From Spirochaetaceae bacterium (GTDB lineage Bacteria; Spirochaetota; Spirochaetia; DSM-27196; SLAA01): DNA of 34,368 nt. This document shows, one piece after another, positions 1-34,368 of this stretch. Within the stretch, counting starts at the first letter, position 1, and each line of letters opens with the position of its first letter. The notes beneath the pieces are model-generated. The model ran no database searches and was not told where the DNA came from. It saw only the letters and a program-made list of their open reading frames with translations. A program made the translations under genes and the position numbers. Where the stretch lies: the NCBI GenBank assembly GCA_003552185.1, contig PUOW01000440.1:1-34368 (forward strand). The letters run 5' to 3'.

Positions 1-1254
1 CGACTCGCTGTTAGGTATCACAACCGGGCGGCGGCGACCGGAGTCGTCGGGCTCGCCGAGCTCGTACGACAGGCACTCGATCCCGGCTACACGGCCACGC
101 TCGTCTCCAAGAATGCGCTTGGGGCTGCGAAGGAAATGAAAGCGAACGCCTTCCTCCTCGGCGTGATCCACTTCTTCGACGCGGGCAGGCATCTCGGTTC
201 TGGTGCGGCGATAGATAACGTTGACCTCTTCGGCTCCGAGCCGCACCGCGGTGCGCGCGGCGTCCATCGCGACGTTCCCGCCGCCGAACACCGCCACCTT
301 GCGCGGCTCGAAGATCGGGGTATCGGCATGCCGGCGGTCGTAGGCCTTCATCATGTTGCTGCGCGTTAGGTATTCGTTTGCAGAGAACACGCCGACCAGG
401 TTTTCGCCCTCGATACCGAGGAACTTCGGAAGCCCGGCTCCGCTGCCGATGAAGATCGCGTCGAAGCCGTCTTTCGCAAGCAAGTCTTTGAGCTTGCGCG
501 TGCGCCCCACGAGGAAGTTCGTGCGAATCTCAACTCCCATTCGCTTCAGGGTCTCGATCTCTTCGTCGACGATTGCTTTCGGCAACCGAAACTCCGGAAT
601 CCCATACACCATGACGCCGCCGGGGCGGTGAAACGCCTCGAGCATCGTGACCGCGTGCCCTTCGCGGCGCAGGTCGGCCGCCACGGTGATGCTTGCCGGA
701 CCGCTTCCGACCACCGCGACGCGCTTACCGGTGTCGGGCTTCACCGCCGGAGCGTCTTGATCGGCACCGGCGCGGGCGCCCGCGCGGGCTCGGTCGGCGA
801 CGAACCGTTCGAGCCGCCCGATAGAAACCGACTGCATCGGGTCTTTGTACACCTTACCTACGGTGCAGGCCTCCTGGCACTGATTCTCTTGCGGGCAGAC
901 GCGCCCGCAGATCGCCGGAAGAATATTGGTTTCGCGAATGATCGAGATCGAGGTGTCGTAATCGCGGTCCTCGATTGCTTGAATGAAGGCCGGGATGTTG
1001 ATACGTACCGGGCACCCTTCGATGCAGGGAGCATTCTTGCACTGTAGGCAACGCGCCGCCTCCACGCGAGCCTGCGTCTCGCTGTAGCCGTAGGTCACCT
1101 CCGACATCGTGGATCGACGTTCCAGCGGGTCCTGCGCCGGCATGTCTTGCTGCGCTATCGCTAGGCGCTCTTTGCGCGTCGGGGTTCTGCCTTCAAACGA
1201 CTCGAGGATGCGTTCTGCCTCGGCTTCGAGCTGTTCGCGGGTCTTGGTGCTCAT
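1..1254 (-). CDS. nfnB: NfnB, large subunit of NADH-dependent ferredoxin:NADP+ oxidoreductase (partial, cut by left edge)
   Basis: This gene is absent from the ORF track because it runs off the left edge. Reading the minus strand from the ATG at 1254 gives about 418 open codons, close to the roughly 465 aa of the family. The N-terminal part carries two cysteine clusters, CLQCKNAPCIEGCP (about residues 68-81) and ICGRVCPQENQCQEAC (about 115-130), expected to bind two [4Fe-4S] clusters. An FAD fold follows (VVGSGPAS near 180, then GGVMVYGIPEFRLPK), and an NADPH fold (VFGGGNVAMDAARTAVRLG near 320). With NfnA it forms a cytoplasmic flavin-based electron-bifurcating enzyme that couples NADH and reduced ferredoxin to NADPH formation. 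Its ATG overlaps the nfnA stop (ATGA), with GAGGAG just upstream. A glutamate synthase small subunit is the main alternative; the adjacent NfnA argues against it. Confidence 0.92.
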   Translation of the reverse strand, partial: MSTKTREQLEAEAERILESFEGRTPTRKERLAIAQQDMPAQDPLERRSTMSEVTYGYSETQARVEAARCLQCKNAPCIEGCPVRINIPAFIQAIEDRDYDTSISIIRETNILPAICGRVCPQENQCQEACTVGKVYKDPMQSVSIGRLERFVADRARAGARAGADQDAPAVKPDTGKRVAVVGSGPASITVAADLRREGHAVTMLEAFHRPGGVMVYGIPEFRLPKAIVDEEIETLKRMGVEIRTNFLVGRTRKLKDLLAKDGFDAIFIGSGAGLPKFLGIEGENLVGVFSANEYLTRSNMMKAYDRRHADTPIFEPRKVAVFGGGNVAMDAARTAVRLGAEEVNVIYRRTRTEMPARVEEVDHAEEEGVRFHFLRSPKRILGDERGRVAGIECLSYELGEPDDSGRRRPVVIPNSES

Positions 1255-2105
1255 CTGCGCATCTCCTCGATCTTGCAGTCTTCACGCGTGCGGTCTTCAA
1301 GAGCGCGCTGCTCTTGGTCGCGGTATGCCTCGAGGCGCTTCAACATATTGTCGAAATCAACCTCGCGACCGTCGAATTCGGGCCCGTCGATGCAGACGAA
1401 CTTAGTCTCGCCGCCGACCGTAACGCGGCAGCCGCCGCACATCCCGGTGCCGTCTACCATGATGGTGTTGAGCGACACCATGACCGGAATGTCGTACGGC
1501 CGCACCGTCTCGACGCAGAACTTCATCATGATCGGCGGGCCGATCGCGACCGCGAGCTCCGGAGGAGGCTCAGCGGCGCACACCTCGCCGAGCGGTTCGG
1601 TGACAAGCGCTTTGCGCCCGTACGAACCGTCGTCGGTACAGACAATGAGCTCATCGACCACGGCGCGAACCTCGTCTTCGAGAATCACGAGCTCGCGGTT
1701 GCGAGCACCGATGACCGCGGTTACGTGGTTTCCGGCTTCCTTCAGCGCCTGAAGTATCGGGTAGAGCGGGGCAACTCCGATTCCGCCCCCCACCGCAACC
1801 ACGCGCCCGAAACGACGGATCTCGGTGGGTCGGCCGAGTGGACCGAGGAGGTTCGCGATCTCGTCGCCTTGCCGCAGCTCGGCCAAGCGGCGAGTGGTGC
1901 GTCCTACCGCCTGAAAAATCAGCGTGATCGAGCCTTCGCTTTGATCGGCGTCGGCTATCGTGAGCGGAATGCGCTCTCCAAAGTTGTTGTCGAGCTGCAG
2001 GATCACGAACTGCCCGGGCTCACGCTCCTCGGCGATGAGCGGCGCCTCTACGCGTATCCGGAACACGTGCTCGGAAAGCTGTTGTTTTGCGAGTATACGA
2101 TTCAC
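1251..2105 (-). CDS. nfnA: NfnA, small FAD/[2Fe-2S] subunit of ferredoxin:NADP+ oxidoreductase
   Basis: The 284-residue protein is a ferredoxin-NADP reductase-like flavoprotein. The FAD domain covers about residues 1-100 (GQFVILQLD, ERIPLTIAD), the NAD(H) domain starts at VVAVGGGIGVAPLYPI (about 105-120), and the C-terminal iron-sulphur module reads VDGTGMCGGCRVTVGG followed by KFVC. In characterised NfnA this module binds a [2Fe-2S] cluster through one Asp and three Cys; all are visible here. The start is GTG at 2105, preceded by AGAGGAT. The stop overlaps the nfnB ATG by 4 bp, so the two subunits are probably translationally coupled. The same architecture occurs in archaeal sulfide dehydrogenase SudB, so that name cannot be excluded by sequence alone. 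Confidence 0.93.
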   Translation of the reverse strand: MNRILAKQQLSEHVFRIRVEAPLIAEEREPGQFVILQLDNNFGERIPLTIADADQSEGSITLIFQAVGRTTRRLAELRQGDEIANLLGPLGRPTEIRRFGRVVAVGGGIGVAPLYPILQALKEAGNHVTAVIGARNRELVILEDEVRAVVDELIVCTDDGSYGRKALVTEPLGEVCAAEPPPELAVAIGPPIMMKFCVETVRPYDIPVMVSLNTIMVDGTGMCGGCRVTVGGETKFVCIDGPEFDGREVDFDNMLKRLEAYRDQEQRALEDRTREDCKIEEMRR

Positions 2106-2131
2106 GTCACCTATCCTCTGCGTTTCGTCTC

Positions 2132-2140
2132 ATAGTAGCA
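2132..2140 (-). promoter_or_regulatory. Possible extended -10 promoter of nfnAB
   Basis: On the minus strand TGC-TACTAT lies 27 bp upstream of the nfnA GTG, with the TG dinucleotide of an extended -10 element. I see no convincing -35 box at the right distance, so this is tentative. Confidence 0.35.
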
Positions 2141-2164
2141 TCCAAACCAAGATCTCGTCGAACG

Positions 2165-2192
2165 GAAATGACCCGCACGAAATGACCCGCAC
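2165..2192. repeat. Two-copy 14-bp tandem duplication
   Basis: GAAATGACCCGCAC occurs twice back to back in the 228-bp gap between nfnA and the AAA-ATPase gene. I see no gene in the gap; the short ORFs listed there are GC-rich shadows. Confidence 0.8.
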
Positions 2193-2333
2193 GCCCACGC
2201 CTTTACGCCCGCGGCGGCCGCAGGTTCGCGGCCCCCACGTCGCCCGCATCGCTCGCCCGCGGTGGCCGTCCGCATTGCCCGTCGACCGCCGACCGCCGGC
2301 GGCGGAGCGGCGCAGGCGCACGCCGAGGCGCGG

Positions 2334-4523
2334 TTACACCGCGCGCGGCCCGAGCTCGGAGGAGTCGGGGATGTCCTTCTTCGTGATCGAGCACAAGATT
2401 TCGTCGGTGAGGGGTGAGATCGTCGAGATGCGGTTTGCCTGTTTCTCGACGATGCGTTCGAAGAGGTTGCGTACGAGCCGCCCGTTCCCGAAACTCTTGT
2501 CGCGCGACTGGTGAAGCTCGGTTAAGAGGTTCAGCACGGCGCGCCGCGCCGGTTTCGTGAGCGTAAACGAGGCGTTTTCGGTGAAGATCGCCAAGATCTT
2601 CATGAGATCCTTTGGGCTGTAGTGATCGAAGTAGAAGTACCGGTTGAAACGCGATTTGAGGCCCGGGTTTGAGTCGATGAATCGCTGCATCTCGTCGGGG
2701 TAGCCGGCGACGATCACGACCAGCCGGTCGCGATGGTCTTCCATGCGTTTGAGCAAGGTGTCGATCGCTTCTTGGCCGAAGTCCTTGCCCTGGCTGTCGC
2801 CGGGGCTGAGCGCGTAGGCTTCATCTATGAACAGCACGCCGTCGAGCGCCTCCTCAACGGTTTCGTTCACCTGTATCGCGGTTTGGCCCACATAACCGGC
2901 CACGAGCCCTGCGCGGTCGGTCTCGATGAGATGTCCGCTCTTGAGTAGCCCAAGGCATTTGTACACCTTGCCGAGGTAGCGCGCGACGGTAGTTTTGCCG
3001 GTGCCCGGTGGGCCGTGGAACACCGCGTGCATCGAGAACTGCGTCACCGGCAGGCCTCTGCGTTCGCGCTCTTGGTGCACCTTGATGAGGTTCACGAAGG
3101 TACGAACCTGTTCCTTCACCTTTGCCATCCCGATAAGGCGATCGATATGCTCCATCACCTCCTCGAGCGTTTCCTCTTGCTCCTCGGTCTGTATGCGCGC
3201 CGACTGCTTGCTGCGCTCTTTGCGTTTGGCCCCCGAGTCGGCCTCTCGGACCTGATCTTCGCCGTAGATAACGCGACGGATTCGCTGCAGCCGTCGCGCT
3301 CGCGCCTCCGAGGCCACGCCGTCGGCCTTGATCACCACCTGCGCAAAGGAGTAAAACACCGCCGCCATCTTGTCGAAGTGCGAGCTGTTTTCCTGCAAAT
3401 CGTACAATCTCAGGTACTCGAGCGAGCGCAGGACGTTTGCTTCCTTGGTGTAGCGTTCGGCCTTGCGAATCTCGTTTGCGAACAGGTTCCAGTGCGAGAG
3501 AATGGCCTTGCGTTGATGCAGCGGAAGCGATTCGTAGCGGAACAGATCGACGATGAGATCGCGATTCTTGATGAGGTTTTGGCGCAGCGGCATGAAGGTC
3601 ATCGCTACAAACAGCTTGCTCTCGTCGGAGACGCGGCTCTCGCCCTCGAGACAGAGATGCGCCACATACATCAAGTCGTCGGTCATCTGCTGCAGAAACG
3701 CGGGCTCGCCGTTGAACTGCTTGTACTTGTTTACCTCGAGAAACAACTTGCGCGACTCGGCGTGCAAGAACTTGAAGTTCTGAAGCTTCGCTTCCTGGGG
3801 CGTGAGTTGCAGTCTCGAGTCGGGCAGCTCGTCGTCGGAGTCATCGTTGTCATCGTTGTGGTCGGCATAGTTGGAGTCGTCGGCATAGTTGGAGTCGTCG
3901 GCGTCGTCGGCGTCGTCGGCGTGGGGCGCTTCGGCGGGCGGAGCATCGGCCGGCGGGTCTTCGCTCCGCGGCTCTGCAGAAGGCGTGGCCCGGTCGATAG
4001 GTTCCTCTGCTGCGCGCGACCGGTCGCGTTCGGTCTCGTCTTCGGCCGAGCCGTGGTCTGCCGGCGGGTCGGGAAGGTTTGGGTGCTCATCGATGGGCTC
4101 GCCGGCCTGCACGGCAAGCTTCACCCTTAGGTCTTCAACGAACGACTCGATTTGCTCGGCGGCTCGTGTGGAGGTGAGGACCACGGTTCCGCCGGTGTGA
4201 TGGACGTGAATACGAGTGGAGGAGGCGCCTTGCTTGAGATCGTAGGAGGTGAACGCGGAGTACTCTATGACCTCGGGACGCGCGCCGGAGCTGCCGTTGG
4301 CCAGAAACAGCAACCGACGATCCGTCACACAGAAGATGCCGGGAGTGCCCGACCCGGAGCCGGTCAGTCGTTTGCCGCGAAAAAACCCTTCGAGCACATT
4401 CTCGACCCGCTCGCCGTCGGTGAGGGCGTTCTCGAGCGCGCCGATGAGGTTTTTCTTGAACGATACGTGGCGCCAGTTCGAGATCGAACCAAGCTGCGAC
4501 TCAAGCTCCTCCGGCAACGGCAT
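2334..4523 (-). CDS. Large CbbX/SpoVK-type AAA+ ATPase with N-terminal PH-like and central TerB-like domains
   Basis: The protein has 729 residues in four parts. Residues about 30-140 resemble a bacterial PH domain (GIFCVTDRRLLFLANG). Residues about 145-240 form a Pro/Glu then Asp-rich linker with DDSNYA repeated. Residues about 245-420 are helical and look TerB-like (FVAMTFMPLRQNLIKN, VIKADGVASEARA). Residues about 455-715 are an AAA+ module of the CbbX/SpoVK class, with Walker A GPPGTGKTT near 504, Walker B VLFIDEAYAL near 561, a pore-loop candidate VAGYVGQT, and an arginine-finger region NPGLKSRFNRYF. CbbX itself is a Rubisco remodeller of about 300 aa; here no Rubisco gene is nearby, so the substrate is unknown. 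It lies 76 bp downstream of rpmB in the same direction. The call is firm for the ATPase domain and moderate for the PH and TerB parts. Confidence 0.85.
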   Translation of the reverse strand: MPLPEELESQLGSISNWRHVSFKKNLIGALENALTDGERVENVLEGFFRGKRLTGSGSGTPGIFCVTDRRLLFLANGSSGARPEVIEYSAFTSYDLKQGASSTRIHVHHTGGTVVLTSTRAAEQIESFVEDLRVKLAVQAGEPIDEHPNLPDPPADHGSAEDETERDRSRAAEEPIDRATPSAEPRSEDPPADAPPAEAPHADDADDADDSNYADDSNYADHNDDNDDSDDELPDSRLQLTPQEAKLQNFKFLHAESRKLFLEVNKYKQFNGEPAFLQQMTDDLMYVAHLCLEGESRVSDESKLFVAMTFMPLRQNLIKNRDLIVDLFRYESLPLHQRKAILSHWNLFANEIRKAERYTKEANVLRSLEYLRLYDLQENSSHFDKMAAVFYSFAQVVIKADGVASEARARRLQRIRRVIYGEDQVREADSGAKRKERSKQSARIQTEEQEETLEEVMEHIDRLIGMAKVKEQVRTFVNLIKVHQERERRGLPVTQFSMHAVFHGPPGTGKTTVARYLGKVYKCLGLLKSGHLIETDRAGLVAGYVGQTAIQVNETVEEALDGVLFIDEAYALSPGDSQGKDFGQEAIDTLLKRMEDHRDRLVVIVAGYPDEMQRFIDSNPGLKSRFNRYFYFDHYSPKDLMKILAIFTENASFTLTKPARRAVLNLLTELHQSRDKSFGNGRLVRNLFERIVEKQANRISTISPLTDEILCSITKKDIPDSSELGPRAV
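3826..3930. repeat. In-gene tandem repeats encoding an Asp-rich linker
   Basis: Within the AAA gene the 18-bp unit GTCGGCATAGTTGGAGTC is present twice in tandem (3861-3896), followed by GTCGTCGGC-type triplets. On the coding strand this gives the ADDADDSNYADDSNYADH stretch. Such a region could vary in length between strains without disturbing the folded domains. Confidence 0.8.
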
Positions 4524-4599
4524 GCGTGTGTTCCTTGCCTCCGGCTGCGGTGCGCGGTCGGCACCGAACCGGGTAGGCAGGCCCCGGAATCATGATCGG

Positions 4600-4839
4600 T
4601 TAGGTGACGTCTTTGAGGCTGAGCCCGTTCTTTTTGAGGTACGGCAGGAGCCCGAGCTTGCTCACGGTCCGCAGCGCGCGTGTGGAGAGCTTAAGACGAA
4701 CGGTTCGCCCAAGCTCAGGAACATAGAGACGCTTGTGGGTTACGTTCGGCTTCTGCCACTTCTTAGTCTTGTTGTGCGCGTGACTTACGTTATTGCCCGA
4801 CAACGGGCGCTTACCGGTAATGCTACATCGACGTGCCAT
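4600..4839 (-). CDS. rpmB: 50S ribosomal protein L28
   Basis: The 79-residue protein matches bacterial L28 throughout: MARRCSITGKRPLSGNNVSH at the start, then HNKTKKWQKPN and RTVRLKLSTRALRT. L28 binds 23S rRNA in the large subunit. No Cys zinc pair beyond the single N-terminal Cys is visible, so this is the zinc-free type. AAGGAGAT sits just upstream of the ATG. The gene lies 41 bp downstream of tRNA-Gly in the same direction, so the two may share a transcript. Confidence 0.97.
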   Translation of the reverse strand: MARRCSITGKRPLSGNNVSHAHNKTKKWQKPNVTHKRLYVPELGRTVRLKLSTRALRTVSKLGLLPYLKKNGLSLKDVT

Positions 4840-4880
4840 CTGTAGGTATCTCCTTCCCCTCGTTGAGTTATCAAACAGTT

Positions 4881-4952
4881 AGCGACCGACCGGAATCGAA
4901 CCGGCATCATCAGCTTGGAAGGCTGAGGTAATGGCCATTATACGACGGTCGC
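4881..4952 (-). tRNA. tRNA-Gly (anticodon UCC)
   Basis: The minus strand folds as a full cloverleaf of 72 nt: acceptor GCGACCG with CGGTCGC, anticodon loop CTTCCAA (anticodon TCC), and T-arm CCGG-TTCGATT-CCGG. The D-arm GTATAATGGCCATTAC matches the layout of E. coli tRNA-Gly(UCC). CCA is not encoded, so the cca product in this window is needed to mature it. Confidence 0.95.
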
Positions 4953-4965
4953 GCGTGAGCTTCCT

Positions 4966-4995
4966 TACTTACCAGAGAAATGCCGCTTCTGTCAA
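4966..4995 (-). promoter_or_regulatory. Sigma-70-type promoter of tRNA-Gly (and possibly rpmB)
   Basis: On the minus strand a consensus TTGACA (4990-4995) is followed by an 18-bp spacer and TAAGTA (4966-4971). Transcription would begin a few bases before the mature tRNA 5' end. Confidence 0.65.
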
Positions 4996-5096
4996 GGCCG
5001 AGTACAGGGCTCCAAACGGTCCTGCAACGGCCTGCGTGTTCGGCGGTGCGCCGGGCGACGGACGCGTTCGAGGCCCGCGAATCGCGCGGTGCCGGA

Positions 5097-5125
5097 TTGA
5101 TACCTGGCTAGGATTACACTATAGT
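5097..5125 (+). promoter_or_regulatory. Sigma-70-type promoter of the bpuR-like gene
   Basis: TTGATA (5097-5102), a 17-bp spacer and TATAGT (5120-5125) form a near-consensus promoter about 105 bp upstream of the PUR-domain gene. The 277-bp gap between tRNA-Gly and this gene otherwise shows no gene. Confidence 0.75.
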
Positions 5126-5229
5126 GCCCGTAGCGAAATCAATGCAACCCACAAAGCCGCACGCACCTAAGACGTGGCTGAGACAGACGCGCGAGATGCA
5201 CGGCACGCGAAGCGGAGGAGAGATCACAG

Positions 5230-5475
5230 ATGGGAACTCGAGGTGAGGTTTACTCCTCACGATTTCAGGCTAAGAGCGATAAGCGCACGTATTTCTTCAA
5301 CGTGAAGGAGAACCGCTTCGGTGATCTGTTCGTGAACATCGTAGAGAGCAAAAAACACGACGCCTCGGCACAGGGGATGGAGTACGAGCGTCATCAAATC
5401 GTGGTTTTTAAAGAAGATATGCCGGAGTTCCTGCGTTCGGTCGAGAAGGTAGGCGCATTTATGGACCGCCGGTAG
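5230..5475 (+). CDS. PUR-alpha-like nucleic-acid-binding protein (BpuR-like, DUF3276)
   Basis: This 81-residue protein consists of a single PUR domain (GEVYSSRFQAKSDKRTYFFN, then RFGDLFVNIVESK and HQIVVFKEDMPEFL). Borrelia BpuR has this size and fold and binds DNA and RNA as a dimer, regulating gene expression post-transcriptionally. Basic and aromatic residues on the beta strands fit nucleic-acid binding. The ATG at 5230 is preceded by GGAGGAG. It has its own promoter. Its neighbours rnhB and the SMC gene are, as I recall, also adjacent in Borrelia (BB0045-BB0047), which supports orthology. Confidence 0.88.
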   Translation: MGTRGEVYSSRFQAKSDKRTYFFNVKENRFGDLFVNIVESKKHDASAQGMEYERHQIVVFKEDMPEFLRSVEKVGAFMDRR

Positions 5476-5524
5476 CGACCGCCGGTTGCCACGACCGGTT
5501 GCCACGACCGGTAAACGGCGGTCG
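5476..5524. terminator. Hairpin after the bpuR-like gene, enclosing a 13-bp tandem duplication
   Basis: CGACCGCCG (5476-5484) and CGGCGGTCG (5516-5524) form a perfect 9-bp inverted repeat starting directly after the stop codon. The loop holds two tandem copies of GTTGCCACGACCG (5485-5510). There is no T-tract, so a Rho-independent terminator is uncertain. The position between two convergent genes fits a transcript end. Confidence 0.45.
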
Positions 5525-5540
5525 AGCACGAGCGGCTCCG

Positions 5541-6113
5541 TTACGAGACTCCGCGAAAGCTTCGACGGTGGAGTAGGCAGCTCCCGAGCTGTTCGAGGAT
5601 GTGATAATGCCGAGCGGTTGGGTAGCCCTTGTGGCGCTCAAAGCCGTAGCGTCGGTCCAGTGCGGCGTAGGCGCACATGAAGCGGTCGCGGGCGGTTTTT
5701 GCAAGGATCGACGCGGCCTGTATCTCGGGATGTGTGCGGTCGCCGCCGACCACCGCGTGCGCCGGAATCGGCAGCGCCGGCGCGAACCTGCCGTCTATCA
5801 GCGCCGAGCTGAACGGCGCCGAACCATGCGGCTGCGCTCGGCGCGCGAGCGAACGATAGGCGCGCTGCATCGCGAGGAGCGTCGCGTGATGGATGTTCAG
5901 CCGGTCGATCTCGGCCGGCCAGCACCAGCCGATCCCGAATGCGTAGTCTTGCCGGATCAAACACTCGATCTCGGCGCGCTGCGCGGCGGTGAGCTGCTTC
6001 GAGTCGCGCAGCTGCGGCAACGGTGCTGCGTCAAGAAACGACACGGCGGCGGCGGTCACCGGACCGGCGATCGGGCCTCGACCGGCCTCATCGATTCCGC
6101 AGAGATACGACAT
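5541..6113 (-). CDS. rnhB: Ribonuclease HII
   Basis: RNase HII cuts the RNA strand of RNA-DNA hybrids and removes single misincorporated ribonucleotides. The protein shows YLCGIDEAGRGPIAGPV at the N-terminus (first catalytic Asp and Glu), ALIDGRF (third acid) and ASILAKTARDRFM (fourth acid). The ORF track starts at 6365, but the extra 84 residues are Arg/Pro-rich and unlike the family; MSYLCGIDEAGRG starting at 6113 is the natural N-terminus and gives 190 aa, a normal length. It is convergent with the bpuR-like gene and divergent from smc. Confidence 0.94.
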   Translation of the reverse strand: MSYLCGIDEAGRGPIAGPVTAAAVSFLDAAPLPQLRDSKQLTAAQRAEIECLIRQDYAFGIGWCWPAEIDRLNIHHATLLAMQRAYRSLARRAQPHGSAPFSSALIDGRFAPALPIPAHAVVGGDRTHPEIQAASILAKTARDRFMCAYAALDRRYGFERHKGYPTARHYHILEQLGSCLLHRRSFRGVS

Positions 6114-6234
6114 ACCCGCGGTATACCCGGAAACCGGGCGGCGGAGCAAGCGTCTCGGGCCTGCGCGCGGCGCGCGTCGATCTACCCGGCGCAGGCGTGC
6201 AGGCGCACCGACAGAGCCCGACAGAGCCGGAGTC

Positions 6235-6264
6235 TTGCATAGCGGCGGGCGGCGGCGGTAATAT
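6235..6264 (+). promoter_or_regulatory. Possible promoter of the smc operon
   Basis: TTGCAT (6235-6240), an 18-bp spacer and TAATAT (6259-6264) lie about 40 bp upstream of the smc start. The boxes are only partly consensus. Two tandem copies of CGACAGAGCC lie just upstream (6209-6228). Confidence 0.4.
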
Positions 6265-6306
6265 TGGAAACGGGCGCCGCGAGATTCGGCGCTACTGGGA
6301 GTGGGA

Positions 6307-9105
6307 GTGTTTCTCAAACAAATAGACGTCTTCGGATTCAAGTCATTCGCCGACAAATGTAGCATTCATTTCAACGACGGGATCACTGCGCTCGTTGGGC
6401 CGAACGGATGCGGGAAAAGCAACGTCGTTGATGCAATCAAATGGGTACTCGGCGAGCAAGGTGCAAAGAGCCTGCGTGCCGACCGAATGGAAGACGTGAT
6501 CTTCAACGGTACCGACGCTCGCAAGCCGCTGAATGTTGCCGAGGTAACCTTAACCTTTTCGAACGACACGGGTGTCTTGCCGCTCGATATGCCCGAGGTC
6601 ACGGTAAAGCGGCGCCTGTTTCGCTCAGGCGAAAGCGAGTACTTCGTCAACAACACGCCGGTGAAGCTCAAGGAGCTTCGCGAGCTGTTCTACGATACCG
6701 GTCTCGGCAAGACGGCGTACTCCATCATGGAGCAGGGCAAGATCGACTCAATCCTCTCGACCAAGCCCGAGGAGCGCCGCTATATCTTTGAAGAGGCGGC
6801 CGCGATTACCAAGTATAAACAGCGCGGACGCGAAGCCGAGAAGAAGCTCGAGCGCACCGAAGAGAATATGCGCCAGGTTGAAAGCGTGCTCGGCGAGGTG
6901 AAGCGCACCTACGACTCGCTCAAGCGGCAGGCCGAGAAGACCGAGAGCTACCGTAAGCTCCGCGAAGAGATCTTCTCGGTTGAGCTGGACCTGCAACTCC
7001 TTCGGCTAAAGAACGCCACCGAGGAGCAAGAGAAAAAGCAGCAACAGCTCGGGCGACGCGTCGAGCAACGCGATGCGCTGAAGCACAAGATCGATGGGCT
7101 GAACTCCGAGCTCGAAGAGAACCTCGACCTCGTGAACTCCATGGAGAATAAGCTGTTTGAGGCGCAGAAGAACCTCTACGGTATTGAGCTCGAGCATAAC
7201 AACCTCGACAACCAATACCGCATGCTCACCGAGCGCGGCGAAGAGCTCGCCGAAAAGATCGAGAGCGAACAGAAAAAGCTCAAGAGCTTCGACGGCAAGA
7301 TCGAGGAGCTCAACCGGGAGCTTGAAACGCGCACCGGCGAGCTCGCCGAGGCGCGTGAACGCGTCGAGACGCTAGACAAAAACATCTCGGAGTTCGAAGG
7401 CCACATCGCGTCCGCCGCCGAGCGGATCAAGGCAAATGAAAAACGCATAGAGCACAACAACGAGACGGTGGAAAACGCCGAGTCGGAACGCGAGAACCTC
7501 CAGCAAGACATTCGCGCAATCACCGACGACATCGTCGAACAGCTCGACGAGAAGCTCAAGGCCTCGGGATACTCCGGCCGGAGGCGCGCGCAGCTGGAAG
7601 AGCAGATCGCGCAGGTGCTCGACTCGATCGAGATGCAGGCGCAGTCACGCGAGGAGCTCTACCGAGACGCCGGCAGCTTCGAGAAACTCTCGGCCGAGCA
7701 AGCGCGCCGTCTCTACGACGGGCTCGCCGCGGCGCACGAGCGTATCGGCGAGCGCGTTTCGGAGCTGCGCAGCGCGTTTGCCGAGTATCGCGACGCGACG
7801 CCGTCGTTCCTGGATGAGTTCCTTGCCCCGGAAGGGATTATCACCAAGAAGCGCGCAATCGACGCCGAGATGGAGCGCCTGCGCGAGCTCGTTAAGGCCG
7901 CGCGCGAAGATACGACCGCCGCCGCATCCGAGAACCGCGAGTTGCAGAAGAAGGTCGAACAGTACCGCAACACGCTTGAGGAGCTGCGGGTGAGCCGGGC
8001 TCAGATGAAGTCGCGCGAACAAACGATCGTCTCGGATATTGAGCGCACCAAACGCGCGATAGAGGATCAGAAGCGGCAGAAAGAACAGACGCATTCGGCG
8101 CTGCAGCAGGACCAGGCGCGGCTCGAACAAACGCAACACAAGATTCGCGAAACCAACGAGAAGCGCGCCGGGCTCAAAGAACAGGAAGAGAAGAAACGCG
8201 CCGAGCTCAAGGAGCTCGAGGCCGGCATCTCCTCGAAGAACAGCGACCTAGTCGCCAAGGAAAAGCAGGTCAAGCAGCTCATGCAGGAGCTTTCGGGTCT
8301 GCAGGACAAGGTCGAGAAGCTTCAAGTAAGCGCCGCCGAGACTACCAGCGAGATTCGCAATATCTACTCGAACTTCGAGGAACAGCACTCGCGCGATCTC
8401 AGGGAGTACGAACCGCGGATGCTCGAGATCGACGCACAACCGCGCGATCTCCGCACCCAGCTCGCCGGTCTGCGCGAGAAGCTTCGGTCTCTCGGGAGCG
8501 TCAACCTGATGGCGCCGGAGGAGTTTGCCGAGGTTGCCGAGCGCTACGATTTCCTGGTTGGACAGCTCGACGATCTGCGTCAGGCGAAGGATGATCTCGA
8601 GCAAGTGACATCCGAGATCAAGGCCGAGTCGGCCGAGCTGTTTCTCGAGACCTACAACAAGATCAAGAAGAACTTCCACACCATTATTCGGCGCCTGTTT
8701 GGAGGCGGGCGGGCGGAGCTTCGCCTAACCGACCCCGACAACGTGCTCGAGTCGGGCATACAGGTGTTTGTGCAGCCGCCGGGCAAGAAGCTCGAGAGTA
8801 TCGAGCTTCTGTCGGGAGGCGAACGCTCAATGGTGGCGGTCGCGCTGTTGTTCTCGACGTTTATGGTGCGCCCGTCGCCGTTTTGCCTCTTAGATGAGCT
8901 CGATGCGGCGCTCGACGAGAGCAACGTGGGCCGTTTCGTGAACATGCTCGATGAGTTCTCCGAGTCTTCGCAGTTTGTGGTGATCACGCACAATAAGAAG
9001 ACGATCGCTTCGGCCGGAACCATGATCGGGGTGACTATGGAGGAGTCGGGCGTCTCGAAGGTGGTTGCAATCCGAGTCTCGGAACCGGAGAAGGTGCATG
9101 CCTGA
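6307..9105 (+). CDS. smc: SMC-family chromosome segregation ATPase, short form without recognisable hinge
   Basis: The 932-residue protein is an ABC-type SMC ATPase. The N-terminal head has FLKQIDVFGFKSFAD and Walker A GPNGCGKSN; a Q-loop region follows (SIMEQGKIDSILSTKPEERR). The C-terminal head has LLSGGERSMVAVALLF (signature) and PFCLLDELDAALD (Walker B). Between them are two coiled-coil arms (about residues 160-415 and 520-735). The middle (about 415-520; SGYSGRRRAQ, LAPEGIITKKRAID) is helical and lacks the Gly-rich hinge of about 150 aa seen in normal bacterial SMC of 1150-1200 aa. The track starts at 6301, but GTG at 6307 gives the typical MFLKQIDVFGFKSFAD start with GGGAG at a proper distance. 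The SMC identity is certain; the hinge loss is an observation that needs a structure model. Confidence 0.93.
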   Translation: MFLKQIDVFGFKSFADKCSIHFNDGITALVGPNGCGKSNVVDAIKWVLGEQGAKSLRADRMEDVIFNGTDARKPLNVAEVTLTFSNDTGVLPLDMPEVTVKRRLFRSGESEYFVNNTPVKLKELRELFYDTGLGKTAYSIMEQGKIDSILSTKPEERRYIFEEAAAITKYKQRGREAEKKLERTEENMRQVESVLGEVKRTYDSLKRQAEKTESYRKLREEIFSVELDLQLLRLKNATEEQEKKQQQLGRRVEQRDALKHKIDGLNSELEENLDLVNSMENKLFEAQKNLYGIELEHNNLDNQYRMLTERGEELAEKIESEQKKLKSFDGKIEELNRELETRTGELAEARERVETLDKNISEFEGHIASAAERIKANEKRIEHNNETVENAESERENLQQDIRAITDDIVEQLDEKLKASGYSGRRRAQLEEQIAQVLDSIEMQAQSREELYRDAGSFEKLSAEQARRLYDGLAAAHERIGERVSELRSAFAEYRDATPSFLDEFLAPEGIITKKRAIDAEMERLRELVKAAREDTTAAASENRELQKKVEQYRNTLEELRVSRAQMKSREQTIVSDIERTKRAIEDQKRQKEQTHSALQQDQARLEQTQHKIRETNEKRAGLKEQEEKKRAELKELEAGISSKNSDLVAKEKQVKQLMQELSGLQDKVEKLQVSAAETTSEIRNIYSNFEEQHSRDLREYEPRMLEIDAQPRDLRTQLAGLREKLRSLGSVNLMAPEEFAEVAERYDFLVGQLDDLRQAKDDLEQVTSEIKAESAELFLETYNKIKKNFHTIIRRLFGGGRAELRLTDPDNVLESGIQVFVQPPGKKLESIELLSGGERSMVAVALLFSTFMVRPSPFCLLDELDAALDESNVGRFVNMLDEFSESSQFVVITHNKKTIASAGTMIGVTMEESGVSKVVAIRVSEPEKVHA

Positions 9106-9640
9106 GCGGCGTTCGCTGCGCGACGCCCCCGCGGCGGTGCGTGCCGCTGCGCGCTCGGTCGTCACACGGCTGCGCGAGGGTGCGCGCACCGCGTGGCGCA
9201 GAGGCACGGGCCAACGGGGTGCCCAACAAACTGGAAAGCCGCGCCGGCCGGGTCGCGGCGCTGGGGGCGGTTCGCCGGAACACGCGGGGTCGCGGTTTTC
9301 GCCGGCGGCGGTAGCGGCGGCGCTCGCCGCGGTTGCCGCGGTCACGGTGGGCGTCGTGGTTTTGATGCTGACGGTGTTACCGGGGCGCGTAGATACCGAG
9401 CGGCGCGACGCGCGCGATGAGCTTTCGCGCATTCCGAGTGAGCTCCGCGTGCCGGAATGGCAGTTGCCCGACTCAACAGAGGTCTTGCAACCACCGATAT
9501 TAATGATACGGGGCGAGTCCGGACCGTGGGATCGCTCCGAGATCGAGCCGTTCATGTACGACTCGGTTGATGCGGTTCGCGAACACCTTCGCCGCGAGAA
9601 CGAGGCGGCGCTTCGGAGGTTGTTCTCGCGCGTGCCGTAG
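9098..9640 (+). CDS. Single-pass membrane protein of unknown function, coupled to smc
   Basis: I do not recognise this family. Starting at ATG 9098 it has 180 residues: a basic, disordered N-terminus of about 65 residues (Arg/Gly/Pro-rich), one membrane helix (AAVAAALAAVAAVTVGVVVL), and a charged C-terminal part of about 90 residues (VDTERRDARDELSRIPSELR, then RGESGPWDRSEIEPFMYDSV). A basic N-terminus and a single helix suggest an N-in topology with the C-terminal part in the periplasm. The ATG lies inside the end of smc (8-nt overlap), so it is likely translated by coupling. The track's earlier start at 9065 would overlap smc by 41 nt and is less likely. Confidence 0.75.
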   Translation: MPERRSLRDAPAAVRAAARSVVTRLREGARTAWRRGTGQRGAQQTGKPRRPGRGAGGGSPEHAGSRFSPAAVAAALAAVAAVTVGVVVLMLTVLPGRVDTERRDARDELSRIPSELRVPEWQLPDSTEVLQPPILMIRGESGPWDRSEIEPFMYDSVDAVREHLRRENEAALRRLFSRVP

Positions 9641-9656
9641 TCGGGAGGGGACAACA

Positions 9657-11108
9657 ATGCGGCGAGTTGCGCTTTTTCTCGCGATTCTATCGATCACGGT
9701 AGGGTGTGCATCCGCACCCGAGCCCGAAGATCCCGAACGCCCGTCGCCCGATCGGCCGGCCCCCGACGAGGTTGTAGACGAATCACAGCTCGATCTCGTT
9801 GACCTACCGGAGCCCGAACCCCACGACGAGCCCCGCGAGGAAGCCGAAGCCGAAGCCGAAGAGACCGCGCCGGAGTTTACCGGCCGCAGAGAGGCGCCGC
9901 CGGCCGCTGAGGAGCTCATCGAGCCGCGCGCAATCGGCGACCCCATTCTACCGTGGCTTGCGCTGCCCGATCCGCAGTCCCCTGAAACCCACCCCGAAGT
10001 ATCGAGTAGGCGATCGCCCGAGCGCGATGCCGACGACACTGGCGCCGCTTTGGACCCCGACGAGCTCGACGACGAGCCCCCGGAACTGCCTACACCCCAA
10101 GACCCGATAGCGTTGGTGGTGCTCGAAGCCCTGCCTGAGCCGGAAGCGCCCGAGCAAGCCGAGCAGCCTGAACCTGCGGCTGAGCCCGAGGCCGAGCCGG
10201 AACCCTTGCGCGCGGACGACGCGCTCGAGGAGCCTGAGCCGACACCGACGCCGCCGATAGAGGGAGACGCGGCTCCCGCGCCGGAACCCGAGGCTGAGCC
10301 GGCTCCCGAACCTGAGCCTACCGAGGATGCGGCTGCAGTACAGCCTCGCGACCGAGAGCGGCCCGCCGCGATTCCCGAGATGCCGGCTCGCCGCGACTCA
10401 GCCGAGCGCGCCCAAGCGCTTGAGTTACCGGAGCAACACGAGCGTGTGGGCGAAGAGTTCTCGGTTGAGTTGCCGGGAAGCGGCTGGGTGTATCTCGGAG
10501 TGGAGAACGGGCGCGACCGCGTTGAGTTCGTGCGGCGCAGCGGCGACGACGAGCAGACCGAGTTTGTGTTTCGCATCACCGAGGAGGGTGATTTCAGGTT
10601 GCGCTTTCAGCGTCAAGACATGACGCGCGGCGAGATACAGGATCACGAGCTCGCGGTCACTGCGTCCGAAGACACTACCTCGGCCGACACAGACGATCGC
10701 GCGCAGCCCGACGCGAGCGAAGAGCCCTCGGAGCCGCCGGCTCTTGCCGAGGTCCCGACCCCAGGCGAGACCGAAACCGAAACCGAAGACGACTCGGAGC
10801 GTGACCTCAGCGGCATTCCGTCGGAGGAGCTGCTCGAGCGGGCGCGCGAGGCTGCCGAGAACGACGAGATCGGCGACGCGATTGCGCTTTACGAACGGTA
10901 TCTCGAGCACGATAACCCGGGTGCCGAGCGGGCGCACGCGCATTTCATGCTTGGCCGGCTCTACGAGCGCGCGTCGGAGCATCGCAATCTCAGAAGATCG
11001 CGTGAACACTACAGGACGGTGGTGGATGAGTTTCCGGTGAGCAGCTACTACCGCCCGGCCGAACAGCGCGTGCGATACCTCGATCGTCACTTCTTTGAGA
11101 TTCGCTGA
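9657..11108 (+). CDS. Glu/Pro-rich lipoprotein with a C-terminal TPR-like region
   Basis: The 483-residue product begins MRRVALFLAILSITVGCASA, a lipoprotein signal with Cys about residue 17; the box (ITVGC) is loose, as is usual in spirochaetes. Residues about 20-255 are low-complexity Pro/Glu/Asp (PEPEAEPAPEPEPT type). Residues about 265-340 look like a beta-sandwich (GSGWVYLGVENGRDRVEFVR, then FVFRITEEGDFRLRF). The last 100 residues are helical, TPR-like (AREAAENDEIGDAIALYERY, then AHFMLGRLYERA). The ATG at 9657 follows GGGAGGGG; the upstream part of the track ORF lacks a signal and is dropped. It sits 16 bp after the membrane protein gene, so it is likely the third gene of the smc operon. 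A periplasmic or peptidoglycan-associated role is a guess. Confidence 0.82.
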   Translation: MRRVALFLAILSITVGCASAPEPEDPERPSPDRPAPDEVVDESQLDLVDLPEPEPHDEPREEAEAEAEETAPEFTGRREAPPAAEELIEPRAIGDPILPWLALPDPQSPETHPEVSSRRSPERDADDTGAALDPDELDDEPPELPTPQDPIALVVLEALPEPEAPEQAEQPEPAAEPEAEPEPLRADDALEEPEPTPTPPIEGDAAPAPEPEAEPAPEPEPTEDAAAVQPRDRERPAAIPEMPARRDSAERAQALELPEQHERVGEEFSVELPGSGWVYLGVENGRDRVEFVRRSGDDEQTEFVFRITEEGDFRLRFQRQDMTRGEIQDHELAVTASEDTTSADTDDRAQPDASEEPSEPPALAEVPTPGETETETEDDSERDLSGIPSEELLERAREAAENDEIGDAIALYERYLEHDNPGAERAHAHFMLGRLYERASEHRNLRRSREHYRTVVDEFPVSSYYRPAEQRVRYLDRHFFEIR

Positions 11109-11260
11109 GGCTCGCACGCACGAGAACCCGCAGCACATACAAGGGGCCCCCGCAACACGCGAGGGGCCGCACACGCGCGCACGCGCACACAGCACGCAGA
11201 AGCACCCGCGTTTGCCTGCGCCGGCACCACGCGAGGGGCTACGCGGGGGAGTGCCGGGCG

Positions 11261-11290
11261 TTGACACGGGGAACGCCGACACGGTATAAA
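11261..11290 (+). promoter_or_regulatory. Promoter of the ffh operon
   Basis: A consensus TTGACA (11261-11266), an 18-bp spacer and TATAAA (11285-11290) lie 31 bp upstream of the ffh ATG. This is among the best promoters in the window. The rest of the gap from 11109 is GC-rich and holds the 12-mer CACGCGAGGGGC twice; I see no gene there. Confidence 0.8.
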
Positions 11291-11321
11291 CAAGAACACT
11301 GACCGGACCGGATCTCACAGT

Positions 11322-12659
11322 ATGCTCGAACGCATTTCCGATAAATTCAGCCAAATAACGCGCGAAATCAGCGGCAAATCCCGCATCAACGAGAAGAACG
11401 TGCGCGACGCGGTCGAGGAGATCAAGCTCGCGCTGCTCGAGGCCGACGTGCATGTGCGCGTGGTGCGCCGTTTCGTAAACCGCACGCTCGAGGAAGCTAC
11501 CGGCGAAGCGGTGCTCAAGGCGGTTCAGCCGGGGCAGCAGTTCATCAAGATTGTTCACGACCGGCTGGTGCAACTGCTCGGCGACGAACGGCAGGAGCTC
11601 GAACTCAAGGGGCCCGACGCGGTCTCGGTGCTGCTCTTGGTGGGGTTGCAGGGTTCGGGTAAAACCACGACCGCCGCGAAGCTCGGAGCGCGCTTGCAGC
11701 AGCAAAACGACCGTCGGCCTCTTTTGGTTGCGGCCGACCTTGTGCGCCCCGCCGCGGTAGACCAGCTCGTGACGCTCGGCGGGCAGCTCGGGGTGCCGGT
11801 GTATCACGAGCAAGGCGCCTCCGAGCCGCTCAAAGTGGTGAAGGCCGCGCTCAAAGAGGCGAAGAAGCAACAGTACAACACCGTGATCGTAGATACCGCC
11901 GGCCGACTGCAGGTAGACGAACCGCTGATGAACGAGATCGCGGCGCTGAGCAAGCTCTGCGATCCGCAGGAAACGCTGCTGGTGGCCGACTCGATGGGCG
12001 GTCAGTCCGCGGTTGAGGTCGCGAAAGCCTTCAACGAGCGCATCACCTTAAGCGGCGCCATCCTCAGCAAGTTCGACTCCGACGCGCGCGGCGGCGCGGC
12101 GTTCAGTCTTAAAACCGTCACCGGCGTGCCGATCAAGTTCATCGGCACCGGCGAAAAAGCCACCGATCTCGAGCCGTTCTACCCCGAGCGCATCGCGTCG
12201 CGTATTCTCGGCATGGGCGATGTCGTGAGCTTGGTCGAGAAGGCCCAGGACACCATCAACGAGCAAGAGGCGCTCGACCTGCAGGAGAAACTGAAGTCGG
12301 AGCAGTTCACGCTGCAAGACTACCTCGAGCAGTTCGCTCGCCTGCGAAAGATGGGGCCTGTCTCGTCGGTGCTCGAGATGATCCCCGGGATGCAAGGCCA
12401 GATAGACCCCGACGCAATAGACGAAGGTGCAATCAAGCGCGAGGAAGCGATCATTCAGTCGATGACGTTCGAGGAGCGCTACAATCACCGCATCATCGGC
12501 CCGTCGCGCCGTAAACGCATCGCGCGCGGAAGCGGAAGCTCGGTCTACGAGGTAAACAGGCTCTTGAAACGATTCGATAAAATGCGCAGTATGATGCGCA
12601 AAGCTACGAAGAACAAGAAATACCAGCAGGCAATGCTGTCGCAGATGCAAAAAGGCTGA
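11322..12659 (+). CDS. ffh: Signal recognition particle GTPase Ffh (SRP54)
   Basis: Ffh binds 4.5S RNA and signal sequences at the ribosome and delivers nascent membrane proteins to FtsY. The 445 residues show the N domain (1-90), the G domain with GLQGSGKTTTAAKLG (near 107), DTAGRL, and SKFDSDARGGAAFS, and the Met-rich M domain (about 295-445; RKMGPVSSVLEMIPGM and KMRSMMRKATKNKKYQQAM). The length is normal. It heads the long operon with rpsP, khpA, rimM, trmD and rplS, the classical arrangement in many bacteria. Confidence 0.98.
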   Translation: MLERISDKFSQITREISGKSRINEKNVRDAVEEIKLALLEADVHVRVVRRFVNRTLEEATGEAVLKAVQPGQQFIKIVHDRLVQLLGDERQELELKGPDAVSVLLLVGLQGSGKTTTAAKLGARLQQQNDRRPLLVAADLVRPAAVDQLVTLGGQLGVPVYHEQGASEPLKVVKAALKEAKKQQYNTVIVDTAGRLQVDEPLMNEIAALSKLCDPQETLLVADSMGGQSAVEVAKAFNERITLSGAILSKFDSDARGGAAFSLKTVTGVPIKFIGTGEKATDLEPFYPERIASRILGMGDVVSLVEKAQDTINEQEALDLQEKLKSEQFTLQDYLEQFARLRKMGPVSSVLEMIPGMQGQIDPDAIDEGAIKREEAIIQSMTFEERYNHRIIGPSRRKRIARGSGSSVYEVNRLLKRFDKMRSMMRKATKNKKYQQAMLSQMQKG

Positions 12660-12696
12660 AGCTCATACTGAATACGCCGGCAGGAGGAATGAACAA

Positions 12697-12948
12697 GTGA
12701 GCGCAAGGATTCGATTGAAGCGGTTCGGCGCGAAGGCGCGCCCGTACTACCGCATTGTAGTAATGGACTCGCGAACCCCGCGAGACGGCAAGGCCCTTGA
12801 AGAAGTCGGGCTCTATCATCCCATCGAAGTAGCAGACAAACAACTCGTCTTGAAAGAAGATCGTATCCGAGACTGGATCGAGAAAGGCGCGAGGCCGAGC
12901 GAGACTGTCCGCAAGTTGTTAAATCGTAACAACTTCTACCTGAGCTAG
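12697..12948 (+). CDS. rpsP: 30S ribosomal protein S16
   Basis: The 83-residue protein matches S16: SARIRLKRFGAKARPYYRIV, then DSRTPRDGKALEEVGLYHP and RIRDWIEKGARPSETVRKLL. S16 is an early 16S rRNA assembly protein. It begins with GTG, preceded by AGGAGGAA, 37 bp after ffh, which fits an operon. Confidence 0.98.
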   Translation: MSARIRLKRFGAKARPYYRIVVMDSRTPRDGKALEEVGLYHPIEVADKQLVLKEDRIRDWIEKGARPSETVRKLLNRNNFYLS

Positions 12949-12973
12949 GCTCAGAGCCTGCAAGGAGGCGGAC

Positions 12974-13207
12974 ATGGAGAAGGAACTCGTTAGCTATATG
13001 GCCAAGGCGCTCGTGGACGATCCCGACGGCGTTGAGGTCAACATAATCGAGGGAGAGAAGTCTACCATCCTGGAGCTCAAGGTTTCGCCGGGCGATATCG
13101 GCAAAGTCATAGGCAAACACGGACGAATCGCGAAAGCGATCCGGACGATTCTGGGTGCGTCGGCGACGAAAACCGGCAAGCGGGTGGTGCTCGAGATACT
13201 GGATTGA
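12974..13207 (+). CDS. khpA: KhpA, KH-domain RNA-binding protein
   Basis: The 77-residue single KH domain has the GxxG loop as GKVIGKHGRIAKAIRTIL. In Gram-positive bacteria KhpA pairs with KhpB (EloR) and binds many RNAs. Here, as in those genomes, it lies between rpsP and rimM. AAGGAGG precedes the ATG. The stop overlaps the TTG start of rimM by 4 bp. Confidence 0.94.
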   Translation: MEKELVSYMAKALVDDPDGVEVNIIEGEKSTILELKVSPGDIGKVIGKHGRIAKAIRTILGASATKTGKRVVLEILD

Positions 13208-13725
13208 GCGGCGATAGCGGTAAACGGCTGGCTACCGGCGTAATCGGTGGGCCGCACGGCATCCACGGTGAGCTCAAGGTCCGCAGTTTCTCGGGGGAAA
13301 CCGAGCATTTCTCGAAACTCACGCACGTAACGCTTCGCAAGGCCGATGCTCCTCGCGAGCTCGAGTTCGAGGTGGAGCGCGTGCGGGGGCACGGCGAGAA
13401 GATTCTGCTCAAGCTTGTGGGTATCGACACCCCGGAAGCGGCCCGCAGATTCAACGGTTTCGAGATCTGGGTGCAGCGAAACGAGGCGGCACCCTGCGCC
13501 GAGGACGAGTACTACATCGCCGATCTGGTCGGCTTGGTGCTCGTGTACCAAGGCCGTGAGGTCGCCACGGTGCGCTCGGTCTGGGAGAACGGGGCCACCG
13601 CGATGCTCGATGTGGAAACGCGTGAGCGCAAAAGCGCGGTAGTTCCGTTTCGGGAACCGTTTGTGGGAGAGGTGATGCTCGAAGCGGGGCGCATCGAGCT
13701 TCTCACCGACTGGATACTGGAATGA
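13204..13725 (+). CDS. rimM: Ribosome maturation factor RimM
   Basis: RimM helps 30S head assembly and binds S19. The 173-residue protein shows the N-terminal RimM domain (LATGVIGGPHGIHGELKVRS) and the C-terminal PRC barrel (DEYYIADLVGLVLVYQGREV, then VVPFREPFVGEV). The start is TTG within the khpA stop (TTGA), and the stop overlaps the trmD ATG (ATGA), so three genes are coupled in a row. Confidence 0.96.
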   Translation: MSGDSGKRLATGVIGGPHGIHGELKVRSFSGETEHFSKLTHVTLRKADAPRELEFEVERVRGHGEKILLKLVGIDTPEAARRFNGFEIWVQRNEAAPCAEDEYYIADLVGLVLVYQGREVATVRSVWENGATAMLDVETRERKSAVVPFREPFVGEVMLEAGRIELLTDWILE

Positions 13726-14465
13726 AGTTCACGGTCCTCACGTTGTTTCCGGAGCTGGTGCACGCGTATTTCGGAAGCTCGATCGCGGCGAAGGCGGTTG
13801 AGCGCGGGCTCATCGGATACGACGTGCGCGATATCCGCTCCTACGCGCTCGACCGCCACCGAACCTGCGACGACGCACCGTACGGCGGCGGCGCCGGGAT
13901 GGTGATGAAGCCGGATGTAGTCGGGCGCGCGGTAGAGGACGCTCTCGAGACCGCGCATCACGACAGACTCACGGTATACCCGTCTCCGTCGGGGTATCCG
14001 CTGACCCGTGAGCGCGCCGGGCGGCTTGCAGCGCATAGCGAGCTTGTGTTACTTTGTGGTCGCTACGAGGGCCTCGACCAGCGCGTGATCGAGGAATACG
14101 TAGACCTCGAGCTTTCGATCGGAGACTACGTGATATCCTCCGGTGAGCTCGCGGCGCTCGTGATCGTCGACAGCGTGTTTCGTCTGCTCGACGGCGTTAT
14201 TCGCAGCGAGTCGCTCGAGGAAGAAAGTTTCGAAGGCCAGTTGCTGGAGTATCCACAGTACACTCGGCCTGAAGAGTTCGCCGGACGGCGAGTTCCGGAG
14301 GTGCTGCTCTCGGGCCACCACGAACGGATTCGCGCATGGCGACGGATGCAGAGCATACAGAAGACCGCGAAGGTGCGCCCGGATCTCCTGGAGCGCGCCG
14401 AGCTGAGCAACGAAGAGCTACAGATGCTGCGTGAACTTCGCGAGAGCGGTACCCAAGGAGAATAG
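13722..14465 (+). CDS. trmD: tRNA (guanine-N1)-methyltransferase TrmD
   Basis: TrmD makes m1G37 next to the anticodon, which prevents +1 frameshifting. The 247 residues include [13 protein letters not shown], the substrate loop [15 protein letters not shown], and the SAM-binding trefoil knot ([20 protein letters not shown], then [17 protein letters not shown]). The length is typical. It overlaps rimM by 4 bp and is followed 2 bp later by rplS. Confidence 0.98.
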
Positions 14466-14467
14466 CA

Positions 14468-14827
14468 ATGGATCTGGTTAAAGCGTTTGAAATGGAGCAA
14501 GTCGCGGACGACCGCGAGAACTTCCGCATCGGTGATACCGTTAAGGTGCATTTTTCGATCGTAGAGGGCAAGACCGAGCGAATCCAGGTCTTTGAGGGCC
14601 TCGTGATCGCGAAGAACGGCAGCGGTGTGAAACGCACCTTCACGGTACGCAAGGTGTCGTACGGTGTGGGTGTGGAGCGCGTATTTCCGCTGCATAGCCC
14701 AAAGATCAGCAAGATAGACGTGGCACGTCGTGGCCGTGTTCGTCGCGCGAAGCTGTACTACATCCGCAACCGCGTCGGTAAGGCCGCCAAGGTTGCCGAG
14801 CTGGTACGCAAGCGCCGCGCGAACTAG
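14468..14827 (+). CDS. rplS: 50S ribosomal protein L19
   Basis: The 119-residue product matches L19 ([57 protein letters not shown]). L19 sits at the 30S-50S interface. AAGGAGAA precedes the ATG. It closes the ribosomal part of the operon; the next gene starts only 27 bp later, with no terminator visible. Confidence 0.98.
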
Positions 14828-14854
14828 ACCGCGAAGCCCGGAAGGCGTCGCGAC

Positions 14855-15982
14855 GTGCGCCCCGAAGCGGCCGCCGGCAACGCCCGGCTGCAGCTCGGCG
14901 TTCGCAGCACCCCACCGCTGCAGAACGGACAGCTTGTGCAGGCGCGCGTCGTAAAGGCGCTTACCCAATCTAAATGGCTCCTCGCGATACACGGTAAAAC
15001 CTATCCCGCCACCAGCAACGTTCCGGTGCGCGTGGGAGATATCCTCGCCGCGCGCGTGGAGCTGCAGGCCGGCCGCATCTTCCTGCACCTCACCAACGCC
15101 GAAACCGCTCGGCAGAGTACGCCAATTCTCGAGCGCCTCGGGTTGCCACAGGACGATCGCGCCGCGCAACTGTTGCGGGCGTTCTTCCGCGAAGGCCTCG
15201 CGATTGACCCTGAGCGCTTCACTCGAATTCACCGACACGCCGCGCGCCTTGGTCTCGAGCAGCCGCAGGATCTGCGACTCCTGATCGTGCTCGACCGCAA
15301 AGGTCTCTCGGAGCTGCTTGATCTCTGGTCCGAGCTTCAGCATCTCGTGCTTCCCCGCCGCGATCAACAGCAAGACTCGGAGCAACGTAAACGCCGAAAC
15401 CCGCACCGAGGGCGCGCCGCGGAAGCCGGCGACGGAGCCGACGCGGCAGAAGCGGTCGAATCGGTGGAGCACCGCGCGGAGGTGGCGGAGCTGAGCTCCA
15501 CATTACGGTCGCAGTTCACCCGCGCTCACGGCGAGCCTCCCGGCCGCGCCGGCGCGGCGCTGCAGATCTTCAACCATGTGAAGCACTCGACCGCGCGCGG
15601 CGGCGAGGAAGGCCACTGGATAGCGGTGCCGCTGCGCATTGAGCGCGGCGAGCTGCGTTATACCGGGGTCGCGCGTGTGCTGCTGAAGCCGCGGGGGTCG
15701 TTTTCGCGCGCTACGGTCGAGCTCCAGGGCGAGCGGCGCCGTTGGGGCGTTGAGTGGTGGAACGGCCGGAGCGGCACACGCAAAATTGCGCTCTACGTGG
15801 ACGACCCACAGCTCGTTGCAGGCTTCGACGCGGAGACCGAGGCCGCCTGGCGTACGCTGTCCGAGCGTTTGGCCGACGAGGGAGTGTCGGAAATCGGAAT
15901 AACTGGCTTTCCAAAAGGTTTTGATGGGTTTTCATCGGACGGCGACGACTATATAATAGGATCGGTAGCAGAAAAACTGTAG
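14855..15982 (+). CDS. FliK-like flagellar hook-length control family protein (putative)
   Basis: The 375-residue protein starts at GTG behind GGAAGG. Its N-terminal part (1-80) is beta-rich (GQLVQARVVKALTQSKWLLA, VRVGDILAARVELQAGRIFL). Middle helices (about 85-165) are followed by a charged linker, and the C-terminal part (about 215-370) resembles the FliK C-terminal domain (WIAVPLRIERGELRYTGVAR, then GFDAETEAAWRTLSERLADE). FliK measures hook length and talks to the FlhB C-terminal domain; the next gene encodes exactly such a domain. In Bacillus subtilis the ylqG-ylqH pair occupies a similar place downstream of rplS. The similarity is weak by eye, so the call rests partly on context. Confidence 0.6.
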   Translation: MRPEAAAGNARLQLGVRSTPPLQNGQLVQARVVKALTQSKWLLAIHGKTYPATSNVPVRVGDILAARVELQAGRIFLHLTNAETARQSTPILERLGLPQDDRAAQLLRAFFREGLAIDPERFTRIHRHAARLGLEQPQDLRLLIVLDRKGLSELLDLWSELQHLVLPRRDQQQDSEQRKRRNPHRGRAAEAGDGADAAEAVESVEHRAEVAELSSTLRSQFTRAHGEPPGRAGAALQIFNHVKHSTARGGEEGHWIAVPLRIERGELRYTGVARVLLKPRGSFSRATVELQGERRRWGVEWWNGRSGTRKIALYVDDPQLVAGFDAETEAAWRTLSERLADEGVSEIGITGFPKGFDGFSSDGDDYIIGSVAEKL

Positions 15983-15991
15983 GATGGTTCC

Positions 15992-16249
15992 ATGAGCACT
16001 GCCGTCGCGTTGCGCTACGACCCCGAACTTCCGGCACCCTTTGTGCTGGCCAAAGGGCGCGACGAGCTCGCGGCGCGTATTCGTGAGCTCGCCGAGCGGC
16101 ACGGAGTACCGCAGGTGAGCGACGGAATCTTGGCCGAGGCGTTGTACTTCCTTGAGCCGAACGAGCTTGTTCCCGAGGAGTTCTATCGCGTAGTTGCCGA
16201 GATACTGGTGTTTGTGGGCGCTGTAGATGCAACAGGACAAAAAGAATGA
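15992..16249 (+). CDS. Stand-alone FlhB C-terminal-domain protein (YlqH/FhlB2-like)
   Basis: The 85 residues align with the cytoplasmic C-terminal domain of FlhB/YscU export-switch proteins: AVALRYDPELPAPFVLAKGR, then IRELAERHGVPQVSDGILAE and ALYFLEPNELVPEEFYRVVA. The membrane part of FlhB and the self-cleaving NPTH motif are absent. Family members of this size exist in Firmicutes (B. subtilis YlqH) and are thought to interact with the flagellar export gate. It follows the FliK-like gene by 9 bp, and its stop overlaps the ATG of the HD-GYP gene by 4 bp. Confidence 0.85.
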   Translation: MSTAVALRYDPELPAPFVLAKGRDELAARIRELAERHGVPQVSDGILAEALYFLEPNELVPEEFYRVVAEILVFVGAVDATGQKE

Positions 16250-17421
16250 GAACGCTTCCCGTGAAGGATTTGAAGCCCGGCATGCAGTTTGATCAGCCGG
16301 TGTACGTCGACGACTCCACTTTGCTGGTACCGGAACGGGTTCCTATCAAAGAGAAAGACCTCAAGCGGCTCGAGCGGTGGAAGGTCGAGACGGTGCGAAC
16401 CGCAGGGCAGGAGATCGTTGCGCGCACAACAGGCGAGGAAGGCGAGGCGCAGTCCGGCAGTTTCTTTCAACAAGCCTTCAACACCCCCGAACAGCAGCAA
16501 GTCCTCAAGACCTACAGCGAGGTAGCCCAGAAACTTCGCAAGATTCATCAACGGGTCAAGGAACAGGAAGACCTTGAAGCCGCCGAGATAGACCGCATCA
16601 TCGATGGGGTTCTACAGTTGCTCGAGGCTCGACGGCACGAGATGATCGAGTTCATCCTGTACGGTTTCCAGGGAGAGGCGGGCTACGTTGAGAACGCCAT
16701 CAACTCGGCGGTACTCTCGAGCTTAATCGGGATCAACAGCGGCATGGCTAAGCACAAGCTGCTGCACCTTGCAACCGCGGCACTGCTACACGATATCGGC
16801 ATGCTTCGCCTCCCGGAAGAGATCTTCAACAAGAGCGGGAAGCTCACGAGCGAAGAGCTCAAGCAGATCAAGACGCACCCCATTCACTCCTACAAGATCA
16901 TTACCCGCGAACTGCATTACCCCGAGCAGGTAGGCCTTGCGGCGCTGCAACACCAAGAGCGTTGGGACGGTACCGGCTATCCTCGTGGGCTCTCGGGTAG
17001 CAGCATCATCATCCCGGCGCGCATCATCGCGGTGGTAGACTCGTTCGAAGCGATGGTGAGCAAACGCCCGTATCGCAACTCAATGATCGGATACAACGCG
17101 ATTCGCGCAATTTTGAGCGACAACGGGCGCCGGTTTGACCCCGAGATTCTCAAGATCTTTATCCGCACCATGGGAATCTACCCCATCGGCAGTATCGTGC
17201 TGCTCAACGACGGCAAAATCGGCAGGGTGGTGCAGAACAACGTCGATGCACCGCTGAAGCCGCGGGTCAAAATCATGATCAACGAGAAGGGGCAGGAGTA
17301 TCGCAACGATCGCGGCGAGATCGTCGACCTCTTCGACGATCGCACGCTCTTCATAACCCGCGCCGTAGACCCGAAAGAGCTCAGCGCCCAGGCGGGCGGC
17401 CACGCCCCGCAGCCGCAGTGA
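16246..17421 (+). CDS. HD-GYP domain protein, probable cyclic-di-GMP phosphodiesterase
   Basis: The 391-residue protein has an N-terminal domain common in HD-GYP proteins (KDLKPGMQFDQPVYVDDSTL), a helical segment, and an HD-GYP domain (about 150-320) with LLHDIGMLRLPEEIFNKSGK, KTHPIHSYKI and ERWDGTGYPRGLSG, then RIIAVVDSFEAMVSKRPYR. It ends with a beta-rich tail (GSIVLLNDGKIGRVVQNN). HD-GYP enzymes hydrolyse c-di-GMP and often control motility. The usual HHE before the GYP motif reads HQE here, so one metal ligand may differ. It is coupled to the FlhB-like gene (ATGA) and to yraN (GTGA). No sensor or membrane segment is visible. Confidence 0.9.
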   Translation: MRTLPVKDLKPGMQFDQPVYVDDSTLLVPERVPIKEKDLKRLERWKVETVRTAGQEIVARTTGEEGEAQSGSFFQQAFNTPEQQQVLKTYSEVAQKLRKIHQRVKEQEDLEAAEIDRIIDGVLQLLEARRHEMIEFILYGFQGEAGYVENAINSAVLSSLIGINSGMAKHKLLHLATAALLHDIGMLRLPEEIFNKSGKLTSEELKQIKTHPIHSYKIITRELHYPEQVGLAALQHQERWDGTGYPRGLSGSSIIIPARIIAVVDSFEAMVSKRPYRNSMIGYNAIRAILSDNGRRFDPEILKIFIRTMGIYPIGSIVLLNDGKIGRVVQNNVDAPLKPRVKIMINEKGQEYRNDRGEIVDLFDDRTLFITRAVDPKELSAQAGGHAPQPQ

Positions 17422-17777
17422 CGCCCAACTCCACCACGGCGCGTGGACGGCGGGGCGAGCGCGTCGCGGCGGAGTACCTGCGTCAACAAGGCTACGAGAT
17501 CCTCGAAATTACCTTCAGAAGCGGCCCGGGTGAGGTCGATATTGTAGGTACGAAGCAGGATGCCGTGGTGTTCTTCGAGGTGAAAACCTGGGCCGCCGTG
17601 CCTTGGAGCGAGCTGGAGTACGCGATTACGCGCAGCAAACGAGCGCGTATTACCGCGGCGGCGCAGCTCTACTTGGCCGGCGCTCCGCGGTTGCGTGCGT
17701 ATCACGTCCGCTTCGATCTGCTGCTGGTGTCGCCGAAGGAGGGGGTCGTGCGACATATTGAAAACGCATTCGCATAG
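17418..17777 (+). CDS. yraN: YraN/UPF0102 family putative endonuclease
   Basis: The 119 residues match the UPF0102 family: RGRRGERVAAEYLRQQGYEI, then RSGPGEVDIVGTKQDAVVFF with EVKTWAAVP. The E-D-ExK arrangement is that of a restriction-endonuclease-like fold, suggesting a Holliday-junction-resolvase-type nuclease; the biological role is not known. It begins with GTG inside the stop of the HD-GYP gene. In many bacteria yraN lies near rnhB and rplS, as here within the extended operon. Confidence 0.92.
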   Translation: MTPNSTTARGRRGERVAAEYLRQQGYEILEITFRSGPGEVDIVGTKQDAVVFFEVKTWAAVPWSELEYAITRSKRARITAAAQLYLAGAPRLRAYHVRFDLLLVSPKEGVVRHIENAFA

Positions 17778-17785
17778 GCGGTATA

Positions 17786-17971
17786 GTGCGCACAGCGAAG
17801 CCGATTGATCACGACCGAATCAGAGAACTCAAGCACCGCATCAACGACCGTCGTTATCTGGAGCACGCGGTCGATCGGCTGGCGCAACGTTTGACGAGCA
17901 AGCTTATCGAACACCACGGAGAGCAGCAGAATGGCAGCAGAGGAACGCAGCAACCAGAACAACCAGAATAA
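17786..17971 (+). CDS. Small FlgM-like protein (putative anti-sigma-28 factor)
   Basis: The 61-residue product contains DRIRELKHRINDRRYLEHAV followed by DRLAQRLTSKLIEHH. This resembles the C-terminal sigma-28-binding part of FlgM (pattern RV-ELK-I--G-Y-VD-E-IA-KL). It starts at GTG 8 bp after yraN and overlaps the next gene by 41 bp in another frame; its last residues (GTQQPEQPE) may therefore be unconstrained. FlgM holds FliA until the hook is complete. The flagellar neighbours and the sigma-28-type flaB promoter make the assignment plausible, but it rests on a short motif. Confidence 0.5.
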   Translation: MRTAKPIDHDRIRELKHRINDRRYLEHAVDRLAQRLTSKLIEHHGEQQNGSRGTQQPEQPE

Positions 17972-18539
17972 CCAGAACAACGCTAAGCGCGGTCGCCGCC
18001 GCGGTCGCCGCCGGCGCTCCTCGGCGCGCGGGGGCAACAAAAGCAAGCGCGACGGCCTCCACCCCGAAGCGCTCGCCGCGATCCCCACCCCGCAGCGACG
18101 CGAACCGTCCGATTGCCCGATCTGCGGCAAAGTGGTGCGCGACGTGCACAGCGCAATTGCGTACGGAGAAGACGACAAGCCGGCGCATCTCGAGTGTGTG
18201 CTCAAAGAAATCGGCGAGCGCGAGTCTATCGCGAGCGATGAACGGTTGTGCTATATCGGAGCCGGGCGCTTCGGGGTAATCAAGTCGAAGATCGGGAAGC
18301 AAGGCCTCGAAGTGGTCCGCACCATTCAGTACGAAGAGCGCGAGAACGCGGTGCAGTGGCGGCGCGAAGCCAGTCCCGGCTTGTCGCGCGCAAGCGCGTC
18401 CGACCCGGTATCATCCGGGCGACACGCCGACGATGACGATGACGAGGACGACGGGCACAAGAGCGGCGATAGCCACGACAATGGCGACGACCGCCACAAT
18501 GGCGATCCCGGTCGGGGTTACGAGCACGGCGGCGCGTAG
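17931..18539 (+). CDS. Basic zinc-finger protein with Asp-rich tail, unknown function
   Basis: The 202-residue protein has an Asn/Arg-rich N-terminus (KRGRRRGRRRRSSARGG), a CPICGK...HLEC motif (about residues 62-92) that looks like a zinc knuckle, a short folded region (LCYIGAGRFGVIKSKIGKQG), and an acidic tail rich in Asp, His and Asn. The basic arm and zinc site suggest RNA or DNA binding. I do not recognise a named family, though small C-x2-C proteins of this type are, as I recall, frequent hypotheticals in spirochaetes. GGAGA precedes the ATG. It is the last gene of the plus-strand operon and is convergent with the HEAT-like gene. Confidence 0.75.
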   Translation: MAAEERSNQNNQNNQNNAKRGRRRGRRRRSSARGGNKSKRDGLHPEALAAIPTPQRREPSDCPICGKVVRDVHSAIAYGEDDKPAHLECVLKEIGERESIASDERLCYIGAGRFGVIKSKIGKQGLEVVRTIQYEERENAVQWRREASPGLSRASASDPVSSGRHADDDDDEDDGHKSGDSHDNGDDRHNGDPGRGYEHGGA

Positions 18540-18571
18540 GCGCGCGGCGCGGTCGGGCCGCGGCGCGACGC

Positions 18572-19519
18572 CTATCGGCCGCGGCGCAGCAGCCTCGCGA
18601 CCTCATCGGCCTTGCTTCGCACCACGCCGAGATAAGGACCGTTTCTTACCTCAAACACAGCGCGGAACAGATCGGGGTCCTCAATGCCCCACGACGAACG
18701 GTGTAGGCGCTCGACCGTGAGCAGCGTTGCGTACGCGAGGTTGTCGTCGTGCATGATGCGATTGTTGCGCACCAAAATGCGCGTAAGCAGCTGCAGTAGC
18801 TCGGAATCGGGTTCGCTTCGGATCTGACCCAGCGCGTAGACCGCCTCGGCGAGCACCACGAGATCGTCGTCGCTTCGCATCACCGACCGCACCACCTCAT
18901 CGGCATGGGGGCCGCCGATGCGGCCGAGCAGCTCCACCGCTTCTCGCCGAATGAGGGGCGACCCCGCCGGGTTGGACCGGGGCGCCGGCATGCGCTGCGT
19001 GCGTACGCCCTCGAGCGCAAGGTAGCCGAGCAGATCGATGCTCGCGCGATCGAACGGCGAGATCGAGTCGGTGTCCACGAGCTCGGTAAAGCGCGCGATC
19101 ACCCTGCGCTTCTCGGCGGTGTGAGGCCGCCGTGCCTGCCGTTCTAGAATGCGCAGTTCCTGGTCGCGATTGGGCCAACGCGGCAGAGCCTCTTCGAGCG
19201 GAACCCAGTCGCCGCTGCGATACTCCCGATCGTTGGAGTTCGCGTGCGCGTTGTGCTCATCGGCGGTAAGCGTGCTCGCGAGAAGCAACGCAAGGCCCGC
19301 CGAGATTACCACGCAGAGAAGCGGCCGCGCGAAGCGGGCAAGGTGAGGGCCGCGGGCGGGGCGGGGGCCGCGCGCGAAGCGGGCACGGCGGGGCAGGGCC
19401 CGGCCGATCCTCCGGGCCTCGCACCCCGAAGCCACGCCGCGTGGGCGGGCCGGCCGGCGGGGTGGGCGGCGGAGTCTGCCTCGACTCGACGGTATTGTTC
19501 TTCGCGGTTCGCGAAACAC
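18572..19519 (-). CDS. Exported HEAT-repeat-like protein, start uncertain
   Basis: The ORF has 315 codons. The first 65 or so are Arg/Pro-rich, and a clear signal sequence follows only then (PLLCVVISAGLALLLASTLT, then ADEHNAH). The true start may therefore lie further in, for example at the GTG of CVVISAG, although I see no good ribosome site there. The mature part is helical, with HEAT-like units (SPLIRREAVELLGRIGGPHA, then DDDLVVLAEAVYALGQIRSE). HEAT proteins bind partners; the partner is unknown. A TATACT box on the minus strand (19527-19532) would place the transcript start close to 19520, which also argues for a start inside the track ORF. Confidence 0.7.
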   Translation of the reverse strand: MFREPRRTIPSSRGRLRRPPRRPARPRGVASGCEARRIGRALPRRARFARGPRPARGPHLARFARPLLCVVISAGLALLLASTLTADEHNAHANSNDREYRSGDWVPLEEALPRWPNRDQELRILERQARRPHTAEKRRVIARFTELVDTDSISPFDRASIDLLGYLALEGVRTQRMPAPRSNPAGSPLIRREAVELLGRIGGPHADEVVRSVMRSDDDLVVLAEAVYALGQIRSEPDSELLQLLTRILVRNNRIMHDDNLAYATLLTVERLHRSSWGIEDPDLFRAVFEVRNGPYLGVVRSKADEVARLLRRGR

Positions 19520-19570
19520 GCCTGCAGTATAGCACGCCTGCCATTGACCGATAAACCGAGCCTGCTTAGA

Positions 19571-20080
19571 ATGACCGGCATGCTACGAGCGCTTTTCCCC
19601 GGGTCGTTCGACCCACCGAGTCACGGGCACCTCAACATTATTCACCGCATCTCGAGTATCTACGACGAGATCGATGTGGTGGTGGCAACGAACCCCGAGA
19701 AACAGTACACCTTCGATGCCGACGAGCGGCTGGAGCTGATGCGCACGCTCTGCGACCCGTACGATAACGTTCGCGTACACCAGTGGGATCGCTTGATCGT
19801 TGAGTTTGCCGAGCAGGTTGGGGCGCGGGTGATGATTCGCGGGGTTCGAGCCTTGTCGGATTTCGAGTACGAGTTTGAGCTCTCGATGATCAACAAAGGG
19901 CTCAACCCTCGCATCGAAACGATCTTCATGCCGACCGACTCAAAGTACTTCGTGCTGCGTTCATCCGCGATCAAGGAGCTTGCGAGGCTCGACGGCGACA
20001 TCTCGCGCATGGTGCCGGATATCGTGGCCGAGCGCTTGAAAGAGAAGGTGAAACGCGCTCGTCGCACGGGCAGCGACTAG
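19571..20080 (+). CDS. coaD: Phosphopantetheine adenylyltransferase
   Basis: CoaD makes dephospho-CoA from 4'-phosphopantetheine and ATP. It shows ALFPGSFDPPSHGHLNII (nucleotidyltransferase HxGH-type site), VMIRGVRALSDFEYEFELS, and VLRSSAIKELARLDGDISRM. The track ORF starts far upstream at 19244 in Arg-rich sequence; the family begins close to MLRALFPGSF. Two ATGs are possible, 19571 (MTGMLRALF) and 19580; neither has a strong ribosome site. Either gives a normal length (169 or 166 aa). Confidence 0.94.
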   Translation: MTGMLRALFPGSFDPPSHGHLNIIHRISSIYDEIDVVVATNPEKQYTFDADERLELMRTLCDPYDNVRVHQWDRLIVEFAEQVGARVMIRGVRALSDFEYEFELSMINKGLNPRIETIFMPTDSKYFVLRSSAIKELARLDGDISRMVPDIVAERLKEKVKRARRTGSD

Positions 20081-20118
20081 AGCCTCAACCGGCACACCCC
20101 GCCGTACGCCCGTGGTGC

Positions 20119-20138
20119 GCGCGCCGTACCCGGCGCGC
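20119..20138. terminator. GC-rich hairpin downstream of coaD
   Basis: GCGCGCC (20119-20125) and GGCGCGC (20132-20138) form a 7-bp inverted repeat 38 bp after the coaD stop. It lacks a T-tract, so it may be a transcript-end structure rather than a classical terminator. Confidence 0.4.
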
Positions 20139-20167
20139 AGTCGGCACACAGCCGGCGCGCAGCTCAG

Positions 20168-20197
20168 TTGACATTCGGCCAAACGATCGGCTATGGT
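20168..20197 (+). promoter_or_regulatory. Promoter of rpmF-acpP
   Basis: TTGACA (20168-20173), an 18-bp spacer and TATGGT (20192-20197) lie 33 bp upstream of the rpmF ATG. Confidence 0.7.
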
Positions 20198-20230
20198 GTG
20201 CGAACATAACAGCTTATAAGGACATATTCC

Positions 20231-20419
20231 ATGGCAGTACCAAAGTATCGACATTCTAAAGCGCGTACTCGGCGCCGACGCTCAATCAACGGCCGCGTTT
20301 CGTTCGGTCACCTCATTGAGTGCAGCAACTGTGGAGCTTCGAAGCGCCCTCATCACGTCTGCCCCAAATGTGGCTTTTATCGTGGCAAAGAGATTGTCAG
20401 AAGCGAAGATTTGAGCTAA
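20231..20419 (+). CDS. rpmF: 50S ribosomal protein L32
   Basis: The 62 residues match L32: MAVPKYRHSKARTRRRRSIN followed by a four-cysteine zinc ribbon (ECSNCGASKRPHHVCPKCGF). This is the zinc-binding paralogue type. AAGGA lies upstream of the ATG. It is followed 22 bp later by acpP, a pairing known from many bacteria where rpmF precedes fatty-acid genes. Confidence 0.98.
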   Translation: MAVPKYRHSKARTRRRRSINGRVSFGHLIECSNCGASKRPHHVCPKCGFYRGKEIVRSEDLS

Positions 20420-20441
20420 AACAAGAGACCAGGAGGATCCT

Positions 20442-20684
20442 ATGGATGAACTGTTCGAGAAAATGAAGAAACTGGTAGCCGATAAACTCGAGGTCGACGA
20501 GAGCAAAGTGACGTTGGAGTCGTCTTTCCGCCAAGACCTCGGTGCCGATAGTCTCGACACCTACGAGCTGGTGTACGCAATCGAGGAAGAACTCGGCATC
20601 TCCATCCCCGACGAAAAAGCGAACGAGTTCGAGACCGTCAAGGATGCGCTCGAGTTTATTCAATCGCAGCAACAGCAGCAGTAA
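20442..20684 (+). CDS. acpP: Acyl carrier protein
   Basis: The 80-residue acidic protein carries the phosphopantetheine site Ser in LGADSLDTYELV (about residue 36). It shuttles acyl chains in fatty-acid synthesis. CoaD, the supplier of the CoA used for the prosthetic group, is encoded just upstream. The tail QSQQQQQ is low-complexity. AGGAGG precedes the ATG. Confidence 0.97.
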   Translation: MDELFEKMKKLVADKLEVDESKVTLESSFRQDLGADSLDTYELVYAIEEELGISIPDEKANEFETVKDALEFIQSQQQQQ

Positions 20685-20716
20685 CACCGGAACGAGAACA
20701 TAGTTTCCACGCAACT

Positions 20717-20742
20717 GCGCCCGGGAATTTCCTCTCGGGCGC
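20717..20742 (+). terminator. Terminator-like hairpin after acpP
   Basis: GCGCCCG (20717-20723) and CGGGCGC (20736-20742) pair around a 12-nt loop and are followed by GGTTATTATAG. The T-tract is weak. It would separate rpmF-acpP from rnc. Confidence 0.5.
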
Positions 20743-20842
20743 GGTTATTATAGCAGTACCACATACACATCTGCATCGATTACCGAAGCTGCGGCCGAAC
20801 TCTTAGAGCGGCTTTAACTCGGTGCGGGTAAGGTTCGTTCAG

Positions 20843-21598
20843 GTGAGCAAGAAGTACTCCGAGTTACACACTCCTCCTATATCGTCTGAACGCCGCAAGG
20901 AGTTGCAGCTGTTCGAGCGCCAAGCTGCGATTAAGTTCCGTCGATTGGATCTGCTGAACCTTGCCTTTGCTCATCGCTCCTACGCGAACGAAACCCAGGA
21001 GCAGCTCGACAACAACGAGAAGCTTGAGTTTCTCGGCGACTCGGTGTTGGGGCTTGTGGTGGCGGAGTACCTCTTCGAGCAGCTCTCGGATCGTGCCGAG
21101 GGCGACCTCGCCAAGATCAAGAGCTTCGTGGTTTCGGAGGACAGCCTCGCCGAGATCGCCCGCAAACTGAAGGTCGATAACTTCATTCTGATCGGGAAGG
21201 GCGAAGAGTACTCCGGCGGGCGAACCAAGAAGGCGTTGCTTGCCGATGCCATGGAGGCGATCATCGGCGCGTACTTCATCGACTCGGGCTTTCGCGCCTC
21301 ACGTAAGTTCATACTGCGCTATCTGATCCCCGAGATCAACAAGGTGCTCGAAAACCGCCACAAGAAAGACTACAAGACGCTTCTGCAGGAGTTGGTGCAG
21401 AAGACCTACAAGACCTATCCGCGCTACTCGCTTGTGAAGAAAACCGGTCCGGAGCACAGCAAAACCTTTTGGATCGAGGTCGCGGTTGAAAACGCAACCT
21501 ACGGTCCCGGCACCGGCAAAAACAAGAAAGAGGCCGAGCAAAACGCGGCTGCGATCGCCTACGAGTCTTTGGCGAAGAGCGTCGGCGAGGACCGATAG
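20843..21598 (+). CDS. rnc: Ribonuclease III
   Basis: RNase III cuts double-stranded RNA, including rRNA precursors. The catalytic domain has LAFAHRSYANE, the signature NEKLEFLGDSVLGLVVAEYL, and ALLADAMEAIIGAYFIDSG; the dsRNA-binding domain follows (DYKTLLQELVQKTYKTYPRY, then GTGKNKKEAEQNAAAIAYES). The track begins at GTG 20822, but GTG 20843 has a better-placed TAAGG and gives MSKKYSEL, for 251 aa; both are possible. The family length is about 230-250 aa. Confidence 0.96.
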   Translation: MSKKYSELHTPPISSERRKELQLFERQAAIKFRRLDLLNLAFAHRSYANETQEQLDNNEKLEFLGDSVLGLVVAEYLFEQLSDRAEGDLAKIKSFVVSEDSLAEIARKLKVDNFILIGKGEEYSGGRTKKALLADAMEAIIGAYFIDSGFRASRKFILRYLIPEINKVLENRHKKDYKTLLQELVQKTYKTYPRYSLVKKTGPEHSKTFWIEVAVENATYGPGTGKNKKEAEQNAAAIAYESLAKSVGEDR

Positions 21599-21610
21599 AG
21601 CGCTTTCGCT

Positions 21611-23092
21611 CTACTGCTCCCTCATCTGCTCCGAGAGGCGGCGGGCGATCTCGAGTAACCGCTCGCGGCGATTTAGCGCGGGATCTTCGAGTACGCGCTG
21701 CAACAGCGCCTCGAGCACCCGGCCCATCTGCGGCCCGCGCGGCACGCCGTGCGTCGCCAGGTCGTTACCGTTTACCGCGAGCTCGCGCAGCGTCACCGGG
21801 TCGCCCCGTTCAAGGATTGCTCGTACGCGCTCGGCGAGCAACTCAATATCGGCTGCACGCTCATACTGCCCTGCGGCGCGCAGCTCGGCGCTTCTAAGGC
21901 TCACGGCGTCGTATATCTGCTCGGTAGCCACCGCGGAAACAACGCGGCGCAGCGCGGCGTCGCTGCAGCCCGGCCGGCACCGCAGGCGGTGATGACGCAC
22001 GAGGTGCGCGACCCGCTCCACGGTGTTGTTTGGATAACGAAGCCGCTTTAGGCAGTCTCTCGCGCGCTCGGCCGAGAGACGATCGCACTCGTCGAGAACG
22101 CGCGGCTCCGCCGCGTTGCCGCGGTGGTTCGCGGCGCAGTCCGGTAGCGCGAGCTCGTGTAGCAGCGCCGCCAGCCGTAGCTCGAGCTGCCCGGCTGCGG
22201 GCCGAGGCGTTTCGGCCACCGCGTCGCAGCTTCGAAGCAGGTGCTCGAGCAGCCCGGCGGCGGCGGGATCGCTTGTATCGCCGGTATCGGCGGCATCGCC
22301 GCTGGTGCCGGTATCGTGCCGGGCGCTTCCATCGTCTTCGGCGAGAAGGGGGAAGCCCTCGCAACGCAGCAGCTCGGGCAGCACCGCGCCCAAGAGACCG
22401 AACTCCAGCATCAGCCGCAACCCGTACGAGGGGCGAGGGGCAAGCAGAATCTTGCTGAGCTCGTCGCGGCTGCGCTCCACCGAGACCGCTCCCAGAGCCT
22501 CGCGCCGCCCGCGGAGCGCCGCGGCGGTGGCGTCCTCTATCGTGAACTCGAGCTGCGCCGCGAAACGGACCGCGCGAAGCACCCTCAGCGCGTCTTCCTC
22601 GAAGCGCTCGCGCGGGTTGCCGATGGCGCGCACCAGCCCCAGCTCAAGGTCTGAGCGGCCGCCGAACGGGTCGAGCAGTGTTCCGGTCTTGACCTCGAGC
22701 GCCATGCCGTTAATCGTGAAGTCGCGCCGCGAGAGGTCGGCATCGATATCGACTCCGAAGGTTACCTCGTCGGGGTGTCGGGCGTCGCTGTAGCCCGACT
22801 CGGCGCGAAAGGTGGTGACCTCGAACTGCCTGTTCTTGAACAGCACCGTGACGGTACCGTGTTGCACCCCGGTCGGGATTACGCGGCGAAAAATTTGCAT
22901 GACCTCTTCCGGGCGCGCGTCGGTCGCGAGGTCGTAGTCCTCGGGATAGGAGCCGCGCAGCAGGTTGCGAACCGCGCCTCCGACAAGATAGAGCTGAAAC
23001 CCGTTCTCGTCGAAAATTCGCGCTACCGTGCAGAGCTCACGCGGAAGCTCGGCGGGAAGAGAAAGACCGTGCGAATCCTCTGCGTCTTGCAT
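21611..23092 (-). CDS. cca: CCA-adding tRNA nucleotidyltransferase / poly(A) polymerase family
   Basis: This class II nucleotidyltransferase adds or repairs the 3' CCA of tRNAs, which the two tRNA genes here do not encode. It shows LYLVGGAVRNLLRG, the metal-binding EDYDLATDARPEEV, RRDFTINGMALEV and the flexible-loop region ERFEEDALRVLRAVRFAAQL. The C-terminal part has a degenerate HD-like helical region (LVRHHRLRC). The track start (GTG 23131) is replaced by ATG 23092, which has GGAAGAG upstream; this gives 493 aa. An Ala/Gly/Asp-rich insert lies near residues 270-300 (DTGTSGDAADTGDTSD). The gene is convergent with rnc (12-bp gap). A pure poly(A) polymerase cannot be ruled out by eye. Confidence 0.9.
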   Translation of the reverse strand: MQDAEDSHGLSLPAELPRELCTVARIFDENGFQLYLVGGAVRNLLRGSYPEDYDLATDARPEEVMQIFRRVIPTGVQHGTVTVLFKNRQFEVTTFRAESGYSDARHPDEVTFGVDIDADLSRRDFTINGMALEVKTGTLLDPFGGRSDLELGLVRAIGNPRERFEEDALRVLRAVRFAAQLEFTIEDATAAALRGRREALGAVSVERSRDELSKILLAPRPSYGLRLMLEFGLLGAVLPELLRCEGFPLLAEDDGSARHDTGTSGDAADTGDTSDPAAAGLLEHLLRSCDAVAETPRPAAGQLELRLAALLHELALPDCAANHRGNAAEPRVLDECDRLSAERARDCLKRLRYPNNTVERVAHLVRHHRLRCRPGCSDAALRRVVSAVATEQIYDAVSLRSAELRAAGQYERAADIELLAERVRAILERGDPVTLRELAVNGNDLATHGVPRGPQMGRVLEALLQRVLEDPALNRRERLLEIARRLSEQMREQ

Positions 23093-23246
23093 CTCTCTCT
23101 TCCTACACGCCGGCTGAGAGCCTGTCAACACGCAGACCGCAGAGCGCAGACGGTCGCGCGCAGCGCTTTGGGTTTAACAGTAGCGCCGTGGGAGCCGCGC
23201 TGTGGGTTTGGCGCCGCCGGGGCTGTGGGTGCCGGGCGGAGGGCGC

Positions 23247-23276
23247 AAAAAAAGCAGCCCGAAGGCTGCTTTTTTT
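23247..23276 (-). terminator. Strong Rho-independent terminator of flaB
   Basis: AAAAAAAGCAGCC-cgaa-GGCTGCTTTTTTT is a perfect 13-bp inverted repeat with a CGAA tetraloop and a T7 tract on both strands. It lies 12 bp after the flaB stop and shields cca from flaB transcription. Confidence 0.93.
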
Positions 23277-23288
23277 GGCTTGGGTGAG

Positions 23289-24161
23289 TTACTGCAGAAG
23301 CTGCAGTACCGTCTGAGGCTGCTGGTTCGCCTGTGCGAGCATCGCGGTCGAGCTTTGTTGCAGGATCTGGTTCGTGACCAAACGTACCATCTCGTCGGCC
23401 ATGTCGGTATCGCGGATGCGCGACTCCGACGCCTGCATGTTCTCGGCTCCAACCGCCAGACCGCGCTGAGCGTACTCGAGGCGGTTCTGGTACGCACCGA
23501 GGTCGGCGCGCTGTTTGCTCACCGTCGTGAGCGCCTCGTCCACAACGCCGATCGCAGCATTCGCCGCATCGGGAGTCGAGAGCGAGAGGAAGGTAGCGGT
23601 GTGCGGTAGTCCGTCGGTGCTTTGAAGACCCAAGGCCTGCGCCGTCATGGTGCCGACGTACACGCGCTCACGCTGATCCATGTTCGCCCCGATGTGGAAC
23701 CACATGCTCGCGGTGACCACGTTGGTACCGGTGTCGGCCGCGAAACGCCCGGTCATGAGATTCATGCCGTTGAACTCGGCGTGCGACGCAATCCGGTTGA
23801 TCTCGCGCACGAGCTGAGACACCTCGACCTGAATCTGCATGCGGTCTTCATCGGTGTAGATACCGTTGGAAGACTGCACCGCCAGCTCACGAACGCGTTG
23901 CAGGATGTCTTGGGTTTCCTGGAGGTAGCCCTCGGTGGTCTGAATCATCGAGATACCGTCGGCAGTGTTCTGCTCGGCTCGATTCAGACCGCGAATCTGG
24001 GAGCGCATCTTCTCAGATACCGCCAGACCCGAGGCGTCGTCGCCCGCGCGGTTGATCCGCATACCGGACGACAGCTTCTCCATGTTGCCCTCAACATCCA
24101 TCACGTTGAATTTCTGCTGGCGTTGGGCAAATGCAGCGCTGGTGTTGTGATTAATGATCAT
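23289..24161 (-). CDS. flaB: Flagellin core protein FlaB
   Basis: FlaB forms the core of the periplasmic flagellar filament. The 290 residues match spirochaetal Fla[21 protein letters not shown], then [20 protein letters not shown] and [20 protein letters not shown], and the conserved C-terminus ([20 protein letters not shown], then [20 protein letters not shown]). The length is as expected; there is no signal peptide, as FlaB is exported by the flagellar apparatus. The track ORF runs to 24368, but ATG 24161 has a perfect AAGGAGGAGAT. Upstream lie a sigma-28-type promoter and a CsrA-like hairpin; downstream a strong terminator, so it is monocistronic. Confidence 0.98.
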
Positions 24162-24184
24162 ATCTCCTCCTTGGATGATCACTC

Positions 24185-24202
24185 CCGGACGTCCCTGTCC
24201 GG
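24185..24202 (-). promoter_or_regulatory. Leader hairpin resembling a CsrA binding site in the flaB mRNA
   Basis: The flaB leader contains CCGGACAGGGACGTCCGG: a 6-bp stem (CCGGAC/GTCCGG) with loop AGGGAC. The core ACAGGGACGT is close to the CsrA consensus ACARGGAUGU, and the GGA lies in the loop as CsrA requires. A second GGA overlaps the Shine-Dalgarno sequence (AAGGAGGAGAT). CsrA is known to repress flagellin translation in Bacillus (hag) and was reported as a FlaB repressor in Borrelia. The site is visible; its use here is inferred. Confidence 0.65.
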
Positions 24203-24241
24203 AATTCGACGTATCTGGGTTCCTACCGAACCCTGCTTCGA

Positions 24242-24268
24242 TTGTCGGCGCCTCGAGTGCGGACTTGA
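24242..24268 (-). promoter_or_regulatory. Sigma-28 (FliA)-type promoter of flaB
   Basis: On the minus strand TCAAGTCC (24261-24268), an exact 11-bp spacer and GCCGACAA (24242-24249) match the enterobacterial FliA consensus TAAAGTTT-N11-GCCGATAA in most key positions. The leader would be about 70 nt. Confidence 0.75.
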
Positions 24269-24334
24269 GCAGAATCCGGAACAAAATCAATTGCAACTCG
24301 CACAGTTTTGCACTACTGTAAGGCCGGAACGGCG

Positions 24335-26149
24335 ATGGCAAGCAGCGCGAACTTACACACTTTGGCACGCAGTTTAAGCGACGACGAGCGTCGCTACCTG
24401 CACGACAGAATCGTACAGAGCCTCAGCCTAACCAAGAGCAGCCAGGAGCAGCACCTCTATCGGGGCGAGCCGCCCGAGGAGCAACGGCGGGCGCTTATCC
24501 ATCGAGAAATCGCGGAGTTCTCGTTCTTGCGGCGTCTGTGGTTCGCCGTTCGGAAGTTCTTTAGCGGGCTCGACGACGAAACGCTTTATCAACAGATGCG
24601 CCTCGGGCGCATGAAGCGCAGACTTCGCCGTGGTGGGAAGCTCTTCATCGATGTCGACAATCGCACGCTCGGCCCGCAGTTCGCCGAGCGGGTATACGAG
24701 CTTTATCGGGCCGCGTATCCGGTAATACCGTTGGTAAAGGCCGCCTGGGGCGGCTCGCAGATGCTGCGCCAGATCGTTGAGTTTCACCTGCGGCGCAGTA
24801 TTCCCGGAGCCAAATACGAACTCGAGCAGTTCATCTCGCTCAACGAGATGATGGAGCTCTTTCGCGCGCACGAGAACAAATCCGAGGTTCGCTCCGAGGT
24901 GTTGAAGCGCCTCAAGACCTATATGGACGGCGTGCACGAAGACGTGTTTCGCAGTATCGCCGAAGGGGTTTTGCCGCTGTATCACCTCCGCGGGCTCGGG
25001 ATGTTTCCGTTCGACGAGTTCTTCCAGCTTTTCTCACACACGCTCGATCTCTCGGTTCCGCAGGAAACCCCAAGCTTCGGGAGCGTGGAGTTTGCGGTTG
25101 TCGGTCCGTATCTCGAGCAGCTGTATTACGGGCTCTACCTTGCCTCGAAGCACGGCAGCCGTAACGTACTTCACGAAGACGTGTTGCGCTTCTACCTGCT
25201 GTACGAGCGCGAGGGCGCCGAGGTGCTGCAGAATGACGATGCGCAGACGCTCGAGCACAAGACCTCCAGCATAGACTCGGAGCAGGTTTCGGGGCTGCAG
25301 GAGAACATTGCGAACCTCTACGAACAAGCCGAGCGTGCGCTGAAAGAGATGCCGCTTGTTGAGCTCGTAAAGGCGGTGCACGACGATCCCTACTATCGCT
25401 TGATGGTGTACGTACCGAGCCTGCACTTGCAGGAGTTCTATCATGCGGCGCTAAAGATACACCTCTTAACCGAGCTCGATGAGCTGTTTCCCCATGTTCG
25501 TCTCGGCGTGATCAACAAGATGATTCACGAGCTCTTCGGCGAAGAGCCGCCCGAGTTCGAGTTCTACCGCACCTCGATTCAGCAGACGGTCAAGAAGCTT
25601 GGGCTGCCGGTCTTCAAGCATATCCGCTCGTTGCAGGTGGTGTATCACTTTGTGCGCGAGATCTATCGGCCCGAGATTGTCGAGCTTCTGCGCGTGCTGT
25701 CGCGGATCGTTCCGGTGCGCGTAAAAGAGGCGGGTCGCGATCTGCTCACGATCGCTTCGGGAATCGAAGACGCCGCCGAGAAGATGCATCTCTTTGACCT
25801 CGGGTTTTCGCCTGATTCAGACGAGGGCAAGTCGTTCTACCGGCTGCGCTACGCGGTCGAGAAAGACGTCAAGCAACAACGCGCCTACCAGAAGTTCGTC
25901 GCGCAGAAAGATCGCGAAGCTCGCACCCTGCTCGACAAGAGCCTCGAGCGGTTCGAGGAGTTGACCACGGTACTCACCAACGTCAAGAACGCCTCGAACA
26001 CTGCGTTAAACGAAAAGTATTCCGCGGTGGCCGGCACCGCGACCCGCGGCGGACGGCCGCTCGATGCGGCGCTCGATCGCCAGCTCACCCGTCTGCGAAC
26101 CCTACGTACAGTGGTGAAGCACCTTATCGCGGTGGAAGAGGGCAGCTGA
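24335..26149 (+). CDS. Large spirochaete-type protein of unknown function (DUF5312-like)
   Basis: The 604-residue protein is mostly helical, without signal peptide or convincing membrane helices. Notable segments are [60 protein letters not shown] and [20 protein letters not shown], with a coiled C-terminus ([20 protein letters not shown]). By recall it resembles the DUF5312 family restricted to spirochaetes; I cannot verify this. The track starts at TTG 24308; ATG 24335 (MASSANLH) is preferred. It is divergent from flaB with overlapping regulatory DNA, which hints at a motility or cell-envelope role, but that is only context. Confidence 0.8.
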
Positions 26150-26203
26150 GCCGCCTGTTTTCTGGCGCCGTGCGCAGCCGGCGCCGTGCCTCGAGGCTCC
26201 GAG

Positions 26204-26223
26204 CGCGCAGCGCGCGGCGTTTT
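26204..26223 (+). terminator. Short hairpin-T terminator after the DUF5312-like gene
   Basis: CGCGC-agc-GCGCG is followed by GCGTTTTA within the 72-bp convergent gap. The stem is short, and the T-run overlaps the HIT gene stop. The direct repeat GGCGCCGTGC occurs twice just upstream. Confidence 0.4.
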
Positions 26224-26767
26224 ACTGGCCCCCGCCCCCGCCCCCGGGGTTGTCGACGGCGTTGTCGGCGGCTGCGGCGGTCTCGCGCTCGAGCGGCTCG
26301 AACGACTCGCGCAGGCGCTTCGCGGTCTCGAGCGGGCTTTCCACCAGCACGCGCTTGCCCGCAAGAAGATCGGCGATACCGGTTTCGTTGGGGTAGCGCG
26401 GGATTACGTGCAGATGTAGATGCGGTATCGAGGCGCCCGCCGCCGGGCCCATGTTGTAGCCGATATTGTAAGCGCGCGGCGTGTGCGTGCGGTCGAGAAT
26501 GTTCAGCGTTTCGTTCACGAGACGGTCGAGTCTGCGCTGTTCTTGATCGGTGTACTCCCGCAGGTCCTCTATGTGGCGCCTTGGAAACAGCATGAGGTGC
26601 CCAGGGTTATACGGGTAGAGGTTTACCGTGATCACAAACAGCGCGTCGCGATAAACCGAGAGATCCACCGCTTCGGGGTCTTCGTCACGGATGCGGCAGA
26701 GAATACACCCGTCGGGCCGGCCGCCTTTTACATAGGCGAGCTTCTCGAAGTTGAAGAAGTAATCCAT
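26222..26767 (-). CDS. HIT-family nucleotide hydrolase/phosphorylase
   Basis: The 181-residue protein has the histidine-triad motif HLHLHVIPR and an N-terminal CILCRIRDED pair of cysteines seen in zinc-binding HIT proteins such as Ap4A phosphorylase-type enzymes. Family members split dinucleoside polyphosphates or AMP-adducts; the substrate here is unknown. ATG 26767 (MDYFFNFEKLAYVKGG) lies one base after the stop of the upstream SPFH-like gene, so translation is probably coupled; the six extra residues in the track are unneeded. The C-terminus ends in a Gly-rich tail (NPGGGGGGQ) encoded by a C-rich tract, which might be prone to length change. Confidence 0.9.
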   Translation of the reverse strand: MDYFFNFEKLAYVKGGRPDGCILCRIRDEDPEAVDLSVYRDALFVITVNLYPYNPGHLMLFPRRHIEDLREYTDQEQRRLDRLVNETLNILDRTHTPRAYNIGYNMGPAAGASIPHLHLHVIPRYPNETGIADLLAGKRVLVESPLETAKRLRESFEPLERETAAAADNAVDNPGGGGGGQ

Positions 26768-26768
26768 A

Positions 26769-27617
26769 CTACTGCAGCTGCTCAAGCAACTGGAGTCCGC
26801 GAATGTTCAGCGGATCTCCGGCCTCGCCGCCGAGCGCAAAGTACTCGAGCAGCACCGGGTAGTCGCTCAAGAGACGACCGAAGCGCTCGAGCACCTCGAT
26901 CTTCTGCGCCTCGGTAACCTCGGTAACCGCCAGCTCGGCCTGAGCATCGATTATGGCGTCGCGCTGAGCCTCCACGATATCGAGGTAGATCTCGCGCCCC
27001 AGACGGTACAGTGCGAGATCGGGAAGCTCCAGTTCCCGAACGCGAAACGACACCACCTCGATCTCGGCGTAGCGCCCTTGAATCAAGCTCTCGAGCTCGT
27101 CCTCGATCTCGCTTAGGAGCTCCGAGACCGTCTCGGCCTCGGGTGCATCCCCGAAATACTCGCTCAGAAACTCGAGGCTAAACCGCTCGACCTCGGTGCT
27201 GAGCTCATCGAGATAGGCCTCTATGCCGTCGGGACGCAGCCCTTGGTCCTCGGCCAATCCCGGGAGCTCATCGTCCTGCAGCCGCACCTGAAGCTCGAGG
27301 CGAAGGTTGTAATCGAGGCTGGGATTGCCCTCGAGGTATTGCCGAAAGACCTCGCCCGAGGGTAAGGTGCCGGACTTCGAAAGCTCGAGCCGATGCGTCT
27401 CGCGGCTGAAGAGATACAGCTCCATATTTCCCGGGGGGACGTGCTCCCAGCGCCAGTTGAACTCGCCGGCGCGCAGCACCTCCGGCTCCCAGCCGCTGGT
27501 GCGGCTGAACGCCACCGCCACGTGGTCTTCGGGGATGAGAATCTGCACCCATCCGCGGTAGAACACGGCTCCACCGATCACCAGTAGTAGAATCAGGATC
27601 ACCAACGCTTTCTTCAT
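26769..27617 (-). CDS. Membrane-anchored SPFH/Band-7-like protein
   Basis: The 282-residue product starts MKKALVILILLLVIGGAVFY, one N-terminal membrane helix. What follows resembles the start of SPFH (prohibitin/stomatin) domains: ILIPEDHVAVAFSRTSGWEP and VLRAGEFNWRWEHVPPGNME. A long helical part with heptad-like Glu/Leu spacing comes next (SELLSEIEDELESLIQGRYA), ending with AQAELAVTEVTEAQKIEVLE. SPFH proteins oligomerise on membranes and scaffold proteases or microdomains. The start is chosen at ATG 27617 with AAAGGAT upstream; it overlaps the HAD gene stop (ATGA). The family call is by pattern and is moderate. Confidence 0.6.
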   Translation of the reverse strand: MKKALVILILLLVIGGAVFYRGWVQILIPEDHVAVAFSRTSGWEPEVLRAGEFNWRWEHVPPGNMELYLFSRETHRLELSKSGTLPSGEVFRQYLEGNPSLDYNLRLELQVRLQDDELPGLAEDQGLRPDGIEAYLDELSTEVERFSLEFLSEYFGDAPEAETVSELLSEIEDELESLIQGRYAEIEVVSFRVRELELPDLALYRLGREIYLDIVEAQRDAIIDAQAELAVTEVTEAQKIEVLERFGRLLSDYPVLLEYFALGGEAGDPLNIRGLQLLEQLQ

Positions 27618-28702
27618 GCCAAATCCTTTTCGCGGCGCAGTATACTCCGCAGATCGTTCCAATGCGCGATCACGAGATCGGGTTTAACCGCGAGATCCTC
27701 TAAACGCTCGGCTCTTAGCCGTAACGAGCGACGATCGCCGGCGAACAGCGCGGTCTGCATCCCGAGCTCGGCCGCCGGTGCAATATCATTTCCCATATCG
27801 TTTCCAATATACAACACTTGGTGCGGCTGTAGGGCATAGCGCCGCCTCAATTCCTCCAGGACCGGTGCAAACAGCGACGGCGACGGCTTAGCGACTCCGG
27901 CCTGATACGACCAGGCGCACAACTCCGCCTCAAAGCCCAGCGCCTCGAGCGACCTCTCGAACAGCGTCTCGACCACAAGCGGAGTGAAAAACTGCGCGTT
28001 CGAGACGATCCCGAGCGGCACACCACGCTCGCGCAGCAGCGCCAGGAGCTCGGCAGCGCCAGGCATAAGCGCGACCGGGTTGGCCTTGAGTTCGTAGCGC
28101 AGCGCAACACGGGCGACGAGCTCGTTGGAAAGGCCGCTCCAAGCGGCCCCGCTGCGTGCGTCGGAGGCCGCACCGGGCGCCCGTCCGCCCGCCGCCGCGC
28201 GCTCAGTGCCGCGCGCAGCGTTGTGCACCTCGGCGGCGGCCGCCAGCCGGTGCAACACGGTGCGCCAGACGGTTCGAATCTCCACCTCGGGATGATCGAC
28301 GCCTCGCTGTTTGAGTGCATGATGCGTCTCGCGTATCGCGGAGAAGTAGAGCCGGCGTGCCTCGGGGGCAAGACGCCTGCGCAGCGACGCGCCGGCGGGC
28401 GATGAGAGCTCAGGTAGCTCGGCGAGAGCGGCCGAAAACGCCGCATCGACGGCCTCAGCGAGTTCGGCATTGCGCTCGGCGCTGCCGATATCGCCCGAGC
28501 CCGAGATCAACAGCGTGCCGTAGACATCAAACAGTACGGCTTTGGGAGAGCCGGAGAATGCGCCGGTTGTTTCCAACCCGGTAGGAAGCGGCTCGAGCCC
28601 GGCGCCTGCGGCCCGCAGCTCGTCGGCCGCCAGATCGGCGGCCGGCAGGGGTGAGGGTTCGGCAGAGTTTTGAGCGGCGAACGAACCGATACCGTCCTCC
28701 AT
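27614..28702 (-). CDS. HAD-superfamily hydrolase with DxY nucleophile motif
   Basis: The 362-residue protein has a disordered N-terminus (about 1-50) and then a HAD core: AVLFDVYGTLL (nucleophile Asp), GIVSNAQ (motif II), AKPSPSLF with the Lys (motif III) and YIGNDMGNDIAPA (motif IV). The residue two after the nucleophile is Tyr rather than the Asp of phosphatases, as in L-2-haloacid dehalogenases and some related HAD proteins. An alpha-helical cap with an Ala/Gly-rich insert (RAAAGGRAPGAASDARSGAA) lies between motifs I and II. The ATG follows GAGGAG. It is the first gene of a coupled trio with the SPFH-like and HIT genes. The substrate is unknown. Confidence 0.87.
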   Translation of the reverse strand: MEDGIGSFAAQNSAEPSPLPAADLAADELRAAGAGLEPLPTGLETTGAFSGSPKAVLFDVYGTLLISGSGDIGSAERNAELAEAVDAAFSAALAELPELSSPAGASLRRRLAPEARRLYFSAIRETHHALKQRGVDHPEVEIRTVWRTVLHRLAAAAEVHNAARGTERAAAGGRAPGAASDARSGAAWSGLSNELVARVALRYELKANPVALMPGAAELLALLRERGVPLGIVSNAQFFTPLVVETLFERSLEALGFEAELCAWSYQAGVAKPSPSLFAPVLEELRRRYALQPHQVLYIGNDMGNDIAPAAELGMQTALFAGDRRSLRLRAERLEDLAVKPDLVIAHWNDLRSILRREKDLA

Positions 28703-28773
28703 GACTCCTCAATACTAAAAGAAAACCGCGAGCTCGCGCAAGCTCGATCGGCCCCAACGCGCCCGGCGCGCCC

Positions 28774-28838
28774 CGACGCGCGCCGCGGCCGCCGGCGATG
28801 TGACGGGCCACGGCAAGCCGGCCGACGCGCGCCGCGGC
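28774..28838. repeat. 16-bp direct repeat in a GC-rich intergenic gap
   Basis: CGACGCGCGCCGCGGC occurs at 28774-28789 and again at 28823-28838. The 229-bp gap between the divergent HAD and membrane-protein genes shows no gene and no clear promoter apart from the start regions. Confidence 0.7.
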
Positions 28839-28931
28839 ACTGCGCTGCGGCTGTGGCAACGCGCTGCGGGGGCACACGAGGGGCCGACCGCGGGCCTGCA
28901 CCAAGGCCTCGCTTCGTGATAGTATGCCGGT

Positions 28932-29288
28932 GTGACGACGAGCTTTCGACCACATCGGCCTCGGCGCGAACTCGAAGCACTGGTGCGCCATCTGCACAGC
29001 GCTAGCGTGTTTCTGTTTGCGAATGCCTTGATTGGGGCCGCGCTGTACGCCATCGGTAACTTCCAAGACTTTCTCGATGCAACGCAGTTTGTCCTGCTCG
29101 CGTTGATGCAGTATATCGCGATCGCTGCAGCGCTGGTAACCGCGCTGTACCTCGGCTTTGCGATTCTACAGATGATTGTGTTTCGTCGCTTTCGGTTGCG
29201 TCATGTGTTGTACGCCTTGATTGTAACCACCTTGTCGGCCGGTATCGCGCTGGTGGGCGGCATCCTCACCACGATCTCGGTATACTGA
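28932..29288 (+). CDS. Small three-helix membrane protein, unknown
   Basis: The 118 residues start at GTG with a basic N-terminus (TTSFRPHRPRRELEALVRHL) and then show three hydrophobic helices: VFLFANALIGAALYAIG, FVLLALMQYIAIAAALVTAL with LYLGFAILQMIVF, and LYALIVTTLSAGIALVGGIL. I do not recognise the family. It stands 9 bp upstream of map and is probably cotranscribed with it. No ribosome site is obvious, so the start is less certain than the reading frame. Confidence 0.7.
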   Translation: MTTSFRPHRPRRELEALVRHLHSASVFLFANALIGAALYAIGNFQDFLDATQFVLLALMQYIAIAAALVTALYLGFAILQMIVFRRFRLRHVLYALIVTTLSAGIALVGGILTTISVY

Positions 29289-29297
29289 GGTCACGCA

Positions 29298-30146
29298 ATG
29301 AAAGACAAGCTCGCGCTCGACCGCGCAACCGAACCCGACGCCGGCGACAAACCGAACCCCACAGACCCGCCCCCGATCCTCAAGACCGCCCTCGAGGTCT
29401 CGCATATGCGCGTGCCCGCGCGGCGTCTCGCGGAGCTGCTACAGGAGCTGGCCCCGGCGATTCGCCCGGGGGTGTGCACCGCCGAGCTCGCTGCCGACTG
29501 CATCGCACGCTTGAAAGTGCGCGATCTCGCGCCTGTTCAACGCGGGTACCGGGGCTTCCCGGCCGACGTCTCGATCTCGGTAAACGAGCTGGCCGCGCAC
29601 GGCGTGCCCAACGGACGTACCTTGCACTCGGGCGACGTGGTAACGGTGGACCTTGCGGTAGACCACGGCGGCTGGAAGGCCGACGCCGCCTGGAGCTACG
29701 CCGTGGGCGAGGGCAACGCCGCGGTGCACCGCTTGCTGCGTGCCGCCCGCGCCGCCACCGAGGCCGGGCTCGCCGCTGCGCGAGCGGGCGCGCAATTCGG
29801 CGCGATCGGCGTCGCGATCGAGGATGCCGCCGCGCAGTACGGCTGTGCGGTTGCGCGCGGTCTCTGCGGGCATGGCATCGGGAGAACCCTGCACGAGGCG
29901 CCGCGCGTGTTCAACGGCCGCTCCGCCGACGCCGGTGCACGAATTGAGCCCGGCATGGTGTTTACCGTTGAGCCTGTGGTGGTGCTCGATACTGCTGAGG
30001 TAAGGATTGTTCGCACCCCCGACGGCTACGGGCTGCGCACCGAAGACCTACGCCCCTGCGCACAGTTCGAGCAAACCGTCGCGATCTTCCACGACCACAC
30101 CGAGGTCCTTACCGCGCCGTTTACCTCACCACGACGAGGCAGGTAG
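29298..30146 (+). CDS. map: Methionine aminopeptidase, type I
   Basis: The enzyme removes the initiator Met from nascent proteins. All five metal ligands are visible: VVTVDLAVDHG and WKADAAWSY (Asp pair), CGHGIGRTLHEAP (His), FTVEPVVV (Glu) and QFEQTVAI (Glu); the substrate His is in NELAAHGVPNGR. The 282-residue length includes an N-terminal extension of about 25 residues rich in Asp and Pro (TEPDAGDKPNPTDPPP). No zinc-finger extension is present. GAGGT lies upstream of the ATG. Confidence 0.95.
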   Translation: MKDKLALDRATEPDAGDKPNPTDPPPILKTALEVSHMRVPARRLAELLQELAPAIRPGVCTAELAADCIARLKVRDLAPVQRGYRGFPADVSISVNELAAHGVPNGRTLHSGDVVTVDLAVDHGGWKADAAWSYAVGEGNAAVHRLLRAARAATEAGLAAARAGAQFGAIGVAIEDAAAQYGCAVARGLCGHGIGRTLHEAPRVFNGRSADAGARIEPGMVFTVEPVVVLDTAEVRIVRTPDGYGLRTEDLRPCAQFEQTVAIFHDHTEVLTAPFTSPRRGR

Positions 30147-30232
30147 CCGCCCGCGCCCGGACCGCTCGGCGAGCGCGCCGATTGCGGCTGAGCCGACACG
30201 GCGTCTCAGATGCTTGGGCTCAGATGCTCATC

Positions 30233-30261
30233 TTGACAGGAGCATCCTCGACCGGTAAGGT
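30233..30261 (+). promoter_or_regulatory. Promoter of tRNA-Thr
   Basis: TTGACA (30233-30238), a 17-bp spacer and TAAGGT (30256-30261) end 20 bp before the mature tRNA 5' end. The -10 box resembles that of tRNA-Gly (TAAGTA). Confidence 0.65.
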
Positions 30262-30281
30262 AGGCGCAGCGTTTTACGCGA

Positions 30282-30354
30282 GCCATCTTAGCTCAGCTGG
30301 CAGAGCACGTGACTTGTAATCTCGGGGTCGCCGGTTCGAATCCGGCAGATGGCT
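30282..30354 (+). tRNA. tRNA-Thr (anticodon UGU)
   Basis: A 73-nt cloverleaf: acceptor GCCATCT with AGATGGC, D-arm GCTC/GAGC, anticodon loop CTTGTAA (anticodon TGT), T-arm GCCGG-TTCGAAT-CCGGC. The anticodon stem CGTGA/TCTCG has one T-T mismatch in the middle pair (29-41). CCA is not encoded. Confidence 0.93.
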
Positions 30355-30494
30355 CTTTCCCTTTTGGCTGTTCCTACCCGCACGTAAATCCTCCCGCGCA
30401 CGAGTCTTAACTGAGTTTGGACTCGATGTGTATTTGGTCTTAAACACCTCACGATAGGTTCGCGGACAGATCAAATCTCGATAAGGAGGGTCAT

Positions 30495-30959
30495 ATGCAG
30501 ATGAAGCATTTGATTACGGCAGCTGTTCTCTTGGCGTTCGTGTTCGCCCCGGCGTACGCGCAGGTGGAGCCGGGCACCGGAGACGAAACCGCACTCGATG
30601 TGATCGCAGATCACGAGGACACCTCGCTGAGCTACGAGGCCTTTGCAGACGAGTTTGCGGAGTACCTGGACGCTGAGGATCAGATCGCGTTCTTTGCGCC
30701 CACCGACGAAGCGATTGAAGAGCTTGGGGTTGAGGATGCTTCGATCGGCGAGCTCCAGGAAGTCTTCGCTCGACACGCCACCACCGGACTCGCGGCCGAC
30801 ATTCCGATAGAGGTCGTTGAGTGGTTCGGCACGCTCGACGGGAGCCAAAACGAGGTAGCGTTGGAGGAAGACACGCCGGTGATCAACGACACCGCAGAGG
30901 TTGTTGAGGCGGTACCGGCAGAAAACGGTATTGTCTACGTCATCGACGACACCCTGTAG
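30495..30959 (+). CDS. Secreted fasciclin (FAS1)-domain protein
   Basis: The 154-residue protein has a signal peptide (MKHLITAAVLLAFVFAPAYA, cleavage probably after AYA) and one FAS1 domain. The H1 box is IAFFAPTDEAIEEL and the H2 box NGIVYVIDDTL. FAS1 domains mediate adhesion and are common in secreted bacterial proteins. The protein is very acidic (many Glu/Asp), which could fit a saline habitat. It is monocistronic, with ATAAGGAGG before the ATG and a hairpin terminator behind. Confidence 0.88.
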   Translation: MQMKHLITAAVLLAFVFAPAYAQVEPGTGDETALDVIADHEDTSLSYEAFADEFAEYLDAEDQIAFFAPTDEAIEELGVEDASIGELQEVFARHATTGLAADIPIEVVEWFGTLDGSQNEVALEEDTPVINDTAEVVEAVPAENGIVYVIDDTL

Positions 30960-30972
30960 ACCGTACGAGGCG

Positions 30973-30992
30973 GGCGGCGCATCGGCGCCGCC
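30973..30992 (+). terminator. Terminator of the fasciclin gene
   Basis: GGCGGCGC-atcg-GCGCCGCC forms a perfect 8-bp hairpin followed by TGTCTTAT, starting 13 bp after the stop codon. Confidence 0.7.
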
Positions 30993-31035
30993 TGTCTTAT
31001 GTACACGCCCGTGGTGCCAAGCTTGGGCACACAGC

Positions 31036-31080
31036 TTGACTTCTTCAAATCAAAACAGTACACTTAGCATGCACTTGTAC
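31036..31080 (+). promoter_or_regulatory. vapBC promoter with candidate operator palindrome
   Basis: TTGACT (31036-31041), a 17-bp spacer and TACACT (31059-31064) form a good promoter. GTACA (31058-31062) and TGTAC (31076-31080) make an inverted repeat across the -10 box and start region, where a VapB/VapBC complex could bind to repress its own operon. Confidence 0.6.
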
Positions 31081-31094
31081 AAAGGAGGTCTGTG

Positions 31095-31379
31095 ATGGCG
31101 GTCAAAACCATAACTATAGACATGGAAGCCTATGAACTCTTGGCTGCAGCACGGCGTTCAAATGAGTCGTTCAGCACGGTTATCAAGAACGTGCTCGTGC
31201 CGGCCTCTCATACTGCGGCCTCACTCCTCCATCATCTCGACACCTCCAACGCGCCGGGGTTGAGTGACGATTACCTTGCTGCAGTTGATCGGATTATTTC
31301 AGCCCGCGATCACGACCTCATCGCGGCTGAGCCGACCGAGCCCTACGTCGGAGGGAACGGAGGGGACGGTGCTCCTTGA
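31095..31379 (+). CDS. vapB: VapB-family antitoxin
   Basis: The 94-residue protein has an N-terminal region typical of the VapB antitoxins of the PF02697 type (VKTITIDMEAYELLAAARRS, then NESFSTVIKNVL), expected to form the DNA-binding part, and a flexible C-terminal part that would wrap the toxin. ATG 31095 is preferred over GTG 31092 because AAAGGAGG is better spaced. Its end overlaps the vapC start by 11 bp. Confidence 0.85.
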   Translation: MAVKTITIDMEAYELLAAARRSNESFSTVIKNVLVPASHTAASLLHHLDTSNAPGLSDDYLAAVDRIISARDHDLIAAEPTEPYVGGNGGDGAP

Positions 31380-31785
31380 TACCAGCGTGTGCGTTGATCT
31401 GCTGCGCGAGAAGTCGCAAGGTGTCCGAGGGCCCGCGTATCATGCGCTGGAGGCTCTTGGAGATACCCGGCTGTATCTGAGCATGTACTCGGTTTGTGAA
31501 CTCAGCACCGGTGCCTTGCTGTCCCGCCGGCAGCACGTTGAGCAAAGGCGGGTTTCGGAGTTTGTGCACCATCTCACGGTGCTGTATCCGGACGCCGCAT
31601 TCCCCACCTTGTATGCCGAGGCGGCGGCAGCACTTATTCGTGCGGGAACACCAATGCCGGTTATGGACTTGTTTATCGGTATCACTGCCAAGTTGCACGG
31701 ACTCACCCTTCTCACGCGCGATAAGCCCCATTTTCAACGGATCCCAGGCCTGGCGTTGGAGTATTACGCTACTGCATCCGAGTAA
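31369..31785 (+). CDS. vapC: VapC-family PIN-domain toxin ribonuclease
   Basis: The 138-residue PIN domain shows the acidic residues of the family: LLDTSVCVDLLR (first Asp), SVCELSTGAL (Glu), and MPVMDLFIGITAKLHGLTLL with TRDKPHF (two Asp). VapC toxins cut tRNA or rRNA when freed from VapB. The track ORF starts at 31264, but the family begins with the LLDTS segment, so GTG 31369, preceded by GGAGGGG, is chosen; it overlaps vapB by 11 bp. All catalytic acids are present, so the toxin looks active. Confidence 0.9.
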   Translation: MLLDTSVCVDLLREKSQGVRGPAYHALEALGDTRLYLSMYSVCELSTGALLSRRQHVEQRRVSEFVHHLTVLYPDAAFPTLYAEAAAALIRAGTPMPVMDLFIGITAKLHGLTLLTRDKPHFQRIPGLALEYYATASE

Positions 31786-31895
31786 GCAGGAACAAGCTCC
31801 GCTACCGCCTCATCATGGCCGGCCGGCGTTGAGGCGGACTCGCTGACCGAGCCTTTTCTCTTCTACAACCGCAGCCTGCACCAGCGCGCCGCTGC

Positions 31896-32163
31896 ATGGA
31901 ATCGCCCGAGACTGCGGTCGAGATTATCAACCGGCTTCAGGCAGACGGCATCGAGGTCTGGATCGACGACTTCGGCGTCGGCAACTCGTCGCCGGCGTAC
32001 CTAAAGAATCTGCCGGTGCACACGCTCAAGATCGACCGCCATTTTGCAACCGACCTGGCCGACAGCGAAGAAGACCGGCGCTTCCTCGCCGGGATCATCG
32101 CCGGAATCCAGGCGCGCGGCAAGTCGGTCATTGTGGAAGGGGTCGTCGACGAGCGGCAGGCGT
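31896..32163 (+). pseudogene. EAL-domain fragment (truncated at both ends)
   Basis: The readable part is a middle-to-C-terminal piece of an EAL phosphodiesterase domain: ESPETAVEIINRLQADGIEV, WIDDFGVGNSSPAYLKNLPV, TLKIDRHFATDL and [12 protein letters not shown]. The EAL motif itself and the conserved ITES Glu upstream are missing, and the end of the domain is replaced by sequence that belongs antisense to the chemoreceptor tail. It therefore cannot be a working enzyme. The track ORF runs on to 32210 but is unrelated after about 32163. About 110 bp between vapC and this fragment hold no gene. Confidence 0.8.
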
Positions 32164-33219
32164 GGCCTCGCCGTATTCCGGGGCGGCCAAGCGCCGGCGG
32201 TCGTGGTTGAGCTTGAAAAAGCTCACCGACGTCTGCAGCTGCTCGGCTTGTCCGTTGAGTTCCTCGGACATCGAGGCCATTTCCTCGGAGGTGGAGGCGT
32301 TCTGCTGGATGATCTGGTCCAGCTGACCGAGCGAGGTGTTGATTTGGTCGGCGCCTGTGCTCTGCTCGGCGCTCGAGGCGCTGATTTCCTGCACTAGTTG
32401 GGCGGTCCTTCGAATATCGGGCACAATCTCCCTGAGCATTTCACCGGCTTGCTCGGCCACGCCGACGCTGCGCTGCGATAGCTCAGATATCTCGGCAGCC
32501 GCGGTTTGACTCCGTTCGGCGAGCTTTCGCACCTCGCTCGCAACTACCGCAAAACCTTTGCCGTGCTCTCCGGCGCGGGCCGCTTCGATCGCGGCGTTGA
32601 GCGCCAGCAGGTTGGTGTTGCGAGCGATTTCATCGATGATCGTGATCTTCTCCGCGATTTCTTTCATCGCCTGCACGGTTTCTTCAACCGCGCTGCCGCC
32701 CTGTTCGGCGTTCGTGGCCGCGTTCTGCGCAATCTTGTCGGTCTCGAGCGCGTTCTCGGAGTTCTTGCGGATGTTTGCGCCCATTTGTTCCATCGAGGAA
32801 GATACCTGCTCGGCCTGGGCGGCCTGCTCGGTGGCTCCCTGCGACATCTGTTGTGCGGTTGAACTCATCTCTTGGCTTCCGGAAGCTACATTTCCGGCCG
32901 CCGATTGCACGTCGAGCACCGTCGATGCAAGGCCCTGCTGCATCTTGCGGAAGGCGTCGGCGAGCACGCCCACCTCGTCGGAACGCTCGGTCGCTACTTC
33001 GCGAGTAAGATCGCCCTCGGCGATATCTTGAGCGATCGCAGCCATATCCTGCACCGGGCGCGAGATTCGGCGCGAGAACACAAACGAGAACACGATGAAG
33101 AACAGTCCGATGATCACGGTTATCGCGACGGTGAAGCCGGCGAGGGTTGAGAACTGCTCGATATTGTCGTCGAGCGACTGCTGAAAGGCGTCGGAAATCG
33201 TTCGGCGTGCTGTCGACCA
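32128..33219 (-). pseudogene. Methyl-accepting chemotaxis protein, N-terminally truncated
   Basis: The frame is open from 33219 to 32128. It begins within a receptor just before the second membrane helix ([20 protein letters not shown]), continues with a HAMP domain ([20 protein letters not shown]) and a complete signalling domain whose hairpin tip reads [20 protein letters not shown], then [15 protein letters not shown]. The sensor domain and first membrane helix are absent; a TAA stop lies at 33220-33222. The track start (GTG 33117) is internal. The C-terminal tail after SFFKLN continues into antisense EAL sequence. The kinase-control part could still be translated, but without a sensor it is most likely a relic. 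Confidence 0.82.
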
Positions 33220-33327
33220 TTATCCTTGCCGGCGCGAGCAGGAAGCCATCGCCCGGAAGTACCAAAACGCTTGCGCCGCAACTAATCAACTCGAAGACGA
33301 GCTTGACGGTTGGCCTGAGGATGGTGA

Positions 33328-33556
33328 GTGGCCGTCCCGCAGTCGAAAACGAACCAGACCTTCGGGGAGATGCTGTGGTGGAACCCGCAGTTCCTCTCCA
33401 TCGTCTTGGAGGGCGAGTTCTGTTTCACACCACGTACTCGGAGTACTTCAAGCAGAACCTCCACATGTCTGATGCCCTCGACTTTCTCGCTGAGCTCACC
33501 CAACACATCCCGCCGAAACGACTACGCTGATCCGCCGTTTCGGGCTCGCGCTCCGA
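33328..33556 (+). mobile_element. IS91-type (Y2/HUH) transposase remnant, frameshifted
   Basis: Three pieces in three frames match the IS91-family transposase order. Frame one has QTFGEMLWWNPQFLSIVLEG (normal form NPHFH; the HUH histidines are lost). Another frame has FHTTYSEYFKQNLHMSDALD and FLAELTQHIPPKRLR. The third has LIRRFGLALR. The middle of the protein is deleted and no ends are recognisable, so the element is dead. It sits next to the truncated end of the chemoreceptor. From 33557 to 33608 nothing is recognised. Confidence 0.72.
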
Positions 33557-33608
33557 GATAGGTGTCATTGCAGACTGCCTGCGGCCTACTCGCCACCAAA
33601 TGCCCAGG

Positions 33609-34226
33609 CTAACGGTGCCGCGTTTTCGGGTCGGACGATACGGGAAGTATGCCGAGGCGCCGCAAACGTCTGTTGAGGTCGTTGAGGTTGGTTGCCACGA
33701 ACAGCGCCATATAGACGGTGATGATCAGGCCAAAGCTCACCGCGAGAGCGAAGTCGATTTCGCCGTTGGATAATGTGCGCACCGCGACCAGCACGTCGCT
33801 GTACGGCAACGCCAGCATTCCGAACACGATTAACACGCCTGCGCCGAGCCATCGGCCATACTCAACCCACCCGGTGTCGCCCTCGGCCGAGTGGAGGTCG
33901 ATTTCGTGCGCGCCGCTTTGACGCGCGCCGCTTCTGTGCGCGCCCGGGGGTGACGCTATGGATGACGCGTCGGGTGACGATTGGGCCGAGGCTTGGGCCG
34001 AGGCTTGAGCGTGTACCGCCTGCATGATCGTGTCGGTAAGCGCCGCTTCCCATGCCGGCGAACGAAACGGGGTGGTGTTGTTGGGGAGGGCGGATAGGGC
34101 ATCGCATAGCCGCTCCTGCTCGGCGCGGCAGCGGGCACAGGTTTCGAGGTGTGCGTGGGTAGAGTCGTCAATTTCGGTATGGTTGTCTAGTGTGAGTAGA
34201 TTGCGAATTGCGTCTTCACAGGTCAT
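33609..34226 (-). CDS. Anti-sigma factor with zinc-finger (ZAS-type) domain
   Basis: The 205-residue protein begins MTCEDAIRNLLTL and has HAHLETCARC, the H-x3-C-x2-C signature of zinc-containing anti-sigma factors. A Ser/Ala-rich linker (QASAQASAQSSPDASSIASP) leads to two membrane helices (LGAGVLIVFGMLALPYS and FALAVSFGLIITVYMALFVA). The N-terminal domain would bind the sigma factor in the cytoplasm. Its ATG overlaps the stop of the upstream sigma gene by 11 bp, the standard arrangement for a cognate pair. Confidence 0.88.
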   Translation of the reverse strand: MTCEDAIRNLLTLDNHTEIDDSTHAHLETCARCRAEQERLCDALSALPNNTTPFRSPAWEAALTDTIMQAVHAQASAQASAQSSPDASSIASPPGAHRSGARQSGAHEIDLHSAEGDTGWVEYGRWLGAGVLIVFGMLALPYSDVLVAVRTLSNGEIDFALAVSFGLIITVYMALFVATNLNDLNRRLRRLGILPVSSDPKTRHR

Positions 34227-34368
34227 GGTATGCCTCCGCCGGACTGCCTGCCAGGCGTTTCCGGAGTCGTTGTTTGGCCCGAAACACGTGCGACTTCACG
34301 GTGTTTACGGGAATTCCGGTAATGTTGCTGACTTCGTCGTAGGTCAGCTCAAAGAAAAAGAACAGGTC
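34216..34368 (-). CDS. ECF-type RNA polymerase sigma factor, C-terminal end (partial, cut by right edge)
   Basis: This gene is missing from the ORF track because it enters from the right edge. The last 50 residues on the minus strand read FFFFELTYDEVSNITGIPVN, then TVKSHVFRAKQRLRKRL, the region-4 helix-turn-helix of an ECF sigma factor that reads the -35 box. The stop (TGA, 34216-34218) lies 11 bp inside the anti-sigma gene, so the two are coupled. Regions 1-3 are outside the window. Confidence 0.88.
   Translation of the reverse strand, partial: DLFFFFELTYDEVSNITGIPVNTVKSHVFRAKQRLRKRLAGSPAEAYHDL

Follow-up and report, generated by a model that had tools for sequence, protein, structure and literature searches.

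A candidate CsrA-responsive switch in the flaB leader of a Spirochaetaceae bacterium, with a hairpin conserved across much of the phylum

The leader of flaB in a Spirochaetaceae bacterium, contained in a contig of 34,368 nucleotides (the whole stretch of DNA that was analysed, hereafter the window), is in all probability a cis-acting translational switch that would be read by CsrA and relieved by FliW. The probability of this reading is estimated at about 0.9. Spirochetes control their motility genes post-transcriptionally by mechanisms that are only partly known (PMC3757020), and a candidate two-hairpin CsrA element would provide this control with a concrete RNA target, in cultured lineages and uncultured ones alike.

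The flaB Gene and Its Promoter

The features on which the argument is built are listed below, with their evidence in parentheses.

23289..24161, minus strand: flaB, flagellar filament core protein, 290 aa (translation; Flagellin_N and Flagellin_C in Pfam)
24154..24182, minus strand: Shine-Dalgarno (SD) hairpin, UCC-AAGGA-GGA inside the stem GUGAUCA/UGAUCAU (minimum free energy fold; covariation of the mini-hairpin in relatives)
24166..24172, minus strand: Shine-Dalgarno AAGGAGG with the second GGA at 24168-24170 (sequence; spacing in relatives)
24183..24204, minus strand: upstream CsrA-type hairpin, loop AGGGAC, 8 bp, with a 6-bp core at 24185-24202 (folds; covariation; covariance model)
24192..24194, minus strand: GGA of the upstream loop (sequence; GGA loops in relatives)
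24217..24233, minus strand: 5'-terminal hairpin P1, GGGUUC-GGUAG-GAACCC (fold; leaders of the same genus)
24233..24235, minus strand: predicted transcript start (from the -10 element GCCGACAA)
24242..24268, minus strand: FliA/sigma-28-type promoter, TCAAGTCC-N11-GCCGACAA (sequence; relatives; FliA encoded)

The flaB gene runs on the minus strand from an ATG at 24161-24159 to 23289, and its product has close relatives throughout the Spirochaetales. The leader (24162-24235) lies on the same strand as the promoter, the hairpin and the SD sequence, and folds into three stems, namely the 5'-terminal hairpin, the 8-bp GGA hairpin and the hairpin that holds the SD sequence, with an energy of -31.7 kcal/mol (z = -3.1) that only one of 200 shuffles equalled. 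A DUF5312 gene (PF17239; 24335-26149, plus strand) diverges from flaB, and an intergenic region of about 170 nt is common to both. Elsewhere in the window, by eye, a 104-aa frame (31896-32210, plus strand) reads like part of an EAL domain, looks like a fragment and ends beside an oppositely oriented, methyl-accepting chemotaxis-like gene; a 173-aa frame (31264-31785, plus strand) resembles a PIN/VapC-type protein. A repetitive acidic stretch (ADDADDSNYADDSNYADHNDD...; 3731-4130) is found in a 729-aa ATPase-like open reading frame.

The initial annotation had placed a FliA-type promoter before flaB, and this is borne out by the sequence itself, by the motif in relatives and by the presence of a FliA gene. 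The elements TCAAGTCC (24268-24261) and GCCGACAA (24249-24242) are separated by an 11-nt spacer, and FliA, the counterpart of SigD, is encoded in the genome (TIGR02479, 295.8 bits, over the cut-off), so that both the promoter motif and the sigma factor of a FliA (sigma-28) regulon are present; a sigma-70-like promoter was sought in 24100-24400 and none was found. Across the non-redundant flaB genes, TMAAG-N13..16-CCGA occurs upstream of 43 of 94, compared with 0.85 in shuffles, the spacing being 15-16 in nearly all matches. Within the window, neither the promoter motif TMAAG-N15-CCGA (one match, 0.40 expected) nor the loop motif ACANGGANGT (one match, 0.57 expected) is by itself beyond chance; a window as long as this one can easily contain either of them, and for this reason relatives were used. 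Position and conservation lift both motifs well above chance. Given the position of the sigma-28 motif, transcription is expected to start upstream of the GGA hairpin, which predicts a leader of about 72-74 nt. In about half of the 43 matches, CCGA lies 15-20 nt from the hairpin loop, a distance that would place the transcript start of those relatives close to the foot of the CsrA-type hairpin.

The Upstream GGA Hairpin and Its Conservation

The upstream hairpin (24204-24183) is formed by TTCCGGAC and GTCCGGGA around the loop AGGGAC. Sequence and folds agree with the earlier description of a leader hairpin with GGA in its loop, in coordinates as well as in composition, and the A(N)GGA loop motif is the one expected of the upstream hairpin in a leader controlled by CsrA and FliW. 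Hairpins of this type are scarce outside flaB leaders. No more than two ANGGAN-hexaloop hairpins in the whole window have stems that reach 5 bp, the flaB one (8 bp) being the longer; with a stem of at least 6 bp, their density in flaB leaders is 160 times that in the rest of the fetched loci; and with a stem of at least 4 bp, upstream of -18, they occur in 94 of 119 distinct flaB leaders compared with 2.15 in shuffles. When 24100-24400 was compared with 4227 covariance models of Rfam, no match was obtained up to E = 1, and the whole window yielded two tRNAs only; the leader element is a candidate for deposition as a family of its own.

To follow the hairpin in other species, flaB loci were taken from related genomes and the leaders were cut before the start codon. 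Alignment A2, which comprises 94 non-redundant leaders anchored on the A.GGA nearest to -36, was built blind to pairing. In this alignment, 84.0% of the cells of the upstream hairpin are paired (59.5% in shuffles), and the covariation reaches 0.671, compared with 0.232 in shuffled alignments; none of 500 shuffles was as high, and sliding the hairpin along the alignment gave at most 0.277. Compensatory changes on both sides were observed at all six base pairs, and A1, a curated alignment of 66 leaders, gave the same covariation outcome. The loop GGA does not depend on the anchoring: when the best hairpin was picked without requiring GGA, its loop contained GGA in 79 of 95 leaders (11.2 in shuffles), and 89 of 94 full-leader minimum free energy folds leave the first GGA single-stranded within a hairpin. 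Among the close relatives whose leaders could be read, the hairpin is kept, a check that the initial annotation had proposed, in three genomes of the same genus (G001, G003, G004) and two of a sister genus (G005, G006); in the latter genus, one stem pair has changed on both sides between CCGGAC/GTCCGG (L012) and TCGGAC/GTCCGA (L013). With compensatory changes, the upstream hairpin is also retained throughout much of the phylum, in most of its order and in most of the flagellated spirochete genera examined.

The Second Site and the Genus-Specific Stems

The second GGA claimed for the SD sequence is indeed there, within AAGGAGG (24172-24166), 24 nt from the first. A GGA that overlaps the SD sequence at a distance that a CsrA dimer could bridge is a further trait of leaders under CsrA and FliW, and the spacing is a general one: 66 of 94 leaders have 22-26 nt between the two GGA, which is the mode. 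The SD sequence is AAGGAG, ACGGAG or ATGGAG in 90 of the 94, mostly 11-13 nt from the start codon, and is usually flanked by a short stem, as in AATC-AAGGAG-GATT, AACATC-ACGGAG-GATGTT or GTTTC-ACGGAG-GAAAC. This mini-hairpin (ANGGAG) is paired in 77.6% of cells compared with 61.2% in shuffles, with a covariation of 0.344 compared with 0.134, above both shuffles and slides, and the pair counts show that it covaries in many relatives. In the fold of the window leader, the structure to compare with SL2 of Campylobacter jejuni is the SD loop UCC-AAGGA-GGA within a longer stem; it is absent from the RNAalifold consensus of the leaders, in which the upstream hairpin alone was predicted. The pairing of the SD hairpin is less regular in the genus of the window than in its relatives.

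Two stems were seen only in the genus of the window. One is P1, whose energy of -10.3 kcal/mol is better than that of all 200 shuffles and which is kept in the leaders of the same genus that were read (L009, L010, L011), with a G-U wobble in L010 and L011. In this genus, unlike in the other relatives, P1 sits between the promoter and the CsrA-type hairpin. The near-relative alignment comprises six sequences, several of them incomplete, and was used for the 5' part only. The other is the outer stem of the SD hairpin, GUGAUCA/UGAUCAU, which pairs the UG of the start codon.

CsrA, FliW, and flaB in the Phylum

The proposed regulators, csrA and fliW, were looked for in the genome as the initial annotation had suggested, and both were found side by side. 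The csrA gene (PF02599, 86.1 bits; G000:C77:4514-4669) encodes a CsrA of 78 aa, and fliW (PF02623, 123.9 bits; C77:4118-4474) lies directly upstream of it, so that the genome has a csrA linked to fliW, as CsrA-FliW systems do; the pair is downstream of an open reading frame that looks like FlgL. The relatives of solved structure found for this protein are CsrA proteins, the best match being the one in complex with FliW in 5dmb; FliW is matched best by chain A of the same entry. Contig C77 also carries two further standard flaB genes, and the GGA hairpin is present in the leaders of all three. A much larger flagellin-like protein is encoded in the same genome (a 1024-aa frame with an N-terminus 51% identical; L006, 1-1956, minus strand; G000:C293:2603-3040 and 3235-3465), and no GGA hairpin was found in the leader of its gene on C293.

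A covariance model of the element, R1, scores the window hairpin at 39.9 bits (E 2.9e-8 for the genome). In its own genome, at E < 0.2, R1 finds the flaB leader of the window and one of those on C77, with further weak matches at E 0.2 to 7; it missed the other C77 flaB, although the leader of this gene, in which the hairpin is present, was in the training set. Other CsrA targets were sought with R1 only; as a model derived from flaB leaders, it could overlook sites of a simpler kind.

In a census of 247 Spirochaetota genomes with a completeness of 90% or more, 230 have flaB, 225 csrA, 226 fliW and 136 an R1 match. The csrA gene was found in 225 of the 230 genomes with flaB and in none of the 17 without it; for fliW the figures are 226 of 230 and none of 17 (Fisher p of about 1e-22, without correction for relatedness). 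Together with the covarying element in flaB leaders, the occurrence of csrA and fliW only alongside flaB speaks for flagellin homeostasis as the chief function of CsrA in spirochetes. Each of 65 R1 matches, hand-picked for having a listed FlaB on the same contig, abuts the start of that flaB; they represent a consistency check, not an unbiased count. R1 was found in 135 of the 230 flaB genomes and missed in 95. Family f26 (genomes of 0.9-1.9 Mb) has no R1 among the matches listed and has csrA, fliW and a divergent flaB in all its members; many g35 genomes lack R1 too. Either the strict layout does not hold in every lineage or R1 is too restrictive.

Five flaB genomes have no csrA (G080, G121, G191, G215, G295), and each of them has an R1 match. 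Three or four of these five have no fliW either: four flaB genomes are without it, of which G080, G121 and G215 are listed, and in G295 the fliW match is weak only. With the linked fliW missing or weak, the absence of csrA is consistent with an operon contig that is lacking or broken in the assembly; incomplete assemblies or genuine loss could both account for it. For the same reason, the use of these genomes as a natural experiment was set aside.

Proposed Mechanism and Alternative Explanations

Repression by CsrA, relieved by FliW, is the best explanation of these data, because the layout matches that of flaA and hag and because CsrA has been reported to act on flaB in other spirochetes. According to this model, FliA, once free, would transcribe flaB, and a CsrA dimer would place one pocket on the GGA of the upstream loop and the other on that of the SD hairpin, 24 nt downstream. 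The bound dimer would keep the 30S subunit off the mRNA until removed by FliW, which would be able to do so when not itself held by unexported flagellin; the synthesis of FlaB would in this way follow the assembly of the filament. In many relatives, the predicted start of the transcript is near the base of the CsrA hairpin; in the genus of the window P1 comes first, and basal initiation may be lowered by the stem that covers the start codon.

The same hairpins might instead be 5' stabilisers of the mRNA, or plain structures that sequester the SD sequence, with an incidental GGA loop and CsrA uninvolved. Flagellin mRNAs need to be stable and abundant, and the genus-specific P1 and start-codon stem could stabilise or sequester on their own. 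A stabiliser, however, needs no GGA in its loop, and yet the loop GGA recurs in 79 of 95 leaders (11 in shuffles) while the stem sequences change freely; together with the way in which csrA and fliW track flaB across the phylum, this makes such an origin very improbable. Equally little credence is given to the idea that CsrA binding protects or activates the flaB mRNA. In Leptospira interrogans, overexpression of csrA raised the transcripts of flaB1, flaB2 and flaB4, according to PMC8668096, which also describes repression of flaB3 in L. biflexa. The second GGA is inside the SD sequence, where bound CsrA should block ribosomes, as has been reported for flaA (PMC4894983) and hag (PMC7652899).

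A less remote alternative, although still an unlikely one, is that the leader serves mainly as a sponge which frees other targets of CsrA, the repression of flaB being secondary. The flaA leader of C. jejuni does titrate CsrA (PMC4894983), and three flaB leaders per genome would, under active FliA, supply the site in large numbers. Against this, R1 finds no other strong target in its own genome, within its limited reach for simpler sites, and csrA was not found where flaB is absent, so that there may be little else to titrate for. Beyond CsrA repression relieved by FliW, a wider proposal is put forward tentatively, at somewhat less than even odds: in Spirochaetota, CsrA would be a dedicated flagellin regulator and not a global one, with the two-hairpin element of flaB leaders as its main target, maintained by selection from an early stage of the phylum onwards and disappearing together with flaB, and the genus of the window would have gained the 5'-terminal hairpin and the start-codon stem to give a three-part switch.

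Comparison with Known Systems

Systems of this kind have been described before, and reports of CsrA acting on flaB in spirochetes exist as well. In Leptospira, CsrA binds flaB3 and flaB4 RNA, the binding to flaB3 being dependent on the GGA of the SD sequence, and the same report cites CsrA binding at the SD sequence of Borrelia flaB (PMC8668096), in line with the Borrelia parallel drawn in the initial annotation. For Treponema denticola flaB1 and flaB2, sites near the SD sequence have been noted (PMC9481697). These spirochete systems share with the present one the order flgKL-fliW-csrA and an action of CsrA, established or proposed, on flaB leaders at the SD sequence; the available portions of these reports (PMC8668096, PMC9481697) describe a site near the SD sequence and do not mention an upstream hairpin, the two-site spacing or covariation across the phylum.

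In the Bacillus subtilis hag leader, as summarised in PMC7652899, there are two CsrA sites, one of them over the SD sequence, and FliW is the protein antagonist. The flaB leader has likewise two CsrA-type sites, one over the SD sequence, in a genome with FliW; the likeness to hag proposed at the outset is upheld, this layout having been shown experimentally for flaA (PMC4894983) and hag (as summarised in PMC7652899). Here, in contrast to hag, both GGA sites are in hairpins that covary in many relatives, and several flaB paralogs per genome carry them.

The closest parallel appears to be, above all, the flaA leader of C. jejuni, in which translation is repressed by CsrA bound to a pair of ANGGA hairpins, one of which, the second, covers the ribosome-binding site, FliW being the antagonist (PMC4894983). 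Like it, the flaB leader belongs to a flagellin gene with a sigma-28-type promoter and has an ANGGA-loop hairpin and, probably, a second one over the ribosome-binding site, with a fliW in the genome and with compensatory changes among relatives. The C. jejuni leader is 45 nt long (PMC4894983), compared with about 72 nt predicted here, and the extra 5'-terminal hairpin and start-codon stem set the genus of the window apart; conservation here spans many spirochete genera. Within the open-licence literature, several features appear to be new: the upstream hairpin and its conservation, the distance that separates it from the SD hairpin, the covariation at the scale of the phylum in an element without an Rfam family, and the two genus-specific stems. 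The hairpin of the flaB leader adds a well-supported case to a known type of switch and does not define a new type.
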